DNA from: Clostridium sp. 1001275B_160808_H3
GTDB taxonomy: Bacteria; Bacillota; Clostridia; Clostridiales; Clostridiaceae
Reading direction: 5' to 3'
Assembly (NCBI RefSeq): GCF_015550425.1
Contig: NZ_JADNAT010000013.1
Location: 45,872-109,871, forward strand
DNA: 64,000 nt
Within the stretch, counting starts at the first letter, position 1. Each line of letters begins with the position of its first letter. Made by a program: the position numbers and the translations under genes. The notes beneath the pieces are model-generated. The model saw only the letters and a list, made by a program, of their open reading frames with translations, was not told the DNA's origin and made no database searches. This document shows, in pieces, positions 1 through 64,000 of the stretch.

Positions 1-2
1 GC

Positions 3-59
3 ACTAGACAGGATATTAAGTCAAATGCGAGCAAGTGGGATAAATATGAGTTCGAGTAA
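3..59 (+). CDS. 3' end of an upstream phage gene (partial)
   Basis: The frame starting at base 3 is open to a stop at 57-59 and ends in residues SNASKWDKYEFE. It overlaps the start of the DnaC-like gene. Its place directly before a helicase loader suggests the tail of a DnaD-like replisome organiser, but only 18 residues are visible, so the family is inferred from position alone. Confidence 0.5.
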   Translation, partial: TRQDIKSNASKWDKYEFE

Positions 60-765
60 TCCGTATAAATGCCTTAAATGCAAAGATACAACTTGGATAG
101 CTGGAGAAGAAGGTTATAAAAGATGTGAATGTTATGAACTGGCGCATGTAGAAAGCTTGTGGGAAAACTTCGGTGTAAAACTAAAAGATATTAAACTCCT
201 TAGAGAATATGAGCCTTATAATGATTCAACTAAGAAAGTTAAAGAAAAAGCGGCAGAGTATATAAGAAATTTTGATGAAATAAAAAATACAAGAGAAAAT
301 GGTTTTGCATTACTTGGACAACCAGGAGCAGGGAAAACTCATATTGTACTAGCTATAGGCAAGGCACTATTAGAGAAGAAAATATCTGTGGTTTATATGC
401 CTTATTTAGAAGTTATAAAAGAACTTAAAGCATTAGCAATGTACCAGGAAGATTACGAGAAGTTATTAAGTAGATATACTAGGGCCAAAGTTTTAATAAT
501 AGATGATCTATTTAAAGATAAAGTTAAAAAGGGAAGAATTGCAGCAGAGTTAAGTGAAACAGATATGAAGCATATATATCCAATACTTAATTATAGATAT
601 TTAAATTACCTTCCAACAATAATATCAAGTGAATGTACTCCTAATATGCTTTTAGAGTTAGATGAAGCACTAGGAGGAAGGATATTAGAAACTACAGGGA
701 AAAGATTTAGCCTTACATTTAAGGAAGATTGTAATTATAGATTGAAAAAATTTATGAAGGAATAA
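25..765 (+). CDS. DnaC-like phage replicative helicase loader (AAA+ ATPase)
   Basis: This cytoplasmic ATPase should load the replicative helicase onto phage DNA. An N-terminal zinc-binding stretch (CLKC, then CEC, residues about 16-38) is followed by a Walker A motif GQPGAGKTH near residue 99 and a Walker B motif VLIIDDLF near residue 155, which is the DnaC/DnaI pattern. The length of about 240 residues is usual. The first ATG (25) has a distant AGGA. A second ATG at 46 gives a protein starting MSSSNPYKC and is an equally good start. The gene overlaps the end of the preceding gene and begins the early gene cluster seen here. Confidence 0.88.
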   Translation: MRASGINMSSSNPYKCLKCKDTTWIAGEEGYKRCECYELAHVESLWENFGVKLKDIKLLREYEPYNDSTKKVKEKAAEYIRNFDEIKNTRENGFALLGQPGAGKTHIVLAIGKALLEKKISVVYMPYLEVIKELKALAMYQEDYEKLLSRYTRAKVLIIDDLFKDKVKKGRIAAELSETDMKHIYPILNYRYLNYLPTIISSECTPNMLLELDEALGGRILETTGKRFSLTFKEDCNYRLKKFMKE

Positions 766-777
766 GGAGAGATAAAA

Positions 778-1347
778 ATGGATTTTAAATTGAAATGCAT
801 AAAAACTAAAAATTCACCAATTGCACCAGGAGCTAGTGCATACAAAGGTAAGATTTATATTTTTGAAGATGGAAGAACTACATGGGAGAATGGAAGTGAA
901 AGTTTTAGCTATGATTCAGCAGAAGATTTTTTTAAACATAATGTAAATCTTCGAGGTTATTTTGAGGAGATAAAAGAAGTGGAACTAACATTCAAAGAGG
1001 TTGTAGCAAATATAAAAGAGGGTGAAGTTTGGGAGAATGCAAGTTTAGCTAGAAATTTAAAAGAAATAAATAGAAAAGGAAGATTAATAAGATTTGTATT
1101 TACAGATACAGATAGGGGAAGTTTTGCTATAGATAATGATGATACATTCATACTTCAAAGAAAAGAATACATCTTCCAAGAAGCATTTAAGGCATATGAA
1201 GAAGGTAAAGAAATAGAGAGTATAAGTTATAGATATAAAATAATAAATGAGCAAGATAAATATTATTCAAAACTTGAAAAAGAATGGATAGATAATGATA
1301 CCTTTGACGTGGATGAAATAAAAGGCAAGTGGTATATAAATGACTAG
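778..1347 (+). CDS. hypothetical phage early protein
   Basis: I do not recognise this 189-residue protein. It is acidic, rich in aromatic residues and has no membrane segment or metal motif. Several short beta-rich blocks (for example KGKIYIFEDGRTTWENGSE near residue 23) suggest a small globular domain. It has a good ribosome site (GGAGAG) 12 bases after the helicase loader and overlaps the following HNH-like gene by 8 bases, so it belongs to the early operon. Confidence 0.75.
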   Translation: MDFKLKCIKTKNSPIAPGASAYKGKIYIFEDGRTTWENGSESFSYDSAEDFFKHNVNLRGYFEEIKEVELTFKEVVANIKEGEVWENASLARNLKEINRKGRLIRFVFTDTDRGSFAIDNDDTFILQRKEYIFQEAFKAYEEGKEIESISYRYKIINEQDKYYSKLEKEWIDNDTFDVDEIKGKWYIND

Positions 1348-1771
1348 AGAAATACATTTCTGCAGAGAATGTTATTCAAGCTATGGAGTAGAACTACATC
1401 ACATAATCTACAGGTCAGAAAATAAAAACTTAGAAAGATGTAAATTAAATTATGCTTATCTATGCCAGGAGCACCACAGAGGAACTTATGGAGTACATGG
1501 AAGTAAAGGGGCAAAACTTAATAGAAAACTTAAACTAGAATTTCAAAATAAATTAGAAGTAGTACTGGACAAGCAGTATTTAACTAAAGAAGAAATAAAT
1601 CAAGTATTACAAATATCAGATAAGGCAGTAAATAGGCTTTTAAAGCTTTTAACATTACAGAAGGGTAAATATGTTAGGGAAGATGTAATAAGGCAATGCA
1701 TGGGTGGTAGATTGATTATAGAGGAAGGTGTAAATAATGAGGGATATAAAAATCAAATTCTGGGATGTTGA
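1340..1771 (+). CDS. HNH-like zinc protein with C-terminal helical domain
   Basis: The N-terminus carries CRECY, then ELHHIIYRS, then CQEHHRGTYG, the spacing of a compact HNH/treble-clef nuclease fold found in phage early regions. The C-terminal half (TKEEINQVLQISDKAVNRLL and following) looks like a winged-helix or HTH module. Together they suggest a DNA-binding nuclease involved in recombination or replication. It overlaps both neighbours, which implies translational coupling in the early operon. Catalytic activity is inferred and the exact HNH subfamily is uncertain. Confidence 0.7.
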   Translation: MTREIHFCRECYSSYGVELHHIIYRSENKNLERCKLNYAYLCQEHHRGTYGVHGSKGAKLNRKLKLEFQNKLEVVLDKQYLTKEEINQVLQISDKAVNRLLKLLTLQKGKYVREDVIRQCMGGRLIIEEGVNNEGYKNQILGC

Positions 1772-2192
1772 AAATAAATGTATGCATCATTGGATAGAGA
1801 ACTTTGAAGAAATAGCAATTGTAAATGGGAAAATGAAACCAGTATTAAATAATTCTGTTTCTGATAATTGGAACTGGTACAAAAGAAGTTATGAATCTTT
1901 GCAATATACAGGACTTAAAGATAAGAATGGAAAAGAAATATACGAGGGAGATGTAATTAAACAAACATATCATAAGACAATAGGATATGGGGATAATGAA
2001 GAAAATTTTGAAGGCTACCATATAGGTGAAGTTGTTCTAATATCAAGTGGAGTATGTATAAAGAAACCTTTGATGTATGAAGTTGAAATAGACCAACTTG
2101 TAAAACTTGATGGTTATAAAAATGTAGCGGGATACAGAAGTGAAGTAATAGGCAATATATATGAAAATCCAGAATTGTTAGAAGGTAATTAA
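1737..2192 (+). CDS. YopX family phage protein
   Basis: The layout matches the YopX family of phage early proteins: an N-terminal IKFWDVENKCMHHW stretch, a central YTGLKDKNGKEIYEGDVIK block near residues 56-74 and a C-terminal VIGNIYENPELL block. Length (151) is typical. The function of YopX proteins is unknown; they are a marker of Firmicute phages. The ATG at 1737 follows GAGGAAGG and lies inside the end of the previous gene. Confidence 0.88.
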   Translation: MRDIKIKFWDVENKCMHHWIENFEEIAIVNGKMKPVLNNSVSDNWNWYKRSYESLQYTGLKDKNGKEIYEGDVIKQTYHKTIGYGDNEENFEGYHIGEVVLISSGVCIKKPLMYEVEIDQLVKLDGYKNVAGYRSEVIGNIYENPELLEGN

Positions 2193-2193
2193 T

Positions 2194-2538
2194 ATGAATC
2201 CTCAAAGATTAGTAGAAAGATTAGAACAATGTATAGCAGCACTTAGTAGAGGAAATACACAATTAAAGCAATTAGCCTTAAAGAAAGATGATACAGAGAA
2301 TAAGTATAGAATTGCTTTAAGAAAAGAAATGCTTAATTTGAAGTTAGCAGGATATAAGACAACTCTAATAAGTGATTTAGCAAAGGGAGAAGAAACAGTT
2401 GCTAAATTAAGATTAGAAAGAGATATAGCAAAGGATTCTTACTATGTATGTTTAAATGCTATGGATAACTTAAAGATAGAAATAGATTGTATTAGATCAC
2501 AATTAACATGGTTAAGAGTAGAGTTAAAGAATAGTTAG
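2194..2538 (+). CDS. hypothetical coiled-coil phage protein
   Basis: This 114-residue, Leu/Lys/Glu-rich protein is probably helical along most of its length (LVERLEQCIAALSRG at the start, heptad-like repeats after that). It starts two bases after the YopX gene stops. Similar small coiled-coil proteins occur among early genes of clostridial phages, with no known role. Confidence 0.72.
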   Translation: MNPQRLVERLEQCIAALSRGNTQLKQLALKKDDTENKYRIALRKEMLNLKLAGYKTTLISDLAKGEETVAKLRLERDIAKDSYYVCLNAMDNLKIEIDCIRSQLTWLRVELKNS

Positions 2539-2550
2539 GAGGATATAGGA

Positions 2551-2952
2551 ATGAAGAAGATTGAACTATATTTGGATGATGATTTTAAAGATATATTTCA
2601 AGATTGGGATGAAGTAAAAGTTTATAAAACGTTGTCTGTAGCTGATGATATTGACTTGTGGGGAAGGGCAATAAATTTAGAAGGTAAGTTCTATTCGATA
2701 TGTTGCTCACAAGGGAATAAATATATAATTAGAGAACTTGAACAATTTAATCCTGAAGAAGATGAGAATTGTGGAGAAGATGAAATTAAATGTCCTATAT
2801 GTGGATATGAAATCAGTGATAGTTGGGAATATAGTGACGATAGTGGGGAGCTTGAATGTTGTGGTTGTGGAGCTACTTTGGAATGGAGCAGGGAAGTAGA
2901 AGTGACATATTCAGCAGGAGTAAAGCAACCATTACAGGCAATAAAACTTTAA
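2551..2952 (+). CDS. hypothetical protein with C-terminal zinc ribbon
   Basis: The C-terminal third has CPICGYE and, about 25 residues later, CCGCGATLEW, two CxxC knuckles that form a zinc ribbon. The N-terminal half (starting MKKIELYLDDDFKDIF) is acidic and unassigned. Zinc ribbons in small phage proteins often mediate nucleic-acid or protein contacts, but no specific function can be given. An AGGAGG-type ribosome site precedes the ATG. Confidence 0.75.
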   Translation: MKKIELYLDDDFKDIFQDWDEVKVYKTLSVADDIDLWGRAINLEGKFYSICCSQGNKYIIRELEQFNPEEDENCGEDEIKCPICGYEISDSWEYSDDSGELECCGCGATLEWSREVEVTYSAGVKQPLQAIKL

Positions 2953-3050
2953 TTAGCAATTCAAACATAAGGGAGAATAGGAGTAAATCCAACATAGTTA
3001 TATATTCCTATTCTCATATAATAGTCAATTTCAATAAAGAAGGTGAGTAG

Positions 3051-3344
3051 ATGGATAGGAATTATGTAATTGTGTGTAATAGACATAAGAGTATATATGG
3101 AGGTTTATTGTTCTGGGGACAAAAAACAGAAGATAAGGAGAAAAGAAGTTTCGGAGGATATACAGGAGATATCAATAAGTGTGAGAGATATACATTAGAA
3201 GAAGCTATGAATAATGGTTATAACTTTCCCTTATACGGAAAGAGCTGCAACCACGATAATTTTCAAAAATATGATGATTTTGTAATTGAGATAAGAAGGT
3301 TAGAAAGATTGGGATATAGACCTATTACTATATATGTTAGATAA
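3051..3344 (+). CDS. hypothetical phage protein
   Basis: A 97-residue protein of unknown function with a compact N-terminal block (YVIVCNRHKSIYGGLLFWG) and a basic C-terminus (IRRLERLGYRPITIYVR). It follows a 98-base gap and has an AAGGTGAG ribosome site. I recognise no family. Confidence 0.7.
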   Translation: MDRNYVIVCNRHKSIYGGLLFWGQKTEDKEKRSFGGYTGDINKCERYTLEEAMNNGYNFPLYGKSCNHDNFQKYDDFVIEIRRLERLGYRPITIYVR

Positions 3345-3365
3345 AGAACTAAGAGAGGTGATTAG

Positions 3366-3689
3366 GTGACTAATAGTAAGCAAAAAGGAGCTAGAGGAGA
3401 AAGAGAATTATCTTCTAAGCTAAAAGAATATGGATACCAAACAAGAAGAGGTCAACAATATTGTGGTGCTAATGGTGATGCAGATGTAGTTGGATTACCT
3501 GGAATACACATTGAATGTAAGAGAGTAGAAAGACTTAATATATATGATGCTATAAGCCAAGCTAAGGCAGACAAGAAAGAGAATGAATTAGGAGCAGTAT
3601 TCCATAGAAAAGATAGGTCAGAATGGCTAGTAACAATGACCTTGGATGAATGGATGAAATTGTACAAGGGGGATTTAGAGAATGAGTGA
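3366..3689 (+). CDS. Holliday junction resolvase-like PDDEXK nuclease
   Basis: The protein begins with SKQKGARGERELSSKLKEYG and continues with GDADVVGLPGIHIECKR. The E, the D and the ExK (in IECK) form the PD-(D/E)xK core of Hjc/VRR-type resolvases. At 107 residues it is a minimal single-domain nuclease, probably resolving recombination intermediates of phage DNA before packaging. It starts with GTG after GAGAGGTGATTAG and overlaps the next gene by 8 bases. Confidence 0.85.
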   Translation: MTNSKQKGARGERELSSKLKEYGYQTRRGQQYCGANGDADVVGLPGIHIECKRVERLNIYDAISQAKADKKENELGAVFHRKDRSEWLVTMTLDEWMKLYKGDLENE

Positions 3690-4356
3690 GAAACCAATAT
3701 TATTCAACACAGAAATGGTTAAGGCAATAATTGAAGGACGAAAGACAGTTACTAGAAGAATTATTAAGAAAACTAATAACAAAGACTTCATAGGATTTGT
3801 AACATGTTCAGTTCCTAAAGGGGATGAAGGTAAAGTTGCTTTTGGTAGGGGAAGTTTAGAAGATATAGGCAATGCAAATATAGATGAATATGTAAGACCA
3901 CCTTATAAAGTAGGAGATATTCTTTATGTAAGAGAAACATGGAAGAAGTACACAAAAAGAATAGGCAAAGGTGAAAATTGCAGAATAGCTGAATTTTATG
4001 GATATAAAGCAGATGAGGATAAGAGAGGTAATCCATCAGAGTTTTATGAAGGAAACTGGAAACCAAGTATTCATATGCCTAAAGAAGCAGCAAGAATATT
4101 TTTAAAGGTAACTAATGTAAGAGTAGAAAGGCTACAAGATATTACTACAGAAGAGACCTTAAAAGAAGGAGTAATTCAAAGATTCCCTAATGTTAATGAT
4201 AAATATACCCCAGATGTATTAAGAGGTGGATTTATAGGGTTATGGAACAGCACAATAAAAGATAGTGATTATAATAATTATTCTTATAAAGCCAATCCAT
4301 GGGTATGGGTAATAGAGTTTGAAAGAATAGAAAAGGAGATTGAGAATAATGTGTGA
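3682..4356 (+). CDS. ASCH-like domain phage protein
   Basis: The N-terminus (ILFNTEMVKAIIEGRKTVTRR) followed by YKVGDILYVRETW is the signature of the ASCH-like proteins common in phage early regions, whose fold relates to RNA-binding PUA domains. At 224 residues it is of usual length. The biochemical role is not known. The gene contains the protospacer of CRISPR spacer 11 (3791-3826). The ATG follows a GGGGG ribosome site and overlaps the resolvase gene. Confidence 0.8.
   Translation: MSEKPILFNTEMVKAIIEGRKTVTRRIIKKTNNKDFIGFVTCSVPKGDEGKVAFGRGSLEDIGNANIDEYVRPPYKVGDILYVRETWKKYTKRIGKGENCRIAEFYGYKADEDKRGNPSEFYEGNWKPSIHMPKEAARIFLKVTNVRVERLQDITTEETLKEGVIQRFPNVNDKYTPDVLRGGFIGLWNSTIKDSDYNNYSYKANPWVWVIEFERIEKEIENNV
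3791..3826 (+). other. protospacer matched by CRISPR spacer 11
   Basis: Spacer 11 (63649-63684) aligns here on the plus strand at 30 of 36 bases, with mismatches at spacer positions 5, 12, 14, 23, 26 and 32. Four of these (5, 14, 23 and 26) are codon third positions of the ASCH-like gene (5, 14, 23 and 26) or otherwise conservative. The three bases before it (3788-3790) are TCA. The codon-like divergence points to a spacer taken from a relative of this phage. Confidence 0.8.
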
Positions 4357-4636
4357 TTGCATAAAGCAAATACAAGAAGATTTTAAAAAGTTACCAGAAA
4401 AGAATAAGGACTATGAGGGCAAGGAAATAGAAAGGGTTGAATTTCTATCAGGAGCTTTTATATTTGAAGGAAATAAGGTGGTATTAGAAACAGTTTCAGA
4501 AATTCAATTGCATATGAAGTATAAAAATAAAAAAGGTGAAATTAAAGAAAAGAAAAGCAAGGCTAATGTAAGCCATAGATATTGTCCGTTTTGCGGGAAG
4601 GCATATAAGGAGGAACTAACCAATGAGGAAGTATAG
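4349..4636 (+). CDS. hypothetical phage protein with zinc-binding ends
   Basis: I place the start at ATG 4349, nine bases after AAGGAG; an upstream TTG lies directly against the ribosome site and cannot be used. The 95-residue protein has CDC at its start and HRYCPFCGKAY near its end, likely a zinc knuckle, around an acidic/basic core. The function is unknown. It overlaps the preceding gene by 8 bases and the next by about 14. Confidence 0.7.
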   Translation: MCDCIKQIQEDFKKLPEKNKDYEGKEIERVEFLSGAFIFEGNKVVLETVSEIQLHMKYKNKKGEIKEKKSKANVSHRYCPFCGKAYKEELTNEEV

Positions 4637-4913
4637 AAGTGCATATTTAAAGCCATACATTAGAAGAAAAAACAAAAAAGATGTTAATTATAGAGATTGT
4701 GATTTTAGAACATACCTTAGATTATGTTTTCCATGGTTTAAGTATGTAATAGTGCAAAGGGGAACTAATCACATAATAGCTTGTGGAAGAAGTAAGGCAG
4801 AGTTAAAAATAGAGATATTTGCAGTTAGGAAAAATAAGGACTTTAAAAAGTGGACAAATAATGTAAAGAGAATGCAACAAAAAGCTTCACTGAGAATAAG
4901 AAGGGGGAAATAA
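4623..4913 (+). CDS. hypothetical basic phage protein
   Basis: A 96-residue, strongly basic protein (many Lys/Arg, for example YLKPYIRRKNKKD and a tail of SLRIRRGK) with an aromatic core LCFPWFKYVIV. The charge suggests nucleic-acid contact, but I recognise no family. The ATG follows AAGGAGG in the end of the preceding gene. Confidence 0.65.
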   Translation: MRKYRSAYLKPYIRRKNKKDVNYRDCDFRTYLRLCFPWFKYVIVQRGTNHIIACGRSKAELKIEIFAVRKNKDFKKWTNNVKRMQQKASLRIRRGK

Positions 4914-4916
4914 GTA

Positions 4917-5078
4917 ATGAGAAAAATAATTGTTGATTATTATTATGACTTTGCAGAAGTAAAGATTGAAGATAAAACTCAAATTGTATGTGTGGAAGAT
5001 TTAAGTGAGATTAAGATATTGATAGATTTTATAGGTGAAAATTTAGATATAGAGATAGAAGAAAGGAATTGTAATTAA
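4917..5078 (+). CDS. small acidic phage protein (53 aa)
   Basis: A short open frame beginning MRKIIVDYYYDFAEVKI fills the gap between the basic protein and ssb. It has a GGGGG ribosome site 8 bases upstream, and its stop shares one base with the ssb start, as in a coupled operon. It is acidic at its C-terminus and of unknown function. Confidence 0.65.
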   Translation: MRKIIVDYYYDFAEVKIEDKTQIVCVEDLSEIKILIDFIGENLDIEIEERNCN

Positions 5079-5488
5079 TGAATAAAGTAATACTTATTGG
5101 AAGATTAACAAAGGATCCAGAATTAAACTTTGCAGCAGGAACTGGAACAGCAGTATGCAGATTTGGGTTAGCAGTAACAAGACCTTTTAAAAAGGACGAG
5201 ACAGATTTTATAAATTGTATAGCCTTTGGGAAAACTGGTGAAACAATAGCACAATATTTAACTAAAGGTAGGCAACTAGCAGTAACAGGAAGTATAAGAA
5301 CAGGTAGTTATGATGCTAAAGATGGAACTAAGAGATATACAACTGATATAGTAGTAGATTCATTTGAGTTTATAGGAAATGGACAAGGCAATAACAAGCA
5401 AGACGGACCAACAAATAATGATGGAAATAATCAAGGTGGTTTTTATGATGATATGACACCAGAATACACAGAAGATTGTCCTTTCTGA
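5078..5488 (+). CDS. ssb: single-stranded DNA-binding protein
   Basis: The opening MNKVILIGRLTKDPEL, the central FINCIAFGKTGETIAQYLTK and GTKRYTTDIVVDSFEFI identify a bacterial-type SSB OB fold (residues 1-105). A Gly/Asn/Gln-rich linker leads to the acidic tip ending EDCPF, which recruits replication and repair partners. At 136 residues it is normal for a phage SSB. It protects single-stranded phage DNA during replication and recombination and sits with the resolvase and loader genes. Confidence 0.96.
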   Translation: MNKVILIGRLTKDPELNFAAGTGTAVCRFGLAVTRPFKKDETDFINCIAFGKTGETIAQYLTKGRQLAVTGSIRTGSYDAKDGTKRYTTDIVVDSFEFIGNGQGNNKQDGPTNNDGNNQGGFYDDMTPEYTEDCPF

Positions 5489-5661
5489 TGGAACAGTTAG
5501 GATTTAGTTTTATTAGATTCAAGGAAGAATGTACAGAACTTAATAGTAAATTTACTTTAGGTTCTGTATGGAACTTCTTATTTGAACATGAGAATAACTA
5601 CATTATAGAACTAGATGGTACTTTTTATGGTCCGTTAAAAGAGCGGTGTGAAAGACTATAG
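5488..5661 (+). CDS. small hypothetical phage protein (57 aa)
   Basis: The ATG at 5488 overlaps the ssb stop (TGATG), so translation is probably coupled to ssb; there is no separate strong ribosome site. The product (starting MEQLGFSFIRFKEECTEL) has no recognisable domain. Confidence 0.55.
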   Translation: MEQLGFSFIRFKEECTELNSKFTLGSVWNFLFEHENNYIIELDGTFYGPLKERCERL

Positions 5662-5669
5662 GAGGGAGT

Positions 5670-6473
5670 ATGAATAGGCAAGAGAGAAGAAAAAGAGATA
5701 GAGAAATAGATAAGGATAAAGATTTTGTTAAGAAGTTGTCAGCAAATGAAAGTAAGAGAATGAATGAAATTATAGATAAGATAACAAAAGATAAGGCAGA
5801 GCAAGCTATAAATTTGATATATGGAAGCTTTATATCGGTTTTAGTAAGTGAAGGATGTACATTTGAAGAAATAAGAAAAGTTCAGATATTAATGACAGAA
5901 TTTATACTAGATGAAAAAGAGAAAATGAAAATATTAGAAAAGGAGAATGTTGATATGACTAAGTTACAAAAGGAAGTTAGAGAATTTATGAAGGGATTAA
6001 TAGCACAAGGAAAGAACAGGAAGGAAGTTATCGAGGAAACTGTATTTAAATTTCCTAAGGCTACTAAGAATATGATTAATAGAATATTTGGTGAGATAGA
6101 TGATGAAAAAGTGTTAGAAGATGCAGCAGCTTATATTTTAGAAGATAACAAGAATATTAAAAAAGCTATAGAAAAAGAAGATGCAAAGAAGATAGCAGCA
6201 GAAGTAGCAAGACAATTAGAGAAGGAAGTATCAATAGAAGATCGTATTACCGATGTTGTCAAAAAGGCAGAAGCAAAAGAATCAGATACTTTAGAAGTAT
6301 TAGAGGAAGTTGTCATAAAAGAAGTTAAGTTAAAAGGTAGAAACGGTGTGTATGAAGCAAAAACAGGTGTAGGAGTAGCGTTGGAGAATGAAGGGTACAA
6401 ACTTGCATTTAAAGATATAACAGAATTAGAAAGCTTCTATGATGAATTTAAAAAGGTGTTTGGGAGGATATAA
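5670..6473 (+). CDS. hypothetical charged helical phage protein
   Basis: A 267-residue, highly charged protein with long predicted helices (for example EKENVDMTKLQKEVREFM and KKIAAEVARQLEKEVS). Blocks near residues 95-140 resemble a small HTH-like unit (KNRKEVIEETVFKFPKATK). No family is recognised. It has a strong GGAGGGAGT ribosome site and lies in the early operon, so a replication or regulatory role is possible but unproven. Confidence 0.7.
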   Translation: MNRQERRKRDREIDKDKDFVKKLSANESKRMNEIIDKITKDKAEQAINLIYGSFISVLVSEGCTFEEIRKVQILMTEFILDEKEKMKILEKENVDMTKLQKEVREFMKGLIAQGKNRKEVIEETVFKFPKATKNMINRIFGEIDDEKVLEDAAAYILEDNKNIKKAIEKEDAKKIAAEVARQLEKEVSIEDRITDVVKKAEAKESDTLEVLEEVVIKEVKLKGRNGVYEAKTGVGVALENEGYKLAFKDITELESFYDEFKKVFGRI

Positions 6474-6475
6474 GC

Positions 6476-6775
6476 ATGCCAAAGATAGGGAATGAGTTCG
6501 CTTCAAACATAGCAAGAGAATATATAGAAATTAACTTAGGAGTAATAACAGGAGAAGAGATAATAAGCAATTTAAGAAGAAAAACTAGTTTAAGCCATAA
6601 CACAATAAAAAATATTTTCAATGAGGTTATAAAAGAAAAATACGATGAAGCTAAAAGGAAATTGAAAGAGCGAATAAAGAAGGAAGAAATTAAGGTTGGA
6701 GAGGATTATTACAAGGGTAGAAAGAGAAGTTTCTTCATGATAGATGATTCTAAATTATATAGAGGAGTGATGTAA
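6476..6775 (+). CDS. hypothetical phage protein
   Basis: A 99-residue basic protein starting two bases after the previous gene. The segment ISNLRRKTSLSHNTIKNIFNEV resembles a helix-turn-helix, so DNA binding is possible. The C-terminus (GEDYYKGRKRSFFMIDDSKL) is unassigned. Confidence 0.65.
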   Translation: MPKIGNEFASNIAREYIEINLGVITGEEIISNLRRKTSLSHNTIKNIFNEVIKEKYDEAKRKLKERIKKEEIKVGEDYYKGRKRSFFMIDDSKLYRGVM

Positions 6776-7141
6776 ATGTTTCTAATTGGTATAGGGGTAT
6801 GGGTAATAGCAGTCATATTAATAATTATGTTTTTAAAAGGAGCAAGTGAAAAGGAAAGCGTTGCATTATTAAAGCCTTTAGATATGGAAAAGTCTAGTCT
6901 AGATGTAACTTTACATGATGAAATGAGAAAGTCTTACGAGGAAGATGAAGAATTTCATGAAGCTGTAATGAAAAAAGATATTGATAATGCTATTGAGGAA
7001 TTTTGGGACAGTGTACAAACAAAACTTAACTGCATGAATATGATTGAAATACCAACGGATATGATCTATAGAGATTTGGACAAACATATAAAGAAGATGA
7101 ATGAAAGAGGTTATGTGTTTAAGGAGCAACTAAATGAGTAG
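6776..7141 (+). CDS. hypothetical phage protein with N-terminal membrane anchor
   Basis: Residues 1-20 (FLIGIGVWVIAVILIIMFL) form one membrane helix; the remaining 100 residues are acidic and probably cytoplasmic. No family is recognised. It carries the protospacer of CRISPR spacer 7, so related phages encountered by this lineage carry the same gene. It abuts the preceding gene and overlaps the next by 8 bases. Confidence 0.7.
   Translation: MFLIGIGVWVIAVILIIMFLKGASEKESVALLKPLDMEKSSLDVTLHDEMRKSYEEDEEFHEAVMKKDIDNAIEEFWDSVQTKLNCMNMIEIPTDMIYRDLDKHIKKMNERGYVFKEQLNE
6922..6957 (-). other. protospacer matched by CRISPR spacer 7
   Basis: Spacer 7 (63386-63421) matches the minus strand here at 31 of 36 bases. 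Mismatches fall at spacer positions 1, 6, 21, 24 and 25. The bases 5' of the protospacer on the minus strand read TCA (plus-strand TGA at 6958-6960). Position 6 is known to be flipped out and tolerant in type I Cascade targets. Confidence 0.8.
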
Positions 7142-7364
7142 ATATGCTAAGAATGGTAAAGTTGCTAAAACTGGAGCAGTAGATAGTAAGTACTTTTGCA
7201 ATATAGATAAATTTGAGGAAGATATAGAATCTAAATTAGAAGCTACAAGTAAGTTTAAAGATGATATAAGGAAGTTAATATTAAAAAATCCTAACTTGAT
7301 AGAACAAAGGTATTTTAATACTGTAGAAGTTTTAAAGGAGCTTAAAGAAGAGTTCGGGATTTGA
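7134..7364 (+). CDS. small hypothetical phage protein
   Basis: A 76-residue basic-then-acidic protein (starting MSRYAKNGKVAKTGAVDSKYF) with an AAGGAG ribosome site inside the preceding gene. The pattern of a short basic N-terminus and a helical C-terminus (VEVLKELKEEFGI) gives no function. Confidence 0.65.
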   Translation: MSRYAKNGKVAKTGAVDSKYFCNIDKFEEDIESKLEATSKFKDDIRKLILKNPNLIEQRYFNTVEVLKELKEEFGI

Positions 7365-7421
7365 GAAAGTGAACGAGTAAATTGTAAATATTACGAAATA
7401 AAATAAATGGAGGTAAAGAAA

Positions 7422-7865
7422 ATGAAGAGAATAAATAGTATATGGTTTAACGAAGATGGTGATAGAGTTTGGGGGATAAAGAGTGCTTTCGTAAATGAAA
7501 AAGAATTTATCAAAGAAGTTAATAAAGAGCATTTAGAACTAACTGGATATGGTTGCATAGTTGAAGAAGTCGGTACAGATATATTTCTATCTGTAGATGA
7601 ACCATTAGAAGGAGAATACTTATATAGGTTGGCAGATTGTGGAGCTTCAGTTGAAACATTATATTATGCAGATTGTGAGAGTCTTGAAAATTATGATACT
7701 AAAGATGGCGATGAAACTGTAGAGATACAAGATGGAATTTTAATAAATTTAAAAGGTGAAAGAGTATATAAATGTGATATTTGTGAGCGTGTAATAACTC
7801 TTAATGATTATAAAAATAAAGATGGAATTTGTAATGAATGTGGAAATAATATTTCTGATAAATAG
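7422..7865 (+). CDS. hypothetical protein with C-terminal zinc knuckle
   Basis: I choose ATG 7422 because GGAGG lies correctly upstream of it; the earlier ATG at 7407 overlaps that ribosome site. The 147-residue product starts MKRINSIWFNEDGDRVW and ends with YKCDICERVITLND and CNECGNNI, two CxxC pairs of a zinc ribbon. It is acidic in between. The function is unknown. Confidence 0.72.
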   Translation: MKRINSIWFNEDGDRVWGIKSAFVNEKEFIKEVNKEHLELTGYGCIVEEVGTDIFLSVDEPLEGEYLYRLADCGASVETLYYADCESLENYDTKDGDETVEIQDGILINLKGERVYKCDICERVITLNDYKNKDGICNECGNNISDK

Positions 7866-7902
7866 TGCGTCATTCAGAAATATTGCAAAGGATGGAGAAG
7901 GT

Positions 7903-8040
7903 ATGGGAAAGATAAGTAAATCTATAGTTATCATTTGTATTGTTGTAATACTTTTAACATTAAGGATTAAGAAGAACGATGATGGTTTTATAGTTCAGTT
8001 TGGAATATGGCAGCTAATAAAAAGCTATTTAGGTATATAG
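7903..8040 (+). CDS. small single-pass membrane protein (45 aa)
   Basis: ATG 7903 follows GGAGAAGGT. The product starts MGKISKSIVIICIVVILLTL, one clear membrane helix, and has a short hydrophilic tail with a second weakly hydrophobic end. It ends the early cluster. The role is unknown; an inner-membrane phage peptide is all that can be said. Confidence 0.6.
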   Translation: MGKISKSIVIICIVVILLTLRIKKNDDGFIVQFGIWQLIKSYLGI

Positions 8041-8098
8041 ATGATAAAAAATATATTACGAGTGGATCTTATATGGTCCACTCTATAGGAGGGATTAA

Positions 8099-8512
8099 AT
8101 GAAGAATACTGCAAAGAGAATAAAGAAATATAAAGAATTAAAAGCAGATATAGTTGATATAGATATAAAGCTACAAGAGTTAGAAGAGGATATGCTAGGA
8201 ATAACAGGAGCAGGATTAGAAGAAAGAACAGGAAAGACATATAAGATAACTTCTAGTGTAGAAACACAATCAGAGAAACACTTAGATAAAAAGGATAAGT
8301 TGTTAAGATTAAAAGCTAGTAAGGAAAGAGAAATAGCAAGAATAGATAATGCTTTAACTATATTAAAAGAAGAGGAAAGAGATATAGTAGAAACTGCATT
8401 GATAGAGCAAAAGAAATATGGATTATTAGAGATTAAATATAATAGGACATACTCCAGGATAAAACAGATTGAAGGAGAAGCAATAAAGAAGATGGAGAAG
8501 TATCTAGCATAG
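8099..8512 (+). CDS. ArpU/RinA-like late transcription regulator
   Basis: A 137-residue protein with an N-terminal coiled coil and a C-terminal sigma-like HTH (EERDIVETALIEQKKYGLLEIKYNRTYS), the layout of ArpU and sigma-70 region-4-like phage regulators. Its place at the end of the early genes and directly before the packaging module fits a role in switching on late transcription. The ATG follows GGAGGG. Just upstream is a 10-bp inverted pair (GAGTGGATC/TATGGTCCACTC, around 8058-8083) that could be a terminator or operator. Confidence 0.78.
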   Translation: MKNTAKRIKKYKELKADIVDIDIKLQELEEDMLGITGAGLEERTGKTYKITSSVETQSEKHLDKKDKLLRLKASKEREIARIDNALTILKEEERDIVETALIEQKKYGLLEIKYNRTYSRIKQIEGEAIKKMEKYLA

Positions 8513-8875
8513 AGAGAATTTAGAGAACATAAAAGAAAATTATAGAAAAACTATATAATTGCTATAAGTAATCTAAAATTAAAGGTGTTATTATAGTATT
8601 ATAGAAATTGTGAATGGCAATTTAAATCCATTCTGGGGCTTGCGGTTGCAGGTGGGTTAAGTTGATTACCTTCGAGATTATGGAATTAACTTAATTGATA
8701 GGTGCTGAGTGTGATAACCGTTGGTGATCCAAATACACTAAAATCTCTCTCATAAATTCTCAATACCCTTTTATAGTAAAGCACTTGTTATAGTTGTAAA
8801 ACAACTATTTAACAGGTGCTTTTTTGAAGGAATTTATAATTATATGTAGAATTGTAAAATAAAGGGGGTGAGGGT
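8513..8875 (+). ncRNA. structured non-coding stretch: candidate phage RNA and/or cos region
   Basis: No gene fits between the late regulator and 8876. Several consecutive self-complementary elements are visible: GAATGG/CCATTC (8612-8633), an 11-pair stem TTAAGTTGATT/AATTAACTTAA (about 8657-8693, one G-U), and GTGT..ACAC with an inner GAT/ATC (8710-8738). The stretch is richer in G+C than its surroundings and ends in a strong terminator at 8778-8825. This could be a small phage RNA. Because an HNH-terminase module follows, a cos site in this region is also possible. Confidence 0.4.
8778..8825 (+). terminator. intrinsic terminator before the packaging module
   Basis: A long hairpin with arms AAAGCACTTGTT and AACAGGTGCTTT plus an inner TAGTTG/CAACTA stem, closed by a short A-rich loop and followed by TTTTTT. 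Confidence 0.8.
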
Positions 8876-9028
8876 ATGTTAAATAAAGAAATTGATAACG
8901 TTGTATCAAAAGCTAGGGTATTAATGGACGAAGATATAACATTAGAAGAATATATAAATAAAATAGTAGAAGAAAAAATAAAAGAAAATAACAAGAAAAT
9001 ATCAAAAAAGATAAAAGAAATAGAATAG
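8876..9028 (+). CDS. small hypothetical phage protein (50 aa)
   Basis: ATG 8876 follows GGGGGTGAGGG. The product starts MLNKEIDNVVSKARVLMDED and ends in a run of Lys/Glu helices. It stands alone between two terminators. No family is recognised. Confidence 0.6.
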   Translation: MLNKEIDNVVSKARVLMDEDITLEEYINKIVEEKIKENNKKISKKIKEIE

Positions 9029-9032
9029 GTTT

Positions 9033-9062
9033 AAGAACTCTAGAAATAGGGTTCTTTTTATT
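9033..9062 (+). terminator. intrinsic terminator
   Basis: Eight-pair stem AAGAACTC/GGGTTCTT with loop TAGAAATA, followed by a T-rich run. Confidence 0.75.
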
Positions 9063-9084
9063 TTATATAAAAGGAGAGGATATT

Positions 9085-9459
9085 ATGATATTTAGATTAA
9101 AGTCTAAGTGTAAAAGTGAAGATATAAGAGAAATAGAGGAGAAATTATCAAAAAAATTTAGAGAGAAAGTTATTCTTATACCCAATGGATTAGAATTAGT
9201 AAGTAATATTTATGAGATTAAAGAAGAGGATATAAGAATAACTGATGTTAGACTTCAGACAGATTTAATAAGTTGTGAAGGTGGAATAGTAGAACATATT
9301 TTAGTAGGTACTAAAGTTAGCTTTGAATATAAAGATATAAGTGCAAATCTATTTATAAAGGGGAATATATTCTTAAGCATTAAGGAAATGAAAAGAGAAA
9401 TAATTAATAGATTCTCTATAAAGGAAAGCAATGTTAAAGAAGATATGCAGATGTGGTAA
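9085..9459 (+). CDS. hypothetical phage protein
   Basis: A 124-residue protein with a ferredoxin-like alternation of short strands and helices (starting MIFRLKSKCKSEDIREIEE). No family is recognised. It has an AAAGGAGAGG ribosome site and overlaps the HNH gene by 29 bases, so the two are co-expressed at the head of the packaging operon. Confidence 0.65.
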   Translation: MIFRLKSKCKSEDIREIEEKLSKKFREKVILIPNGLELVSNIYEIKEEDIRITDVRLQTDLISCEGGIVEHILVGTKVSFEYKDISANLFIKGNIFLSIKEMKREIINRFSIKESNVKEDMQMW

Positions 9460-9802
9460 AGTAATACCTTATAGTATTAAGTTATGTGATGGATGTAAAA
9501 GCAAAGTAGAGTTAGAAAGAAAACAGAATATTAAATACTATAAGCAAACTACTTATGAAAGAGATAGTAAATATAATAAGTTCTACAAGAGTAAGGAATG
9601 GAACACAGTAAGACAATTAGCAATAGTAAGAGATCATGCATTATGTAAAGATTGCTTAGATAACAATGTCATAACACCATACAATACAGTACACCACATA
9701 GTACCAATTAAAGAAGATTGGTCAAGAAGATTAGATATAAACAACCTAGTATGCTTGTGTGAGAGTTGCCACCAGAAGAGACATAATAGCATGAAAGGGT
9801 AG
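9431..9802 (+). CDS. HNH endonuclease of the packaging module
   Basis: An N-terminal zinc ribbon (CRCGKVIPYSIKLCDGCK) precedes the HNH core: YKSKEWNTVRQLAIVRDH, CKDCL, VHHIVPIKEDW and CESCHQKRHN. HNH proteins next to terminase genes stimulate specific cleavage of cos ends in HK97-like phages. The 123-residue length and position directly before the terminase genes fit that role. The ATG follows AAGGAAAGC inside the end of the previous gene. Confidence 0.9.
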   Translation: MLKKICRCGKVIPYSIKLCDGCKSKVELERKQNIKYYKQTTYERDSKYNKFYKSKEWNTVRQLAIVRDHALCKDCLDNNVITPYNTVHHIVPIKEDWSRRLDINNLVCLCESCHQKRHNSMKG

Positions 9803-9898
9803 GGGGTATCAAGAAAGTATTGAACATTCACTTGGAGAGTGCGTGTAGAGATTCAGTTTCACAAAATTCCCTAAATGAAAAAATAAGGAGGCGAGGAA

Positions 9899-10363
9899 GT
9901 GGTAAGACCTAGTAAAAGCGTTAAAGTAATGAATAAAAATTTAACTAAAGAAGAAAAAGAGTTAAGATTAGAAACAGAAGAAAAACTCAAAGGTGGAGCA
10001 GATAACATTTCCCCACCAACACATTTAAATGCTAGTCAAAAGAAAATATTTTATTATATTATAGAACAATTAAAAGAAAGTGGGATACTTGGTAATTTAG
10101 ATACTTATATATTATCTCAAGCAGCAATATCAATAGATAGGCTTCAAAAAATAGAGAAGATGATAAATAAGGATATAAATCGAATATATGATAAAGATTT
10201 ATTGAAAGCTAAATCTGAATATACTAAAGACTTCTTTAGGTGTTGTAATGAATTATCATTAAGTCCACAGAGCAGAGCAAAATTAGGTAATATCAATCTA
10301 CAAGCAGAACAAGAGAGACAAGATCCTTTACTACAAGTTTTAGCAGGTGGTAGAAATGGATAA
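9899..10363 (+). CDS. terS: terminase small subunit (P27 family)
   Basis: The protein (154 residues, GTG start after GGAGGCGAGG) has the P27-type pattern: basic N-terminus, PPTHLNASQKKIFYYIIEQLKESGI, then a helical middle and a C-terminus ending RQDPLLQVLAGGRNG. It recognises phage DNA and presents it to the large subunit. It overlaps the large-subunit gene by 8 bases and follows the HNH gene, the usual order in cos-type siphoviruses. A 96-base gap before it has no gene. Confidence 0.9.
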   Translation: MVRPSKSVKVMNKNLTKEEKELRLETEEKLKGGADNISPPTHLNASQKKIFYYIIEQLKESGILGNLDTYILSQAAISIDRLQKIEKMINKDINRIYDKDLLKAKSEYTKDFFRCCNELSLSPQSRAKLGNINLQAEQERQDPLLQVLAGGRNG

Positions 10364-12059
10364 GAAAGACCTTAAAGGTTATCAATGGGCCAAGCAAGTT
10401 GTTGAAGGTAAGTTTATAGCTAATAAGTGGGTTAAGTTAGAATGTAAAAGATATGTAGATAGATTAGAAGGCAAGGTTAATTTACCTTGTTTTTTTGATT
10501 TTAATGAAGCTGAAACAATATATAAATTATTAAGTCTTATAAATTATGCTACTGGATTTTATGCCAATAAGCCTATTTTAGATTATGCAGCAGGATTTCA
10601 AATGATGATTTGGGAAAATATTTTCTGCTGGTATTATAAAGAGCTAGATGAAAATGGCTTTAGAAAAAGAATGATTGAAGAGGTTTATCTTGAAATAGGA
10701 AGAAAAGCTACTAAATCATTTATGGCAGCAGTAACGGAAATTCTTATAATGTTAAGAAGTCCTAAATTTGCACAACATGCAACTGCGGGAAAAACAAGAG
10801 ATATATCAGCTTTAGTTAGAGATGCAATAGTAGAAATTATAAAAGCTAGTCCGTTGATTGCAAAGCACTTCAAAATCACTAGAGATAAAATTGAATGTAA
10901 ATTAAATGAATGTACTACAAAGCATTTAAGCGGAGAAGCAAATAACATAAATGGTTTATTACTTAGTAGCTTTATAGTAGATGAAGTTGCTAACCAAGAA
11001 GATGGAACTATAATAGGAGCCTTAAAACTATCTCAAATGTCAACTAAGGATAGATTGAGTATTTATATATCAACTCAATATGACTTAGAATTTAATGCGT
11101 TTAATGATTTATTAGAATATCATAAGAGCATTTTATTAGGTGTAGATGATGAAACAATAAATACATTTGGATTACTTTTTGAACTTGATGAAGGTGATGA
11201 TTTTAATGATGAATTAAATTGGTGGAAGGCCAATCCATTACAAATGAGTTTAGAAAATGGAAGAAACTTCTTAAGGCAAGAATATAAAAAAGGTTTAAAA
11301 ATACCAAGTGCTATGAAAGAGTTTAGAATTAAGATTCTAAATGAAAGACTTAATGGAGTTTTAGAAAATGGATATGTTGATTTTGAAAAATGGAAGAAAG
11401 GCTCACTTAATAATATAGATTTTGAAGGAAAAGAAGTCATAGTTGGAGTGGATTTATCATTAACTACTGACTTAACTGCAGTATCTATAATGTATAAAGA
11501 AGATGATAAATATTATCTAACTTCACATGGATTTTTACCAGAAGATACACTCCCAGAAAGAAGAGAAAAGATAGATTATAGAAGTTATCAAGAAAAAGGA
11601 TACTGCACTATAACTCCTGGTGCAATAGTTAATTATACAATAGTTGAAGAACATATAAGGAACATAGAAACTAAGTATAATTGTAAAATCAAATGTATTG
11701 TATCAGATCCATTCAATGCTATGCAGATGATGGAAAGTCTAGCTAGGGATTATGAAGTTATATTATTAAAGCAAACATATAGCAATTTATCACCAGCTAT
11801 AAAGCAATTTAGAGATGATATTTATTTAGAAAAAGTATTTTATGAAAATAATAAACTATTAGATTGGTGCATGAGTAATACTACAACTGTAAAAGGTAGA
11901 ACAACAGATGATATATTGCTAGCAAAAGAAAATAAGAATAAAACAAGGATAGATTTAGTTGTAGCAAGTATTTTCTGTTATACACAACTATATTTACAAG
12001 GTAACTCAATAAATATTAATGAAGTTACAGAGGATTTCTTAAAAATGATGGGATGGTAA
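10356..12059 (+). CDS. terL: terminase large subunit
   Basis: The packaging ATPase and nuclease. A divergent Walker A (EIGRKATKS, near residue 107) and Walker B (SFIVDEVAN) are followed by the C-terminal RNase H-like nuclease with VIVGVDLSLTTDL, CIVSDPFNA and DDILLAKENK carrying the metal-binding acids. Length (567) is usual for the Terminase_1/YmfN group. I choose ATG 10356, which has AGGTGG correctly upstream, rather than the GTG at 10347 that overlaps it. The product pumps DNA into the prohead with terS and HNH. Confidence 0.95.
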   Translation: MDKKDLKGYQWAKQVVEGKFIANKWVKLECKRYVDRLEGKVNLPCFFDFNEAETIYKLLSLINYATGFYANKPILDYAAGFQMMIWENIFCWYYKELDENGFRKRMIEEVYLEIGRKATKSFMAAVTEILIMLRSPKFAQHATAGKTRDISALVRDAIVEIIKASPLIAKHFKITRDKIECKLNECTTKHLSGEANNINGLLLSSFIVDEVANQEDGTIIGALKLSQMSTKDRLSIYISTQYDLEFNAFNDLLEYHKSILLGVDDETINTFGLLFELDEGDDFNDELNWWKANPLQMSLENGRNFLRQEYKKGLKIPSAMKEFRIKILNERLNGVLENGYVDFEKWKKGSLNNIDFEGKEVIVGVDLSLTTDLTAVSIMYKEDDKYYLTSHGFLPEDTLPERREKIDYRSYQEKGYCTITPGAIVNYTIVEEHIRNIETKYNCKIKCIVSDPFNAMQMMESLARDYEVILLKQTYSNLSPAIKQFRDDIYLEKVFYENNKLLDWCMSNTTTVKGRTTDDILLAKENKNKTRIDLVVASIFCYTQLYLQGNSININEVTEDFLKMMGW

Positions 12060-12071
12060 GGAGGTGAGAAA

Positions 12072-13334
12072 TTGAATGTATTTAGTAGAATTGCAAAAGG
12101 GATAAAAAATGCTATTATTCCTGTAACATCAGTAGATATGCAGAGTCAAGAGTTGTTAGATTGGCTTGGGATAAGTTCAACTCCTAAGAAGTTGGTAAGT
12201 GAAGTTACTTATTTCACTTGTTTAAAAATGTTATCAGAAACATTAGGAAAAATGCCTTTGAAGTTTCGTCAAGATACGGATAAGGGAGTACAAAGGGTTA
12301 AGTCTAATAAGGTTCATAAGCTTTTAAGGACAAGACCTAATGCATTAATGACACCTTCTATATTTTGGGCAACTGTAGAGCAAAATAGAAATCACTATGG
12401 AAATGCTTATGTATGGATAAGAAGAAAATTTAAAAGAAATAAGTATGGTGGAGTTGAAGAAATACAAGATTTATGGATTATGCCATCCGAAAATGTCCAA
12501 GTCCTTATAGATGACCAAGGTTATTTTGGTGCAAAGGGGCGAATGTGGTACTTATATACTGATAAGTATTCAAAAGAGCAATATGTATTTAATAGTGATG
12601 AAGTAATGCACTTTAAAACATCATATAGTTTTGACGGAATTTTAGGTGTTCCAGTAAGAGAAATTTTAAAAAGCACAGTTGAAGGTGGTTTAGAAAGCCA
12701 AAACTTTATGAATAACCTTTATAAAAGTGGACTTACTGCAAAAGCTGTACTTGAATATACTGGGGATTTAGACCCAACTGCTAAAGAAAGACTTATAAAA
12801 GGTTTTGAAGATTTTGCGAATGGTTCTAAAAATTCTGGAAAGATTATTCCAGTTCCATTAGGAATGAAATTAGTTCCTTTAGATATTAAACTTACAGATA
12901 GTCAATTCTTTGAATTAAAGAAGTTTAATGCTCTTCAAATAGCAGGAGCTTTTGGGATAAAGCCTAACCAATTAAATGACTATGATAAGAGTTCTTATTC
13001 TAATTCAGAAATGCAACAACTAAGCTTTTATGTAGATACAGTATTATTTATATTAAAGCAATATGAAGAAGAACTTAATTATAAGTTATTAAGTAAAGAT
13101 GAAATAGAACAAGGATATCATTTTAAATTTAATGAAAAGGTAATTTTAAGAACAGATGCTAAAACACAGATGGAAGTACTTTCTAAGGGTGTTAATAATG
13201 GATTAATCATGCCGGATGAAGGAAGAGAGGAATTAGGATATCCAGCAGCTGAAGGTGGAGATAAATTATTTATGAATGGAAATTACATTCCTATAACAGA
13301 TGTAGGTAAGCAATACAAGAAAGGGGGTGAATGA
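12072..13334 (+). CDS. phage portal protein (HK97 family)
   Basis: A 420-residue portal protein with characteristic blocks VTYFTCLKMLSETLGKMPLK, LLRTRPNALMTPSIFW, HYGNAYVWIRR, and FGIKPNQLNDYDKSSYSN. It forms the dodecameric ring at the unique capsid vertex through which DNA enters. The start is TTG behind GGAGGTGAG. It lies between terL and the protease gene, as in HK97-like phages. Confidence 0.95.
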   Translation: MNVFSRIAKGIKNAIIPVTSVDMQSQELLDWLGISSTPKKLVSEVTYFTCLKMLSETLGKMPLKFRQDTDKGVQRVKSNKVHKLLRTRPNALMTPSIFWATVEQNRNHYGNAYVWIRRKFKRNKYGGVEEIQDLWIMPSENVQVLIDDQGYFGAKGRMWYLYTDKYSKEQYVFNSDEVMHFKTSYSFDGILGVPVREILKSTVEGGLESQNFMNNLYKSGLTAKAVLEYTGDLDPTAKERLIKGFEDFANGSKNSGKIIPVPLGMKLVPLDIKLTDSQFFELKKFNALQIAGAFGIKPNQLNDYDKSSYSNSEMQQLSFYVDTVLFILKQYEEELNYKLLSKDEIEQGYHFKFNEKVILRTDAKTQMEVLSKGVNNGLIMPDEGREELGYPAAEGGDKLFMNGNYIPITDVGKQYKKGGE

Positions 13335-13337
13335 TAG

Positions 13338-14054
13338 ATGGATAAGAAATACTGGGAATTTAAAAATCAATCATCAACAGAAGCTGATTTATATTTATAT
13401 ATTGAAGTAGCTAGTTGGGGGGCCGGATATGCAGCACATTCAGCACAAAGTTTTAAACAAGAATTAGATGATCTAGGAGAAATAAGTACTCTAAATATAT
13501 ATATTAATAGTCCTGGTGGAGATGTATTTGAAGGTAACACTATAATGAATATGTTAAAACGTAAGAAGTGTACAAAGAATGTATATATAGATGGATTAGC
13601 AGCAAGTATAGCAAGTGTTATTGCTATGGCTGGAGATAAAATAATAATGCCTAGTAATGCAATGATGATGATTCATAATGCATGGACATATGCAGCAGGG
13701 AACTCTAATGAATTAAGAAAACTTGCTGACGATTTAGATAAGGTTAATGCAAGTATAAGGCAAACTTATCTAGATAAAGCAGGAGAAAAGTTAGATGAAG
13801 AAACATTAATTACATTAATGGACAATGAAACATGGTTAACAGCTCAAGAATGTTATTATTATGGATTGTGTGATATAGTTGGTGAAGATACCAACATAGC
13901 AGCTAAATTTGATTTAAATATATTAAATAAGTATAGAAATATACCTGTTAATTATGTATTAAGTCAAGCAGAAAATAAAAATAATAATCATGAAGAAATA
14001 AATAATTTAGAAAATGAAAAGAAAGCAATTTTAGAAGAGTTAGAGTTAATCTAA
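13338..14054 (+). CDS. head maturation protease (ClpP-like)
   Basis: The ClpP/crotonase-like serine protease that cleaves the capsid scaffold domain. The nucleophile lies in DGLAASIASVIAMAGD (near residue 90) and the catalytic His in MMMIHNAWTYAAG (near residue 115). An oxyanion-type NSPGGDVFEG block precedes them. The length of 238 residues is usual. It begins four bases after the portal gene and is followed by the capsid gene. Confidence 0.94.
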   Translation: MDKKYWEFKNQSSTEADLYLYIEVASWGAGYAAHSAQSFKQELDDLGEISTLNIYINSPGGDVFEGNTIMNMLKRKKCTKNVYIDGLAASIASVIAMAGDKIIMPSNAMMMIHNAWTYAAGNSNELRKLADDLDKVNASIRQTYLDKAGEKLDEETLITLMDNETWLTAQECYYYGLCDIVGEDTNIAAKFDLNILNKYRNIPVNYVLSQAENKNNNHEEINNLENEKKAILEELELI

Positions 14055-14092
14055 GTCTTTTTTTATTGCTTAAATAAGAAAGGTGGATATTA

Positions 14093-15235
14093 ATGAATAA
14101 AGAATTAAGAGAATTATTAGACAAAATTAACGCTAAAAAGACAGAAGTAAAAAATTTAGTAAATGAAAATAAAGTTGATGAAGCAAAGGCTGCTAAAGAA
14201 GATTTAGTAAATCTTCAAGCTAAGTTTGATGTTTTATATGACTTAGAAGATGAAGCAGAAGAAGAAATTAAAAATAAAATAGAAACTGGAGAAGTAAAAG
14301 AAGTTACTAATAAATCTAATGATATAGTAAAACAATTTGCTGATGCAGCAAGACAAGGTTTCAAAGTTCAAAATAGCATGTCAAGTGGTTCTGATACTGA
14401 TGGAGGTTATGTAGTACCTCAAGATATACAAACAAAGATAAATAAGTATAAGGAAGCGAAGAAATCATTAAAGGATCTAGTAGATGTAGAAAAAGTAACA
14501 GTACAAAAAGGGCAAAGAACATTTAAGAAGAGAGCTCAACAAACTGGGTTTACTAAAGTTGGAGAAGGTGGGAAAATAGGAGCTAAGAATACACCACAAT
14601 TTGAAAGACTTAGCTTTGAAATTGAAAAGTATGCTGGATATTTTCCTGTTACTAATGAACTATTAAAAGATTCTGACCAATCAATAGTTAATACTTTAGT
14701 TGAGTGGATAGGTGATGAATCAAGAGTTACTAGCAATAAATTAATAGTAGCAGAAATTAACGCTAAGTTTGCACCAGTTGAACTAGCTGGATTAGATGAT
14801 ATTAAGAAAGCGTTAAATGTAACTTTAGGACAAGCATTTAAACCTACATCAAAAATAGTTACAAATGATGATGGACTACAATATTTAGATACATTAAAAG
14901 ATACTGATGGTAAATATTTATTACAACCTAATCCACAAGACCCAATGCAATTAAGATTATGTGCTGGAGCAACTACTATACCAGTAGAAGTATATCCTAA
15001 TACTGATATGCCTACAGTAGAAAATAAAATACCTTTTGTAATAGGGGATTTAAAAGAAGCTATTAAATTCTTTGATAGAGAATTAACTACTATTAAGCAA
15101 TCAGATGTTGCAGTAATAGGAGAATTAAATGCTTTTGAAGAGGACTTAACTTTATTCAGAGCTATAGAAAGAGAAGATGTAGTAGTAAAAGATAATAAAG
15201 CTCTTGTTAATGGATATATAACAGTTACTCCCTAA
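14093..15235 (+). CDS. major capsid protein (HK97 gp5 fold)
   Basis: Residues 1-100 form a charged coiled-coil scaffold (delta) domain, followed by NSMSSGSDTDGGYVVPQDIQ at the expected protease processing site and the HK97-fold core (FKKRAQQTGFTKVGEGGK, ATTIPVEVYPNTDMP). Length is 380 residues. The gene ends ACT CCC TAA with no termination context that protects the frame: a nested stem-loop starts 7 bases after the CCC, and the +1 frame continues open into a SAP/HeH-like domain to 15401. Some copies are therefore probably made with a C-terminal extension. Confidence 0.95.
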   Translation: MNKELRELLDKINAKKTEVKNLVNENKVDEAKAAKEDLVNLQAKFDVLYDLEDEAEEEIKNKIETGEVKEVTNKSNDIVKQFADAARQGFKVQNSMSSGSDTDGGYVVPQDIQTKINKYKEAKKSLKDLVDVEKVTVQKGQRTFKKRAQQTGFTKVGEGGKIGAKNTPQFERLSFEIEKYAGYFPVTNELLKDSDQSIVNTLVEWIGDESRVTSNKLIVAEINAKFAPVELAGLDDIKKALNVTLGQAFKPTSKIVTNDDGLQYLDTLKDTDGKYLLQPNPQDPMQLRLCAGATTIPVEVYPNTDMPTVENKIPFVIGDLKEAIKFFDRELTTIKQSDVAVIGELNAFEEDLTLFRAIEREDVVVKDNKALVNGYITVTP

Positions 15236-15245
15236 CATAGCTCCA

Positions 15246-15401
15246 ATGATGTTATCTTTAGATAATGAAGGAGCAGAAACAGATTATAATTCACTTACTG
15301 TAATTGAGTTAAAATCTATAGCTGAAAATAAAGGAATAAAGGTTACTTCAACTATGAAGAAAGCTGATATAATACAAGCTATTTTAGAGAGTGAGATTTA
15401 A
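15246..15401 (+). CDS. SAP/HeH-LEM or Rho-N-like domain, probably a +1 frameshift extension of the capsid
   Basis: The frame +1 to the capsid frame is open from the capsid stop to 15401 and encodes a small helix-extension-helix-like domain (SLTVIELKSIAENKGIKV, then MKKADIIQAIL), typical of capsid or head-decoration extensions. The first ATG pair (15246) has no ribosome site. The slippery CCC-TAA at 15230-15235 and the downstream nested hairpin make +1 frameshifting from the capsid gene the better explanation. A separate 51-residue protein made by re-initiation cannot be excluded. Confidence 0.62.
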   Translation: MMLSLDNEGAETDYNSLTVIELKSIAENKGIKVTSTMKKADIIQAILESEI

Positions 15402-15420
15402 TTTCTCATTCTCTTTTTTA
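15385..15420 (+). terminator. intrinsic terminator after the capsid genes
   Basis: Stem AGAGAGTGAGA/TTCTCATTCTCT with a short AT loop, followed by TTTTTT. It probably lowers transcription of the connector genes relative to the capsid. Confidence 0.75.
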
Positions 15421-15431
15421 TGAGGTGAATT

Positions 15432-15710
15432 ATGAATTTAGAAGAGTTAAAGCTATTTTTAAGAATTGATGATTATGAAGAAGATAATTTAGTTCAAGCA
15501 TTACAATTATCAGCAGAAGAATACTTAACTAATGCAGGAATAAATAAAGATTATTCTAAGGAACTGTATAAACTTGCTATAAAAATATTAGTATCTCATT
15601 GGTACGAAAATAGGTCAGTTGAAACTATAGGTAAGAATGTAAGCAAAATTGCTTTTGGATTAGAAACTATACTAATTCAATTAAAATATAGTCAAGGTGA
15701 TGTTATATGA
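15432..15710 (+). CDS. head-tail connector protein (gp6-like)
   Basis: A 92-residue all-helical protein starting MNLEELKLFLRIDDYEED, with the LVQALQLSAEEYLTNAGI and KLAIKILVSHWYENRS blocks seen in HK97 gp6-like adaptors. These form the ring below the portal that joins head to tail. It is followed with a 4-base overlap by the head closure gene. Confidence 0.9.
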   Translation: MNLEELKLFLRIDDYEEDNLVQALQLSAEEYLTNAGINKDYSKELYKLAIKILVSHWYENRSVETIGKNVSKIAFGLETILIQLKYSQGDVI

Positions 15711-16039
15711 ATATAGGGGGACTAAGACATAGGGTAGAATTTCAAAGGTTAGAAACTGTTTATGATGAAGAAGGATTCCCTATAGAGAATTATATTACTT
15801 TTCAAAAAGCTTGGGCAGATGTTAATGACCTTTATGGCAAGGAATATTGGAATAGTAAGCAAGTAATTTCAGAAAATATTACAGTTTTTCATACAAGGTA
15901 CTATAAAAATATAGATGTTAATTCTCTTATACTTTTCAATAATCAGAGATATGAAATAGTAGAGATAGATAATATAAAATATTTTAATAAAGAATTGAAA
16001 ATAAAAGCTAAATTACAGGTGATTAACGATGGGAATTGA
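15707..16039 (+). CDS. phage head closure (head-tail adaptor) protein
   Basis: A 110-residue beta-rich protein whose opening MNIGGLRHRVEFQRL and DEEGFPIENYITFQKAWADV blocks are diagnostic of the head-tail joining/adaptor family (SPP1 gp16-like). It stoppers the connector after packaging. It overlaps both neighbours. Confidence 0.92.
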   Translation: MNIGGLRHRVEFQRLETVYDEEGFPIENYITFQKAWADVNDLYGKEYWNSKQVISENITVFHTRYYKNIDVNSLILFNNQRYEIVEIDNIKYFNKELKIKAKLQVINDGN

Positions 16040-16376
16040 AATTAAAGGCTTTGATGATGTTTTTAAGGATTTAGATGATATGAATATCTCTGATAAAAAG
16101 AAAAGAACAGCATTAAGAGAAGGTGCAGAAATAGTAATACAATCTGTAATAGATAATTCTCCGGTTAGAAGTGGAAAGATGAAAAAAAGATGGAAAAGCA
16201 GTATAAAAAGATTTGATGGCAATCTAGGTTTTGAAGTTAAAGGAGATACAGTTCAAGATATAGAAAATGAGTTTGGTTCTAGTAAAAACAAAAAACATAT
16301 AGGGTTCTTTAGCAATGCAGTAGATAAAGCAACTGATAAAGCAGTAAATAGTATTTCTAAGGGGGTGCTTAAGTAG
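16029..16376 (+). CDS. HK97 gp10-like tail completion protein
   Basis: A 115-residue basic protein with IEIKGFDDVFKDLDDM at the start and SPVRSGKMKKRWKS in the middle, the pattern of the HK97-gp10 family. It takes part in closing the tail tube at the head-tail interface. It overlaps the preceding gene by 11 bases. Confidence 0.9.
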   Translation: MGIEIKGFDDVFKDLDDMNISDKKKRTALREGAEIVIQSVIDNSPVRSGKMKKRWKSSIKRFDGNLGFEVKGDTVQDIENEFGSSKNKKHIGFFSNAVDKATDKAVNSISKGVLK

Positions 16377-16721
16377 ATGGAAGAACTATTAAGAAAGATT
16401 TTATTTGATGAAAGAATAACAAGTTTAGTAGGGAATAAAATATATCTTTTAAAGGCTCCAGATAACACTATAGCACCTTATATTGAGTATGAGATATTGA
16501 ATGAAGAAGGTTCTTTATATGCTGAAAATGAGGAAATAGGAACTAATTATAGAGTACAAATAGATATATTTACTAAAGGAAGTTATACGGCAATAGTGAA
16601 AGCTATTAAAAATGTAATGAAAGAAAATGGATTCATGAAAGAGTTTGGAGGTTCTCTATATGAGGAAAGTTCCAAGCTCTTTCATTATATTTTGAGATTT
16701 AATTATGAAAGTGAGGAATAA
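16377..16721 (+). CDS. tail completion protein (DUF3168-like)
   Basis: A 114-residue protein directly after the gp10-like gene and before the tail tube gene. The blocks IAPYIEYEILNEEG and NYRVQIDIFTKG fit the DUF3168/gpU-like tail terminator group found at this position. The assignment rests on both sequence pattern and order. Confidence 0.82.
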   Translation: MEELLRKILFDERITSLVGNKIYLLKAPDNTIAPYIEYEILNEEGSLYAENEEIGTNYRVQIDIFTKGSYTAIVKAIKNVMKENGFMKEFGGSLYEESSKLFHYILRFNYESEE

Positions 16722-16724
16722 ATA

Positions 16725-17303
16725 ATGAAGAAAATTACTACAGGTGTAGAAAAGGCTTATTACTCAATCTTGTCAGAAGATGGAGCAACACCAACTTATG
16801 CTGCTGCTAAGTATTTACCAGGATTAAGAGAAATATCTGTAACAGCTAATGAGGAACAAGCAACTATTTATGCTGAAAATAGATTATATGATAGCGAAAA
16901 CTCTTTAGGAGAAATTGAAGTTACTCTAGATTTTGCTTCAATAGATACAAAAGATTATGTTGCTCTATTAGGAAAGAAAGTTGCTAGTGATGGAGGAATT
17001 ATAGAAAGTGTGGATGATCAACCGCCATACATTGCTTTAATGGTAGAAAAGACATTAAGTGGTGGAGTTAAAGAATACATGACTTTATTCAAAGGAAAAC
17101 TAGCTATCCCAGAGGATAAGGCCAAGACAAAAGAAGGAAAGACAGAATATCAAACTGTTTCTTTAAATGGATTATTTATGCCTTTAGAAAATGGTATATG
17201 GAAGCATGCAGTAAAAACTACAGATGAAGGATTTAATGCTGAAACTCACGCTGCCAAGTGGGGAAAGACAGTAGTAATACCTACTGAAAAGACAGCAGCA
17301 TAA
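16725..17303 (+). CDS. major tail tube protein
   Basis: A 192-residue tail tube protein of the phi13/TP901-like group, with GVEKAYYSILSEDGATPTY at the N-terminus and EVTLDFASIDTKDYVALLG in the core. It polymerises around the tape measure to form the flexible tail. A terminator follows at 17307-17333, consistent with high expression relative to the chaperone and tape-measure genes. Confidence 0.92.
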   Translation: MKKITTGVEKAYYSILSEDGATPTYAAAKYLPGLREISVTANEEQATIYAENRLYDSENSLGEIEVTLDFASIDTKDYVALLGKKVASDGGIIESVDDQPPYIALMVEKTLSGGVKEYMTLFKGKLAIPEDKAKTKEGKTEYQTVSLNGLFMPLENGIWKHAVKTTDEGFNAETHAAKWGKTVVIPTEKTAA

Positions 17304-17306
17304 TTA

Positions 17307-17333
17307 GGGTAGCTTAGGCTACCTTTTATTTTT
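17307..17333 (+). terminator. intrinsic terminator after the tail tube gene
   Basis: Six-pair GC-containing stem GGTAGC/GCTACC with a TTAG loop and a following T-rich run. Confidence 0.8.
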
Positions 17334-17343
17334 AGGAGGAATT

Positions 17344-17700
17344 ATGTTAGTAAATGAAATAAAAACTTACAAGATCAATCTAAAAGATGAAGAAATAGAA
17401 TTGAAGTTAGACTTTAATGCTCTTATTAAAATGCATAAGGAATATGGAAATGCTTTTTTATTGATTTACTCATATGCTTTTGAAAATGATTTTGAAAAGC
17501 TACCAGCTATATTAAGATGCATGGCAAATAAGGAGATATCAGAAGAAGATATAAAAAACAATATGCTAATCAATATAAAAGCAATTGAAACATTAAGTAA
17601 TATAACTTTAGATTTGCTAAATCAAGAGCTATCTGATGTATCTGAATTCCAAGTTAAATCAGAAGTAAAAAAAAATCAAAAAGTAGAGGAAAAGAAGTAG
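17344..17700 (+). CDS. tail assembly chaperone, short form (gpG-like)
   Basis: A 118-residue protein lying between the tail tube and tape measure genes, where lambda gpG equivalents occur. It coats the tape measure protein during tail assembly. Near its end is a run of nine A (17667-17675) read as GTA AAA AAA AAT, a classical A AAA AAA slippery site. A -1 shift there enters an open frame that reaches 17939, giving the long gpGT form. Confidence 0.88.
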   Translation: MLVNEIKTYKINLKDEEIELKLDFNALIKMHKEYGNAFLLIYSYAFENDFEKLPAILRCMANKEISEEDIKNNMLINIKAIETLSNITLDLLNQELSDVSEFQVKSEVKKNQKVEEKK

Positions 17701-17939
17701 AAATTAAAGATTTCAACTTAGATTATTTCTATTATGTAGCAATACATCAATTAAATATGTCCGAGGAACAGTTTTTAAATTCTACATTGAGACAAATTTT
17801 AATTTTGGAAGAGTTTCACAGTAATTATTTTAAAAATAATTTAAGGGAAATAGTTTCAGAAACACTTGATACTATGTCTGGAAACTCACAAGAAGAAGAG
17901 GAAGAAATATATGTAGAAAGCTTTTCAGACCTTTTTTAA
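17673..17939 (+). CDS. tail assembly chaperone, -1 frameshift part (gpT-like)
   Basis: After the shift, the frame continues KSKRGKEVEIKDFNLDYF and onward without a stop to 17939, ending VESFSDLF. An internal ATG at 17757 exists but has no ribosome site and would lose the first 28 codons of the frame. The order (tube, G, GT, tape measure) and the slip site make a -1 frameshift fusion with the 17344 gene the expected product. It binds tail tube subunits during assembly. Confidence 0.85.
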   Translation, partial: KSKSRGKEVEIKDFNLDYFYYVAIHQLNMSEEQFLNSTLRQILILEEFHSNYFKNNLREIVSETLDTMSGNSQEEEEEIYVESFSDLF

Positions 17940-17954
17940 GAAGGAGGTGGAAAT

Positions 17955-20900
17955 TTGAGTGAATCTATAAGAAAAGTCAGTACGATATTTACAATAGATG
18001 ATAATGAACATAATAAAAAACTTAAGGAAATTAATTCTCAGTATAAATTAACTCAAAGTGAGATAAAACTTGCTGGAGAGAGAATGAATTCCTTTGGTAA
18101 AAATACTGATGATTTGAAATATAAGCAAGAAGCGTTAGCTAAGCAAACTGAAACTCTTAAGGATAAGATTAATTTATATAAAGATAGTATAGAAAAAGCA
18201 AGTAACAGAGCAGAAGAAAATAATAAGAAACTTCAAGAATTAAAAACTACTAAACAGAATTTACAGAAAGAATATAAAGAAGCTGTAAAACTGTATGGAG
18301 AAGAATCGGAGCAGGCTCAAAAATTAAAGGATCAATTAGATAAAGTCAATCAAGAATATACAGAGCAAAAAGCTGTAGTAGATAAAAATATTGCTAGTGT
18401 AAATAATCATAAAGTTAAGCTGAATGAAACAGAAGCACAATTATCTAAAGTTCAAGGAGAATTAAACAAAACTAGTTCTGAATTAGATAAACAAAATTCT
18501 AAATGGTTATCGGCAGGAGAAAGTCTTAAAAAAGCTGGAGATAATATATCTAGTTTTGGAGAAAAGGCTAGTAAGATAGGCGGAACTCTAACTAAGACAG
18601 TAACATTACCTATTGTAGCGATAGGAACTGCAGCGGTAAAAGCACAAATAGATTTTGAAAGTGCATTTGCTGGGGTAAAAAAGACAGTGGATGGAACAGA
18701 AGAGGATTTTAAAAAGCTTGAAAAAGGCATTAAAGATATGTCTAAAGAACTTCCTTCAAGTGCAGAGGATATTGCAAAAGTAGCTGAATCAGCAGGTCAA
18801 TTAGGAATTCAAACAGATAATATTTTAGGCTTCACAAGGACCATAATTGATTTAGGGAATGCAACTAACTTAGTTGGAGAAGAAGGAGCTAGTCAACTTG
18901 CTAAGTTTGCTAATATTACTCAAATGTCACAGAAAAACTTTGATAGATTAGGCTCTACTATAGTTGCTTTAGGAAATAACATGGCGACAACAGAAGCTGA
19001 TATAGTTTCTATGGCTATGAGATTAGCTGGAGCAGGAAAACAAGTAGGAATGACAGAATCTGATATTATGTCTTTTGCGGCTGCATTAAGTTCTGTAGGT
19101 ATTGAAGCAGAAGCAGGGGGAAGTGCTTTCTCCAAAGTAATGTTAGAAATACAAATGGCAATTCAAAGTGGTTCTGAATCTGTTGGCGATTTTGCTAAAG
19201 TTGCAGGAATGTCTACGCAAGAATTTGCAGATAAATTTAAAAATGATGCCACAGGAGCTTTAATAACTTTTATAGAAGGATTAGGAAAACTAGATAATAA
19301 AGCAGTAGTATTAGAAGATTTAGGATTTAGTGAAATAAGGGTTAGAGATGCACTTTTAAGAGCAAGTAGTGCAGGAGATTTATTTAATAAGTCTATTCAA
19401 ATTGGTAGTCAAGCATGGAAAGAAAATACAGCGTTAACTAATGAAGCTAGTCAAAGATATGCTACAACCGAAAGTCAAATTGCCATTTTAAAGAATGAAA
19501 TAGTAGATATGGCTAGAGAAATAGGAGTTGAGTTACTTCCTATAGTAAAAGATGGATTAGTAGTAGTAAAAGATTTAATAGAAAAATTTAATAATTTAAG
19601 TCCAGCTACAAAAGAAAATATAATTAAATTTGCTGGATTAGCAGCGGTGATTGGCCCGGTAGTTGGAACAGTAGGAAAGTTAGCACAAGGTTTTGGAAGT
19701 GTTTTAAAAGTAGCTGGAAAGTTTTCAACAGGTTTAGGAGCTGCAGAAGTGGCGACCGCGGGAGTTGGAACTGCAGCAGCAACGGCAGGAGGAACTGCAG
19801 GAGTAGCAGGATTAGCAACATCTTTAGGTGGAGTTGTAGTTGCAGCAGCGCCTTATGTATTAGCAGGAGCAGCAATAGCAGGAGCAGGATATGCTATCTA
19901 TAAAGGACTTAATGAAGAAGTTATTCCAGAGGTTGACCTTTTCGCAGATAAAATAGAATATGCAGCACAAACAATGGACGCTAGTGGTACCTATATGGCT
20001 AATGGAGCACAAGCTACTGTTACTAAAATAAGTGAAGCAACTAAAACTGCAGTAGGAGCATATGTAGAACTAGATGATAGTGCAAAAAATGAAATGCAAA
20101 GTTTATATGTAAATTCTACTGTTATTTCTGAACAAATAAAAACTGATATGACTACAAAATTTGGAGAAATGGCAAGTCAAGTAGTTGCAGGATATGAAAA
20201 ACAAAAGACTGATAGTGTAGCAGAGTTACAAGAAATGTTTAATACTCAAAGCACTTTAACTGCAGAAGAACAAGCTAATATTATTGCTAAAACAGGAACA
20301 TTCTATGAAGATAGAAAAACTCAGACACAAAACTATGAAAATAGCATTAATCAAATAATGAATAAAGCTAGTCAAGAAAAGAGAGCTTTAACAACAGAAG
20401 AAACACAACAAATAACTGCATTGCAAAATATGATGAGAGAAAATGCAGTAAAAGCATTAAGCGATAATGAAGTAGAAGCACAAGTAATATTACAAAGAAT
20501 GAAGGATTATGATGGTAGAGTAACAGCAGAACAAGCAGCACAACATATATCAAAATTGAATGAAAGTAGAGATAATGCAGTAAGGATTGCTAATGATGAG
20601 TATGAAAAGAAGATCGCTACAATAACAAGATTAAGAGATGAATCTAAATCTATTAGTTCTGATCAAGCTGATAAAATGATTGCTGATGCTAAAAGACAAA
20701 GAGATGGAGTAGTAGAAAAGGCGGAAGATACTAGATTGAGCGCTATAGATAAAATGCGAAAAATGAATAAGGATTTAGATAGAGAAGTTAATACCCAATC
20801 TGGTACTGTTTTAACTACTTGGGACAAAATAAAAAGATGGTGGAGTGGATGGCAACCAGAAACTAAAGAATTAAAAACAGTAAGTTATACTGAAAGAATG

Positions 20901-21233
20901 TCTGGAAATAGAATCGGTAATGCTTTAGGTACTTCTTACTTCCAAGGTGGAATGACAGAAATTAATGAAAAAGGATATGAAGTAATAGAATTGCCAAGAG
21001 GAAGCAAAGTTAAAAATCATTTACAATCAGAAAATATGATTAAAGATACTGCTATTCAAACTGCAAAGGCTATAGCGGGAGTAATTAATAATGATAGTTC
21101 CAATAATATAGAATTACATGTTTATTTAGGAGATAAAGAGATTATAGATAAAACTACTAAACAAGTAGTTAAATCTGTAGGAAGAAGTACAAATAATTAT
21201 AGAAAAGGAAAAGGAGGTTTAGCTTTTGGATAA
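17955..21233 (+). CDS. tail tape measure protein (TP901 family)
   Basis: A 1092-residue tape measure protein that sets tail length and is ejected during infection. Residues 1-190 are coiled coil. The TP901-type core follows (KAQIDFESAFAGVKKTVDGT, MSKELPSSAEDIAKVAES). A glycine/alanine-rich hydrophobic stretch spans about residues 550-650 and further coiled coils follow. The TTG start lies behind AAGGAGGTGG. The gene contains the protospacers of CRISPR spacers 1 and 2. Confidence 0.96.
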   Translation: MSESIRKVSTIFTIDDNEHNKKLKEINSQYKLTQSEIKLAGERMNSFGKNTDDLKYKQEALAKQTETLKDKINLYKDSIEKASNRAEENNKKLQELKTTKQNLQKEYKEAVKLYGEESEQAQKLKDQLDKVNQEYTEQKAVVDKNIASVNNHKVKLNETEAQLSKVQGELNKTSSELDKQNSKWLSAGESLKKAGDNISSFGEKASKIGGTLTKTVTLPIVAIGTAAVKAQIDFESAFAGVKKTVDGTEEDFKKLEKGIKDMSKELPSSAEDIAKVAESAGQLGIQTDNILGFTRTIIDLGNATNLVGEEGASQLAKFANITQMSQKNFDRLGSTIVALGNNMATTEADIVSMAMRLAGAGKQVGMTESDIMSFAAALSSVGIEAEAGGSAFSKVMLEIQMAIQSGSESVGDFAKVAGMSTQEFADKFKNDATGALITFIEGLGKLDNKAVVLEDLGFSEIRVRDALLRASSAGDLFNKSIQIGSQAWKENTALTNEASQRYATTESQIAILKNEIVDMAREIGVELLPIVKDGLVVVKDLIEKFNNLSPATKENIIKFAGLAAVIGPVVGTVGKLAQGFGSVLKVAGKFSTGLGAAEVATAGVGTAAATAGGTAGVAGLATSLGGVVVAAAPYVLAGAAIAGAGYAIYKGLNEEVIPEVDLFADKIEYAAQTMDASGTYMANGAQATVTKISEATKTAVGAYVELDDSAKNEMQSLYVNSTVISEQIKTDMTTKFGEMASQVVAGYEKQKTDSVAELQEMFNTQSTLTAEEQANIIAKTGTFYEDRKTQTQNYENSINQIMNKASQEKRALTTEETQQITALQNMMRENAVKALSDNEVEAQVILQRMKDYDGRVTAEQAAQHISKLNESRDNAVRIANDEYEKKIATITRLRDESKSISSDQADKMIADAKRQRDGVVEKAEDTRLSAIDKMRKMNKDLDREVNTQSGTVLTTWDKIKRWWSGWQPETKELKTVSYTERMSGNRIGNALGTSYFQGGMTEINEKGYEVIELPRGSKVKNHLQSENMIKDTAIQTAKAIAGVINNDSSNNIELHVYLGDKEIIDKTTKQVVKSVGRSTNNYRKGKGGLAFG
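19878..19912 (-). other. protospacer matched by CRISPR spacer 1 (34 of 35 bases)
   Basis: Spacer 1 (62996-63030) is identical to the minus strand here except at spacer position 21 (plus-strand 19892, T in the phage against C expected). The difference is a silent Tyr codon change. The first 20 positions, including the whole seed, match. On the minus strand the protospacer is preceded by TCA (plus-strand TGA at 19913-19915). Confidence 0.95.
20095..20128 (-). other. protospacer matched by CRISPR spacer 2
   Basis: Spacer 2 (63061-63094) matches the minus strand at 30 of 34 bases, with mismatches at spacer positions 12, 18, 20 and 21 and a perfect seed. It is preceded by TCA on the minus strand (plus-strand TGA at 20129-20131). 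It encodes nearly the same peptide (QSLYVNSTVIS in the phage, Ile for Val in the spacer source). Confidence 0.88.
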
Positions 21234-21912
21234 ATATTTTATATATTTTAATGATAAAACTAATTTAGATGTAAATTTATTAGTAGCAAGTAGACCTTCT
21301 AAACCTTCTCCAATAATGAAATATGAAGAAGTTAAAGTACCAGGAGGGAAAACTTTATATAGAGAAAAGGGATATGAAGATATAGATATACCTGTATCTT
21401 TTAATTTTATGTCTAAGTACACCTGGGATAAAGATTTTAGGCTTATAAAAAGCTGGTTACTAAGCAAAGTAAATAATAAATTAAAGTTTAGTGATGATTT
21501 AGAAGTGTTCTACAAAGTTAATAAAGTAACTATAGATACACCAGAAAGGTTAATGAAAAAGATAGGTAAATTTAATGTTACGTTTACTTGTGAGCCTTAC
21601 ATTTATTTAGATGAAGGAGAAAGAGAATTAAATCAAATTTTATATAATAATTATTTAATTGCAAGGCCTGTTTATCGTATTGTAGGAGAAGGATATTTAA
21701 ATCTTACTATAAATAATAAAACTATTAAGGCTAATGTAGGACAAGAGTTAATAATAGATACAAATAAAGGACTATGTTATAGACAAGGAATAGTAAATAA
21801 TGTAGCACTTACTGGAAAATATGAAGATATGTACTTAAAAGAAGGAAATAATACTTTCGGTTGGAATAATGGATTTAAAATTTATATCTTACCTAATTGG
21901 AGGTGCTTATGA
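21226..21912 (+). CDS. distal tail protein (Dit)
   Basis: A 228-residue baseplate hub protein. The N-terminal block RPSKPSPIMKYEEVKVPGG and GYEDIDIPVSFNFMSK are typical of the phage tail family/Dit group; the C-terminal half is a galectin-like domain. It links the tail tube to the baseplate. The TTG start lies behind AAAGGAGG and overlaps the tape measure stop. Confidence 0.9.
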   Translation: MDKYFIYFNDKTNLDVNLLVASRPSKPSPIMKYEEVKVPGGKTLYREKGYEDIDIPVSFNFMSKYTWDKDFRLIKSWLLSKVNNKLKFSDDLEVFYKVNKVTIDTPERLMKKIGKFNVTFTCEPYIYLDEGERELNQILYNNYLIARPVYRIVGEGYLNLTINNKTIKANVGQELIIDTNKGLCYRQGIVNNVALTGKYEDMYLKEGNNTFGWNNGFKIYILPNWRCL

Positions 21913-24182
21913 TAGAAATATATATAAAAAGCAATACTGATTATGAAAGTAATGGAGATATAACATTAGATCCTACATCATGTACCTATAAGCATAGTGA
22001 AAAGTTAATAACTTTAGAACATTTTCAAGATGAAGAAGGTAGATGGAAATATATTGAATTTGAAAATGTAATTGCAGTAGAAAAAAATGAAAAGAAAATA
22101 TTATATAGAATATTTAATGTAGTTAGGTCTTTGTATAGTGTAACAGCTTATGCAAGACCTATTTTTTATGATTTAATAGATAAAGTCTTATTAGATGTTA
22201 GACCAACAAATGAACTTGGACAAGAAGCTTTAAACATAGTTTTAGCAGATACACCATTCATAGGACATAGTAATTTAACTACTTTAAGTACTTCTTATTA
22301 CATTAGAAAAAATATTGTAGAAGCACTTTTAGGAGATGATGAAAATTCTTTCTTAAATCGGTGGGGTGGAGAGTTTTATTGCGAGAACTTTGATGTTTAT
22401 ATCAATGATAGAATTGGTTCTGATAATGGTGTAAGAGTTGAATTTGGATATAATTTAGATGAAATAGAAGAAGATGTAAATACAGATAATATAGCGACTA
22501 GAATAATTCCAGTTGGTTTTAATGGTATAACATTAGAAGGTAATAATCCCTGGGTAGATAGTCCATTAATAAATAAATACACTCATCCTAAAATGCGTGT
22601 TATAAATTTTAATGATGTTAAGATTAAAGAAAATTCTAGTGATGAAGAGGGATTTAATACTATACAAGAAGCTAGAGCAGAGTTAATAAAAAGATGTAAC
22701 AAACTATATGAAGAAGGTATAGATAAGCCTACTGTAAATTATAAAATTGATATGATCAATTTAGCCAATACAACAGAATATGAAAATTTTAAAATGTTAG
22801 TTAATGTAGGCAAAGGAGATACAGTAACTTGCTATATTCCACACTTAGATATAGATGTTAAAGCTAGAGTTATAGATTATGAAAAAGATTTATTAACAGG
22901 GGAATATATTTCTTTAGAGTTAGGAAATGCAGTAGATAACTTTTTTAATAAACAAGCTGATATACAAGCTACTGTAAATAAAATAACTAATAGCAATGGG
23001 ACTGTTAATGCAAGTGAAATACAAGGTGTTATTAATGCTATTCAAACACAATTTAAGGCACTTAGGGATATAGCACAACCGCAGGATGTAAGAGCGATTC
23101 TATTTGAGGATAGAGTAGAAGAAAGTCCGACCTTTGGGTGTATGGTACTGGGTACAATGGGATTTGAAATAGCAAGTAAATTTAAACCAGGTACTACAGA
23201 GTGGGATTTTAGAACATTTGGAACTGGACAAGGTTTTATAGCAGATTGTATTATAGCTGGAATTTTAATGAGTAAAAATGGAGTAAGTTGGTTAAATCTT
23301 GATAATGGTACATTTGATTTTGCTAATGGAAATTTAAGTTTTGATGGTTTGAACATACAGCTTATAGGGAAAATAATAAATATCCTAAATGGATATGGTG
23401 TAGAAATGGATCAAGGCGGAATTATGTTTGCTACAGATGGAGAAGTAGTTGGAGGTATAAGAAGTTCTAGATATACAGATAATTTAGCAATTAATGGTCT
23501 TTCTATAGTTAATACAAGAGATGGAGATTTTATAGACATTGGCTTTACTGATAGTGAGAATTTTGAAGGAGCATCAAAATTCTATCCAAAGGTGAGAGTT
23601 AGTAAAAATATAAACCCCCTGACTGGTAACTTTATAGGAATACAGCTTTTAGATAATGTAAGACTTGCCAATATGAAAAGTTTTTATTTAGAATCCAACG
23701 ATAGCAAATTTCCTCACGAAATCTATAACACAGCAAGTGGGCATTTAGCTATATTCGGAGACAATGGAGCCTTTTTAGGCTATATGAATGGAGTAGAAAA
23801 AGTAACAGCTATACAAATTGATGAAAAGCCTAATCAATACGGAACACAGGTTTTTATAAATAAGCAGTTAAGTTTAAATGATAAAAATATTACAAGTGTC
23901 AATGAAATATATAAATATGCCAATACTGGGCGTTATTATCATGAAGGTTGGTGTGGTTCGATAGAAGCTACTGCTAAGAGAATTAGTAATTTAAATGTGT
24001 ATTATGATAGCGGTTGGTATGCTTATAGTTCTGGTTCTAACGGAGCGCCTTCAAGCTATGGTGTTATGCTTCATCTTAAGTGGGGAGAAAGTGATTTCGT
24101 ACAAATAGCTTTCGATTTTTCTAATACTATGTATCAAAGAGCGTGGGTAAATGGGGCTTGGACAAATTGGACGCAAAGGTAA
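21909..24182 (+). CDS. tail-associated lysin / prophage endopeptidase tail protein (Tal)
   Basis: ATG 21909 is behind GGAGGTGCTT and overlaps the Dit stop by 4 bases; the upstream TTG overlaps the ribosome site. The N-terminal 370 residues follow the phage tail endopeptidase (gp44-like hub) pattern, including AEILARPIFY-type blocks and EARAELIKRCNKLYEEG. The middle is beta-rich, and the C-terminus (RYYHEGWCGSIEATAKRI, then RAWVNGAWTNWTQR) resembles a pyocin-knob carbohydrate-binding module. The 757-residue length is normal. It pierces the wall during infection. Confidence 0.88.
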   Translation: MIEIYIKSNTDYESNGDITLDPTSCTYKHSEKLITLEHFQDEEGRWKYIEFENVIAVEKNEKKILYRIFNVVRSLYSVTAYARPIFYDLIDKVLLDVRPTNELGQEALNIVLADTPFIGHSNLTTLSTSYYIRKNIVEALLGDDENSFLNRWGGEFYCENFDVYINDRIGSDNGVRVEFGYNLDEIEEDVNTDNIATRIIPVGFNGITLEGNNPWVDSPLINKYTHPKMRVINFNDVKIKENSSDEEGFNTIQEARAELIKRCNKLYEEGIDKPTVNYKIDMINLANTTEYENFKMLVNVGKGDTVTCYIPHLDIDVKARVIDYEKDLLTGEYISLELGNAVDNFFNKQADIQATVNKITNSNGTVNASEIQGVINAIQTQFKALRDIAQPQDVRAILFEDRVEESPTFGCMVLGTMGFEIASKFKPGTTEWDFRTFGTGQGFIADCIIAGILMSKNGVSWLNLDNGTFDFANGNLSFDGLNIQLIGKIINILNGYGVEMDQGGIMFATDGEVVGGIRSSRYTDNLAINGLSIVNTRDGDFIDIGFTDSENFEGASKFYPKVRVSKNINPLTGNFIGIQLLDNVRLANMKSFYLESNDSKFPHEIYNTASGHLAIFGDNGAFLGYMNGVEKVTAIQIDEKPNQYGTQVFINKQLSLNDKNITSVNEIYKYANTGRYYHEGWCGSIEATAKRISNLNVYYDSGWYAYSSGSNGAPSSYGVMLHLKWGESDFVQIAFDFSNTMYQRAWVNGAWTNWTQR

Positions 24183-24190
24183 GGTGAATT

Positions 24191-24505
24191 ATGAATAAAG
24201 TTTATTGTAATAAAGAAACTGATCTCGTAGAACAAATAATAAATATAGATGTGGATACCAGGTGGGAAGAAAATTGGTTCCCTAATTGTTATGTAGTTGA
24301 TGATCCAAACAATAAAATAAATACCTATAATCTTAGATATAATAAAGAAACAAAAGCGTTTGAAGTTGTAGAGGGATTAAAACCTAAAGAGGAAGTTATA
24401 GTTATAAAACAACCTACTGTAGAAGATTTTCAAGAATTAAAAAATGAAAACGAAGATTTAAAATCTAGATTAGATAAACTAGAGCAATTATTAAATGTGA
24501 GGTGA
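24191..24505 (+). CDS. hypothetical tail accessory protein
   Basis: A 104-residue protein between Tal and the baseplate upper protein. The first 65 residues are beta-like (starting MNKVYCNKETDLVEQI) and the end is a short coiled coil (ELKNENEDLKSRLDKLEQLL). Such small proteins with trimerising coils are common in clostridial baseplates. No exact family is recognised. Confidence 0.72.
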   Translation: MNKVYCNKETDLVEQIINIDVDTRWEENWFPNCYVVDDPNNKINTYNLRYNKETKAFEVVEGLKPKEEVIVIKQPTVEDFQELKNENEDLKSRLDKLEQLLNVR

Positions 24506-24509
24506 TATA

Positions 24510-25115
24510 GTGGCTAGTAAAATAGTCGTTAATTTAGATACTTCTAAAGAGTTGTATGGAGTATTTAAATGTAAACAGAATGATGATTTAATTCTAGAAG
24601 TAAGCATCTATGAAAATAATTTAGAAAAAGATTTAACTAATAGTTCTGTAGTAATACAAGCTAAGAAAGTAGATAATACTTATGTTATACAGAATACAGA
24701 TATAACTAAAGAGAAGAATAAGTTTATAGCCAACCTTGTTAGGGATTTTACAAGAGTATCAGGAAAAACAGAAATAGAAGTAGTTTTAACAGAAAGTAGT
24801 AAGCAGAATACTACTTTTTCCTTTACTCTCGAAGTTGTTGGAAGTGTTATTCGTGGAGCAGTAGAAAGTTCTAATACTGCAACTATATTAGAAAAATTAC
24901 AAGATAAGATAGTAGAAGCAGGAGCAGTTAAAGAAGAAACCGAACAATTAATAGAAAATGGTGGTGCTGCAACTACAGGACAAGTCAAAGAAATTACTGC
25001 GTCATTGGAACAAATGAGTGATTATTTAAATTATATGCCTGTTAATGGCGGGACATTCGAGGATTTTGATGGTAATGGAAATACAAATGTAATGATAGAT
25101 GGAGGGATATATTAA
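24510..25115 (+). CDS. baseplate upper protein (BppU-like)
   Basis: The N-terminus (ASKIVVNLDTSKELYGVFKC, then LEVSIYENNLEKDLTNSS) matches the BppU family immunoglobulin-like domain that clips fibres onto the baseplate. The C-terminal part is a helical linker (ILEKLQDKIVEAGAVKEETEQ). The GTG start lies behind GAGGTGATA. It is followed by two fibre genes, with a one-base overlap of stop and start. Confidence 0.85.
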   Translation: MASKIVVNLDTSKELYGVFKCKQNDDLILEVSIYENNLEKDLTNSSVVIQAKKVDNTYVIQNTDITKEKNKFIANLVRDFTRVSGKTEIEVVLTESSKQNTTFSFTLEVVGSVIRGAVESSNTATILEKLQDKIVEAGAVKEETEQLIENGGAATTGQVKEITASLEQMSDYLNYMPVNGGTFEDFDGNGNTNVMIDGGIY

Positions 25116-25621
25116 TGGGGATAATAAAATTAAAAAGAGGAAATAAAGCAAACTTAGGAACTGTAACTTTACAAGCTGGAGAACCAGCTTTTGTACTTGA
25201 TGATAAAGAATTCTATGTCGGTGATGGTACAGATAAAATTCTAATAAATCCAATAAAATCAGTTGCAGGGAAAACAGGAATAGTAACGTTAACTAAACAA
25301 GATGTAGGATTGAATAATGTAACCAATGAGAGTAAAGAAACTATGTTTACATCGCCAACACTTACAGGTACTCCAACATCAACAACTCCAACAGCCGGAG
25401 ATAACACAACCAAAATAGCTACTACAGCATTTGTTACTACTGCTGTAAATAATAAAACAAGTGTTAGTGGTAATGCAGGAACTGCAAGTAAGTTACAAAC
25501 AGCTAGAACTATAACATTAACTGGTTCAATTACTGGTTCGGCGAACTTTGATGGAAGTCAAAATATAACTATAACGACAACCGGAAATGGTTCAGATGAT
25601 ATAGATGGAGGTACATTTTAA
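25115..25621 (+). CDS. short tail fibre protein
   Basis: Residues 1-45 (IIKLKRGNKANLGTVTLQAG) are the fibre-attachment module found in hyaluronidase-like phage fibres. It is followed by GKTGIVTLTKQDVGLNNVTN and repeated SPTLTGTPT-like segments typical of tail collar fibres, and ends GNGSDDIDGGTF, a tail also seen as FDGNGNTNVMIDGGIY-like endings in the neighbouring BppU protein. It probably forms part of the host-binding fibre together with the next gene. Confidence 0.82.
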   Translation: MGIIKLKRGNKANLGTVTLQAGEPAFVLDDKEFYVGDGTDKILINPIKSVAGKTGIVTLTKQDVGLNNVTNESKETMFTSPTLTGTPTSTTPTAGDNTTKIATTAFVTTAVNNKTSVSGNAGTASKLQTARTITLTGSITGSANFDGSQNITITTTGNGSDDIDGGTF

Positions 25622-25636
25622 TAAGGAGGGATAAGA

Positions 25637-26656
25637 ATGGCTAATAAGATACAAATTAAAAGAGGACTTAAAGCAAAATTACCAGTGTTGGATATTGGAG
25701 AACCTGCATTATGTACAGATTCGGAAGAGGTTTTTATCGGTGGAAATGGCGGAAATATAAAATTAGTAGATAGCAAAAAAATAGTAGATAATCTAACCGC
25801 AGGTGGAGCTGATAAAGTTTTGTCGGCAGAACAAGGAAAGGTAATAAAATCAGAACTCAATACAAAATCTAATTTAAACAATAAACGTGTTGATTTAATA
25901 AATACAACAATGGATACAGAAGGCACTCTGAATGTTGCTAATTTTAGCGGTCAAAATAAAGGATCATTAGCACCGATAGGCAATGTAATTCATAACTATA
26001 CAGATGGTATAGCTTTACAAATTGATGAAGTTGGCGAAGGTAATACAATATTGGTATTAAAAAATGCTAATAATCCTTCAAGGAGACCAGATAAACCATC
26101 GAATTATGTAGGTAATGCACACTTTTTGGATTGTTTAAAACATGTAGACGGCGGAGAAATTAGTTTGAGGTTATTTAGAGTTGGGAATAATGGTAATTTA
26201 TATTGGTTTGATAAGTCTGATACAGTTCTACTATATAGTAATAAACAAGAAGATGGAACGCCTGCTTTTCAGATTCAAACTAGCACTAAACATAATCAAT
26301 TGTTAAAAATAATGAATGAAACTTTAACTGAACTAATAATTCAGCACAATATGACTAATAATTATACTGAATTATTAGTTGGTAATAGTGGAGCTGGGTT
26401 GAATATACAAACGGCAGTAGGAGATATTGTTTTAAAGCCAGCAACAAATAAAGTTTATGCAAATGGAGTTTTGTATATGCTTGAAAATGGTAATTATGGT
26501 AGAGCTGTAATGGCTTCTAGTGGAAGTAGTGCACTAAGACCTACTCCGACATATATAGGTCAACCGTATTTCGATACACAATTAGGGAAACCAATATGGT
26601 GTAAACAATTTTCTCCAAGTGTGATATGGGTTGATGCTAATGGTTCAGTAGTTTAA
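25637..26656 (+). CDS. tail fibre protein (host recognition)
   Basis: The 339-residue protein starts with the same attachment module as the preceding fibre (ANKIQIKRGLKAKLPVLDIG), then an AEQGKVIKSELNTKSNL coiled segment and a long beta-rich region with VANFSGQNKGSLAPIG, ILVLKNANNPSRRPDK and, at the end, PYFDTQLGKPIWCKQFSP, a fibre-tip motif. The gene that follows is a membrane-anchored paralogue of its central and C-terminal parts. Confidence 0.85.
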   Translation: MANKIQIKRGLKAKLPVLDIGEPALCTDSEEVFIGGNGGNIKLVDSKKIVDNLTAGGADKVLSAEQGKVIKSELNTKSNLNNKRVDLINTTMDTEGTLNVANFSGQNKGSLAPIGNVIHNYTDGIALQIDEVGEGNTILVLKNANNPSRRPDKPSNYVGNAHFLDCLKHVDGGEISLRLFRVGNNGNLYWFDKSDTVLLYSNKQEDGTPAFQIQTSTKHNQLLKIMNETLTELIIQHNMTNNYTELLVGNSGAGLNIQTAVGDIVLKPATNKVYANGVLYMLENGNYGRAVMASSGSSALRPTPTYIGQPYFDTQLGKPIWCKQFSPSVIWVDANGSVV

Positions 26657-26669
26657 CTTTTAATAAATA

Positions 26670-26720
26670 TTCAGTTTAAATATACATTATGATATAATTA
26701 TGCTATTAATCATAATGGGG
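26670..26720 (+). promoter_or_regulatory. candidate promoter with inverted repeat for the membrane-anchored fibre paralogue
   Basis: A perfect TATAAT stands at 26693-26698 with only a weak -35 (TTCAGT at 26670-26675, 17-base spacing). A nine-base perfect inverted repeat, CATTATGAT (26685-26693) and ATCATAATG (26709-26717), brackets the -10 and touches the G-rich ribosome site. It could be an operator or an RNA hairpin limiting translation. Confidence 0.5.
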
Positions 26721-26728
26721 GTAAGAAA

Positions 26729-27652
26729 ATGAAAAATAATAAATACTTTTATTTTAATATAATTTTTTCAACAACAATTATAGCTGTTTTAGTATTTTGT
26801 ATGGTAAAAATTATGAGATTGGAAAGTTATATAAAATTATCAGAGAATAATAGTGTAACAACCTTAAATTTAAATGAAGAAAGATTGGATATGATTAATA
26901 CAAAGGATTCTGTTGCTGGGAATACAAATATAGCAAATTTTTCGGGACAGGATCTAGGGACAAACGCACCAATAGGACAAATAGTGCATAATTATACTGA
27001 TGGAATAGCAGTTCAAGTGGATAATGTAGGTGAGAATAATACTATTTTAGTTTTAAAAAATGCCTATAATCCATCAAGAAGACCTGATAAAGATAATAAA
27101 TTCATAGGTACTGCTAACTTCCTTCAATTATTAGAACATACAGATGGAGAAAATAGCAAAAGAATTTTAACAATTAATAAAGATGGAGACTTGATATGGC
27201 TAGATAGTAACAAGACTACTGTTCTAGGGAATAATAAGATAGATGACTCTACTCCAGCTTTTCAATTAGAAGCTTATCAAGTCCATGAAAAGTTATTTGC
27301 GATAAGAAATGGTGGTAAAACAGCATTTGAAATTACTAATTCTAAAAACGGAACCGTGGATTTAATTGCAGGACAAGATTCTAAAAACGGAATGAATTTG
27401 AAAACAGTTAATGGTAACATTGAGTTTTCTCCAAATAGTGAAAAAGTAATTGTAAATGGTGAGATATATATTAAGAATGGTGATAATACTTATTCATTAA
27501 TTAAAAATATGGTAGGTACAACAACAGAAAGACCAACTGATGTAACAAAACTTAAAACAGGAGATATATATTTTGATACATCACTAAATAAACCTATTTG
27601 GAGAAATTCTTCGAATGATGGGTGGGTAGATAGCCTGGGTAATGCAGTTTAA
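26729..27652 (+). CDS. membrane-anchored paralogue of the tail fibre
   Basis: The 307-residue product opens with a short basic stretch and one membrane helix (FNIIFSTTIIAVLVFCMVKI, residues 9-28) instead of the fibre attachment module. After it come IANFSGQDLGTNAPIG, ILVLKNAYNPSRRPDK and a C-terminal PTDVTKLKTGDIYFDTSLNK..PIW tip, parallel to the preceding fibre gene over about 270 residues. It should be displayed on the outer face of the cell membrane. It has its own promoter-like sequence, so it may be expressed in the lysogen. A role in blocking or mimicking receptor binding is inference. Confidence 0.75.
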   Translation: MKNNKYFYFNIIFSTTIIAVLVFCMVKIMRLESYIKLSENNSVTTLNLNEERLDMINTKDSVAGNTNIANFSGQDLGTNAPIGQIVHNYTDGIAVQVDNVGENNTILVLKNAYNPSRRPDKDNKFIGTANFLQLLEHTDGENSKRILTINKDGDLIWLDSNKTTVLGNNKIDDSTPAFQLEAYQVHEKLFAIRNGGKTAFEITNSKNGTVDLIAGQDSKNGMNLKTVNGNIEFSPNSEKVIVNGEIYIKNGDNTYSLIKNMVGTTTERPTDVTKLKTGDIYFDTSLNKPIWRNSSNDGWVDSLGNAV

Positions 27653-27713
27653 TAGGCAATCGATAATTATTACGCACTAAATTAAAGAAAATTAAATACG
27701 AATAATAAATCTT

Positions 27714-27741
27714 AAGAGCTTACGGAATGTAGGCTCTTTTT
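27714..27741 (+). terminator. intrinsic terminator
   Basis: Stem AAGAGCTTAC/GTAGGCTCTT around GGAAT, followed by TTTTTAT. It separates the fibre genes from the lysis genes. Confidence 0.75.
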
Positions 27742-27760
27742 ATATTAAGGAAGGTGTGAA

Positions 27761-27994
27761 ATGGCTGATGATAACAACATTATTTATGAAATAAGAGAGA
27801 ATGTAGTTGAAATTAAAACTACATTAACAAGCATTGTCCAGAATACAGATCTAAAATTTCAAGTTCAAGAAGAAAAAATAAAGGTTGCCAATAACAGAAT
27901 TAAGGATTTAGAAGATAATAATAAATGGTTATGGAGAGCATTTGCTGGTAGCTTAATAAGTGCAGTAATTGCTTTTTTTATTAAATTTAAATAA
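27761..27994 (+). CDS. XhlA-like hemolysin/holin-associated protein
   Basis: A 77-residue protein with a coiled-coil N-terminal part (VVEIKTTLTSIVQN, EEKIKVANNRIKDLEDNN) and one C-terminal membrane helix (WLWRAFAGSLISAVIAFFI). This is the XhlA pattern; in PBSX-like phages XhlA works with the holin and amidase in lysis. It directly precedes the holin gene. Confidence 0.88.
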   Translation: MADDNNIIYEIRENVVEIKTTLTSIVQNTDLKFQVQEEKIKVANNRIKDLEDNNKWLWRAFAGSLISAVIAFFIKFK

Positions 27995-28012
27995 TGAAAG
28001 GAAGTATGTAAA

Positions 28013-28264
28013 ATGGAATTTGTAAAATTCATAATTGAAAATGCTTTAATATTAGTGCCTGCCTTATATGTTATAGGTTTAATATTAAAAGGAACTGAAA
28101 AAATAGGAGACAAATACATTCCAGTAATATTATTAATATTTGGAATTGTAGGAGCAATAGCCTTATTAGGATTTAATATTAATGCAATAATACAAGGTAT
28201 TCTAGTTACGGGTGCATCAGTATATACTAATCAGTTATTTAAACAAATAAATAAGGGGGAATAG
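28013..28264 (+). CDS. phage holin
   Basis: An 83-residue membrane protein with two or three hydrophobic helices (ALILVPALYVIGLILKG, YIPVILLIFGIVGAIALLGF and a C-terminal amphipathic segment ending QLFKQINKGE). Size, topology and position directly before the endolysin identify a holin, which permeabilises the membrane at the end of the lytic cycle. The exact holin family is uncertain. Confidence 0.88.
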   Translation: MEFVKFIIENALILVPALYVIGLILKGTEKIGDKYIPVILLIFGIVGAIALLGFNINAIIQGILVTGASVYTNQLFKQINKGE

Positions 28265-28266
28265 AT

Positions 28267-29166
28267 ATGTCGTTAATTCAAAGATTAATAAGTCCAGATA
28301 AATATAGTATAAAGTGTCCATATTCAATGGCACCAAAGGGGATTTGTATTCATAATACTGCAAATGATGCAACTGCATCAAATGAAGTAGCTTATATGCA
28401 ATCAAATAACAATGAAGTATCATTCCACATTGCAATAGATGATGTGGAAGCTATTCAAGGAATACCTTTCAATCGTAACACTTGGCATGCAGGAGATGGA
28501 GGAAGTGGAGAAGGAAATAGAAATTATATATCTATTGAAATTTGTTATTCAAAATCTGGCGGATTGAAATTTATAAACGCTGAGAAAAGAGCAGCTAAAG
28601 AAGTAGCAGCATTATTAAAACAATATGGATGGACAATAAATAATGTAAAGAAACATAGAGATTTTAGCAATAAATATTGCCCCCATTTGACATTGGATTT
28701 AGGTTGGCAAAGATTTTTAAATATGATCCAAGCTGAATTAAATACATCCAACCAAACAGGAGATCTGTTTAGAGTAAGAAAGAGTTGGGATAATGCATTA
28801 ACACAGATAGGCGCATTTACTAATTTAGATAATGCTAAAAAGTTAGTAGATATGAAAGAAGGATTCTTTGTATTTAATAGTAAAGGAGAAAAAATATATC
28901 CAATAGATAAAGTCGTTGAAAAAACTAATAAACAATATGTTAAATTAAAATATGCTAGTTCATGGAGAATTTATCCTGAAAATGTAGCATTAGTGACAGG
29001 AAATGAAAAAGGATTTTTAAATCCAAGAGATTACGGTGATAATGGAATTTTAACATATGAAATATTAAGTAGGCCACAAGCAAATGCAGTAACAATTCAA
29101 ACTAGAGATTTTGGACGTGGGGTTGTATATCTTCCACCTGGAGATAATGAATGGGAAATAGTATAG
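28267..29166 (+). CDS. endolysin: N-acetylmuramoyl-L-alanine amidase
   Basis: The N-terminal half is an Amidase_2 (PGRP-like) zinc amidase: GICIHNTANDATAS, VSFHIAIDDVEAIQGIPF, TWHAGDGGSG and KKHRDFSNKYCPH supply the zinc ligands and catalytic residues. The C-terminal 130 residues hold a wall-binding region with an SPOR-like element (FRVRKSWDNALTQIGAFTNL). Length is 299. It cuts the amide bond between muramic acid and the stem peptide to release progeny. Confidence 0.94.
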   Translation: MSLIQRLISPDKYSIKCPYSMAPKGICIHNTANDATASNEVAYMQSNNNEVSFHIAIDDVEAIQGIPFNRNTWHAGDGGSGEGNRNYISIEICYSKSGGLKFINAEKRAAKEVAALLKQYGWTINNVKKHRDFSNKYCPHLTLDLGWQRFLNMIQAELNTSNQTGDLFRVRKSWDNALTQIGAFTNLDNAKKLVDMKEGFFVFNSKGEKIYPIDKVVEKTNKQYVKLKYASSWRIYPENVALVTGNEKGFLNPRDYGDNGILTYEILSRPQANAVTIQTRDFGRGVVYLPPGDNEWEIV

Positions 29167-29183
29167 AATGAATAGATAATTTT

Positions 29184-29228
29184 AAAAGGCTAGTAGGTAG
29201 GAGCAATTTTACTTACTAGCCTTTTTTT
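29184..29228 (+). terminator. strong terminator ending the late operon
   Basis: Stem AAAGGCTAGTAGGTA/ACTTACTAGCCTTT with loop rich in A/T, followed by seven T. It separates the lysis module from the accessory genes. Confidence 0.88.
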
Positions 29229-29279
29229 ATTTGTCGAAAAATAAATTACGATTAAAAGTAAAAATGTTTATAAAAAGTA

Positions 29280-29308
29280 TTTACATTTACGTTTAAACGT
29301 ATTATAAT
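29280..29308 (+). promoter_or_regulatory. promoter with palindromic operator (candidate Aca-type control)
   Basis: -35 TTTACA (29280-29285) and -10 TATAAT (29303-29308) are separated by exactly 17 bases. The spacer contains a perfect 14-bp palindrome, TACGTTTAAACGTA (29288-29301). This is an independent, probably repressible promoter in front of the 29354 gene. Confidence 0.82.
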
Positions 29309-29353
29309 TATATCATAAGGTAAAACAAATTAAAAAATAAAGGAGATAATGAA

Positions 29354-29674
29354 ATGGTAGAATTAAAGGGTAGTGAAAAACAAGTTAGTTGGGCAAATGA
29401 TATCAGAGAGGTAGTTTTAAAAGGTGCTAAAAAGTTAGTAGAAATTAGAGCAGAAGAACATGAAGAAAGAGGAAAGAAAAGAACTTTAAGAATGTTAGAG
29501 GAAGCTAAAGAAGCGCTTAACAAAATTGAAGAAGAAGAAAGTTCAAAATACTTCATAGATAACTTTAGTTATATACTAAGAAACATGAAAGATTATGAAA
29601 TAGAAGCAGAAGTAAGCAATGTAGATTTAGAATTAATAATAGCTTATAAAATGAAAGATGAATTAGGACTATAA
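29354..29674 (+). CDS. small charged accessory protein; candidate anti-CRISPR
   Basis: A 106-residue acidic helical protein (starting MVELKGSEKQVSWANDI, then a long charged helix). Proteins beginning with a GSEKQ-W motif occur in other phages and mobile elements, with no function I know of. It lies alone after the late terminator, under the operator-containing promoter, and is followed by an HTH gene. That arrangement resembles acr-aca loci. The anti-CRISPR role is a hypothesis that rests on context and on the self-targeting spacer. Confidence 0.7.
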   Translation: MVELKGSEKQVSWANDIREVVLKGAKKLVEIRAEEHEERGKKRTLRMLEEAKEALNKIEEEESSKYFIDNFSYILRNMKDYEIEAEVSNVDLELIIAYKMKDELGL

Positions 29675-29735
29675 TCAATAGAGTTGCTAGATCTCTTAAA
29701 AACTAGCAAATTAAATAAAATATGGAGGAATATAT

Positions 29736-30185
29736 ATGAGTGATTTAGTTGGAGTTAGATGGGGAGATTTAAAAAAAGAAACTAAAGAGTTTTTGTTAAT
29801 GAACTCGACTATTTGGGATAATGTAAAAGAGGGAGAATGTATATATGATTTAACTGAAGATTTAGCTATATCAGGATATGTTAAGTGTATAAGTAAAGAC
29901 AAAGGAGACTATGAATATATAATTGATGATGATGCTATAATATATGATCCTAGCGAGGGAGTTATTTTAGAAACTAAAGAAAAGGTTAAATTTGTAGTAG
30001 ATGAAGTTATGACAGTTAATGAAGCAGCTGAAATATGGGGAAAGACAGAAGGTGCTATAAGAGCAGCAATAAAAGCTAAGAAGTTCATACCAGGAGTGGA
30101 TTATAGAAAAGCTGGAAGAATAACTCTTATAACTAAAGAAGCTATGGAGCGAGTTTATGGAGAAGGAATATGGCACAAGGAGTAA
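29736..30185 (+). CDS. HTH-containing protein; candidate Aca-like regulator
   Basis: The N-terminal 85 residues are acidic and unassigned. The C-terminal 55 carry an excisionase/MerR-like HTH: TVNEAAEIWGKTEGAIRAAI, then a basic loop and ITKEAMERVYG. It is the second gene after the palindromic promoter at 29280-29308 and is a good candidate for the protein binding that palindrome. It overlaps the following AP2 gene by 16 bases. A plain phage regulator without link to CRISPR is equally possible. Confidence 0.75.
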   Translation: MSDLVGVRWGDLKKETKEFLLMNSTIWDNVKEGECIYDLTEDLAISGYVKCISKDKGDYEYIIDDDAIIYDPSEGVILETKEKVKFVVDEVMTVNEAAEIWGKTEGAIRAAIKAKKFIPGVDYRKAGRITLITKEAMERVYGEGIWHKE

Positions 30186-30832
30186 AAAGAAATTTAATTG
30201 GAAGTAAATTTAATATGTTAACTATAATAGATAGTGAGTTTAGAAATAAAAAGACTTACTATCTATGCAAATGTGAATGTGGTAATGAAAAGTGGATTAG
30301 AGCAGATAGCGTTACATCTGAAAAACAAAAGAGTTGTGGTTGCTTATCTAAGAAAAAACAATTTAAGCATAAAGACCTTACAGGAAATAAAATTGGAAGA
30401 TTAACAGTTTTAGAAGAGGTAAATAAGAAAGTCGAGAAATATTATTATAAATGTAAATGTGATTGTGGAAATATCAAAGTAATTGAAGCAGATCTATTAA
30501 CAACAGAAAAAACTAAATCATGTGGGTGTCTTGGAACTGAAAACGCACTGAATAAGCAAAAAATAGCACTTGGGAAATATCGAGAAAAATACTTACTTGA
30601 AGGTACTAGTTTAGCAAATATATCTAGAGAAAAGCCGATTAAATCAAATACTAGCGGGATAACAGGAGTTACTTGGGATAAAAGTAAAGGGAAATGGATG
30701 GCTCAAATAGTATTTAAAGGGAAAAGCTACTACTTAGGAAGATACGAGAATAAAGAAGATGCAGTAAAAGCGAGAAAAGAAGCAGAGGAAAAATTGCATA
30801 AAGAATTTTTAAGAAAATTAGAAGAAAAATAG
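30170..30832 (+). CDS. AP2-domain DNA-binding protein with duplicated zinc motifs
   Basis: Two similar N-terminal units each contain CKCxCG and a CGC motif (CKCECGNEKW..SCGCLS near residues 31-58 and CKCDCGNIKV..SCGCLG near 93-121). The C-terminal part is an AP2 domain: SGITGVTWDKSKGKWMAQI and YYLGRYENKEDAVKARKEAE. Such proteins resemble phage homing endonucleases that kept the DNA-binding parts, but no nuclease motif (HNH or GIY-YIG) is visible here, so this copy may only bind DNA. Confidence 0.85.
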   Translation: MAQGVKRNLIGSKFNMLTIIDSEFRNKKTYYLCKCECGNEKWIRADSVTSEKQKSCGCLSKKKQFKHKDLTGNKIGRLTVLEEVNKKVEKYYYKCKCDCGNIKVIEADLLTTEKTKSCGCLGTENALNKQKIALGKYREKYLLEGTSLANISREKPIKSNTSGITGVTWDKSKGKWMAQIVFKGKSYYLGRYENKEDAVKARKEAEEKLHKEFLRKLEEK

Positions 30833-30919
30833 AAAATAAAAAGGCAGTAACCGAAGCTACCACCTAAGCGCAAATTAAGTATAGCATATGTTACTTCCTT
30901 AATTCAAGGAGGAATTGAA

Positions 30920-31117
30920 ATGTTAAAGGAAAAAGAAATAATGGACCTATTAAAAAAATCTTTAGAAAAGTATGTATTACATTTAATTAATAATAGCTTA
31001 GACTACATTGTTCATGAAGGGGAAATAAAAGCATATATAAATGTATTGAATAGAGAAGATTTAAAGATTAGATATTTATCATTAGATAAGGCTAAAGAGT
31101 TATTAAATAAATTATAG
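30920..31117 (+). CDS. small hypothetical phage protein (65 aa)
   Basis: A mixed-charge helical protein starting MLKEKEIMDLLKKSLEKYV behind AAGGAGG. It has no recognisable domain. It is the last rightward gene of the post-lysis group and is followed by a terminator. As a small accessory gene it is a secondary candidate for a host-interaction protein. Confidence 0.65.
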   Translation: MLKEKEIMDLLKKSLEKYVLHLINNSLDYIVHEGEIKAYINVLNREDLKIRYLSLDKAKELLNKL

Positions 31118-31130
31118 AAAGAATATGAAG

Positions 31131-31165
31131 AAGCACCTAGAATTTAATCTAAGTGCTTTATTTTA
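31131..31165 (+). terminator. intrinsic terminator
   Basis: Stem AAGCACcTAGA/TCTAaGTGCTT followed by TATTTT. It overlaps the end of the leftward membrane peptide gene and could stop transcription from both sides. Confidence 0.7.
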
Positions 31166-31250
31166 ATATTAATCCGGCTATTAAAGAACCAAACACGCAC
31201 ATAAGCATTAAGGATATGCTTAAATCTATTCTTATAAATTCTCTTTTCAT
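31158..31250 (-). CDS. 30-residue membrane micropeptide
   Basis: On the minus strand, ATG 31250 follows TGAGGTGATT. The product starts MKREFIRIDLS and continues as one hydrophobic helix ending GSLIAGLILK. It starts 13 bases after the membrane-anchored HNH gene ends, on the same strand, and is probably its partner in an operon. It is too short for family assignment. Confidence 0.5.
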   Translation of the reverse strand: MKREFIRIDLSISLMLMCVFGSLIAGLILK

Positions 31251-31263
31251 ATAATCACCTCAT

Positions 31264-31650
31264 TTAATAATTTTTATCATGGAATTTCGCATGGCATTTT
31301 CTGCATAAAACTACTAAGTCGCTTAAATCCTCATGTCCTATATTTTTATATGTATTATGATGAACATTTAAATATTTTGTACTAGAACACAATTGGCACC
31401 TATTACCTGCTCTCTTCAAGGCTTTTAATCTAGTTTCTTTCCAATGCGGGCTGTTTAAGTATTCTTGATATTCTATTTTTTTATTTTCTCTTTTATATGA
31501 ATCTATAAAATCTTTATAGATAATATTTTCTTTTATTGATTTTTTTCTTTCTAATAATAACTTATCTTTTCTATTTTCGTTTTTAACGACTAATATTGTG
31601 AATAGAATTGATAGAACAATTGTAATCGGCATTAGCAACATAAGGTTCAT
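31264..31650 (-). CDS. membrane-anchored HNH endonuclease-like protein
   Basis: The protein begins with one membrane helix (LMLLMPITIVLSILFTILVV, residues 3-22), followed by a charged linker of about 40 residues and a complete C-terminal HNH domain: YLNSPHWKETRLKALKR, CQLC, LNVHHNTYKNIGHEDLSDL and CRKCHAKFHD. An HNH domain tethered to the membrane is unusual and would place the nuclease where incoming DNA enters. It runs against the phage genes and its own promoter faces the mobilization operon. Confidence 0.82.
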   Translation of the reverse strand: MNLMLLMPITIVLSILFTILVVKNENRKDKLLLERKKSIKENIIYKDFIDSYKRENKKIEYQEYLNSPHWKETRLKALKRAGNRCQLCSSTKYLNVHHNTYKNIGHEDLSDLVVLCRKCHAKFHDKNY

Positions 31651-31716
31651 AGAATCACCTTCCTAGTGTGATTTTTCCCTTAAATATGGTAAAATATACA
31701 TGTAAGGGGTGGGCGT
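31651..31716 (+). promoter_or_regulatory. divergent promoter region; possible oriT of the mobilization operon
   Basis: This 66-base gap separates the leftward HNH gene from the rightward mobilization operon. It contains TAGTGTG (31664-31670), which matches the nick-side core known for MobV oriTs such as pMV158, and an inverted repeat CCCTTA..TAAGGG (about 31677-31708) bracketing a TAAAAT -10-like box. Both observations are short matches, so the oriT call is tentative. Confidence 0.3.
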
Positions 31717-31881
31717 ATGGGTAAAAATTACGAAAAAATAGACTTAGCATTTTCAGTAAACAATGAAAAAGAAATGGAATTATATAATTGGATTGAAAAT
31801 AAGTGTGGTATATTGAATAAATCTACATTAGTAAAGCAAATGTTATATGAATTAATGATTAAAGATAAGAGCGATAAGTAG
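31717..31881 (+). CDS. small ribbon-helix-helix-like protein (54 aa)
   Basis: ATG 31717 follows AGGGGTGGG. The product (starting MGKNYEKIDLAFSVNNEKE) has a short strand followed by two helices (NKSTLVKQMLYELMI), the layout of ribbon-helix-helix repressors and accessory relaxosome proteins. It opens the mobilization operon and is followed by a terminator (31864-31894), which suggests separate control. Confidence 0.62.
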   Translation: MGKNYEKIDLAFSVNNEKEMELYNWIENKCGILNKSTLVKQMLYELMIKDKSDK

Positions 31882-31894
31882 CTCTTATTTTTTT
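31864..31894 (+). terminator. intrinsic terminator
   Basis: Stem ATAAGAGC/GCTCTTAT around GATAAGTA, followed by TTTTTT. It overlaps the 3' end of the 31717 gene. Confidence 0.78.
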
Positions 31895-31977
31895 ATTTAT
31901 AAATTCTGAAATATTAAGAACTATTCTGAAATATTCTGCATATATATAAACTAAAGATATAAAAAAAGGAGAAAATT

Positions 31978-32121
31978 ATGGCAAGAAAGATTACTATTAG
32001 TTTTAAGGAAACAACAAAGGATATAGAGTTATATAGTTATTTAGTATCTCTTGAAGATAAATCTACTGAGATAAAAGATTTAATTAGAAAAGCACTTAAA
32101 AATATGGAGGAGAAAAAGTGA
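31978..32121 (+). CDS. small ribbon-helix-helix-like mobilization accessory protein (47 aa)
   Basis: ATG 31978 lies behind AAAGGAG. The protein starts MARKITISFKETTKDIELY, a beta strand typical of RHH proteins, followed by two helices (DKSTEIKDLIRKALKN). It overlaps the next gene by four bases (GTGA). Its place before a coupling protein and relaxase suggests a relaxosome or autoregulatory role, by analogy with plasmid mobilization operons. Confidence 0.65.
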   Translation: MARKITISFKETTKDIELYSYLVSLEDKSTEIKDLIRKALKNMEEKK

Positions 32122-32438
32122 AGGTTTATTATATAAACAAAGAATTAAATATTGTTATTAGTTTAGATAAACTTAATAAATTATCTCCTAATACAAGGCT
32201 AGTTATGGATTATAAAGGGAGAGAGATTGCTTATAGTGTAAATGATATTTATAAATGTAGAGATTGGAAGGTATGCACGATAGATGATTATAGCTTAAAC
32301 CTAGATGATATTAGAGAACTTATGAAGAGAGTAGATAAAGATAGCGAAGTATATAATAAATTATTAAAAGAAGAGCAGGACTTATTAAATATATTGGTAG
32401 AAGATAAAACTATAGAATTAGAAAGGAGTTTATTCTAA
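32118..32438 (+). CDS. hypothetical protein of the mobilization operon
   Basis: A 106-residue protein with a GTG start overlapping the RHH gene and a stop overlapping the coupling protein start, so it is firmly part of the operon. The N-terminal part is beta-rich (VYYINKELNIVISLDKL) and the end is helical and acidic. No family is recognised. Confidence 0.7.
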   Translation: MKVYYINKELNIVISLDKLNKLSPNTRLVMDYKGREIAYSVNDIYKCRDWKVCTIDDYSLNLDDIRELMKRVDKDSEVYNKLLKEEQDLLNILVEDKTIELERSLF

Positions 32439-34012
32439 TGATAGCAGAGTTAGGATTAGCGACACAATTCTTGTACTATAGTTTAGGCTTAATAGCAACA
32501 GGAGGAGCATATTCTTCATTAAAAAAACATCTTAATAAACAAGATAAATTAGCTAATAATGATATAAAAAACTATAAAGAATTAAATAATATTATTGGCG
32601 AAGATGGATTAAAAATATCTAAAAATATAAGTCTGAAAGAAAAAATAGATTATGAGGGAATATGTTTAATAGGACCAACTGGAGCAGGTAAAACTACATC
32701 ATTATTCTTAAATAATTTACTAGATAATAAATTAAGAGGTAGCTTGATTGTCACAGATCCAAAAGGAGAATTGTATAATCTCACTAGTGGATATCAAAAG
32801 AATATTTGTAAAAGAAAGGTTTATAAGATAGATTTCTCCAATACTGATTATAGTGAAAGATATAATTTATTAGCTAATTGTGAGAATTCAGAGGAAGTTA
32901 TACAACTAGCAAGTAACTTACTATTAAATGGAGCGTTATCAGTAGAATTAGCAAGCGGAAAGAAAACAGGAGGAGTAGAATGGATTCAAATGGCCGAGCC
33001 TTTACTTGCAGCAGTATTACTCTATGTAAAAGATTTAGAGAAACCATTTAATACAATAGAATTTGCATTACAATTAATCCTCAACCTTAATAATGGACAA
33101 CTTAAAGGTTTAATAGATAAATCTAAAAATATAGATGCCATAACTCAATATGATATATTCCTTATGGTAGGTGGAGCAGATAGAACAGAGGGAAGTATTA
33201 AGATAACTTTAGCAAGTAATATGAAGTTGTTTACTACTAAGGATGTCAATAAGATATCAATTAATACCACATTCAATATAGAGGATTTTAGGAAAGAGGA
33301 ATCAATTTTATATGTAATATATCCTGAAAGAAAAAGTGTATATTTAGCGCCTTTTATAGCACCTTTATTTTCACAATTAATAGATAAGCTTATAGATAGT
33401 TATAATAATAAAAGCATACCTATACGCCTTTTATTTGACGAATTTGGGAATATAGGAATGCTTTCTAATATGAGTATCAATGCTGCTACTGTAAGAAGTA
33501 GAAAAATGAGTATAACTACTTGTGTTCAAAGTATTACTCAACTGTATCAAGTATATGGAGAGCATAGCAGTAAATCTATACTAAATAACTTGAAAACAAA
33601 GATTGTACTTCCTGGAATAACAGATGTTGATACAATAAATTATATTTCTAGTCTATGCGGAGTAACAGAAATTAATACTAAAAGCACAAGTTATTCAGAA
33701 CAAAAACAAAGCACCAGCTACTCTAAGACAAAGAAAAAGATATTTGAAGATGGAGAATTAAGAACACTAGAAGATAATACCGCTTTAATAGTAGTTAATA
33801 ATAAGATGCCAGTAATAGATGAAATATCATTGTATTTTGAAACGGAATTAAAAGAAAATGTTATAGAAGAAGTTAAATATAAAAAAATCTCTACAAATAT
33901 ATATAACCTTAAGAAAGAGATAGATAGAATAAAATCACTTAGCAATGAGCAGGAGTTAGAAGATGACAACGCAAGACGAACTTTACGACAAATATTTAAA
34001 GAAGAAAGCTAA
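32438..34012 (+). CDS. VirD4/TraG-type type IV coupling protein
   Basis: The 524-residue protein has a Walker A GPTGAGKTTS near residue 80, VTDPKGELYNLTSGYQ after it, and a Walker B LLFDEFGNIGML near residue 330, followed by ATVRSRKMSITTCVQSITQL, all diagnostic of VirD4/TraD coupling ATPases. Near the N-terminus only one clear membrane segment (LYYSLGLIATGGAYSSL) is seen. Coupling proteins dock a relaxosome to a type IV secretion channel. No secretion genes are visible, so it would depend on a helper element. It overlaps the relaxase gene by 50 bases. Confidence 0.9.
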   Translation: MIAELGLATQFLYYSLGLIATGGAYSSLKKHLNKQDKLANNDIKNYKELNNIIGEDGLKISKNISLKEKIDYEGICLIGPTGAGKTTSLFLNNLLDNKLRGSLIVTDPKGELYNLTSGYQKNICKRKVYKIDFSNTDYSERYNLLANCENSEEVIQLASNLLLNGALSVELASGKKTGGVEWIQMAEPLLAAVLLYVKDLEKPFNTIEFALQLILNLNNGQLKGLIDKSKNIDAITQYDIFLMVGGADRTEGSIKITLASNMKLFTTKDVNKISINTTFNIEDFRKEESILYVIYPERKSVYLAPFIAPLFSQLIDKLIDSYNNKSIPIRLLFDEFGNIGMLSNMSINAATVRSRKMSITTCVQSITQLYQVYGEHSSKSILNNLKTKIVLPGITDVDTINYISSLCGVTEINTKSTSYSEQKQSTSYSKTKKKIFEDGELRTLEDNTALIVVNNKMPVIDEISLYFETELKENVIEEVKYKKISTNIYNLKKEIDRIKSLSNEQELEDDNARRTLRQIFKEES

Positions 34013-34928
34013 TAGGCGTTACAGTTCTGATGCTAGATTTTTTACAGTATTTAGAGTTGGAGAAAAATTTAAAAATAATCCTAATGCTGATTCAATATCT
34101 ATAGATGGATTGGCTAAGTTTGAAAGGCATAACAATAGAAAAGGGAAAGTGCCTAATGCAGATCCTAAAAAGAAACATCTAAATCAAATTCTTATAGGAA
34201 ATGAAAATGTAGAAGAAACTGTTAAGATGTATTTAGAAGGTGTTAAAATAAGAGATAATTCTGTTATTGCAAGAGAAATTATATTAAGTGCTGGAAATGG
34301 ATTTTGGGAAAGGTTAAGTGATACAGATAGGCAAAGATGGATAGATACTAATATGAAATTCTTAAAAGATAACTTTGGAGATAATTGTGTATATGCTGTT
34401 TTACACATGGATGAAACTACTCCACATATCCATGCCTTAATAGTACCAGTTTTCTATAATGAAAAAAGAAGAATATCTACACTTAATAATAGTTTTTACT
34501 TTGGAGATAAAGAAAAGCTTAGTGCATGGCAAGATAAATACACTAACACCTTAACAGATAATTTTGAAAATGTATTTAAGAGAGGTATTCGAGGAAGTAA
34601 AGCTACCCATGTAGATTTAAAGACTTACTATGCACTTATAAAGGAGAATTTAAATGAATTAAATGCAGATGTTATATTGGCTAATGCTAAAGAGAATTTT
34701 ATAAATAAGAAGAAAATAGAAGAGCTCCATGATACTCTAGAAAATAAAGAAGATGAACTAAAGTTAGCAGAAGAAATGGTTAAGAAAAATAAAGAGTTAA
34801 AAGAAGATAAAAAGCTATATGAATATGTAATAAGGAACTTAGCAACTAAATACAATATTCCAGAAGTTGAGGTCTATAAGATTATAAAAAATAAAGATAA
34901 TGGCAAGAATATAGAGAGGGAAAGATAA
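33963..34928 (+). CDS. MobV (Pre/Mob) family relaxase
   Basis: The conserved MobV motif I is visible as KFERHNNRKGKVPNADPKKK (about residues 50-69), and the HUH metal motif as LHMDETTPHIHALIVPV (about residues 147-163). The C-terminal 100 residues are coiled coil. It should nick its oriT and lead a single strand into a recipient. The length of 321 residues is a little shorter than plasmid MobM proteins. A complete relaxase inside a prophage is unusual. A terminator follows at 34913-34944. Confidence 0.9.
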   Translation: MTTQDELYDKYLKKKANRRYSSDARFFTVFRVGEKFKNNPNADSISIDGLAKFERHNNRKGKVPNADPKKKHLNQILIGNENVEETVKMYLEGVKIRDNSVIAREIILSAGNGFWERLSDTDRQRWIDTNMKFLKDNFGDNCVYAVLHMDETTPHIHALIVPVFYNEKRRISTLNNSFYFGDKEKLSAWQDKYTNTLTDNFENVFKRGIRGSKATHVDLKTYYALIKENLNELNADVILANAKENFINKKKIEELHDTLENKEDELKLAEEMVKKNKELKEDKKLYEYVIRNLATKYNIPEVEVYKIIKNKDNGKNIERER

Positions 34929-34944
34929 GTTCTTTCTCTTTTTT
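34913..34944 (+). terminator. intrinsic terminator of the mobilization operon
   Basis: Stem GAGAGGGAAAGA/TTCTTTCTC with one bulge, followed by TTTTTT. Confidence 0.7.
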
Positions 34945-35218
34945 ATGTTAACCAGTTATGTATAGATGGATCATTATAATTAAGCTTGTTATTTACATAA
35001 TGCGAAAAAAACGTAGTAAGTACTCCTTTTTAGAAAGTGGTAGAAAGTAGGTTAACAATATTTATAGAATTTAATAAAAAAATAATGCTCATGCGATTTA
35101 TAGTATGTTAAAGCAACCAACCTTAACTATCAATCACACAAGCGAGATTTTAAAAATGTTATACAAATAGTATTATCTTAATTTTATTTTATTATTCAGA
35201 GTAGGATTAATTTCTACT
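34945..35218. other. non-coding gap with no recognised gene
   Basis: About 270 bases between the relaxase and the XRE gene. I see inverted GTTAACC/GGTTAAC copies about 100 bases apart (near 34949 and 35050) but no open frame with a ribosome site and no strong promoter. It may hold part of a phage or plasmid control site. Confidence 0.4.
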
Positions 35219-35503
35219 CTATTTTTCATATAAATATCTATAGTATCCAGTAATACAATGATTTATATATTTCTCTAAATTTTCATCAGCTTTATAGTTA
35301 TATCGTATATTTGTTCTGCCAACTAAAAAATCTAAACTAACATTATAAAAATCTGCCATTTTTATTAAATTTTCTATATCTGGAGTACGCTCCCCTGTTT
35401 CCCACGAGGAATAAGTTTGTCTAGCTATACTTAATTTTTGCGCAACATCTTCTTGTCTTAATTCTTTTTCATTTCTTAATAGTTTTAAAATACTTGTATT
35501 CAT
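35219..35503 (-). CDS. XRE family transcriptional regulator (phage repressor-like)
   Basis: I choose the ATG at 35503, behind GGGGTG; the longer frame has no ribosome site. The 94-residue product contains a Cro/CI-type HTH: LRNEKELRQEDVAQKLSIAR, then QTYSSWETGERTPDIENLIK and YNVSLDFLVG. It is transcribed leftwards, away from a strong rightward promoter at 35619-35647, the arrangement of a phage repressor and its operator region. The short C-terminus suggests a small repressor without a cleavage domain. Confidence 0.88.
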   Translation of the reverse strand: MNTSILKLLRNEKELRQEDVAQKLSIARQTYSSWETGERTPDIENLIKMADFYNVSLDFLVGRTNIRYNYKADENLEKYINHCITGYYRYLYEK

Positions 35504-35618
35504 ATAAACACCCCAAGAATATTTTACCAAATACAAAAATAAAAACTTTATATGCTACAAAAAAGAGAAAAATATGCAATTAAGAAACCAAAATACGACA
35601 TTAATAGAAAAAATAATA

Positions 35619-35655
35619 TTGTTAAAAGAACGCATGTTTGGTATAATTAAAATGC
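35619..35655 (+). promoter_or_regulatory. strong promoter with inverted repeat
   Basis: TTGTTA (35619-35624) and TATAAT (35642-35647) are 17 bases apart. ACGCAT and ATGCGT flank the -10 and may be an operator for the adjacent XRE repressor. Confidence 0.75.
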
Positions 35656-35683
35656 GTATTATTTAGAGGGGACAGATGACATT

Positions 35684-35773
35684 ATGGATGAAGGTATAAA
35701 AAGGAAGAGGATTGTGTTAAAGATTAAAAAAATAAAAAAAGTACCTAATGACCCAGAAAAAAATGACGAGTAG
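35684..35773 (+). CDS. 29-residue basic peptide under a strong promoter
   Basis: ATG 35684 follows AGAGGGG and a consensus promoter. The peptide starts MDEGIKRKRIVLKIKKIKK and ends in acidic residues. It lies between two leftward XRE genes and ends in a terminator at 35766-35795. Whether it is translated is uncertain. It could instead mark a small regulatory RNA. Confidence 0.45.
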   Translation: MDEGIKRKRIVLKIKKIKKVPNDPEKNDE

Positions 35774-35795
35774 TAAAATTCTACTCGTTATTTTT
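35766..35795. terminator. bidirectional terminator
   Basis: Stem GAGTAG/CTACTC around TAAAATT, with T-rich sequence on the right and A-rich sequence on the left, between the 29-residue peptide and the leftward HTH gene. Confidence 0.7.
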
Positions 35796-36074
35796 AATAT
35801 CAAAGTAATTGCATGGTAGATTAAAAGCTTTGCAGATTTTATGTTTATTTACCTCACTAATAGGTAGCATATATTTTTCATATTTCATAATTGAAGAATA
35901 ACCAATACCAACAAATTTACTAAATTTATATTTATTTAATCCATTTAACATTCTTAACTTATAAATTTTCTGAGAAATCGTGGCTTCTGGAAGGTCTTTG
36001 TATTGCTCGCTTACTGAGTTTTCTAAGTCAGAGAATACTTTATCAAAAGTTGCAGTTTTGTTGACCTTGAACAT
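35781..36074 (-). CDS. HTH (XRE-like) protein at the right prophage end
   Basis: The 97-residue product has a C-terminal XRE-like HTH: KIYKLRMLNGLNKYKFSKFV, GIGYSSIMKYEKYML and an INKHKI-type helix, then a short tail. The N-terminal 35 residues are unassigned. Its start lies 10 bases from the remaining oxidoreductase frame, so it is the last phage gene before the right junction. A role in excision or lysogeny control is possible from position. Confidence 0.75.
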   Translation of the reverse strand: MFKVNKTATFDKVFSDLENSVSEQYKDLPEATISQKIYKLRMLNGLNKYKFSKFVGIGYSSIMKYEKYMLPISEVNKHKICKAFNLPCNYFDIKNNE

Positions 36075-36083
36075 GCTAAACTT

Positions 36084-36569
36084 ATGACTACGTACTATCC
36101 ATTGAAGAAACTAAGAAAAATTAAAGGATTAGAAAATGCAAAATATGTAGATCCATATGCAGGTAGTAAAGGAAATTCAATAAGATATTTATCAGTTGCG
36201 CCAAGAACTAATGATCTAAAAGTAAAAGGCGTAGATAATTTATTTTGTGCAGGTGAAAAATCTGGTCTTTTTGTTGGGCATACAGAAGCAATATGTACTG
36301 GTAGCCTAGCTGGGCATAATGCTGTAAGGCTTGCAATGGGAATACCTCTATTAATTCTACCAGGATCAATAGCTATAGGGGATATAATATCTTATGCAAA
36401 TGAAAAAGCAGGAACAAGAGAAGGTAGAAAAAATAGATATACATTTGCAGGAGCAGAATACTTTAAACGAATGAAAGAATTAGGATTGTATACTGTTGAT
36501 AGAGAGGAAATAAAAGATAGAATTAAAAAGGTTAATTTAGATAAAGTATTTGATCAAAAATTAATATAG
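36084..36569 (+). pseudogene. 3' part of an FAD-dependent oxidoreductase gene interrupted by the prophage
   Basis: The 161 residues (TTYYPLKKLRKIKGLENAKY, then VENLF-type FCAGEKSGLFVGHTEAICTG and YTFAGAEYFKRMKELGLYT) match the C-terminal part of GidA/TrmFO-like FAD-dependent oxidoreductases of about 400-470 residues. The N-terminal FAD-binding part with its GxGxxG motif is missing. The same frame is open for at least eight codons upstream of the ATG. The prophage ends within about 20 bases, so the gene is most likely split by integration, with its 5' part beyond the left prophage end. Confidence 0.8.
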
Positions 36570-36579
36570 TAAGAAGTAA

Positions 36580-36616
36580 GAAAAAGAGAATAGAATATTT
36601 TATTCTCTTTTTCTTT
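36580..36616 (+). terminator. intrinsic terminator
   Basis: Stem AAAAAGAGAATA/TATTCTCTTTTT followed by CTTTAT after the oxidoreductase fragment. Confidence 0.8.
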
Positions 36617-36836
36617 ATATAGAAGCCTTAAGATTGGTTAGTCATTAGGAAATTTTTTCATTTATATAATAGGAACAAAATAAAAAGGATGTCTAGCTGT
36701 AACTTTAGTTAAAGAAATAGATATATTATTACTAATTTGAACATATATTAATAATAAAATAAAAATTTATATTAGGTGGAATAATCTGAATATAAGTGAT
36801 AGAATACTATATATAAATTTGGGACAGGGAGTAGAT

Positions 36837-37418
36837 ATGTTAGACTTTGATTTAATGAATATATTTAATGGATTTATAAGAAATTATGCAAATTTCGGTT
36901 TAAATAAGAATAGTAGTAGATTTGAAGCAGTAAAAAGAGAAATTAAATATTTCATAATGCTTGGACAATTTTTAGGCTATTCAGTAATGCACAAGGGAAT
37001 AAATAATGATGATGAAGCTTCTTTAAGTAATATTGAAGTAGCATGGAAAGATTATGATTTTAATACATTATCCTCAAGTTCTATAAAATTACAGCTTTTT
37101 AGAGAAGATGATTTAGTTAATGATTTGGAGGTAATACAAAACTTATTGTATAAAGTAAAAGAAGATCCCGATAAAGCATATGTACAAATATTAGAAACTT
37201 CATCAAATGCACGTATAGATTATCTTAACAATATAATTAATACGTCATATTTAGAAATAAAAAAAGATATGTTAGTAATTTATATAATTAGGGATATACT
37301 AAATGATAAGAGTTACTATAATGGATATTTATTTGAAAAAGGTAAAATTACTAAGAAAAAGATAGGTATTTGTTATAGTGATGTTGTAGGAGAAAAAAAG
37401 GCTGTTTTTAAGTTTTAA
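36837..37418 (+). CDS. hypothetical protein
   Basis: I use ATG 36837, which has AGGGAG upstream, rather than an earlier TTG. The 193-residue product (starting MLDFDLMNIFNGFIRNY) is mostly helical, with a final beta-like stretch near the C-terminus. No family is recognised. It is the first chromosomal gene past the prophage junction and begins a group of small genes without known relatives. Confidence 0.68.
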   Translation: MLDFDLMNIFNGFIRNYANFGLNKNSSRFEAVKREIKYFIMLGQFLGYSVMHKGINNDDEASLSNIEVAWKDYDFNTLSSSSIKLQLFREDDLVNDLEVIQNLLYKVKEDPDKAYVQILETSSNARIDYLNNIINTSYLEIKKDMLVIYIIRDILNDKSYYNGYLFEKGKITKKKIGICYSDVVGEKKAVFKF

Positions 37419-37458
37419 TATTATCCTTTAATATTTAATATATAAAAGGAGAATAGTT

Positions 37459-37641
37459 ATGGAAATAGAAAAAGGAAAAATACAAGAGATTTGGAACTAC
37501 AATCATAATAAGATAATAAAATATAAACAGGTAATTAAAAATAATACTTTAAATGAAGTTACAGAAATTGAAACAGAAAATTTAAATGAATTAATTAGTG
37601 AAGTTAGGAAACAACTTTATGAATGGAACAGAATTATATAA
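37459..37641 (+). CDS. small hypothetical protein (60 aa)
   Basis: A 60-residue mixed-charge protein starting MEIEKGKIQEIWNYNHNK behind AAAGGAG. No family is recognised. It is 24 bases before the next gene, so the two may be co-transcribed. Confidence 0.6.
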   Translation: MEIEKGKIQEIWNYNHNKIIKYKQVIKNNTLNEVTEIETENLNELISEVRKQLYEWNRII

Positions 37642-37665
37642 ATAAACAATTAAATAGGGGGAAGT

Positions 37666-38199
37666 ATGGGGATTAAAGCCATAAATAAAATAGATTTTGA
37701 TAAAATAGTGAAAATAAAGTTTAATAATATTTTAGATGGATTTGAAAAATTTAATTATATTGAGCTTTATTCTAGAAAATATAAAGAAAATAAAGAAATT
37801 GAAGAGGATTTTATTAAAACATTAGAAAGCTTTTTTGATTTAAATTACGATGAAAATAAAATAATAGTAGATTTTTATAAAAACAAACTAGATAAAGATA
37901 GTATTGAATTTATTGAAAATAATCTTGATTTAGAAGAAATAAAACTATTCAATGAAATTTTAAATTCAGGTACTATAAATGATATGTTTTTTGAAATAAG
38001 TGACAAAAAATACATAAAATTATTAACTAAGTTATGCACTAGAGAATTATTTTTTATAACATTCTATTTTACTAAAGGACCAGTTACAATATGGGGAAAC
38101 TATAATTTAAAGTTTCCACTGTTTTATGATAAAGATAATATAGATGAAGAAAGTATAAAAGATTATTTTATTATTGCAAGAAATAATAATTTATTATGA
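37666..38199 (+). CDS. hypothetical protein
   Basis: A 177-residue acidic protein behind AGGGGGAAG (starting MGIKAINKIDFDKIVKIKF). It has alternating helices and a C-terminal WGNYNLKFPLFYDKD segment that resembles folds seen in immunity-type proteins, but I cannot assign a family. Neighbours give no clear function. Confidence 0.65.
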   Translation: MGIKAINKIDFDKIVKIKFNNILDGFEKFNYIELYSRKYKENKEIEEDFIKTLESFFDLNYDENKIIVDFYKNKLDKDSIEFIENNLDLEEIKLFNEILNSGTINDMFFEISDKKYIKLLTKLCTRELFFITFYFTKGPVTIWGNYNLKFPLFYDKDNIDEESIKDYFIIARNNNLL

Positions 38200-38278
38200 A
38201 CCTTTTTGTAAAAGACATAAATTATACTTGTCTATCATAATAATTAATGTTAGTTTATTAGATAAGTAGGGGATATTT

Positions 38279-38476
38279 ATGAACCATTTAAAGAATTTTA
38301 TAAAAAAAATTAATAATGATGATTTAGAAGAAGATAGAATAGATGAAATAACTTTAAAATGTAAATATTGTAATAAAGCTATTAATATTAAAGATTCATA
38401 CATAGATAAAGAAGATTTAAATATATATTGTTCTAAAAAGTGCTTTATAGAAAATTTAAATTGTAAATATTTTTAA
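38279..38476 (+). CDS. small zinc-binding protein (65 aa)
   Basis: The C-terminal half carries CKYCNKAI, then NIYCSKKCF, four cysteines in the pattern of a small zinc ribbon or MYM-like finger. The N-terminus is a charged helix. Its function is unknown. A terminator follows at once. Confidence 0.65.
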   Translation: MNHLKNFIKKINNDDLEEDRIDEITLKCKYCNKAINIKDSYIDKEDLNIYCSKKCFIENLNCKYF

Positions 38477-38507
38477 AGGGTATCCTTAATTAGGTACCCT
38501 TATTTTT
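38475..38507. terminator. bidirectional terminator
   Basis: Stem AAGGGTA/TACCCTT followed by ATTTTTAT. It lies between convergent genes. Confidence 0.75.
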
Positions 38508-38985
38508 ATGAAGAAATATTTTCTTCAACATTATTATAATTTGGAAATAAGACAATTGTAGATAATCTAAATTCTCCATTTTCCAATAATCTTAAAAACC
38601 ATTTAATATGTTGATTTGATGAACTACCAATTATAGAGTAGTTTTGAGCATTATTTTTATATTTAGGATAAATCATTGTTGATGAGTTATTAAATTCATT
38701 AATTATAATAATACTATACTCATAATCAGTACAAAAATATTTTAAATTGCTTAAATCAATGCTTAAGATGTTATCGTTTATAACAGAAGAGCATTTAAAT
38801 ATTTCACGAGTTTTAATATTTTTTAAAAATACAGATATTTTGTTTGTAGGTAGATAGTTGATATTATCAAAATTTAGAGATAATTTATCATCTTTTAATT
38901 CAAAGGAAATTATATCTTTTTCTAAAATATTAAAATTATTGAGATGTAGTTTGAAAAAATTATCAATATTTCTAGTTTCCTTCAT
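38506..38985 (-). CDS. hypothetical protein
   Basis: A 159-residue protein on the minus strand, starting MKETRNIDNFFKLHLNNF behind AGGAGGAATA. Its composition (many Asn, Leu, Ser; alternating hydrophobic residues such as KLSLNFDNINYLPTNKISVF) suggests beta sheets. No signal peptide, membrane segment or family is recognised. Confidence 0.65.
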   Translation of the reverse strand: MKETRNIDNFFKLHLNNFNILEKDIISFELKDDKLSLNFDNINYLPTNKISVFLKNIKTREIFKCSSVINDNILSIDLSNLKYFCTDYEYSIIIINEFNNSSTMIYPKYKNNAQNYSIIGSSSNQHIKWFLRLLENGEFRLSTIVLFPNYNNVEENISS

Positions 38986-39317
38986 AATATTCCTCCTTAG
39001 AAATACTATATAAGCTGTACTTATATTATTTAAATAAATATAAATACAACTTATATAAGTTTTAAAGCTATTTTGTTAGGTAATTAAACAAATAAAATAT
39101 ATTTATAATATATTGTTATAATTTAATAAACATGTTAAAGATTTTATTTGAATTATATAAGTTTAAATTAATTCTATTAGTATTAAAGTTAGTAAATTAA
39201 TTTAAATAAAATGAAAAGCTTGAAAACATATATATTAACTATAATATTTCTATGGCTAAGAAAAGTTACAAGTTATTTTGAAAGAGAAGTTTTATTAATA
39301 AAAAGAAAAAATGCTGA
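38986..39317. other. AT-rich intergenic gap
   Basis: About 330 bases between the two leftward genes. It is very AT-rich, with no open frame behind a ribosome site and no clear hairpin. The promoter of the 38506 gene must lie at its left end, but no convincing -35/-10 pair stands out. Confidence 0.4.
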
Positions 39318-39707
39318 TTATCTCATCAGCATATCTATCATTATATCTAAGGTAGCTTTAGTTTTATTTAAGTTACTAATATAATCTGCAATATGATTTT
39401 TATAATATTCAACTCCACTGTCTGTAATAGAATATACTTTTTTACTTCTTTTATTTAAAAATTCATCACCAGTCCATGAGCTTTTAACATATCCTTTTAA
39501 TTCTAAGTCATAAAGAGTTTCATATATTGTACTAGATGAAACAGGAAATGGCAGAGAAGTTTCTGAAAATCTATTTCTAAATTCCTCAAGAACCCTATTT
39601 CCAAATATAACATTGCCTTTTGATAATTCTTTTAATATATAGAAGCTATAAAGCATTTTTGTGTTTACTACATTTCTAGGTGCAACTAATCTATTTCTTT
39701 TATCCAT
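39318..39707 (-). CDS. PadR family transcriptional regulator
   Basis: The 129-residue product has the PadR winged-helix layout: KMLYSFYILKELSKGNVIFG, PFPVSSSTIYETLYDLELKG, YVKSSWTG, and KVYSITDSGVEYYKNHIADY, followed by a C-terminal dimerisation helix. PadR proteins repress neighbouring genes, often transporters or stress genes. The divergent neighbour is the Cys/Gly-rich miniprotein gene at 39871, which is a plausible target from position only. The ribosome site is AAGGAGG. Confidence 0.88.
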   Translation of the reverse strand: MDKRNRLVAPRNVVNTKMLYSFYILKELSKGNVIFGNRVLEEFRNRFSETSLPFPVSSSTIYETLYDLELKGYVKSSWTGDEFLNKRSKKVYSITDSGVEYYKNHIADYISNLNKTKATLDIMIDMLMR

Positions 39708-39870
39708 ATAATACCCTCCTTATATATAATATAGTTTATCATATAATTTAATGAATGTACATTTAAGTAATATGCTCGTAAATGATAATAAAAATAAAAG
39801 AAATATTACCGAACACAAACAATATGTAATGAATACAATGTACTATACAAAAGAGTAGGAGTTGATTAAC

Positions 39871-40074
39871 ATGTCAAGAAGATCTTGTTGTAACAGGTGC
39901 TGCTGTAGAAATAACTGTTGTGGCGGAGGATGCTGTAATAACTGTGGTGGCGGATTCGGAGGCTGCGGAGGCTGTGGAGGTTTCGGTGGCTGTGGCGGAT
40001 TTGGTAATTGTGGATTCGGTTGTGGAGGATTCTTTCCATTATTATGGTTATTATTACTAGGTGGCTGTTGGTAG
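39871..40074 (+). CDS. cysteine/glycine-rich miniprotein
   Basis: I use ATG 39871, nine bases after TAGGAG; an upstream TTG touches the ribosome site. The 67-residue product begins MSRRSCCNRCCCRNNCC and contains repeated GGCGG and GFGGCGG units with about 20 cysteines, then a hydrophobic end (FFPLLWLLLLGGCW). Similar CG-rich proteins occur in spore-forming clostridia and may be spore or surface components, or metal-binding. The function is not established. Confidence 0.7.
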   Translation: MSRRSCCNRCCCRNNCCGGGCCNNCGGGFGGCGGCGGFGGCGGFGNCGFGCGGFFPLLWLLLLGGCW

Positions 40075-40082
40075 TAAAATAG

Positions 40083-40107
40083 TAAAAGGATGCATTAGCA
40101 TCCTTTT
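40083..40107 (+). terminator. intrinsic terminator
   Basis: Stem AAAAGGATGC/GCATCCTTTT with an ATTA loop, then TATTATT. Confidence 0.85.
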
Positions 40108-40212
40108 ATTATTAAAATTAAAATCTGATATCAAATACAGATTTATGTAAGAATTTTTTTTTCATATAGGCTAATAATAATTTATAAGTAAAAGATAAAT
40201 AAGGTGGTATAT

Positions 40213-41109
40213 ATGAAAAAATTATATTTAAAAGATGCAAAAATGAATGAAACTATTGAAACTACTTTTATGGTGATAAAAATATTATCTTATGATAAAA
40301 ATGATTTTGTTGCAGTTATTGGAGATAATTCAGGAGAAGTAAAAGCTTATATAAAAAATATAAATACAGTTATAAATATTGGAGATGTTATATTAGTTAA
40401 AGGAAAACTCTTATCAAAATTTAAAGTTAATTTTATAAAAAAGATTTCAGACATAAATATATTGGATTACTTACCTTCAGTTAAGAGATCAATAAATGAA
40501 ATTATGAATGAATTAAATGATATAAGTAAATTTGAATTTAAAAGCTTAGAAGCTAAAACAATTAATGATTATTTTTTTGGTAATGAAGAATTTATAGATA
40601 AATTTAAAAAGGCAATAGGTGGAGTATTTAATCATCATAATTATATAGGAGGTCTAGCTGAGCATACTTTAGCAGTAACAAGCCTAGCACGTGAGTTAGC
40701 TTATAGATATGATTGTAAACATAAAGAAATAGCTATATTAGGAGCAAAATTACATGATATAGGAAAAATAAGAGAAATGGTTTATGATGGACCATTTTCT
40801 TATACATTAGAAGGAGAACTTCAAGGACATATTGTTATTGGGTTAAATATGTTAGAAGAAGCTTTTAATAGCAATAGAGAGATTTATTCTAATGATTTTA
40901 TTAATAGATTAAAGGCTATAATTATTCAGCATCATGGTAAACCTGAATTTGGATCTCCTAAAGAGCCAAATTCTATGGAAGCCTATATAGTTCATTATGC
41001 TGATTATGTTGATGCTACATTAAATAAGATAAGTATAATATCAAATGATTTAGAGAGTGGTGAGTGGAGTAATTTTGATAAAAGAATAAATGGACGAATA
41101 TATATATAA
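40213..41109 (+). CDS. HD-domain 3'-5' exoribonuclease, YhaM-like
   Basis: The first 100 residues are an OB fold (NETIETTFMVIKILSYDKND, VGEVKAYI-type strands), and residues 140-298 an HD phosphohydrolase with HHNYIGGLAEHTLAVTSLAR, AKLHDIGKIREM, IIQHHGKPEFG and YIVHYADYVDA. This OB-HD pair is the YhaM layout, a 3'-5' exonuclease acting on RNA and single-stranded DNA. I use ATG 40213, behind AGGTGG. At 298 residues it is slightly shorter than B. subtilis YhaM. Confidence 0.87.
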   Translation: MKKLYLKDAKMNETIETTFMVIKILSYDKNDFVAVIGDNSGEVKAYIKNINTVINIGDVILVKGKLLSKFKVNFIKKISDINILDYLPSVKRSINEIMNELNDISKFEFKSLEAKTINDYFFGNEEFIDKFKKAIGGVFNHHNYIGGLAEHTLAVTSLARELAYRYDCKHKEIAILGAKLHDIGKIREMVYDGPFSYTLEGELQGHIVIGLNMLEEAFNSNREIYSNDFINRLKAIIIQHHGKPEFGSPKEPNSMEAYIVHYADYVDATLNKISIISNDLESGEWSNFDKRINGRIYI

Positions 41110-41237
41110 TAACGTATATAAATAGTTAATAAATTTTTACAGAAGATAATATTTTATTATTATAATGTCAATAAAATCATAAAAAATAATAAAGTGTATG
41201 ATACAATATATTAATATAATATATTAGAGGTGAAGTT

Positions 41238-41570
41238 ATGCAACAAAATAGATGTTTTTGTGAGAAATGTAATAAGATTCAATATATAGAAGTTAATAGT
41301 TGCAAAGAAAGTAAAGAATTTAATATAGGGAAAATTACTTATGATAAACTATATGGAAAATGCTTAGTTTGTGGAAATGAAGTATATTCTTTGGAATTAT
41401 CTAAAAAGAACAAAATTGAAATTAATAAAAAAATAAAAGAATTAGAAGATGAAGTGACAATATTAAGAATTATAGAAGGTAGCAAAAAAGGTAATCTTAT
41501 ATTAGAAAATGGGGATAGAGAACTTTTAAATGAAATTGAAAGTATTTTATTAAATAAAAATAAAAAATAA
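41238..41570 (+). CDS. zinc ribbon protein of unknown function
   Basis: A 110-residue protein with CEKCNKIQYIEV at residues 8-19 and CLVCGNEVYSLEL about 35 residues later, which together form a zinc ribbon. It is followed by a coiled coil (KKIKELEDEVTILRIIEGSK). The arrangement resembles small nucleic-acid-binding or chaperone-like proteins. No family is recognised. Confidence 0.68.
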   Translation: MQQNRCFCEKCNKIQYIEVNSCKESKEFNIGKITYDKLYGKCLVCGNEVYSLELSKKNKIEINKKIKELEDEVTILRIIEGSKKGNLILENGDRELLNEIESILLNKNKK

Positions 41571-41646
41571 TTTCTTAAGTTATTAAATAAGATTTAGTCT
41601 AATATAATATGGTGTAAAAGTATATAATTGCTTTAGGGGGACACTT

Positions 41647-42579
41647 ATGTTGGACTTATTAATATATTTAGATGAAGCTTTAATCAAAAATTTGAATTCA
41701 GTAGCATTAAGAGGTTATATTGATATAAGAACATATAGAAGGATTAAGGATAGAACATTTGGAGGCAATGTAAAAATAGGAGATAGAGAATCAAATGGCT
41801 CAGATTTTAGAGATCATAGAGATAAAATAGAGGGATATAAAACTAAACATAAAACTTATGAAGACCACTATCAAAATGGAAGAGATAAAAGCTTAGGTTT
41901 TGAAGGAAGAGATTTTGATAGAAATGAGCAAGAAATAAAAAAAATCACTACTATTTTTACTCTGCATAATGAGTTGTTAAATAATATGATTACTAGCAAG
42001 AACGTTAAGCAAGTAGACAGTAATTCTATTGAAAATGGAGATGTAAAAGAAGGAGATTATGTACAAATTAGTGGATGTGTGCAAGAAATTTCACTTCCAT
42101 TTTATATAGATACATTAATTGATAGTATAAATTGCTATGGTGTAGATTTTTTAAACACATTACTAGAAAAGGAAAATTTAAAGACTTTAAATTTTAATAT
42201 AATTTGTAAGCTTTTAGAAAGATTAAGAAAATCCATAACTGCAAGGGGAAGTTATGATTTAGTAATTCAAAATGAAAAAGCATCATTAGTTCTACCAATA
42301 AGTGAAAATAATTTCTTAAGTAATCACTCTCACATATTTGATTTAGTTCATTGTTCTTGCAAAATATTTGGTAAGGTTATGATGATAAAAGAAGATAATA
42401 ATAAATGCATAAGTTTATTAAGAAAATCATCACAAGAAGATTATTATCAAGAAATATTAGATTCTATAGAACCATATTTAGAAGTTTTGAGAAAAAATAA
42501 TATAATTCTTCCTAAAAAACCCGAGTGTAATATAAAGGGAAAAATGATAATGATTTTACCTATAAGTATATGCTTATAA
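41647..42579 (+). CDS. DUF6414-like protein of unknown function
   Basis: The 310-residue protein starts MLDLLIYLDEALIKNLNSV. A charged insertion (residues 40-90) precedes KKITTIFTLHNELLNNMI and GDYVQISGCVQEISLPFYI. The C-terminal half is alpha/beta, with KIFGKVMMIKEDNNKCISLL and an ending MIMILPISICL. The overall form resembles the DUF6414 group, which often occurs near defence or toxin genes. This similarity is from memory of the pattern and is not certain. Confidence 0.6.
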   Translation: MLDLLIYLDEALIKNLNSVALRGYIDIRTYRRIKDRTFGGNVKIGDRESNGSDFRDHRDKIEGYKTKHKTYEDHYQNGRDKSLGFEGRDFDRNEQEIKKITTIFTLHNELLNNMITSKNVKQVDSNSIENGDVKEGDYVQISGCVQEISLPFYIDTLIDSINCYGVDFLNTLLEKENLKTLNFNIICKLLERLRKSITARGSYDLVIQNEKASLVLPISENNFLSNHSHIFDLVHCSCKIFGKVMMIKEDNNKCISLLRKSSQEDYYQEILDSIEPYLEVLRKNNIILPKKPECNIKGKMIMILPISICL

Positions 42580-42816
42580 ACCCTAATAAGCATATACTTT
42601 AATTTAATATAGAAAATATAAAAGTTTAAATTAAAGCAATGTAATTATATAAAGTATTATATATCAGTTTTAAAGGTAAGTATATTTTATATTGTTCTTT
42701 TTTTAGTAAACTTATATCTGTTCATTTTTTAACTTAATGTAGAAAGAAAAAAAATTATACTGTATAATTAATACTTAATGGGTAACATAAAGAATAAAAA
42801 GGAAAGAGGCATTAAG

Positions 42817-44325
42817 ATGAAAGTAGGATTTGACCATAAAAAATATTTAGAAGAGCAATCTAAATATATATTAGAGCGAGTAAATAATTATGATAAATTA
42901 TATTTAGAATTTGGTGGAAAGCTTATGTTTGACTTACATGCAAAAAGGGTTTTGCCAGGATTTGATGAAAATGCTAAAATAAAGCTTTTACAAAAACTAA
43001 AAGAAAAAGTTGAAGTTGTTATTTGTGTATATGCAGGAGACATAGAAAGAAATAAAATAAGAGGCGATTTTGGTATTACATATGATTTAGAAGTTTTAAG
43101 ATTAATAGATGATTTAAGAGCTTATGAACTTGATGTAAATAGTGTTGTTATAACAAGATATAATGGACAACCAGCAACAACTGTTTTTATAAACAAATTA
43201 GAGCGTAGAGGGATAAAGGTTTATAAGCATGAAGCTACAAAGGGTTATCCAACAGATGTTGATACTATAGTAAGTGATGAAGGCTATGGAAAAAATCCTT
43301 ACATAGAAACCACTAAGCCAATAGTGGTAGTTACTGCTCCAGGACCAGGAAGTGGTAAACTAGCTACATGTTTAAGTCAATTATATCATGAAAATAAGAG
43401 AGGAAATGTTGCAGGATATTCTAAATTTGAAACTTTCCCAGTTTGGAATGTTCCATTAAAACATCCTTTAAATATAGCTTATGAAGCAGCAACTGTAGAT
43501 TTAAAAGATGTAAATATGATAGACTCATTCCATTTTGATGCTTATAACAAGGTAGCTGTAAACTATAATAGAGATATTGAAAGTTTCCCAGTATTAAAAA
43601 GAATTATAGAAAAGATTACTGGTGAAGAGTCAGTTTATAAATCCCCAACAGATATGGGAGTAAATAGAGTTGGATATGGAATAGTAGATGATGAAGTAGT
43701 TAAAGAAGCATCAAGACAAGAAATAATAAGAAGATACTTTAAAACTATTTGTGAATACAAAAAAGGATATGTTGATAAAGAAACATCTGATAGAGCTAAA
43801 TTAATTATGGAAGAGCTAAATTTAAAAGAAACTGATAGAAATGTAGTTGTTCCAGCAAGAGAGTATTTATTAAGACTTAGAAGTTTAGCAGATAAAGGTG
43901 AAGTTTTTTCAGCAGTAGCATTACAGCTTGAGGATGGAACTATTATAACAGGTAAGAGTTCAAAGATTATGGATGCTTCAGCAGCAGTTATATTAAACTC
44001 AATTAAATATCTTGCTAATATATCAGATGATATTCATCTTTTATCACCTGTAATATTAGAGCCAATTAAAAATTTAAAACTTAAGACATTAGGAATAAAT
44101 AATACAGTTTTAAATTGTGAAGAGATATTAATAGCATTAAGCATATGTGCTGCAACTAATCCAACAGCTCAAGTTGCACTAGATAAGCTAAAGGATCTAA
44201 AAGGTTGTCAGGCTCATTCAACAACTATTATAACCACAAATGATGAACAAACTTTTAGAAGACTTGGAATAGATATAACTTGTGATCCAGAGTATCAAAG
44301 TGAAAGTTTATACTATAATAATTAG
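42817..44325 (+). CDS. DUF1846 domain protein
   Basis: Starting at ATG 42817 (behind AAAGAGG) the protein is 502 residues, the usual DUF1846 length. Blocks such as [58 protein letters not shown] and [18 protein letters not shown] are typical. The family has a P-loop-like GPGSGKL motif and solved structures but no firmly known reaction. It is cytoplasmic and widespread in Firmicutes. Confidence 0.92.
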
Positions 44326-44332
44326 AAACTTA

Positions 44333-44368
44333 AAACTATCTTTAGAATATTCTAGAGATAGTTTTTTT
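44333..44368 (+). terminator. intrinsic terminator
   Basis: Stem AAACTATC/GATAGTTT with an inner TAGA/TCTA stem, then seven T. Confidence 0.88.
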
Positions 44369-44454
44369 ATAAATTAATAAAATTCCTATGCAAACTATAA
44401 TTTTAAATCAATATTTAGGAAATACTATTCTTAATAGAATAGGAGGTTTTTTCA

Positions 44455-46119
44455 ATGAATGATGATTTATCTGTTAAAATTATTCCTTTAGGTGGAGTAG
44501 GTGAAATAGGAAAAAATATTACAGCGATAGAAGTTGGAAATGAAATAATAGTAGTAGATTGTGGAGTGGCTTTTCCGGACGAAGAAATGTATGGAGTAGA
44601 TTTAATAATTCCAGACATAACATATTTAATACAAAACAAAGACAAGGTAAAAGGCTTTTTTATTACTCATGGGCACGAAGATCATATTGGATCAATTCCA
44701 TATATATTAAAACAATTAAATGTACCTATATATGGAACAAAATTAGCATTAGCAATTATTAAAAATAAACTAATAGAACATGATTTAATAGAAACTAGCA
44801 ATTTAATTAGTGTAGACCCTGGTTCAAAAGTTGATTTAGAAAATATAAGTATCGAGTTTATACAAAGTACTCATAGTATAGCTGAATCTTGTTGTTTAGC
44901 TATAAGTACTCCTCTTGGGGTTATATTTCATACTGGTGATTTTAAAATAGACTTAACACCTATAGATGATAAAGTTATAGATATAGATAGAATTTCAAGT
45001 ATAGGAAAAAAGGGAGTTATTTTATTAATGGCTGATAGTACCAATGTTGAGAGATCTGGGCATACAATGTCAGAAAAATCAATTGGTAATACTTTTAACA
45101 GAATTTTTAGAGGGGCAAGGGGGAGGATAATTGTAGCAACCTTTGCATCCAATATACATAGAATGCAACAAATAATTAATGCTTCTATAGAAAATAATAG
45201 AAGAGTAGCATTTTCAGGAAGAAGTATGGAAAGTATATCAAAAGTAGCTTTTGAGCTTGGATATCTTCATATACCAGAAGGAATGTTAATTGAAATAGAT
45301 GATATAAATAATTATTCTAACGAAAGAATAACTATAATTACAACAGGTAGTCAGGGTGAACCAATGGCAGCACTTGCAAGAATAGCATTTGGAACTCATA
45401 GGAAAATAAGAATTGAAAGGGATGACTTGTTTATAATTTCGGCATCACCAATACCAGGTAATGATAAATTAATTTCAAAAGTCATAAATCAATTATTTAA
45501 AAAAGGTGCAGATGTTATTTATGAAGATTTAGAAGAAGTTCACGTATCAGGTCATGCATACAGAGAAGAGTTAAAACTGATGCATAGATTAATAAAACCA
45601 AAATACTTTATGCCAGTTCATGGTGAATACAGACATTTAAAGCATCATAAAGATTTAGCAATAAGTCTAGGGATGGATTCTAAAGATGTATTTGTAGTAG
45701 AACGTGGAGAAGTATTAGAAATAAGTAATGAAGGTGCCAGAATATCTGGAAAAGTAACTACAGGTACTGTTTTAGTTGATGGATTAGGAGTTGGCGATGT
45801 AGGATCATTAGTATTAAGAGACAGAAAGCATTTAGCACAAGATGGATTAGTTAATATGGTGGTTACTATAGAAAAAGAAAGTTATAGCATTATAGCAGGT
45901 CCAGATATAATAACAAGAGGTTTTGTATACGTAAAAGAGTCAGAAGAATTAATTAAAGAATTAAAGAAGATTGCAGCTGATGAATTGCAAAATTGTTTAG
46001 ATGACAAAATTTTAGAATGGTATTTAATGAAAACAAATGTAAAGAAAGCTTTAGAGAGATATATTTATGATAAAACAAAAAGAAGACCAACAATTATACC
46101 AATAATTATGGAAATTTAA
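44455..46119 (+). CDS. rnj: ribonuclease J
   Basis: A 554-residue metallo-beta-lactamase/beta-CASP ribonuclease. The zinc motif FITHGHEDHIGSIP is near residue 75, other ligands lie in IFHTGDFKID and HVSGHAYREELKLM, and the C-terminal block contains FMPVHGEYRHLKHHKDLA. RNase J has 5'-3' exonuclease and endonuclease activity and turns over mRNA in Firmicutes. Length is typical. It follows a clear terminator and has its own AGGAGG site. Confidence 0.96.
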   Translation: MNDDLSVKIIPLGGVGEIGKNITAIEVGNEIIVVDCGVAFPDEEMYGVDLIIPDITYLIQNKDKVKGFFITHGHEDHIGSIPYILKQLNVPIYGTKLALAIIKNKLIEHDLIETSNLISVDPGSKVDLENISIEFIQSTHSIAESCCLAISTPLGVIFHTGDFKIDLTPIDDKVIDIDRISSIGKKGVILLMADSTNVERSGHTMSEKSIGNTFNRIFRGARGRIIVATFASNIHRMQQIINASIENNRRVAFSGRSMESISKVAFELGYLHIPEGMLIEIDDINNYSNERITIITTGSQGEPMAALARIAFGTHRKIRIERDDLFIISASPIPGNDKLISKVINQLFKKGADVIYEDLEEVHVSGHAYREELKLMHRLIKPKYFMPVHGEYRHLKHHKDLAISLGMDSKDVFVVERGEVLEISNEGARISGKVTTGTVLVDGLGVGDVGSLVLRDRKHLAQDGLVNMVVTIEKESYSIIAGPDIITRGFVYVKESEELIKELKKIAADELQNCLDDKILEWYLMKTNVKKALERYIYDKTKRRPTIIPIIMEI

Positions 46120-46166
46120 AAAAATTAATATATAATAGATAGTAAAAAGTAAATAGGAGGGGTTTT

Positions 46167-46895
46167 ATGAAAAACGTAGCAGCATTTTTTGATATTGATG
46201 GGACTATATATAGAGAAGGTTTAATTACAGAAGTATTTAAAAAAATAATAAAATATGAACTAGTAAGTGAAAATAAATGGTATAAAGACGTAAGACCTTC
46301 ATATATAAAATGGGATAAAAGGCAAGGTGATTATGACACTTATCTTTTAAAGATGGTAGATGTTTATGTTGAAGCAATAAAAGGTATAGATAAATATCAC
46401 ATAGATTATATAGCTAAAAAGGTTATAGAGCAAAAAGGAGATAGAGTATATACCTTTAGTAGAGAAAGAATAAAATGGCATAAGGAACAAGGGCATATAG
46501 TTATTGCAATATCAGGATCTCCAAGTGAATTAGTAAGAGAAATGTCCAAGAAATATAACATGGATGATTATAGAGGAACAATCTATAAATTAGATGATGA
46601 TAATAAATATAGTGGTGAAGTAATTCCTATGTGGGATCATGAAAGCAAATTAAATGCTATTAATGAATTACAAGCAAAATATAATATTGATTTAAGCAAA
46701 AGTTATGCATATGGAGATACATCTGGAGACATAACTATGTTCAACTCTGTAGGAATACCATATGCAATAAATCCTACAAAAGAACTTTTAGATAAAGTTA
46801 TGGAAGATAAAGAAATAAGAGAAAAGATAAAGGTAATTGTGGAGCGTAAGGATGTAACTTATAACTTAGATATAAATTGCATAAATATTTTATAA
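46167..46895 (+). CDS. HAD-IB family phosphatase
   Basis: The 242-residue enzyme shows the HAD motifs: FFDIDGTIYREG (motif I), IAISGSPSELVREM (motif II), and YAYGDTSGDITMFNSVG (motif IV), with a Lys in ESKLNAINEL. It belongs to the HAD-IB (SerB/phosphoserine phosphatase-like) group. The substrate cannot be deduced. It lies 47 bases after rnj with its own AGGAGGGG ribosome site. Confidence 0.9.
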   Translation: MKNVAAFFDIDGTIYREGLITEVFKKIIKYELVSENKWYKDVRPSYIKWDKRQGDYDTYLLKMVDVYVEAIKGIDKYHIDYIAKKVIEQKGDRVYTFSRERIKWHKEQGHIVIAISGSPSELVREMSKKYNMDDYRGTIYKLDDDNKYSGEVIPMWDHESKLNAINELQAKYNIDLSKSYAYGDTSGDITMFNSVGIPYAINPTKELLDKVMEDKEIREKIKVIVERKDVTYNLDINCINIL

Positions 46896-46999
46896 AAGTT
46901 AATATAATGAGGTTAATAATATAATAGACAATAAACTCCTTAGGTTATATAATAATTAATGAATTACGAAGGAAAAGTTATTTATTTAAGGAGAATGGT

Positions 47000-47512
47000 A
47001 TGTTAACTATTAATAATAAGATGTTAGAAGAAAAAATAAAACAGCTTAGAAAAGCTATTGAAATAGTGGGAGGAAAAGAACTTTTAGAAACTATAAAAAG
47101 TGATAATGAATTAGCACTTCTTATATTACAAAGTTCTTTCCAAAATGAATATGCATATATAGAAGTACTAGAAAAAAAATATTCGATTTCAGACTTACTT
47201 AAAATAAAGTTAGAATATGAAAAAAATTATATAAAAACTAAAAAGAAATACGTTCAAAAAATAGTTTATAAGATAAAGGAATATAACACTTATTTAGATT
47301 CTTTAATTAGAAAATATAGAAAAGATGGTGGAATTGAAGAATTTAGAAGTATTAAAAATGAAATTGAAGTTAGATACTCTATAGATATAGATAGCTTTAT
47401 ATTATCTAGCATAATTGCAATGAATGTTGATATAAATAATGATTATTATGGAGAGTATTTAAATTCTAAAAAGGAAGATTTTATAAATACTATAATAACT
47501 ACAATAGTTTAA
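47000..47512 (+). CDS. hypothetical protein
   Basis: A 170-residue, mostly helical, Lys/Glu-rich cytoplasmic protein (starting MLTINNKMLEEKIKQLRKAI) with a coiled-coil-like centre. It has a TAAGGAGAA ribosome site and a plausible short promoter region before it. I recognise no family. Confidence 0.65.
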   Translation: MLTINNKMLEEKIKQLRKAIEIVGGKELLETIKSDNELALLILQSSFQNEYAYIEVLEKKYSISDLLKIKLEYEKNYIKTKKKYVQKIVYKIKEYNTYLDSLIRKYRKDGGIEEFRSIKNEIEVRYSIDIDSFILSSIIAMNVDINNDYYGEYLNSKKEDFINTIITTIV

Positions 47513-47581
47513 TTTCTATAATAAAATTTACTCTTAAGGGGAAACTATAAATGTAAAGTACAACCTTAGGAGGTGTTAAAC

Positions 47582-47734
47582 ATGAGCAAACTAATGAGAA
47601 AAGTTAAGAGAAATCTTAAAGGAGCTAAGAAAAAAGGCAATTTATTATTAGAAATGGCTGATGACTTTATGGATATAGTTCATAATGCAAAATTATATAA
47701 AAAAATTAATAAAGCAAAAAGAAAAATGAAATAA
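47582..47734 (+). CDS. small basic protein (50 aa)
   Basis: ATG 47582 follows TTAGGAGG. The product starts MSKLMRKVKRNLKGAKKKG and ends in a Lys/Arg-rich tail, around an LLLEMADDFMDIV helix. It is followed at once by a perfect terminator. Possibly RNA- or membrane-associated, judged only by charge. Confidence 0.62.
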   Translation: MSKLMRKVKRNLKGAKKKGNLLLEMADDFMDIVHNAKLYKKINKAKRKMK

Positions 47735-47740
47735 ACAAAA

Positions 47741-47779
47741 AAGTAATATCTAATGTAACATTAGATATTACTTTTTTTA
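47741..47779 (+). terminator. strong intrinsic terminator
   Basis: Perfect 14-pair stem AGTAATATCTAATG/CATTAGATATTACT followed by TTTTTTT. Confidence 0.9.
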
Positions 47780-48048
47780 TAGTAATTTACTATTACTTTT
47801 AAATTACTATAAATACTTTAAAACATTAATTTAACCACTAAATAATTATATAAGTTAATGATAATATTGTTTGACAATTGGATTAGTTATGATGTATTTA
47901 ACTTTTAATTCTTAATCCTTAATCCTTAATCAATAATGTAATCCAAATTAATTAATAATATATTTTAGGAAATATAAAACCTTTATAGCAACCATATACA
48001 CTGAAATGTATATTATATAATGATTATATTTAGTTAGGTGGGAGACTG
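47780..48048. other. AT-rich intergenic gap before the amidohydrolase
   Basis: No gene is seen in this stretch. It has a short direct repeat unit CTTAATC (three near 47909-47930) and a possible -10 (TATAAT near 48016). Nothing else is recognisable. Confidence 0.4.
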
Positions 48049-49233
48049 ATGGAAGAAGAAATTAAGAATATTGTTGATGAAATAAAAGATGATTTAATTA
48101 ATATCAGAAGAAGGCTTCATTCTAATCCAGAGCTATCATTAAAGGAATATGAAACTAGTGAATTTATATATAAAAAGCTAAAGGAATTTGGAATTAAAGA
48201 AGTTAGTAATGATATATATAAAACTGCTGTATTAGCAATTATAAGAGGAAAAAAGCCAGGGAAAACTATCTTATTAAGAGCTGATATGGATGCATTACCA
48301 ATAGACGAGTTAAATAATTGTAGTTATAAATCAATAAACAAAGGAGTAATGCATGCATGTGGACATGATGGTCATGTTACTTGGATGCTTGGAACGGCAT
48401 ATGTTTTAAATAAGCTAAAAGATAAAATTAGCGGTAATATAAAGATATTATTTCAACCAGCAGAAGAAGATTATGGTGGAGCTGATGAGTTGTTAAAAAG
48501 TAATGATATACTAATATCAGACCCTAAAGTAGATTATGCAATAGCAGGACATGTTTGGCCAGAAATTAATTCTGGAGAATATGGGATTGTAAATGGAAGA
48601 GCAATGGCAGCTGCAAATAAGTTTATCATCGAGATAAGTGGAAGAGGTGGACATGGTGCCGAACCTCATAAGACTATAGATCCTATAGCTATAGCAAATC
48701 AGGTTTATATGTCTTCACAACAAATAATAAGTAGAAGGACATCTCCATTTAGTAATGCTGTATTAACAATAGGGAAATTTATAGGAAATGGATCTTATAA
48801 TGTTATTTCTAGCAAAGTGATAATTGAAGGAACAATAAGAGCAGAAAGTTATGATAAAGTTGTTGAAATAACTAACTTGCTAGAAAGCATAACAAAAGGC
48901 ATAACAGAAAGCCAAGGAGCCCAATATACAATAACATGTTCAAAACCTATAAAAGCAGTTATAAATGATGAAAATTTAGTAGTAAAAGCTAAAAATATAC
49001 TAAGTAAAACAAGTCATAAAGTATCTATTTTAAAGGATGGTTCTATGACAGGAGAAGATTTTTGCTATTTTAGCACAAGAGTACCTTCTTTATTCATATA
49101 TGTTGGAACAAAAAATATAGATAAAGAGATAATATACCCACTGCATAGTCCAAGATTTAATTTTGATGAAGATATTTTAGAAAGTGCAGTAAATCTTTTT
49201 GCATTTTTAGCTATTAACTTAATTTTAGAATAG
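48049..49233 (+). CDS. M20 family metallo-amidohydrolase
   Basis: The 394-residue enzyme carries the M20D pattern: RRRLHSNPELSLKEYETS, LRADMDALPIDE, MHACGHDGHVTWMLG, FQPAEEDYGGADELL and GSMTGEDFCYFS. These supply the metal ligands and the catalytic Glu. Family members hydrolyse N-acyl amino acids or hippurate-like amides. The precise substrate is unclear. It stands alone with a GGTGGGAG ribosome site. Confidence 0.93.
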   Translation: MEEEIKNIVDEIKDDLINIRRRLHSNPELSLKEYETSEFIYKKLKEFGIKEVSNDIYKTAVLAIIRGKKPGKTILLRADMDALPIDELNNCSYKSINKGVMHACGHDGHVTWMLGTAYVLNKLKDKISGNIKILFQPAEEDYGGADELLKSNDILISDPKVDYAIAGHVWPEINSGEYGIVNGRAMAAANKFIIEISGRGGHGAEPHKTIDPIAIANQVYMSSQQIISRRTSPFSNAVLTIGKFIGNGSYNVISSKVIIEGTIRAESYDKVVEITNLLESITKGITESQGAQYTITCSKPIKAVINDENLVVKAKNILSKTSHKVSILKDGSMTGEDFCYFSTRVPSLFIYVGTKNIDKEIIYPLHSPRFNFDEDILESAVNLFAFLAINLILE

Positions 49234-49386
49234 ATAACGCTATGTAAAAATAATTTTTTATTTAATTACTGACAGAAAGGTGTATATAAATTATTAAATA
49301 TAAGGGAAATAATAAATTATTTTATACAGAAAATTGTAAGAATTGTATAATATATATGCATTAATAAAAGGGAGAAGAGGAGTTGT

Positions 49387-49602
49387 ATGAAGAAATTTAA
49401 TAAATATATAAATTTTGGTTTATTATTTAATGGTGTTTTCTTATTAGGAAATTATACTGATTTATTACCTGAGTTTATAAAAGGATTATCTGTGGGATTA
49501 GGATTAACATTAATATTTGTTGGGGTGTATTCTGAAAATCATGATATATCTAAATTAAGAAATTTTAAAAAAGGAATATTTAATCAGATGCTATCAAAAT
49601 AA
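49387..49602 (+). CDS. small membrane protein (71 aa)
   Basis: A 71-residue protein with two hydrophobic stretches (YINFGLLFNGVFLLGNY and GLSVGLGLTLIFVGVYS) and a basic C-terminus. The ribosome site is GGGAGAAGAGGAG. No family is recognised. Confidence 0.68.
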   Translation: MKKFNKYINFGLLFNGVFLLGNYTDLLPEFIKGLSVGLGLTLIFVGVYSENHDISKLRNFKKGIFNQMLSK

Positions 49603-49620
49603 TTTTATTAATATGGTATA

Positions 49621-49669
49621 TAAAAAAGATATGGAATAAGTACTTATACTATCTACTTATTCCATATCT
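49621..49669 (-). terminator. terminator of the threonine ammonia-lyase gene
   Basis: A perfect 16-pair hairpin (arms 49627-49642 and 49654-49669). The A-run on its left becomes a T-run on the minus strand, so it ends the leftward transcript. It may also block the rightward 49387 transcript. Confidence 0.85.
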
Positions 49670-49767
49670 ATAATATTAATTTGATATTTTCCTTTTTCAA
49701 ATATGTTATAAAGTCATTATTTAATAAAATAGAATTTGTTTTGGAAATTAAATTTTTATTAAATATA

Positions 49768-50967
49768 TTAATACATTTGATTTATTTTGAAGCCTTTGCT
49801 TATGAAAGTATCTTTAATTAAACTTATATGTTCAATACCATTAGTTTCGATGGTAACTTCTAATAAAACATTTTTCAACCTATTAGAGGCTTTAAATTGA
49901 TTATGTTCGAGTTGAACAATATTTGCATTTAATTCTGAAAGCATTCTAGAGATTTCTTGAATTTGTCCAGGGATATCTGGAAGTTCAAGAGTGAAACAAA
50001 ATAATCTCCCTCTCTCAACTAAACCATCATTTATTAAAGAGGAAATAGTTATCATATCTATGTTACCACCGCTGATTATGCACGCTATCTTTTTATCTGT
50101 ATAACTTAATTTTTTTAATGCAGCAAGTGACGCAGCACCAGAAGCTTCAGCAAGTAATTTATGTTTTTCACATAATATTAAAAATGCTTCAGCTATTTCT
50201 TGATCAGAAACCGTAATAATATCATCAACATATTCTTTTATTATCCTATATGTTAAATCACCAGGGGATTTAACAGCAATACCATCAGCAATAGTATTAA
50301 CAGTATCTAAGGATATTAAATCGCCATTTTTAAAGCTTTGTTCCATGGCATTTGCACCTTCAGCTTGTACACCTATGACTTTTATAAAAGGATTAATTTC
50401 TTTTGCAGCTAAAGAAATACCACTGATTAATCCACCACCACCAATCGGGCATAAGATTATATCAATATCATTTATTTCTTCTAGTATTTCTAAAGCAATT
50501 GTTCCTTGACCATAAATCACATTAATATCATTAAAAGGATGTATGAATATTGAATTATTATTTTCTTCAATACTTTTAGCATGAAAAAATGCATCATCAT
50601 AGCAGTTACCATGGAGAACTACATTACCGCCAAAGTCTTTAGTAGATTGTATTTTTATATAAGGAGTAGTTTTCGGCATAACTATTGTAGATTTAACTCC
50701 AAGGAGGCTTGCTGCATATGCAACACCTTGAGCATGATTACCTGCAGAAGAGCAAACAACACCTTTGCTTTTCTCTTCTTCACTTAAAGAACGAATCTTA
50801 TTAAGTGCGCCTCTTATTTTATAAGCTCCTGTAAGTTGTAAATTCTCACATTTTATATATACAGAACAGTTTGACATCTTTGAAAAAATAGGACTATACA
50901 AAATTGGAGTTTTGTTAATAACATCTTTAATTTTTTCTCTGGTTTTCTCAATTTCACTTAAATGCAT
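49768..50967 (-). CDS. ilvA: threonine ammonia-lyase (threonine dehydratase)
   Basis: The 399-residue PLP enzyme turns threonine into 2-oxobutanoate and ammonia. The PLP lysine is in NLQLTGAYKIRGALNKI (near residue 49), the phosphate-binding loop is ILCPIGGGGLISGI, and an SGGNIDM block ends the catalytic domain. A single C-terminal ACT domain (FTLELPDIPGQIQEISRML) suggests allosteric control. The single ACT domain and length fit the short IlvA/TdcB type. It could be named tdcB or ilvA. Confidence 0.93.
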   Translation of the reverse strand: MHLSEIEKTREKIKDVINKTPILYSPIFSKMSNCSVYIKCENLQLTGAYKIRGALNKIRSLSEEEKSKGVVCSSAGNHAQGVAYAASLLGVKSTIVMPKTTPYIKIQSTKDFGGNVVLHGNCYDDAFFHAKSIEENNNSIFIHPFNDINVIYGQGTIALEILEEINDIDIILCPIGGGGLISGISLAAKEINPFIKVIGVQAEGANAMEQSFKNGDLISLDTVNTIADGIAVKSPGDLTYRIIKEYVDDIITVSDQEIAEAFLILCEKHKLLAEASGAASLAALKKLSYTDKKIACIISGGNIDMITISSLINDGLVERGRLFCFTLELPDIPGQIQEISRMLSELNANIVQLEHNQFKASNRLKNVLLEVTIETNGIEHISLIKDTFISKGFKINQMY

Positions 50968-51114
50968 AAACTTCCACCTCTAGTAAATTTTATATAATAA
51001 AAATATTATATCACTGCTATATAAATATATGAAGAATATAAAATTCAGAAAAGTATATTTTTTTAAAAAATTATAAAAAATATAAGTAATAAGTTATAGA
51101 AAGGAGAAGTTATT

Positions 51115-51279
51115 ATGAATGAAAAATATAGTGATTTAATTAATATAGGGAATTTCACTAGAAATGCAGTGAAAAACTTTGAAAAGAATATAGTTAATAA
51201 GACTAATTATTTAGAAAGTGTAGCATCTAATACAGAGTTTAAAAATAATTATAGTATTAAGGAGAAATCAAATGAATAA
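51115..51279 (+). CDS. small hypothetical protein (54 aa)
   Basis: ATG 51115 follows AAAGGAGAAG. The product starts MNEKYSDLINIGNFTRNAV and is polar throughout. Its end overlaps the start of the dehydrogenase gene by 8 bases, so the two are translationally coupled. No family is recognised. Confidence 0.58.
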   Translation: MNEKYSDLINIGNFTRNAVKNFEKNIVNKTNYLESVASNTEFKNNYSIKEKSNE

Positions 51280-52138
51280 TAATTATCCTACACAGTTTCC
51301 AGCACAGCATCAAAGTGTACAGCCTGGAATAGAAGAAAATATGAATCCAAAACCAATTTTTAAGTCAGTTACATGTAATGAAGGAAGCAATAAGTTAAAA
51401 GATAAAGTAGCAATTATTACAGGTGGAGATAGCGGAATTGGTAGAGCTGTAGCTATAGCATTTGCTAAAGAAGGTGCCAAAATAGCAATAATTTATTTAA
51501 ATGAACATCAAGATGCTGAAATAACTAAAAAGCTTATAGAAGACATTAATGGAGAATGTATTTTAATAAGTGGTGATGTTGGTGATGAAAATTTCTGTAT
51601 ATCTGCTGTTAACTCAGTAGTAAGTAAGTTCAATAAAATAAATATACTAGTAAATAATTCTGCTGAACAACATGTATGTAATGCATTAACAGAGATAACT
51701 AAAGAACAGTTTGAAAGAACATTTAAAACTAATGTATTTGGAGCATTTTTTATAACAAAGGAAGTTTTAAAACATTTAAGTGAAGGAGACTGTATTATTA
51801 ATACTACTTCAGTTACTGCTTATCATGGGCATAAGACTTTAATAGATTATTCAATGACTAAAGGTGCGTTAACTTCATTTACAAGATCATTAGCATTAAA
51901 TTTAGCTGATAAAGGGATAAGAGTTAATGCTGTAGCGCCAGGACCAGTATGGACACCATTAATTCCAGCATCATTTGCTGAAAGTGATGTAGCTAGCTTT
52001 GGTACAACTAGCCCAATGAAAAGAGCAGCTCAGCCAGTTGAACTTGGGGAAAGTTATGTTTTCTTAGCAAGTGATGGTGCATCATACATAACAGGAGAAA
52101 CTATTCATGTTAATGGAGGAGAAATTGTAAACTCATAA
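51272..52138 (+). CDS. SDR family oxidoreductase (YhdF/YghA-like)
   Basis: The 288-residue short-chain dehydrogenase starts with the N-terminal extension typical of the YhdF/glucose-ribitol dehydrogenase group (YPTQFPAQHQSVQPG, then MNPKPIF). The cofactor motif is IITGGDSGIGRAVAIAFA, followed by LVNNSAEQ and the catalytic Tyr-Lys in YSMTKGAL. Often induced in stress or sporulation in relatives. The substrate is not determined. Confidence 0.92.
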   Translation: MNNNYPTQFPAQHQSVQPGIEENMNPKPIFKSVTCNEGSNKLKDKVAIITGGDSGIGRAVAIAFAKEGAKIAIIYLNEHQDAEITKKLIEDINGECILISGDVGDENFCISAVNSVVSKFNKINILVNNSAEQHVCNALTEITKEQFERTFKTNVFGAFFITKEVLKHLSEGDCIINTTSVTAYHGHKTLIDYSMTKGALTSFTRSLALNLADKGIRVNAVAPGPVWTPLIPASFAESDVASFGTTSPMKRAAQPVELGESYVFLASDGASYITGETIHVNGGEIVNS

Positions 52139-52668
52139 AGCTAAACATAAAACATTTATATTAATAAATATAAAAATATAAAAATTAATTCAAAAGTATA
52201 CTTATTTTATTTAAGTATACTTTTATTTGTTATTTTTAGTTATATATATATTAAATATTTTTACTAACAAAAAATAAAGGGAATTTTACAAAATAAAAAA
52301 TATAAATGATTTAAAATATAGATTATTATTAAAGTTATATTTTTTAGTATAGGTTTAGAACTGTTGAAAAGAACTAAAACTATTAAAGCTCTAATAGAAT
52401 AGAACGAAAAATTGAGTTAAGTTTTCTACCGTTAATCAAGAGAATAATATATTCAAATATACAAATATTGAAAAATATATAACAATACTAAAAAATATAT
52501 ATTTATTAATTATTTTCTAGGTGATGTGGAGTATAAAGTTATAATGTAGAATGGATTTGCATTTTTAAGGTGAAATGTGGTAAAAATTCGTAAAATATGG
52601 TATTATATATATTGCTTATTAAATAATAAATTTTATTTTATATTTTATATGGGATTAGGGTGAAAAAT
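52139..52668. other. long AT-rich intergenic gap
   Basis: About 530 bases without a gene. A terminator lies at 52192-52230 (stem AAAAGTATACTT/AAGTATACTTTT). The rest is very AT-rich. Just before the kinase, TATTATATATAT near 52601 could include a -10. I see no other structure. Confidence 0.45.
52192..52230 (+). terminator. intrinsic terminator after the SDR gene
   Basis: Perfect 12-pair stem AAAAGTATACTT/AAGTATACTTTT around ATTTTATTT, followed by ATTTG. Confidence 0.78.
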
Positions 52669-54720
52669 ATGGGTAATTTAGTTAATTTTTGTGATAAAGA
52701 TTCTAAATTAGAACGAGATGATTTAAGCGGAGTAGTTTCATTAGATGACTTGATTAATGATGATAAGTCGGGGACTGGTGTTTATAGCTTCCCTAATTTA
52801 GAGCTAATTAGATCGAATAAGTTTTATACAGATATATTAGAAGGCATAGGTATTAAAAAATCAAAATATTTAAAGATGTCACTACAAGAAATTATGGATA
52901 TAAATGATAAAGACAATGTATTAAATCTTCTAAAAAATTCTATAGAAAGCGGAAAAATACAAATGTCTCAAGATCTTATTCATAAAAATAAAAATGGTGA
53001 TATAGATTACTTAAAATGTGTAATTACTCCTGTAAAGGAAGAAAATTCACTGATTTTTTTAATAATAACACTTTTAAATGTAACAGAAAGTGCTATTGAA
53101 AAAGAAAATCTAAAAAATGAAATTTTAAAATTAAAGGAGGAAAATACAAGATTAAAAGAAGAAAATTCTAAATTAAGTAAAGAAGTTTTTAAATATAAAA
53201 ACATAGTTGAAAATATAACCGACGGGTTAATTTTTTTGGATAAAAAGGGGAAAGTTGAATTTTTAAATAGAGCAGCTAAAGATTTTTTCTATGAACCTGA
53301 TAAGTTAAAAGTATTAGGTCAAACACTTGCTCATACTAAGTACTATGACTTGAATGGGAATATATTGCATATAAGTGAATTACCATCTTCTCGGTCATTG
53401 AATGGAGAAATTATAAGAAGTATGAGATTTATATGTGAAAGACCTGATAAAACTATCAAAACAGATATAAGTTGCAATCCTTTATATAATCAAAATAATG
53501 AGTTGGTTGGAGCAATATCTAGTATTAGATGTTTAAATGATTCATTGAGAGTTGAAAATTATTTAAAAAAGCAAAGAGATAATTTTTTTAATATTATAGA
53601 TAGTTTAGATTTACTTATATGTAGATTTTCATATCCAGATTTTAAAGTAATACATTATAATAAAAAAGTAAAAGAAGAAATAATATATTCTAATCAGAAT
53701 ACTTATTCATCCTTTTTACAAATTCCAAGTAATGATAGAGAAATGTTAGATAAAGAACAAAAAAATAGTTCTATGATTAGGGGAAGTAATATTAAAGTGG
53801 TGCTTAATGGGAAAGATATATATATAGAAACTTTCTATCAATATATATTTGATGTTGATGGTGAAATAAAGGAAGTTATAAAAGTTGGAATAGACATAAC
53901 TGACAATATAAGTCATCAAAAAGAACTAGAAGAAATATTAAAAACTCAAGAGGAATTTTTTTCATTTATTGCGCATGAATTTAGAACACCATTAACAGTT
54001 ATGAGTTCTACGACTCAACTATTAAATTTAGTTTATAGAAAAGATTTACCTGAAAAAGTTATAAGTTATATAGATAAAATAAGTCTAAGTACATTACAAC
54101 AGCTAAGGCTTGTAAATAATCTTTTAGATATAACAAGAGCTGATGCTGGCTATTTGAATGTAAATTTACGTAATTATGATATTGTAAGTATGTCTAAAGC
54201 AATTACTGAATCTGTTAGAAGTTTTGCTGTGAGAAAGGATATTAATCTTGAATTTACTTGTAATATTGATAAAAAAATTATAGCTGTTGATGATGAAAAG
54301 TATGAAAGAATATTATTGAATTTATTATCAAATGCAATTAAATTTACTCCAAATGGTAAGACTGTAAAGGTTGAGCTAGATTGTGATGCTAGCTATACTA
54401 ATATTAAAGTTAAAGATGAGGGAGTAGGTATCCCTAAAGAAAAACAAGAAATTATTTTTAATCGGTTTGGACAAGTGAATAATGAATTAACAAGAAAGTC
54501 TGAAGGAACAGGAATAGGATTATGCTTAGTTAGAATGCTTATAAATTCTATGGGCGGAAAAATAGAATTAACAAGTGAATTGGGAGAAGGTAGTACTTTT
54601 ACTATTATCCTTCCTAATAAAGTAGTTTCAGATGATACTAAAGTATTAGATATGAATCTTATAAATAATAGGTTAGTTCAAACCATGGATATGGAGTTTT
54701 CTAACATTTATATAGAATAA
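52669..54720 (+). CDS. PAS-domain sensor histidine kinase (orphan)
   Basis: Starting at ATG 52669 (behind AGGGTG) the 683-residue protein has no membrane segment. At least two PAS domains are seen: one near residues 40-140, one after a coiled coil at about 185-290 (NIVENITDGLIFLDKKGKVE), and probably a third before the kinase core. The H-box is FFSFIAHEFRTPLTVMSSTT, the N-box LLSNAIKFTPNGK, with DEGVGIPKEKQEIIFNRFG and GTGIGLCLVRM. No response regulator gene is adjacent. Confidence 0.92.
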   Translation: MGNLVNFCDKDSKLERDDLSGVVSLDDLINDDKSGTGVYSFPNLELIRSNKFYTDILEGIGIKKSKYLKMSLQEIMDINDKDNVLNLLKNSIESGKIQMSQDLIHKNKNGDIDYLKCVITPVKEENSLIFLIITLLNVTESAIEKENLKNEILKLKEENTRLKEENSKLSKEVFKYKNIVENITDGLIFLDKKGKVEFLNRAAKDFFYEPDKLKVLGQTLAHTKYYDLNGNILHISELPSSRSLNGEIIRSMRFICERPDKTIKTDISCNPLYNQNNELVGAISSIRCLNDSLRVENYLKKQRDNFFNIIDSLDLLICRFSYPDFKVIHYNKKVKEEIIYSNQNTYSSFLQIPSNDREMLDKEQKNSSMIRGSNIKVVLNGKDIYIETFYQYIFDVDGEIKEVIKVGIDITDNISHQKELEEILKTQEEFFSFIAHEFRTPLTVMSSTTQLLNLVYRKDLPEKVISYIDKISLSTLQQLRLVNNLLDITRADAGYLNVNLRNYDIVSMSKAITESVRSFAVRKDINLEFTCNIDKKIIAVDDEKYERILLNLLSNAIKFTPNGKTVKVELDCDASYTNIKVKDEGVGIPKEKQEIIFNRFGQVNNELTRKSEGTGIGLCLVRMLINSMGGKIELTSELGEGSTFTIILPNKVVSDDTKVLDMNLINNRLVQTMDMEFSNIYIE

Positions 54721-54723
54721 AAT

Positions 54724-54755
54724 AAAGATAGCCAAAATTTTGGCTATCTTTATTT
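54724..54755. terminator. bidirectional terminator
   Basis: Palindrome AAAGATAGCCAAAA/TTTTGGCTATCTTT, followed by ATTT. It ends the kinase gene and, on the other strand, the activase remnant. Confidence 0.85.
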
Positions 54756-55010
54756 AGTATATAATTTTTTATGTTTCTTGTAGCCTATAACTGATGCATC
54801 AATTGCTCCTGCATATTGACTTAATTCATCAGTTACAACTTTAAATTCTAAATAATCACTTAATATTTCTTTAAATGAATTTGAATTTGCAAGTCCACCT
54901 GTAAAAAATACATCATTTTCTAATTTTAATCTTCTAGCAAAATTTGCAGTTCTTTTTGTAATTTCATAAATCTCAATCTCCCTTTTAATGTTAATAAATA
55001 TTAAGTAGAG
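54750..55010 (-). pseudogene. C-terminal remnant of a BadF/BadG-type ATPase (dehydratase activase)
   Basis: Reading the minus strand, an open stretch without a start ends at 54750. It includes RTANFARRLKLENDVFFTGG and LSQYAGAIDASVIGYKK, which correspond to the C-terminal ATP-binding part of the BadF/BadG/HgdC activase family (FTGG and GAxGA motifs). The N-terminal two thirds are absent and a stop lies just upstream, so this is a decayed fragment. Confidence 0.75.
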
Positions 55011-55286
55011 TTTATTTTAAATATATGATAAATATAGTTTAAACATGAAAAGTTAGGTTATATTCATTTCATTTATATATTAATATTTTAGCATGGAAAT
55101 ATATTTTAGAAAACGATTTAATAAGGCGTTATTTATTACAATATAAAATTAGAATAATTATAGATATACAATGTTTTAGAAAGTTAGCTAGAGGTACTAG
55201 TGATTTTTATTAAATAATCTTATAGTGTTTTAAAATGGTAATGTTTTTATAAAGTGATATAATTGTATTGTTTGGAGGGATACTAA
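55011..55286. other. AT-rich gap before the YbaK-like gene
   Basis: No gene is seen. A possible promoter of the 55287 gene is near 55241 (AATGTTTTTATAAAGTGATATAAT). Nothing further is recognised. Confidence 0.35.
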
Positions 55287-55754
55287 ATGGATGAAAAAAC
55301 AAATGTAATGCGAATTTTGGATAAAAAGAAGATTAAATATAATAGTTATTCTTATGTAAATACTGATGCTATAAGTGGAGTAGAAGTTGCTAGCGTTTTA
55401 GGGCAAGACCCAAATCAGGTTTTTAAAACTCTTGTTACAGTAGGTAAATCAAAAAACTATTATGTATTTGTAATACCTGTAGAAAAAGAGTTGAATTTGA
55501 AAAAAGCAGCAAAAAGTGTTGGTGAAAAATCTATTGAAATGATAAAATCAAAAGAATTACTACCATTGACAGGATATATTCACGGGGGATGTTCACCTAT
55601 TGGTATGAAGAAATCATTTGTTACAACAATTGATATATCAGTTGAAGAACTAGAAACATTTATTTTTAGTGCTGGTAAAATAGGATATCAAGTGGAATTA
55701 AGCTTAGATGAGCTTAAAAAAGTTATTAGATTTCAGTTATCTGACTTAGTATAA
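55287..55754 (+). CDS. ybaK: Cys-tRNA(Pro)/Cys-tRNA(Cys) deacylase, YbaK/EbsC family
   Basis: The 155-residue protein has the YbaK signature: GQDPNQVFKTLVTVGKSKNY, then KAAKSVGEKSIEMI and LTGYIHGGCSPIGMKKSF. The conserved Lys in VFKTL and the GGxSPxGxKK loop are the functional residues. It removes cysteine mischarged on tRNA-Pro. A single gene with GGAGGG ribosome site and a terminator after it. Confidence 0.93.
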   Translation: MDEKTNVMRILDKKKIKYNSYSYVNTDAISGVEVASVLGQDPNQVFKTLVTVGKSKNYYVFVIPVEKELNLKKAAKSVGEKSIEMIKSKELLPLTGYIHGGCSPIGMKKSFVTTIDISVEELETFIFSAGKIGYQVELSLDELKKVIRFQLSDLV

Positions 55755-55847
55755 ATAGTCTTATTTGTAGTGGTAATATAAATTAACCATATTTAATTTC
55801 ATGAAATATATAATTCTTTATTATTAAGGATATGACATAGGAAATTA

Positions 55848-55892
55848 TAAAGCTCCAACCAAATTTAAGGCAAATGGTTGGAACTTTATATA
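55848..55892. terminator. bidirectional terminator
   Basis: Stem AAAGCTCCAACCA/TGGTTGGAACTTT around AATTTAAGGCAAA, with T-rich flanks, between the YbaK-like gene and the leftward DUF1002 gene. Confidence 0.82.
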
Positions 55893-55943
55893 TTATACTA
55901 TAAAATTTAATTGCTTTTAGTTTAATAAGTAAGTATGGAGTTT

Positions 55944-56837
55944 TTAATTATTTCCTAATCCTTTTATCCAATCAAGAAACTTAGAAAAAAAGTTACCTAT
56001 TGCATCAAAAAGTCTTTGAAAGAATCCACTATCTTGAATATCTTTCCCAGAGTTTTTTAGTGCTTCTGAAATTTGATTACCTATATTTTTTAAAGTATCT
56101 TTAACATTATCATAATCTATATCTAAGTCATTTATATTAGCCATCAAAGCTTTTATTTGCTCTTTTTGCTCATCTGATATTTCAACTGTATAATTATTTG
56201 TAACAGTTTCAACTATTTTTGATATTTCTTCACTATTTTTTGGAGATTCTTTTATAACTTTTGTTTTAACATCATTAATAACTTTAGCAGCTTCATCATA
56301 TCCAATTTCTTCTCCAAGATCTGATGTTGTTTCTATTTCTTCTTGAGCTGTCTTTTTATTTTTTAATGATAACTCTTCACCTTTAACAGCTTCAAAACCT
56401 TTTAATATTCCTGATAATGCAGAAGTACCAGTAACATGGAAAGGTGAACTTGCTTTTACCTCAGCATTAGTTACTCCAGATGTAACTAGAGCATTCGAAA
56501 GCATAAGTGGAGTGACTTCTGTTAAATTCTTAGCTGTTACGTGTATTCCACCATTATTAGTAAGCTTAACATATGAAGAGGAATAACAGCCACCTTGATA
56601 ATTAGATTGATCATTTGGATCAAGACCTAATTGTTTTATAATATCTTCATTAGTTATTCTATCTATGCTAACTTCATTTTCTTTAACACCAAATTCTTTT
56701 AACATTTCAGATTCCTGAGCATCTGTTAAGTCAATACCAAAAGTAACTCTTTCATTATTTTGGGCTTGTACAGTAAAACTAAATAAGGAAAATGCAACAG
56801 TGCATGCTGTAATTAGCTTTAGTATATTTTTTTTCAT
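55944..56837 (-). CDS. DUF1002 domain secreted protein
   Basis: A signal peptide (KLITACTVAFSLFSFTVQA) is followed by the DUF1002 pattern: ERVTFGIDLTDAQESEMLKE, GGCYSSSYVKLTNNGGIHV and FHVTGTSALSGILKGFEA. The C-terminus ends in amphipathic helices (LFDAIGNFFSKFLDWIKGLG). The protein is probably exported. The function of DUF1002 is unknown. Ribosome site AAAGGAG. Confidence 0.9.
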   Translation of the reverse strand: MKKNILKLITACTVAFSLFSFTVQAQNNERVTFGIDLTDAQESEMLKEFGVKENEVSIDRITNEDIIKQLGLDPNDQSNYQGGCYSSSYVKLTNNGGIHVTAKNLTEVTPLMLSNALVTSGVTNAEVKASSPFHVTGTSALSGILKGFEAVKGEELSLKNKKTAQEEIETTSDLGEEIGYDEAAKVINDVKTKVIKESPKNSEEISKIVETVTNNYTVEISDEQKEQIKALMANINDLDIDYDNVKDTLKNIGNQISEALKNSGKDIQDSGFFQRLFDAIGNFFSKFLDWIKGLGNN

Positions 56838-57054
56838 AATAAAAAACTCCTTTTACATATATAAAATTGCTTTACTTTAATATTATTAAAGAAAGTAGAA
56901 AAATAGAAGGCTTTTAAGATTTATTTAAGAATTTGATAATGAAAAATTAAAATATAAAACTAAGTTGAGTTCATTATCATAATTATAAAACGCTTTATAT
57001 CTAGAATATAATAATTTAATAAAATAAAAATATTAATACTAAAATAAGCCTAAT

Positions 57055-57086
57055 ATAAAAAGAAGTCTAATTTAAATAGACTTCCT
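57055..57086 (-). terminator. terminator of the DUF2207 gene
   Basis: Stem GAAGTCTA/TAGACTTC on the minus strand, followed by a T-run. Confidence 0.78.
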
Positions 57087-57091
57087 TAATT

Positions 57092-58768
57092 TTAAAATGC
57101 GCCAGAATCTCCGCCTCCGCCACCTGAAAAATCTCCTCCAGATGAAAAGTCATTAAAACTATTATTGCTAAAATCCATGCTAGTATTGAAATTTGTATCA
57201 TTTCCATAATTCTCATTTACTGAATTGTGTATTTCATTAAATAAAAATAAATTTGTCATATAGCAACTATAAAAAGTGTGATTAAAATTATTATTAGAAA
57301 GGGAATCTCCATTAGGAGTATCTATATCTAAATCATAATGACTTATTCCCAATGCAGGAGCATATATTATAGATTCTTTAATATTATCTATATTTTCAGT
57401 ATTTATTAATGATAATAAGTATTTTTTATAAGCAGACCATTTAAGATATTCATTATAAGCATCATTATTTAATACTTCTTTATTCTTAATACTTATATAA
57501 TAATTATGAGATTTTCCATTTTGTTTAACTTCATTTATAAAATCATAATATGAATTATTAAATTTTTTAGCGGCCTTTTGGCTATTATTAATTTTCTTTT
57601 TTATAGATTCAAAAGAAAATTCATTATTACTATCTTCATATTTTTTAAACCAGTCCATTAAAACTTTTAAATGTGAATATTCACATTTTGAACTTTCTTT
57701 TATTCTTTTAAATTTAACATTAATAAGTTCATCTCCATCAGATATACTGCTATCTAGAATATAAAAACCTTTATTTGCAAGATACATTAATGTAGAAGGA
57801 ACTAGAGGCCAATTAATATTATTTTTGTTATATAAATATGCAACCAAAGCTGGGCTTGTGTTAGAAGGTGGATATGGAAGCATATCTTCTTGGATAAAAA
57901 CAAAGTTTGATCTATATTCATTTAAAGCTTCATTGAAAATTCTTTTTGAACGCTTGTGTGCAAGATAAAATATTATAGCTATTAACAAAATCAATGAAGA
58001 AGGAATTAAAATAGGTAATAACATATCAGAAGAATCTTTTTCTAAATATCCATTTATATTATTATCTATAATATTTGAGTTGTTATTATTTTCAATTGGT
58101 GAAGTTGTAATTGGAATTGTAAGAAAATCAGACTGAAATCTTAAATCAAGACCAAAATTTGAAGTTAAGTTTTCACCAGTAATTTTAATTTTATCTTCTG
58201 AAGTTCCTGCATTAAAAACTCCATCACCATAAACAGTATAATATAAATTATTTGCATTAAAATTTGCGGAATTTAATTTTAAATTTAGTTCAACATTATT
58301 TACTGGATTGTCTGCTGAAGCTGTATAAAAGCTCCAATTTAAAGAACTAAAACCTTCATATTTCTTTGCAGCAGAGCTTATTAAATACTCAACTTTAAAT
58401 TTCTTTTCTTCATTACTACTTTTAGAATAAATCTTTACTTGAACTTTCCCATCAGTATTTATAATTTCGTAACTGTTATTTGATTTATCATTTTTGTTTT
58501 CTAAATTATATGATCCAGTAGAATCCTCAAGTGTTACATTATTAATAGAATAACCATTAGATTCATTTAAATTTAGATTTAGGTAAATACCATTAAAATC
58601 TCCATTAAAAGTATAAGTAAATTCATCATTTACTAAAACATCCCCATTGTTTTGTATTTCAGCATTAATAAGTAGTTTATCAATTGAATAATTCTTACTA
58701 TCTGCAAATACAGTAATAGGAATTGTTAATGAAAATAATAAGGTTAAAAAGAAAATTAGTTTTTTCAT
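57092..58768 (-). CDS. DUF2207 domain membrane protein
   Basis: The 558-residue protein has a signal peptide (LIFFLTLLFSLTIPITVFA), an extracytoplasmic DUF2207 domain starting NYSIDKLLINAEIQNNGDV, a membrane helix near residue 255 (MLLPILIPSSLILLIAIIFYL), a cytoplasmic part with a winged-helix-like section, and an end rich in Gly/Ser (SSGGDFSGGGGGDSGAF). This is the usual DUF2207 layout. The function is unknown. The Gly-rich tail is typical of the family. Confidence 0.9.
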   Translation of the reverse strand: MKKLIFFLTLLFSLTIPITVFADSKNYSIDKLLINAEIQNNGDVLVNDEFTYTFNGDFNGIYLNLNLNESNGYSINNVTLEDSTGSYNLENKNDKSNNSYEIINTDGKVQVKIYSKSSNEEKKFKVEYLISSAAKKYEGFSSLNWSFYTASADNPVNNVELNLKLNSANFNANNLYYTVYGDGVFNAGTSEDKIKITGENLTSNFGLDLRFQSDFLTIPITTSPIENNNNSNIIDNNINGYLEKDSSDMLLPILIPSSLILLIAIIFYLAHKRSKRIFNEALNEYRSNFVFIQEDMLPYPPSNTSPALVAYLYNKNNINWPLVPSTLMYLANKGFYILDSSISDGDELINVKFKRIKESSKCEYSHLKVLMDWFKKYEDSNNEFSFESIKKKINNSQKAAKKFNNSYYDFINEVKQNGKSHNYYISIKNKEVLNNDAYNEYLKWSAYKKYLLSLINTENIDNIKESIIYAPALGISHYDLDIDTPNGDSLSNNNFNHTFYSCYMTNLFLFNEIHNSVNENYGNDTNFNTSMDFSNNSFNDFSSGGDFSGGGGGDSGAF

Positions 58769-58926
58769 TATCTATACCCCCTTGTAAATATTAGGATATC
58801 ATATTATATGTATTTTCTCCATATTATTAAATAGTATTATAATAATGTTCATATCGGTTAACGTTTTCAAAAGGAAAAAAGTATTATATAATAGTTTACA
58901 TAATAACTATAAAGGAGAATAGATTT

Positions 58927-59871
58927 ATGAAAAGAATATTTGAATTAACAACAAGTGATATCGAAAGTTTAAATAAGAATACTCTTAAGGAGATAATAAA
59001 GACTTCAGAAGGTAGAACTGTTATGTCAGAGACTATTATAAGTTATACTCCATTTATAAGAGAAGTATCAAATTTAGAGCTTGCTGCAAGTTTTGGAGCA
59101 GATATGATAACTTTAAATACATTTAATTTTGAAAAACCTTTTATTTTTGGAATAGATGGGGGAACAAACTTACTTTCTTCAATAGATAACTTAGCTAAAA
59201 TAGGAGATCAAATTAAAGATAATTTAAATAATAAAGATTATATAAAAAATATTAAAAAGCTAGTTGGTAGAATGATAGGAGTAAATTTAGAACCTGTACC
59301 AGAAGGAAGCACTTATGAAAGAGGATATACATTAAATAGAGAAAATCTTGAGAAGGTTAAGGAATATGGTTTTGATTATATAGTATTAACAGGAAACCCT
59401 AATACAGGTGTTACTGAAAAGACCATTTGCGAAGGAATAAAGCTTGCTAAGGAAGTATTAGGTGATAGCACTTTGATTATAGCAGGAAAAATGCATGGAG
59501 CAGGAAGTGGAAATATATATGATGAAAATGCTATAAAAGGCTTTATAGATTGTGGGGCAGATGTTGTATTAATACCAGCTCCAGGAACAGTACCAGGATA
59601 TGATTTAGATTTAGCAAAGAAAATAATTTCTCTTATTCATGAAAATGATGCACTTGCAATGACTACAATAGGAACATCTCAAGAAGGTTCAAGTAAAAGT
59701 ATAATAGAGCAAATAGCATTAAATTCAAAAATGGCAGGAGCTGATATTCAACATATTGGAGATTGTGGAACTTTTGGAATAGCATTACCTGAAAATATAA
59801 TGGCTCTTTCAGTAACAATAAGAGGAATTAGACATACTTATAGAAGAATGGCTCAATCAATATTAAGATAA
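58927..59871 (+). CDS. TIM-barrel-like protein, DUF7916 type
   Basis: The 314-residue protein begins MKRIFELTTSDIESLNKNTL and shows barrel-like strands with NLELAASFGADMITLNTFNF, GGTNLLSSIDNLAKIGDQI, VLTGNPNTGVTEKTICEGI and QHIGDCGTFGIALPENIMAL. It resembles the group often labelled haloacid-dehalogenase-like or PEP-phosphonomutase-like and now DUF7916, found near sugar or PTS genes. No enzyme activity can be assigned. It stands alone here with a GGAG ribosome site. Confidence 0.7.
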   Translation: MKRIFELTTSDIESLNKNTLKEIIKTSEGRTVMSETIISYTPFIREVSNLELAASFGADMITLNTFNFEKPFIFGIDGGTNLLSSIDNLAKIGDQIKDNLNNKDYIKNIKKLVGRMIGVNLEPVPEGSTYERGYTLNRENLEKVKEYGFDYIVLTGNPNTGVTEKTICEGIKLAKEVLGDSTLIIAGKMHGAGSGNIYDENAIKGFIDCGADVVLIPAPGTVPGYDLDLAKKIISLIHENDALAMTTIGTSQEGSSKSIIEQIALNSKMAGADIQHIGDCGTFGIALPENIMALSVTIRGIRHTYRRMAQSILR

Positions 59872-60183
59872 TAAAAATATTAATAAAATAGGCATCTCAT
59901 AATATTAAAATTTTGGGATGTCTTATTATTTTATTGAATGATTTTATAGAATTGCTTTAGCATGAAATGCATAATATATAATTTTAAATTGTGTAGGATC
60001 TATTTAAAGATATCATGGTATAAAATGCTTTATCAAAATGATAATCAATTCTCAAATTGATATTAAATTATACTTAAAAAATGAGTTGTTACAATTAAAT
60101 ATAATTTGGCATATTCATTGCTTATATATAATAAATAATGTAAAGATATATTATTTTAAATATAAGAAAGTGAAGTGAAGCTA
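59872..60183. other. intergenic gap before the dihydropyrimidinase gene
   Basis: About 310 bases. A terminator-like hairpin AGGCATC/GATGTCT occupies 59886-59932. Further right are a TGATAATC/GATATT pair near 60040 that loosely resembles a regulator site, and a -10-like TATAAT near 60126. Nothing else is seen. Confidence 0.4.
59886..59932 (+). terminator. terminator-like hairpin
   Basis: AGGCATC/GATGTCT stem with one G-U pair, followed by TATTATTTTATT. Confidence 0.6.
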
Positions 60184-61569
60184 ATGTCATTACTAATAAA
60201 GAATGGGACAATTGTAACAGCAAGTGAAACATATAAAGGTGATATATATATTGAAGATGACATTATAAAAGAAATTAGTACTTGTATCAATAAAGAAGCA
60301 AATGAAGTAATTGATGCTAAGGGGAAATATGTAATACCAGGTGGGGTAGATGTTCATACTCATTTAAATTTAGATGTTGGAATTGCTGTAGCAAATGATG
60401 ATTTTTATACAGGTACAGTTGCAGCAGCTTGTGGAGGAACAACTACGATAGTTGACCATATGGGCTTTGGACCTAAAGGATGTAATTTAAAACATCAAGT
60501 AGATGTATATCATGGATATGCAGATAATAATGCTGTAATAGATTATAGTTTTCATGGAGTAATTCAACATGTAAATGAGGAAATACTTAATGAAATGGAA
60601 AGCATAGTGAAAGATGAAGGGATACCAAGCTTTAAAGTTTATTTAACATATGATTATATGGTAAATGATGAGGAAGTATTAAAAGTATTAAATAGATTAA
60701 AAGAACTTAATGGAGTTACAACTGTTCATTGTGAAAATCATGGTAGTATAAAGGTATTAAAAGATTATTATGTGAAAAATGGTTTAAAAGCTCCTAAATA
60801 TCATCCTTTAAGTAGACCTGTAGAAGCAGAAGGTGAAGCTGTAAACAGAATGATAAATTTATCATCAATGGCAGGTGATGCACCTTTATATATAGTTCAT
60901 TTATCTTCAAATTTAGGATTGAGCTATATAAAAATGGCAAGAGATAGAGAACAAAACATATATGCAGAAACATGTCCTCAATATTTAGTTTTAGATGATA
61001 GCAAATATGATTTGGAAAATAATGAGGGATTAAAATATATTATGAGTCCTCCTTTAAGAAAAGAAGATGATATAAATTCTTTATGGAAGGGAATTAAGGA
61101 TGGATATATACAAACTATAGCAACAGATCACTGTCCATTTGCCTTTAGTAAAGATAAACAACTTGGAAAAGATGATTTTACAAAATGTCCTAATGGAGCA
61201 CCAGGAATTGAAGAGAGAATACCATTAATTTTTTCAGAAGGAGTAATGAAAGGAAAAATCAACATTAATAAGTTTGTTGAAGTTTGCTGTACGAATCCTG
61301 CTAAAATTTTTGGATTGTATCCTAAAAAAGGTTCAATACAAGTAGGGTCAGATGGAGATATAGTTATAATTGATCCAACTATAGAAAAAGAATTAACTAT
61401 AAATGATTTACATTCAAATGTTGATTACAGTGCTTATGAAGGAATCAAAGTAAAAGGTTATCCTATTTATACTATTTTAAGGGGAAATATTATAGTAAAG
61501 GATAATAATTTTATAGGGGAAAAAGGTAGTGGTAGATTTATAAAAAGAGAGATAAAAGAGAAGTTATAA
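60184..61569 (+). CDS. hydA: dihydropyrimidinase / D-hydantoinase
   Basis: Starting at ATG 60184 the 461-residue length is that of D-hydantoinases. The metal-binding VIPGGVDVHTHLNLD, the carboxylated Lys region SFKVYLTYDYMV, TVHCENHGSI, LYIVHLSSNLGL and ATDHCPFAFSKDK are all typical of cyclic amidohydrolases. The enzyme opens dihydropyrimidine or hydantoin rings. Its neighbours do not show a pyrimidine degradation operon. Confidence 0.93.
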   Translation: MSLLIKNGTIVTASETYKGDIYIEDDIIKEISTCINKEANEVIDAKGKYVIPGGVDVHTHLNLDVGIAVANDDFYTGTVAAACGGTTTIVDHMGFGPKGCNLKHQVDVYHGYADNNAVIDYSFHGVIQHVNEEILNEMESIVKDEGIPSFKVYLTYDYMVNDEEVLKVLNRLKELNGVTTVHCENHGSIKVLKDYYVKNGLKAPKYHPLSRPVEAEGEAVNRMINLSSMAGDAPLYIVHLSSNLGLSYIKMARDREQNIYAETCPQYLVLDDSKYDLENNEGLKYIMSPPLRKEDDINSLWKGIKDGYIQTIATDHCPFAFSKDKQLGKDDFTKCPNGAPGIEERIPLIFSEGVMKGKININKFVEVCCTNPAKIFGLYPKKGSIQVGSDGDIVIIDPTIEKELTINDLHSNVDYSAYEGIKVKGYPIYTILRGNIIVKDNNFIGEKGSGRFIKREIKEKL

Positions 61570-61573
61570 TAAG

Positions 61574-61640
61574 GAATAGGAGAGAGTTAAAGTGTAGTGT
61601 ATATAAATAGCACTTTAGATATATCTCCTATTTTATTTAA
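61574..61640 (+). terminator. nested terminator hairpin
   Basis: An outer nine-pair stem AATAGGAGA/TCTCCTATT encloses an inner stem TAAAGTG/CACTTTA. TTATTTAAA follows. Confidence 0.75.
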
Positions 61641-61868
61641 ATTTCGTACCAAAATATATTTATAGCAATTGTTTGGATAGATAATAAACTATTGGTTATT
61701 TTAAGAAGTAAAGTAGAGTTAGGAGGTATTGAAATAATTGAATCAATGAATTCTGTATAAATTGCTGTAGACTCCTAATATAGTTAAATTAAATAACTAT
61801 ATTAAATATTATGGAGGAGTAGGTTTATCGGTGAAAATTTAACCTATTTACTGATAAATTTAACTATG
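61641..61868. other. intergenic gap between convergent genes
   Basis: About 230 bases. A TTAGGAG..ACTCCTAA pair (near 61720 and 61770-61780) and a TTTATCGGT/ACTGATAAA pair (near 61826-61857) suggest hairpins ending the leftward def transcript. No gene is seen. Confidence 0.4.
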
Positions 61869-62321
61869 CTATTTTATATATTCAGTAACAAAATCAGTAA
61901 AAAGAATACCATCTAAATGATCTATTTCATGGCAGAAGCATTTTGCTAAATCACCTGTACCTGTTAAAATAATTTTTTTGCCATATTCATTTAATGCTTG
62001 AATTGTTACCTTTGCTGGTCTTTTAAGTTTTCCCCATTTATTTGGAATACTTAAGCAACCTTCAATAACTTCTTGAGTTCCTTCTTTTTTTATTATTTTA
62101 GGGTTAACAAGCTTTATAAGCCCTTGTCCCATATCTATTACAACCAATCTTTTTAAAATACCAACTTGTGGAGCAGCTAATCCACCACCATTTTCTGTAT
62201 TATACATAGTATCAGCCATATCATTTAATATTTGTCTTATTTTATCATCAACAACTTCAACCTCTTTACTTCTTTTTCTTAATATTTCATCGTCAAATAA
62301 TCTAATTTGTCTTAAAGCCAT
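61869..62321 (-). CDS. def: peptide deformylase
   Basis: The 150-residue iron enzyme removes the N-formyl group from nascent proteins. All three motifs are present: GGGLAAPQVGI (motif I), EGCLSIP (motif II, usually EGCLS) and CFCHEIDHLDG (motif III, HExxH metal site). Length is typical. It begins right after the XRE gene stops, and the two form an operon. Confidence 0.95.
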   Translation of the reverse strand: MALRQIRLFDDEILRKRSKEVEVVDDKIRQILNDMADTMYNTENGGGLAAPQVGILKRLVVIDMGQGLIKLVNPKIIKKEGTQEVIEGCLSIPNKWGKLKRPAKVTIQALNEYGKKIILTGTGDLAKCFCHEIDHLDGILFTDFVTEYIK

Positions 62322-62558
62322 TTAAACAACACCTCTACTTTGTTCAGATCTTGATTTCCTTTCACTTTCCTCAAAAAGAAAAACTTCTTCTATATTACTA
62401 TGAAATACTTTAGCAATATCATAAGCTAACCAAATAGATGGTTCAAATTTTTCAGTTTCAATAGCATTAATTGCTTGTCTGGAAACACCTACAAGCTTTC
62501 CTAATTGCTCTTGAGTTAAACCCAAATCTTCACGAAATTGTTTTAATTTATTTTTCAT
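62322..62558 (-). CDS. XRE family regulator (YozG/Cro-like)
   Basis: A 78-residue protein almost wholly made of an XRE HTH: NKLKQFREDLGLTQEQLGKL, VGVSRQAINAIETEKFEPS and YDIAKVFHSNIEEVFLFEE. This small type often regulates its own operon. I use ATG 62558 behind AAGGAGTGA. Upstream are two ACCTTACAT copies (62581-62589 and about 62629-62637), a possible operator. Confidence 0.87.
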   Translation of the reverse strand: MKNKLKQFREDLGLTQEQLGKLVGVSRQAINAIETEKFEPSIWLAYDIAKVFHSNIEEVFLFEESERKSRSEQSRGVV

Positions 62559-62749
62559 CAAATATCACTCCTTGTAATGTTTACCTTACATTTCTAATTT
62601 AGCATTTCTTTAGGTGAGTGTCAAGCTAACCTTACATAAAATGTGTGGAAAGTAGTAACAATTTTTATATGATTTAGTATTATATTCATTTGAATAAATT
62701 ATAAATAGACTTATTATTCAGATTGTAAAGGTGGTCGCGTTACGCGACC
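62559..62749. promoter_or_regulatory. regulatory region of the XRE-def operon and a GC-rich palindrome
   Basis: Two direct copies of ACCTTACAT lie in the first 80 bases and may be operator sites for the XRE protein. At 62733-62749 stands GGTCGCGTTACGCGACC, a perfect GC-rich palindrome in very AT-rich DNA. It could be a terminator-like stop between the operon promoter and the CRISPR leader, or a binding site. Confidence 0.5.
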
Positions 62750-62965
62750 CCCTTGATATTATTTGGAGTGTTAAAAAACATATTAAGTATTTTTACCAAG
62801 TTATTATTTCATGAAGTATTTGAAAAATAAGTTATATTGCCAGTTTAGGCTGTCATTTATATAAAGTTTCTTTAATTTAAGCAAGGTTGGTAAAAAGTCT
62901 GGAAAGTGAGGTATTTACAAAGATTCCTTAGGATTGTATAATTTATGAAAGGCTTAAAATCAATG
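62750..62965 (+). promoter_or_regulatory. CRISPR leader
   Basis: About 215 AT-rich bases directly before the first repeat, with no gene. I place the leader here because the repeat 3' end ATGTATTTAAAT is the spacer-proximal side in clostridial I-B arrays, because spacers closest to this end match the prophage best, and because all four matched protospacers have the same PAM in this orientation. Confidence 0.7.
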
Positions 62966-63911
62966 GATTAACATTAACATGAGATGTATTTAAATTTAAG
63001 TCCTTTATAGATAGCGTATCCTGCTCCTGCGATTAACATTAACATGAGATGTATTTAAATGAAATAACAGTTGAATTAATGTATAAACTTTGCAGATTAA
63101 CATTAACATGAGATGTATTTAAATGTAGTTTCATAAGCTATTTCATTTCCATCTAGTAAGATTAACATTAACATGAGATGTATTTAAATTCATATTGTTT
63201 ATTAAAATAATCCTTACACATTTGGATTAACATTAACATGAGATGTATTTAAATTAGTGATTGAATGGACTTATCTTTCTTTTAATTGGGATTAACATTA
63301 ACATGAGATGTATTTAAATGTTATCTCTATATCTGTACTTTTAATTTCGTTTTCTGATTAACATTAACATGAGATGTATTTAAATAGAAACTCTTCATCT
63401 TCCTCATAGCACTTTCTCATTGATTAACATTAACATGAGATGTATTTAAATTTATTTTTAACCCCTCTTTCTTAATTCGCGATAATAGATTAACATTAAC
63501 ATGAGATGTATTTAAATTTGGTTCTGAATTAATTGATACATTGCCAATTATAGGATTAACATTAACATGAGATGTATTTAAATTGACTTCCCCTTGCTCT
63601 ATTGTGCCTTATTGTAGAGATTAACATTAACATGAGATGTATTTAAATTAGGTTTTGTATCCTGTTCAGTACCAAAAGGCGATGGATTAACATTAACATG
63701 AGATGTATTTAAATGTTAGTAATACAAATTCCTTTTTACAAGTTTTACATGATTAACATTAACATGAGATGTATTTAAATGTTATTAATCTTGTAATTTC
63801 ATTATAGGCCATAGATGATTAACATTAACATGAGATGTATTTAAATTAATCTTTAGCTTTAGCAGGTAATACTTTATCCCCGATTAACATTAACATGAGA
63901 TGTATTTAAAT
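62966..63911 (+). CRISPR. CRISPR array, 15 repeats and 14 spacers, type I-B-like
   Basis: Fifteen repeats of 30 bases, all identical by eye, begin GATTAACATTAACATGAG and end ATGTATTTAAAT. Repeats start at 62966, 63031, 63095, 63160, 63225, 63290, 63356, 63422, 63488, 63554, 63619, 63685, 63751, 63817 and 63882. Spacers are 34-36 bases. The last repeat is followed by unrelated sequence. The repeat resembles clostridial type I-B repeats. Spacers 1, 2, 7 and 11 match the prophage in this window, each with TCA as PAM. No cas gene is visible in the window, so the array relies on cas genes elsewhere or is orphaned. Confidence 0.97.
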
Positions 63912-64000
63912 AAGTACGCAATATGAGTTGGCTTGATTGCGATGTTGAGTTAAAAAAATAGCATATATATAAGCATTTACAAGTGGTTTAAACTTGGTTA
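63912..64000. other. sequence after the last CRISPR repeat
   Basis: Eighty-nine bases with no further repeat or degenerate copy and no gene start that I can support. Confidence 0.5.

Follow-up and report, generated by a model that had tools for sequence, protein, structure and literature searches.

The analyzed window, a stretch of 64,000 nucleotides from contig NZ_JADNAT010000013.1 of Clostridium sp. 1001275B_160808_H3, carries a prophage in its left part and a CRISPR array at its right edge. About 43 kb of a single assembled contig separate the two loci, and the phage-host junction is present. The array (62966..63911, plus strand) comprises 15 perfect, identical 30-bp repeats and 14 spacers of 34-36 nt. 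It has the characteristics of clostridial type I-B arrays, that is, a 30-bp repeat ending in TTTAAAT, spacers in the range of 34-37 nt, and a conserved leader. The leader (62701..62965, plus strand) is 83% identical in positions 62701-62960 to the leader of array 1 of C. tertium DSM 2485, its local alignment score being 301 with C. tertium leader 1 vs 26 with leader 2. Judging from the sequences, the window array is the counterpart of array 1 in the type I-B locus of C. tertium DSM 2485, with which it shares the repeat, the leader and the neighboring genes (a deformylase gene and an HTH gene), a related prophage being present in that strain as well.

The orientation of the array is supported by the likeness of its leader to C. 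tertium leader 1 (83%), by the imperfect repeats at the opposite end of C. tertium array 1, and by data on C. pasteurianum, where, according to the available part of the source, spacers follow TAAAT and TTTCA functions as a PAM (PMC4860712). The Rfam family CRISPR-DR3 matches all 15 repeats on the minus strand, contrary to the orientation derived from the leader, the distal repeats and C. pasteurianum.

Spacer 1 (62996..63030, plus strand, 35 nt) adjoins the leader and is thus the newest one; it lies between perfect repeats 62966-62995 and 63031-63060. The sequence-only reading had described it as the minus strand of the tape measure gene with a single silent difference, and had proposed aligning all spacers as a check. 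Each of the 14 spacers was scored against the rest of the window, the array itself excepted, and the match stands: spacer 1 is identical to its protospacer (19878..19912, minus strand) in 34 of 35 positions, with the PAM TTCA at 19913-19916 (minus strand). The sole mismatch falls on spacer position 21 (plus-strand base 19892), where the codons TAT and TAC both encode Tyr, so it is indeed silent, and the 20 bases on the PAM side (positions 1-20) are identical, as had been claimed. The best ungapped match in the window was 26 both for 560 shuffled spacers and for 14 reversed ones, hence a near-perfect match of 34/35 is well above chance.

Three further spacers also match the prophage. Spacer 2 (63061..63094, plus strand) agrees in 30 of 34 positions with 20095..20128 on the minus strand (mismatches in positions 12, 18, 20 and 21; PAM TTCA at 20129-20132), and spacer 7 (63386..63421, plus strand) agrees in 31 of 36 positions with 6922..6957 on the minus strand (mismatches in positions 1, 6, 21, 24 and 25; PAM TTCA at 6958-6961). 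Spacer 11 (63649..63684, plus strand) matches 3791..3826 on the plus strand in 30 of 36 positions, with TTCA at 3787-3790. Protospacers 1 and 2 both lie in the tape measure gene (17955..21233, plus strand; PF10145, E 4.8e-24). The best window match of the remaining ten spacers is 25, within the null range.

The motif TTCA is immediately 5' of all four targets. It occupies 0.69% of prophage positions on both strands, and the probability of finding it at 4/4 targets by chance is 2.3e-9, which argues that TTCA is the array's own PAM and is not merely borrowed from other systems. Recognition of TCA by clostridial type I-B systems, assumed in the sequence-only reading, is thus backed both by the 4/4 window targets and by published work. 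In the accessible parts of the respective papers, C. pasteurianum is reported to reject plasmids bearing a TTTCA target (PMC4860712), and in C. difficile TCA lowers conjugation about 50-fold, a weaker interference than that of CCN (PMC8406132). The four window targets independently agree with these published data. Among 13 codon differences between spacers and targets, nine are silent and four change the amino acid, a silent excess as expected if the spacers derive from relatives of the window prophage.

Spacer 11 is identical (36/36) to a segment of the C. tertium DSM 2485 prophage (8200-8235 of viral contig L059), where the PAM position is occupied by TTTA instead of TTCA, as expected of PAM escape. 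Spacer 12 (63715..63750, plus strand) has no match of at least 80% within the window and matches the C. tertium DSM 2485 prophage in 33 of 36 positions, with TTCA. These relations of spacers 11 and 12 to the C. tertium prophage support an arms race. TTCA accompanies only one of the nine matches of at least 80% in relatives, the other eight having another motif (these rows are not independent). No exact copies of spacers 1 (with position 21 set to R), 2 and 7 were found in viral contigs, and the only exact match of spacer 11 there is the same C. tertium prophage. The comparison of the array with 50,697 phage records yielded no convincing match (best E 0.02). Likewise, none of the 99 spacers parsed from loci L002, L003, L005, L006 and L007 (L008 was left out, and L009 gave none) matches the window prophage or the other targets at 80% or more.

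The prophage genes extend from the left edge of the window to position 29166 and encode a DnaC-like loader, terminase, portal, protease, capsid, tail, holin and amidase proteins, the lysis module ending with the amidase (endolysin) gene (28267..29166, plus strand; phrog_3088, E 1.1e-71). No integrase was found among the prophage proteins scanned (a subset of open reading frames), and the integrated element therefore likely continues leftward. In the comparison of prophage DNA (10000-31300) with phages, only 55 bases of a terminase gene matched. Genes for a VirD4-like coupling protein and a MobV relaxase (32438..34928, plus strand; MobV scoring above the family cut-off, the VirD4-like family below it) are situated past the phage late genes and before the right junction, so that the prophage is fused or adjacent to a mobilizable element. 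The right junction, at about 36068, cuts a gene which we take to encode a FAD-dependent oxidoreductase, only the C-terminal part of which remains in the window (36068..36569, plus strand). This gene is whole (426 aa) in C. tertium and in genome G002, matches over 424 residues in genomes G005 and G006, and is cut in genome G007 at nearly the same place as in the window. Insertion of the C. tertium prophage into the same gene was ruled out, the C. tertium copy being whole.

At its distal end the array is cut by the end of a transposable element (63918..64000, plus strand; the start is uncertain by about 3 bases), which begins about 8 bases past the last repeat and of which the window contains about 80 bases, the whole post-repeat tail being 89 bases long. 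This terminus is matched in 20 of the 68 genus genomes at E<=0.01, in nine of them below 1e-7, with up to four matches per genome and several genomes having multiple copies; some matches are near contig ends. The nearest relatives, C. tertium DSM 2485 (G001) and MAG.206 (G004), showed no match to it. A larger copy in genome G018 encodes two tyrosine integrases and a DUF6262 protein, presumably the arrangement of Tn554, and a larger copy in G044 encodes an IS91 Y2 transposase and an integrase. Hence the window tail is a conserved terminus common to transposase- or integrase-bearing copies, Tn554-like or IS91-like as far as can be read from the genes of these other copies. Aligned with the C. 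tertium DSM 2485 locus, the transposon end interrupts the array on the side where that strain keeps its cas operon. Since contig breaks in G017, G060 and G044 fall about 70 to 140 bases into this terminus, the right edge of the window may be a contig end too. A Cas3 search, of whose 3,961 hits the best 120 were listed, showed none on a 109,871-base contig, the apparent length of the source contig; we give this result no weight, as the 137-kb contig of DSM 2485 is missing from the list too and the database is incomplete.

Other readings of the tail were set aside. Its weak likeness to the flank of C. tertium array 1, the DNA preceding cas6 (1/200 shuffles; 0.8-1.0% of 996 genome segments and 1-2% of 97 low-GC segments), was discarded, as the transposon matches are far stronger. 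A terminator-like hairpin in the tail folds no better than shuffled sequences. Rfam produced no match on the transposon loci, and the plasmid comparison produced none for window positions 40000-64000. In genome G011 (L091, about 2036-2151 and 3113-3149), ends of the same transposon family are located on both sides of the deformylase gene, which in the window's relatives neighbors the CRISPR locus.

The closest relatives examined are C. tertium DSM 2485, with host stretches 88-91% identical to the window, and MAG.206 (88-95%). The locus of C. tertium DSM 2485 has the order deformylase, leader, array 1, cas6-8b-7-5-3-1-2, array 2, followed by what we take to be MarR and ABC genes. Arrays 1 and 2 have one common repeat and one orientation, the gap between array 1 and cas6 being about 550 bases. 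NCBIfam gave names to five of the seven Cas proteins, Cas8b scoring just below its cut-off (103.9 vs 104.05), and cas7 and cas2 were assigned by position. The reading frames of all seven genes are open, with no internal stops. A cas4 frame beside this otherwise open operon (L021, 5985-6236) stops early, at 83 aa. No match to the seven Cas proteins was found in the 64-kb window, whose last 89 bases follow the final repeat.

MAG.206 shares the deformylase gene and the leader, has an array of four repeats that directly adjoins the MarR and ABC genes, and thus represents a cas-less version of the C. tertium DSM 2485 locus. Its post-array DNA aligns with the DNA following C. tertium array 2 with a score of 342 (the best of 200 shuffles being 47), and with that following array 1 with a score of 32. 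No Cas3, Cas8b or Cas1 was found in this metagenome-assembled genome of unstated completeness. From the comparison of L022/L023 (C36, about 32059-32280) with L004/L021, the entire cas operon appears to be missing from MAG.206 through recombination of one array with the other, the simplest reading given that the C. tertium arrays have one repeat and one orientation. Among the eight genomes with the exact window repeat, a Cas3 relative is present in three and a Cas1 in five, and Cas8b relatives occur in 11 of the 68 genus genomes. In the accessible portions of the publications, C. tertium strains HGMC01 (PMC12641198) and WC0709 (PMC10952124) are reported to have no cas genes.

None of the 25 parsed spacers of DSM 2485 matches at 80% its C10 prophage or the L035 part of a second related prophage. 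The count of 25 leaves out one double-length interval of array 1, and L035 was assigned to this strain by way of L059, a UViG that shares its genome number and is identical to C10. The contrast between 4/14 window spacers matching the own prophage and 0/25 in DSM 2485 fits both leading explanations discussed below.

The phage amidase gene is followed by g106, g149, an AP2-domain gene and g65, in this order, and then by a gene on the opposite strand. The first one, g106 (29354..29674, plus strand), encodes a small protein (phrog_6775, unknown function) that is a candidate anti-CRISPR by position; a 64% identical protein is encoded in L034, there also just before a g149 relative, and weak relatives of unknown function occur in C. 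difficile phages (best E 5e-7). The product of g149 (29736..30185, plus strand) is an HTH protein with an acidic N-terminal half (PF20038; phrog_2655, annotated as excisionase), with 161 relatives among 200 candidates. Its predicted model is modest (pLDDT 70), with weak structural matches, mostly to HTH proteins, and the single weak match given by PADLOC on ten proteins is that of the HTH part of g149 to mad1. The AP2-domain protein (30170..30832, plus strand; PF00847, at its cut-off), a marker for clostridial acr loci, is 48-50% identical to AP2 proteins encoded downstream of endolysin genes in C. difficile phages CD1801, phiCD418 and JD033. Finally, g65 (30920..31117, plus strand) encodes a small protein predicted to form three helices (AlphaFold pLDDT 95), again a candidate anti-CRISPR by position. 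It has relatives in 34 protein clusters, every host name shown for them being Clostridium, and was found in none of the 68 genus genomes (in a search run without a positive control). Neither g65 nor g149 has a significant fold match in PDB. A g65 relative, P0146 (65 aa), is named Cas10-associated in one source; its length falls far below that of Cas10, and the name is probably mistaken.

The window segments 29167-29232 and 30833-30920 are conserved with the C. tertium prophage (91% and 83%, respectively) and flank different small genes in the two, resembling a variable cargo slot. The C10 prophage of DSM 2485 has no match to g149, the AP2 gene or g65, and no significant one to g106. An AP2 gene together with small genes directly after the lysis module, the mark of such loci, is thus observed in the window. 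A close parallel is found in C. difficile phage phiCD38-2, where, in the available passages of the source, acrIB2 immediately follows the lysis genes, is transcribed in their direction and precedes an oppositely transcribed region; AP2-domain genes in other phages led to acrIB2, phiCD38-2 itself being described there as having no AP2 gene (PMC10732046). The window cluster resembles this locus in its post-lysis position, the small neighboring genes and the AP2 gene seen in some of the phages (PMC10732046), and differs in that none of its proteins was found to resemble a known anti-CRISPR, so its genes are candidates only. In particular, the cluster has no NCBIfam match above the cut-off; with AcrIB2 the comparison was one of composition. 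Acidic and aromatic (F, W, Y) residues make up 33-36% of the product of the gene after AP2 in C. difficile phages, and 40-41% of that of the gene before AP2 in two of them, vs 53% reported for AcrIB2 in the part of the paper available (PMC10732046); hence the identification of JD033_49-type genes as AcrIB2 is not supported by composition. Many phages encode AP2 proteins (1,120 records matched), and AP2 relatives occur in four of the 68 genomes, two of these with Cas8b, which is too few to show linkage. A tentative and rather doubtful proposal is that the AP2-marked cluster is an anti-defense slot of clostridial phages and encodes a novel type I-B anti-CRISPR, for which g65, g106 and the N-terminal half of g149 are the likeliest candidates; it would shield the prophage under four matching spacers with unchanged PAMs.

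Prophage-directed self-targeting has been described before in other bacteria (PMC6990116, PMC11406979, both in the parts available). In the sources partially covered by our limited search on C. tertium, CRISPR and prophages, the present case is not reported. As far as the accessible text of the review goes, type I self-targeting likewise pairs a spacer with a prophage of its own chromosome, the PAM and seed being of a working type, and the known ways out of it are a change of the target or PAM, loss of cas genes, or an anti-CRISPR (PMC6990116). Compared with the cases described there, the window has four spacers against one prophage and an array cut by a transposon on its cas-facing side. In PA14 the leader-end spacer, spacer 1 of CRISPR2, likewise matches an integrated phage, DMS3; that system, in the available description, is of type I-F, has five mismatches and was studied experimentally, while the window has a C. 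tertium-type I-B array with one mismatch, known from its sequence (PMC11406979). The type I-B locus of C. tertium DSM 2485 differs from the window in having open interference genes, two arrays, and 0/25 parsed spacers against its own related prophages at 80%.

The sequence-only reading held that a cell carrying both spacer 1 and its target should not survive, so that either the CRISPR system is off or the prophage blocks it. The first statement proved too strong, as tolerance of chromosomal targeting is documented (PMC6990116), TCA is weaker than CCN (PMC8406132), both according to the parts of the sources available, and a mixed population is possible. The two alternatives still lead, each now having its own anatomy, namely the transposon end on the cas-facing side of the array and the cas-less sister locus for the former, and the AP2-marked candidate cluster for the latter. 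We favor, with a probability of roughly one half, the explanation that the self-targeting array and the prophage coexist because the type I-B cas genes were lost or cut off in this lineage. The array would have been filled from relatives of the window prophage while the system worked, consistent with 9/13 silent codon differences; interference may then have been lost, by transposon damage or by a deletion as in MAG.206, and the prophage, or a lineage carrying it, would have been tolerated, the array being a memory without an executioner. This reading is favored by the cut on the cas side, the cas-less sister locus, the two published cas-less C. tertium genomes and the four tolerated targets with PAMs; the 0/25 spacers of DSM 2485, with its open cas operon, against its own related prophages are also counted for it, as are the three Cas3-bearing and five Cas1-bearing genomes of the eight with the exact repeat. 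Against it, the identity of all 15 repeats and the conserved leader imply that any loss would be recent, and the best match belongs to the newest spacer, which suggests that adaptation was active until lately. Also against it, the 550 bases or so between C. tertium array 1 and cas6 mean that an insertion into the array need not harm the operon, an open operon exists at this locus in C. tertium DSM 2485, and the window ends about 80 bases into the transposon, so that cas genes may lie beyond; the transposon end has no match in G001 and G004.

An intact cas operon beyond the transposon, blocked by an anti-CRISPR from the post-lysis cluster, is in our view the strongest rival, if an unlikely one. 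The succession of amidase, g106, g149, AP2 and g65 before an opposite-strand gene is in the same place as acrIB2 in phiCD38-2 (PMC10732046, available part), the AP2 protein has its 48-50% identical counterparts downstream of endolysin genes in three C. difficile phages, and the C10 prophage, which no DSM 2485 spacer matches at 80%, has no match to g149, AP2 or g65. Moreover, all four window targets keep TTCA vs another motif in eight of nine matches in relatives (rows not independent). However, no candidate resembles a known Acr by NCBIfam, PDB fold or composition, g149 may simply be an excisionase-like regulator, and the AP2 marker is absent from phiCD38-2 and common in phages; besides, g65 was not found in the 68 genomes in the search without a positive control, and the AP2-Cas8b co-occurrence (2/4) is too sparse to show linkage. 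It is improbable that the contig merges cells, spacer 1 coming from prophage-free cells or the prophage from cells free of spacer 1: the distance of about 43 kb is beyond short-read linkage, and spacer 1 is at the leader end, the most variable part of an array, but farther into the array the older, weaker matches of spacers 7 and 11 show a history shared with the prophage, and the sequence runs without a break across the phage-host junction at 36068. Slightly less probable still is that cas genes are present and targeting is tolerated, the mismatch in position 21, the moderate PAM, low expression or repair keeping the damage sublethal. According to the available parts of the papers, TCA interference is weaker than that of CCN in C. 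difficile (PMC8406132), Haloferax survives chromosomal type I-B targeting (PMC6990116), and a spacer with five mismatches to DMS3 is present in PA14 lysogens (PMC11406979). On the other hand, the 20 PAM-side bases of spacer 1 are perfect, and in the same partial sources C. pasteurianum rejects TTTCA-target plasmids (PMC4860712), viable counts of C. difficile fell by four orders of magnitude under self-targeting (PMC10732046), and evolved PA14 lysogens lost or mutated spacers or cas genes (PMC11406979).

Self-targeting spacers flag sites where CRISPR immunity broke or was beaten. The present case offers a clean comparison of three states of one locus, with open cas genes and no self-match of at least 80% in DSM 2485, the operon apparently cut out in MAG.206, and four matches, a transposon and a candidate cluster in the window. 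It also yields a PAM (TTCA) for the C. tertium-type system and candidate genes that are short.
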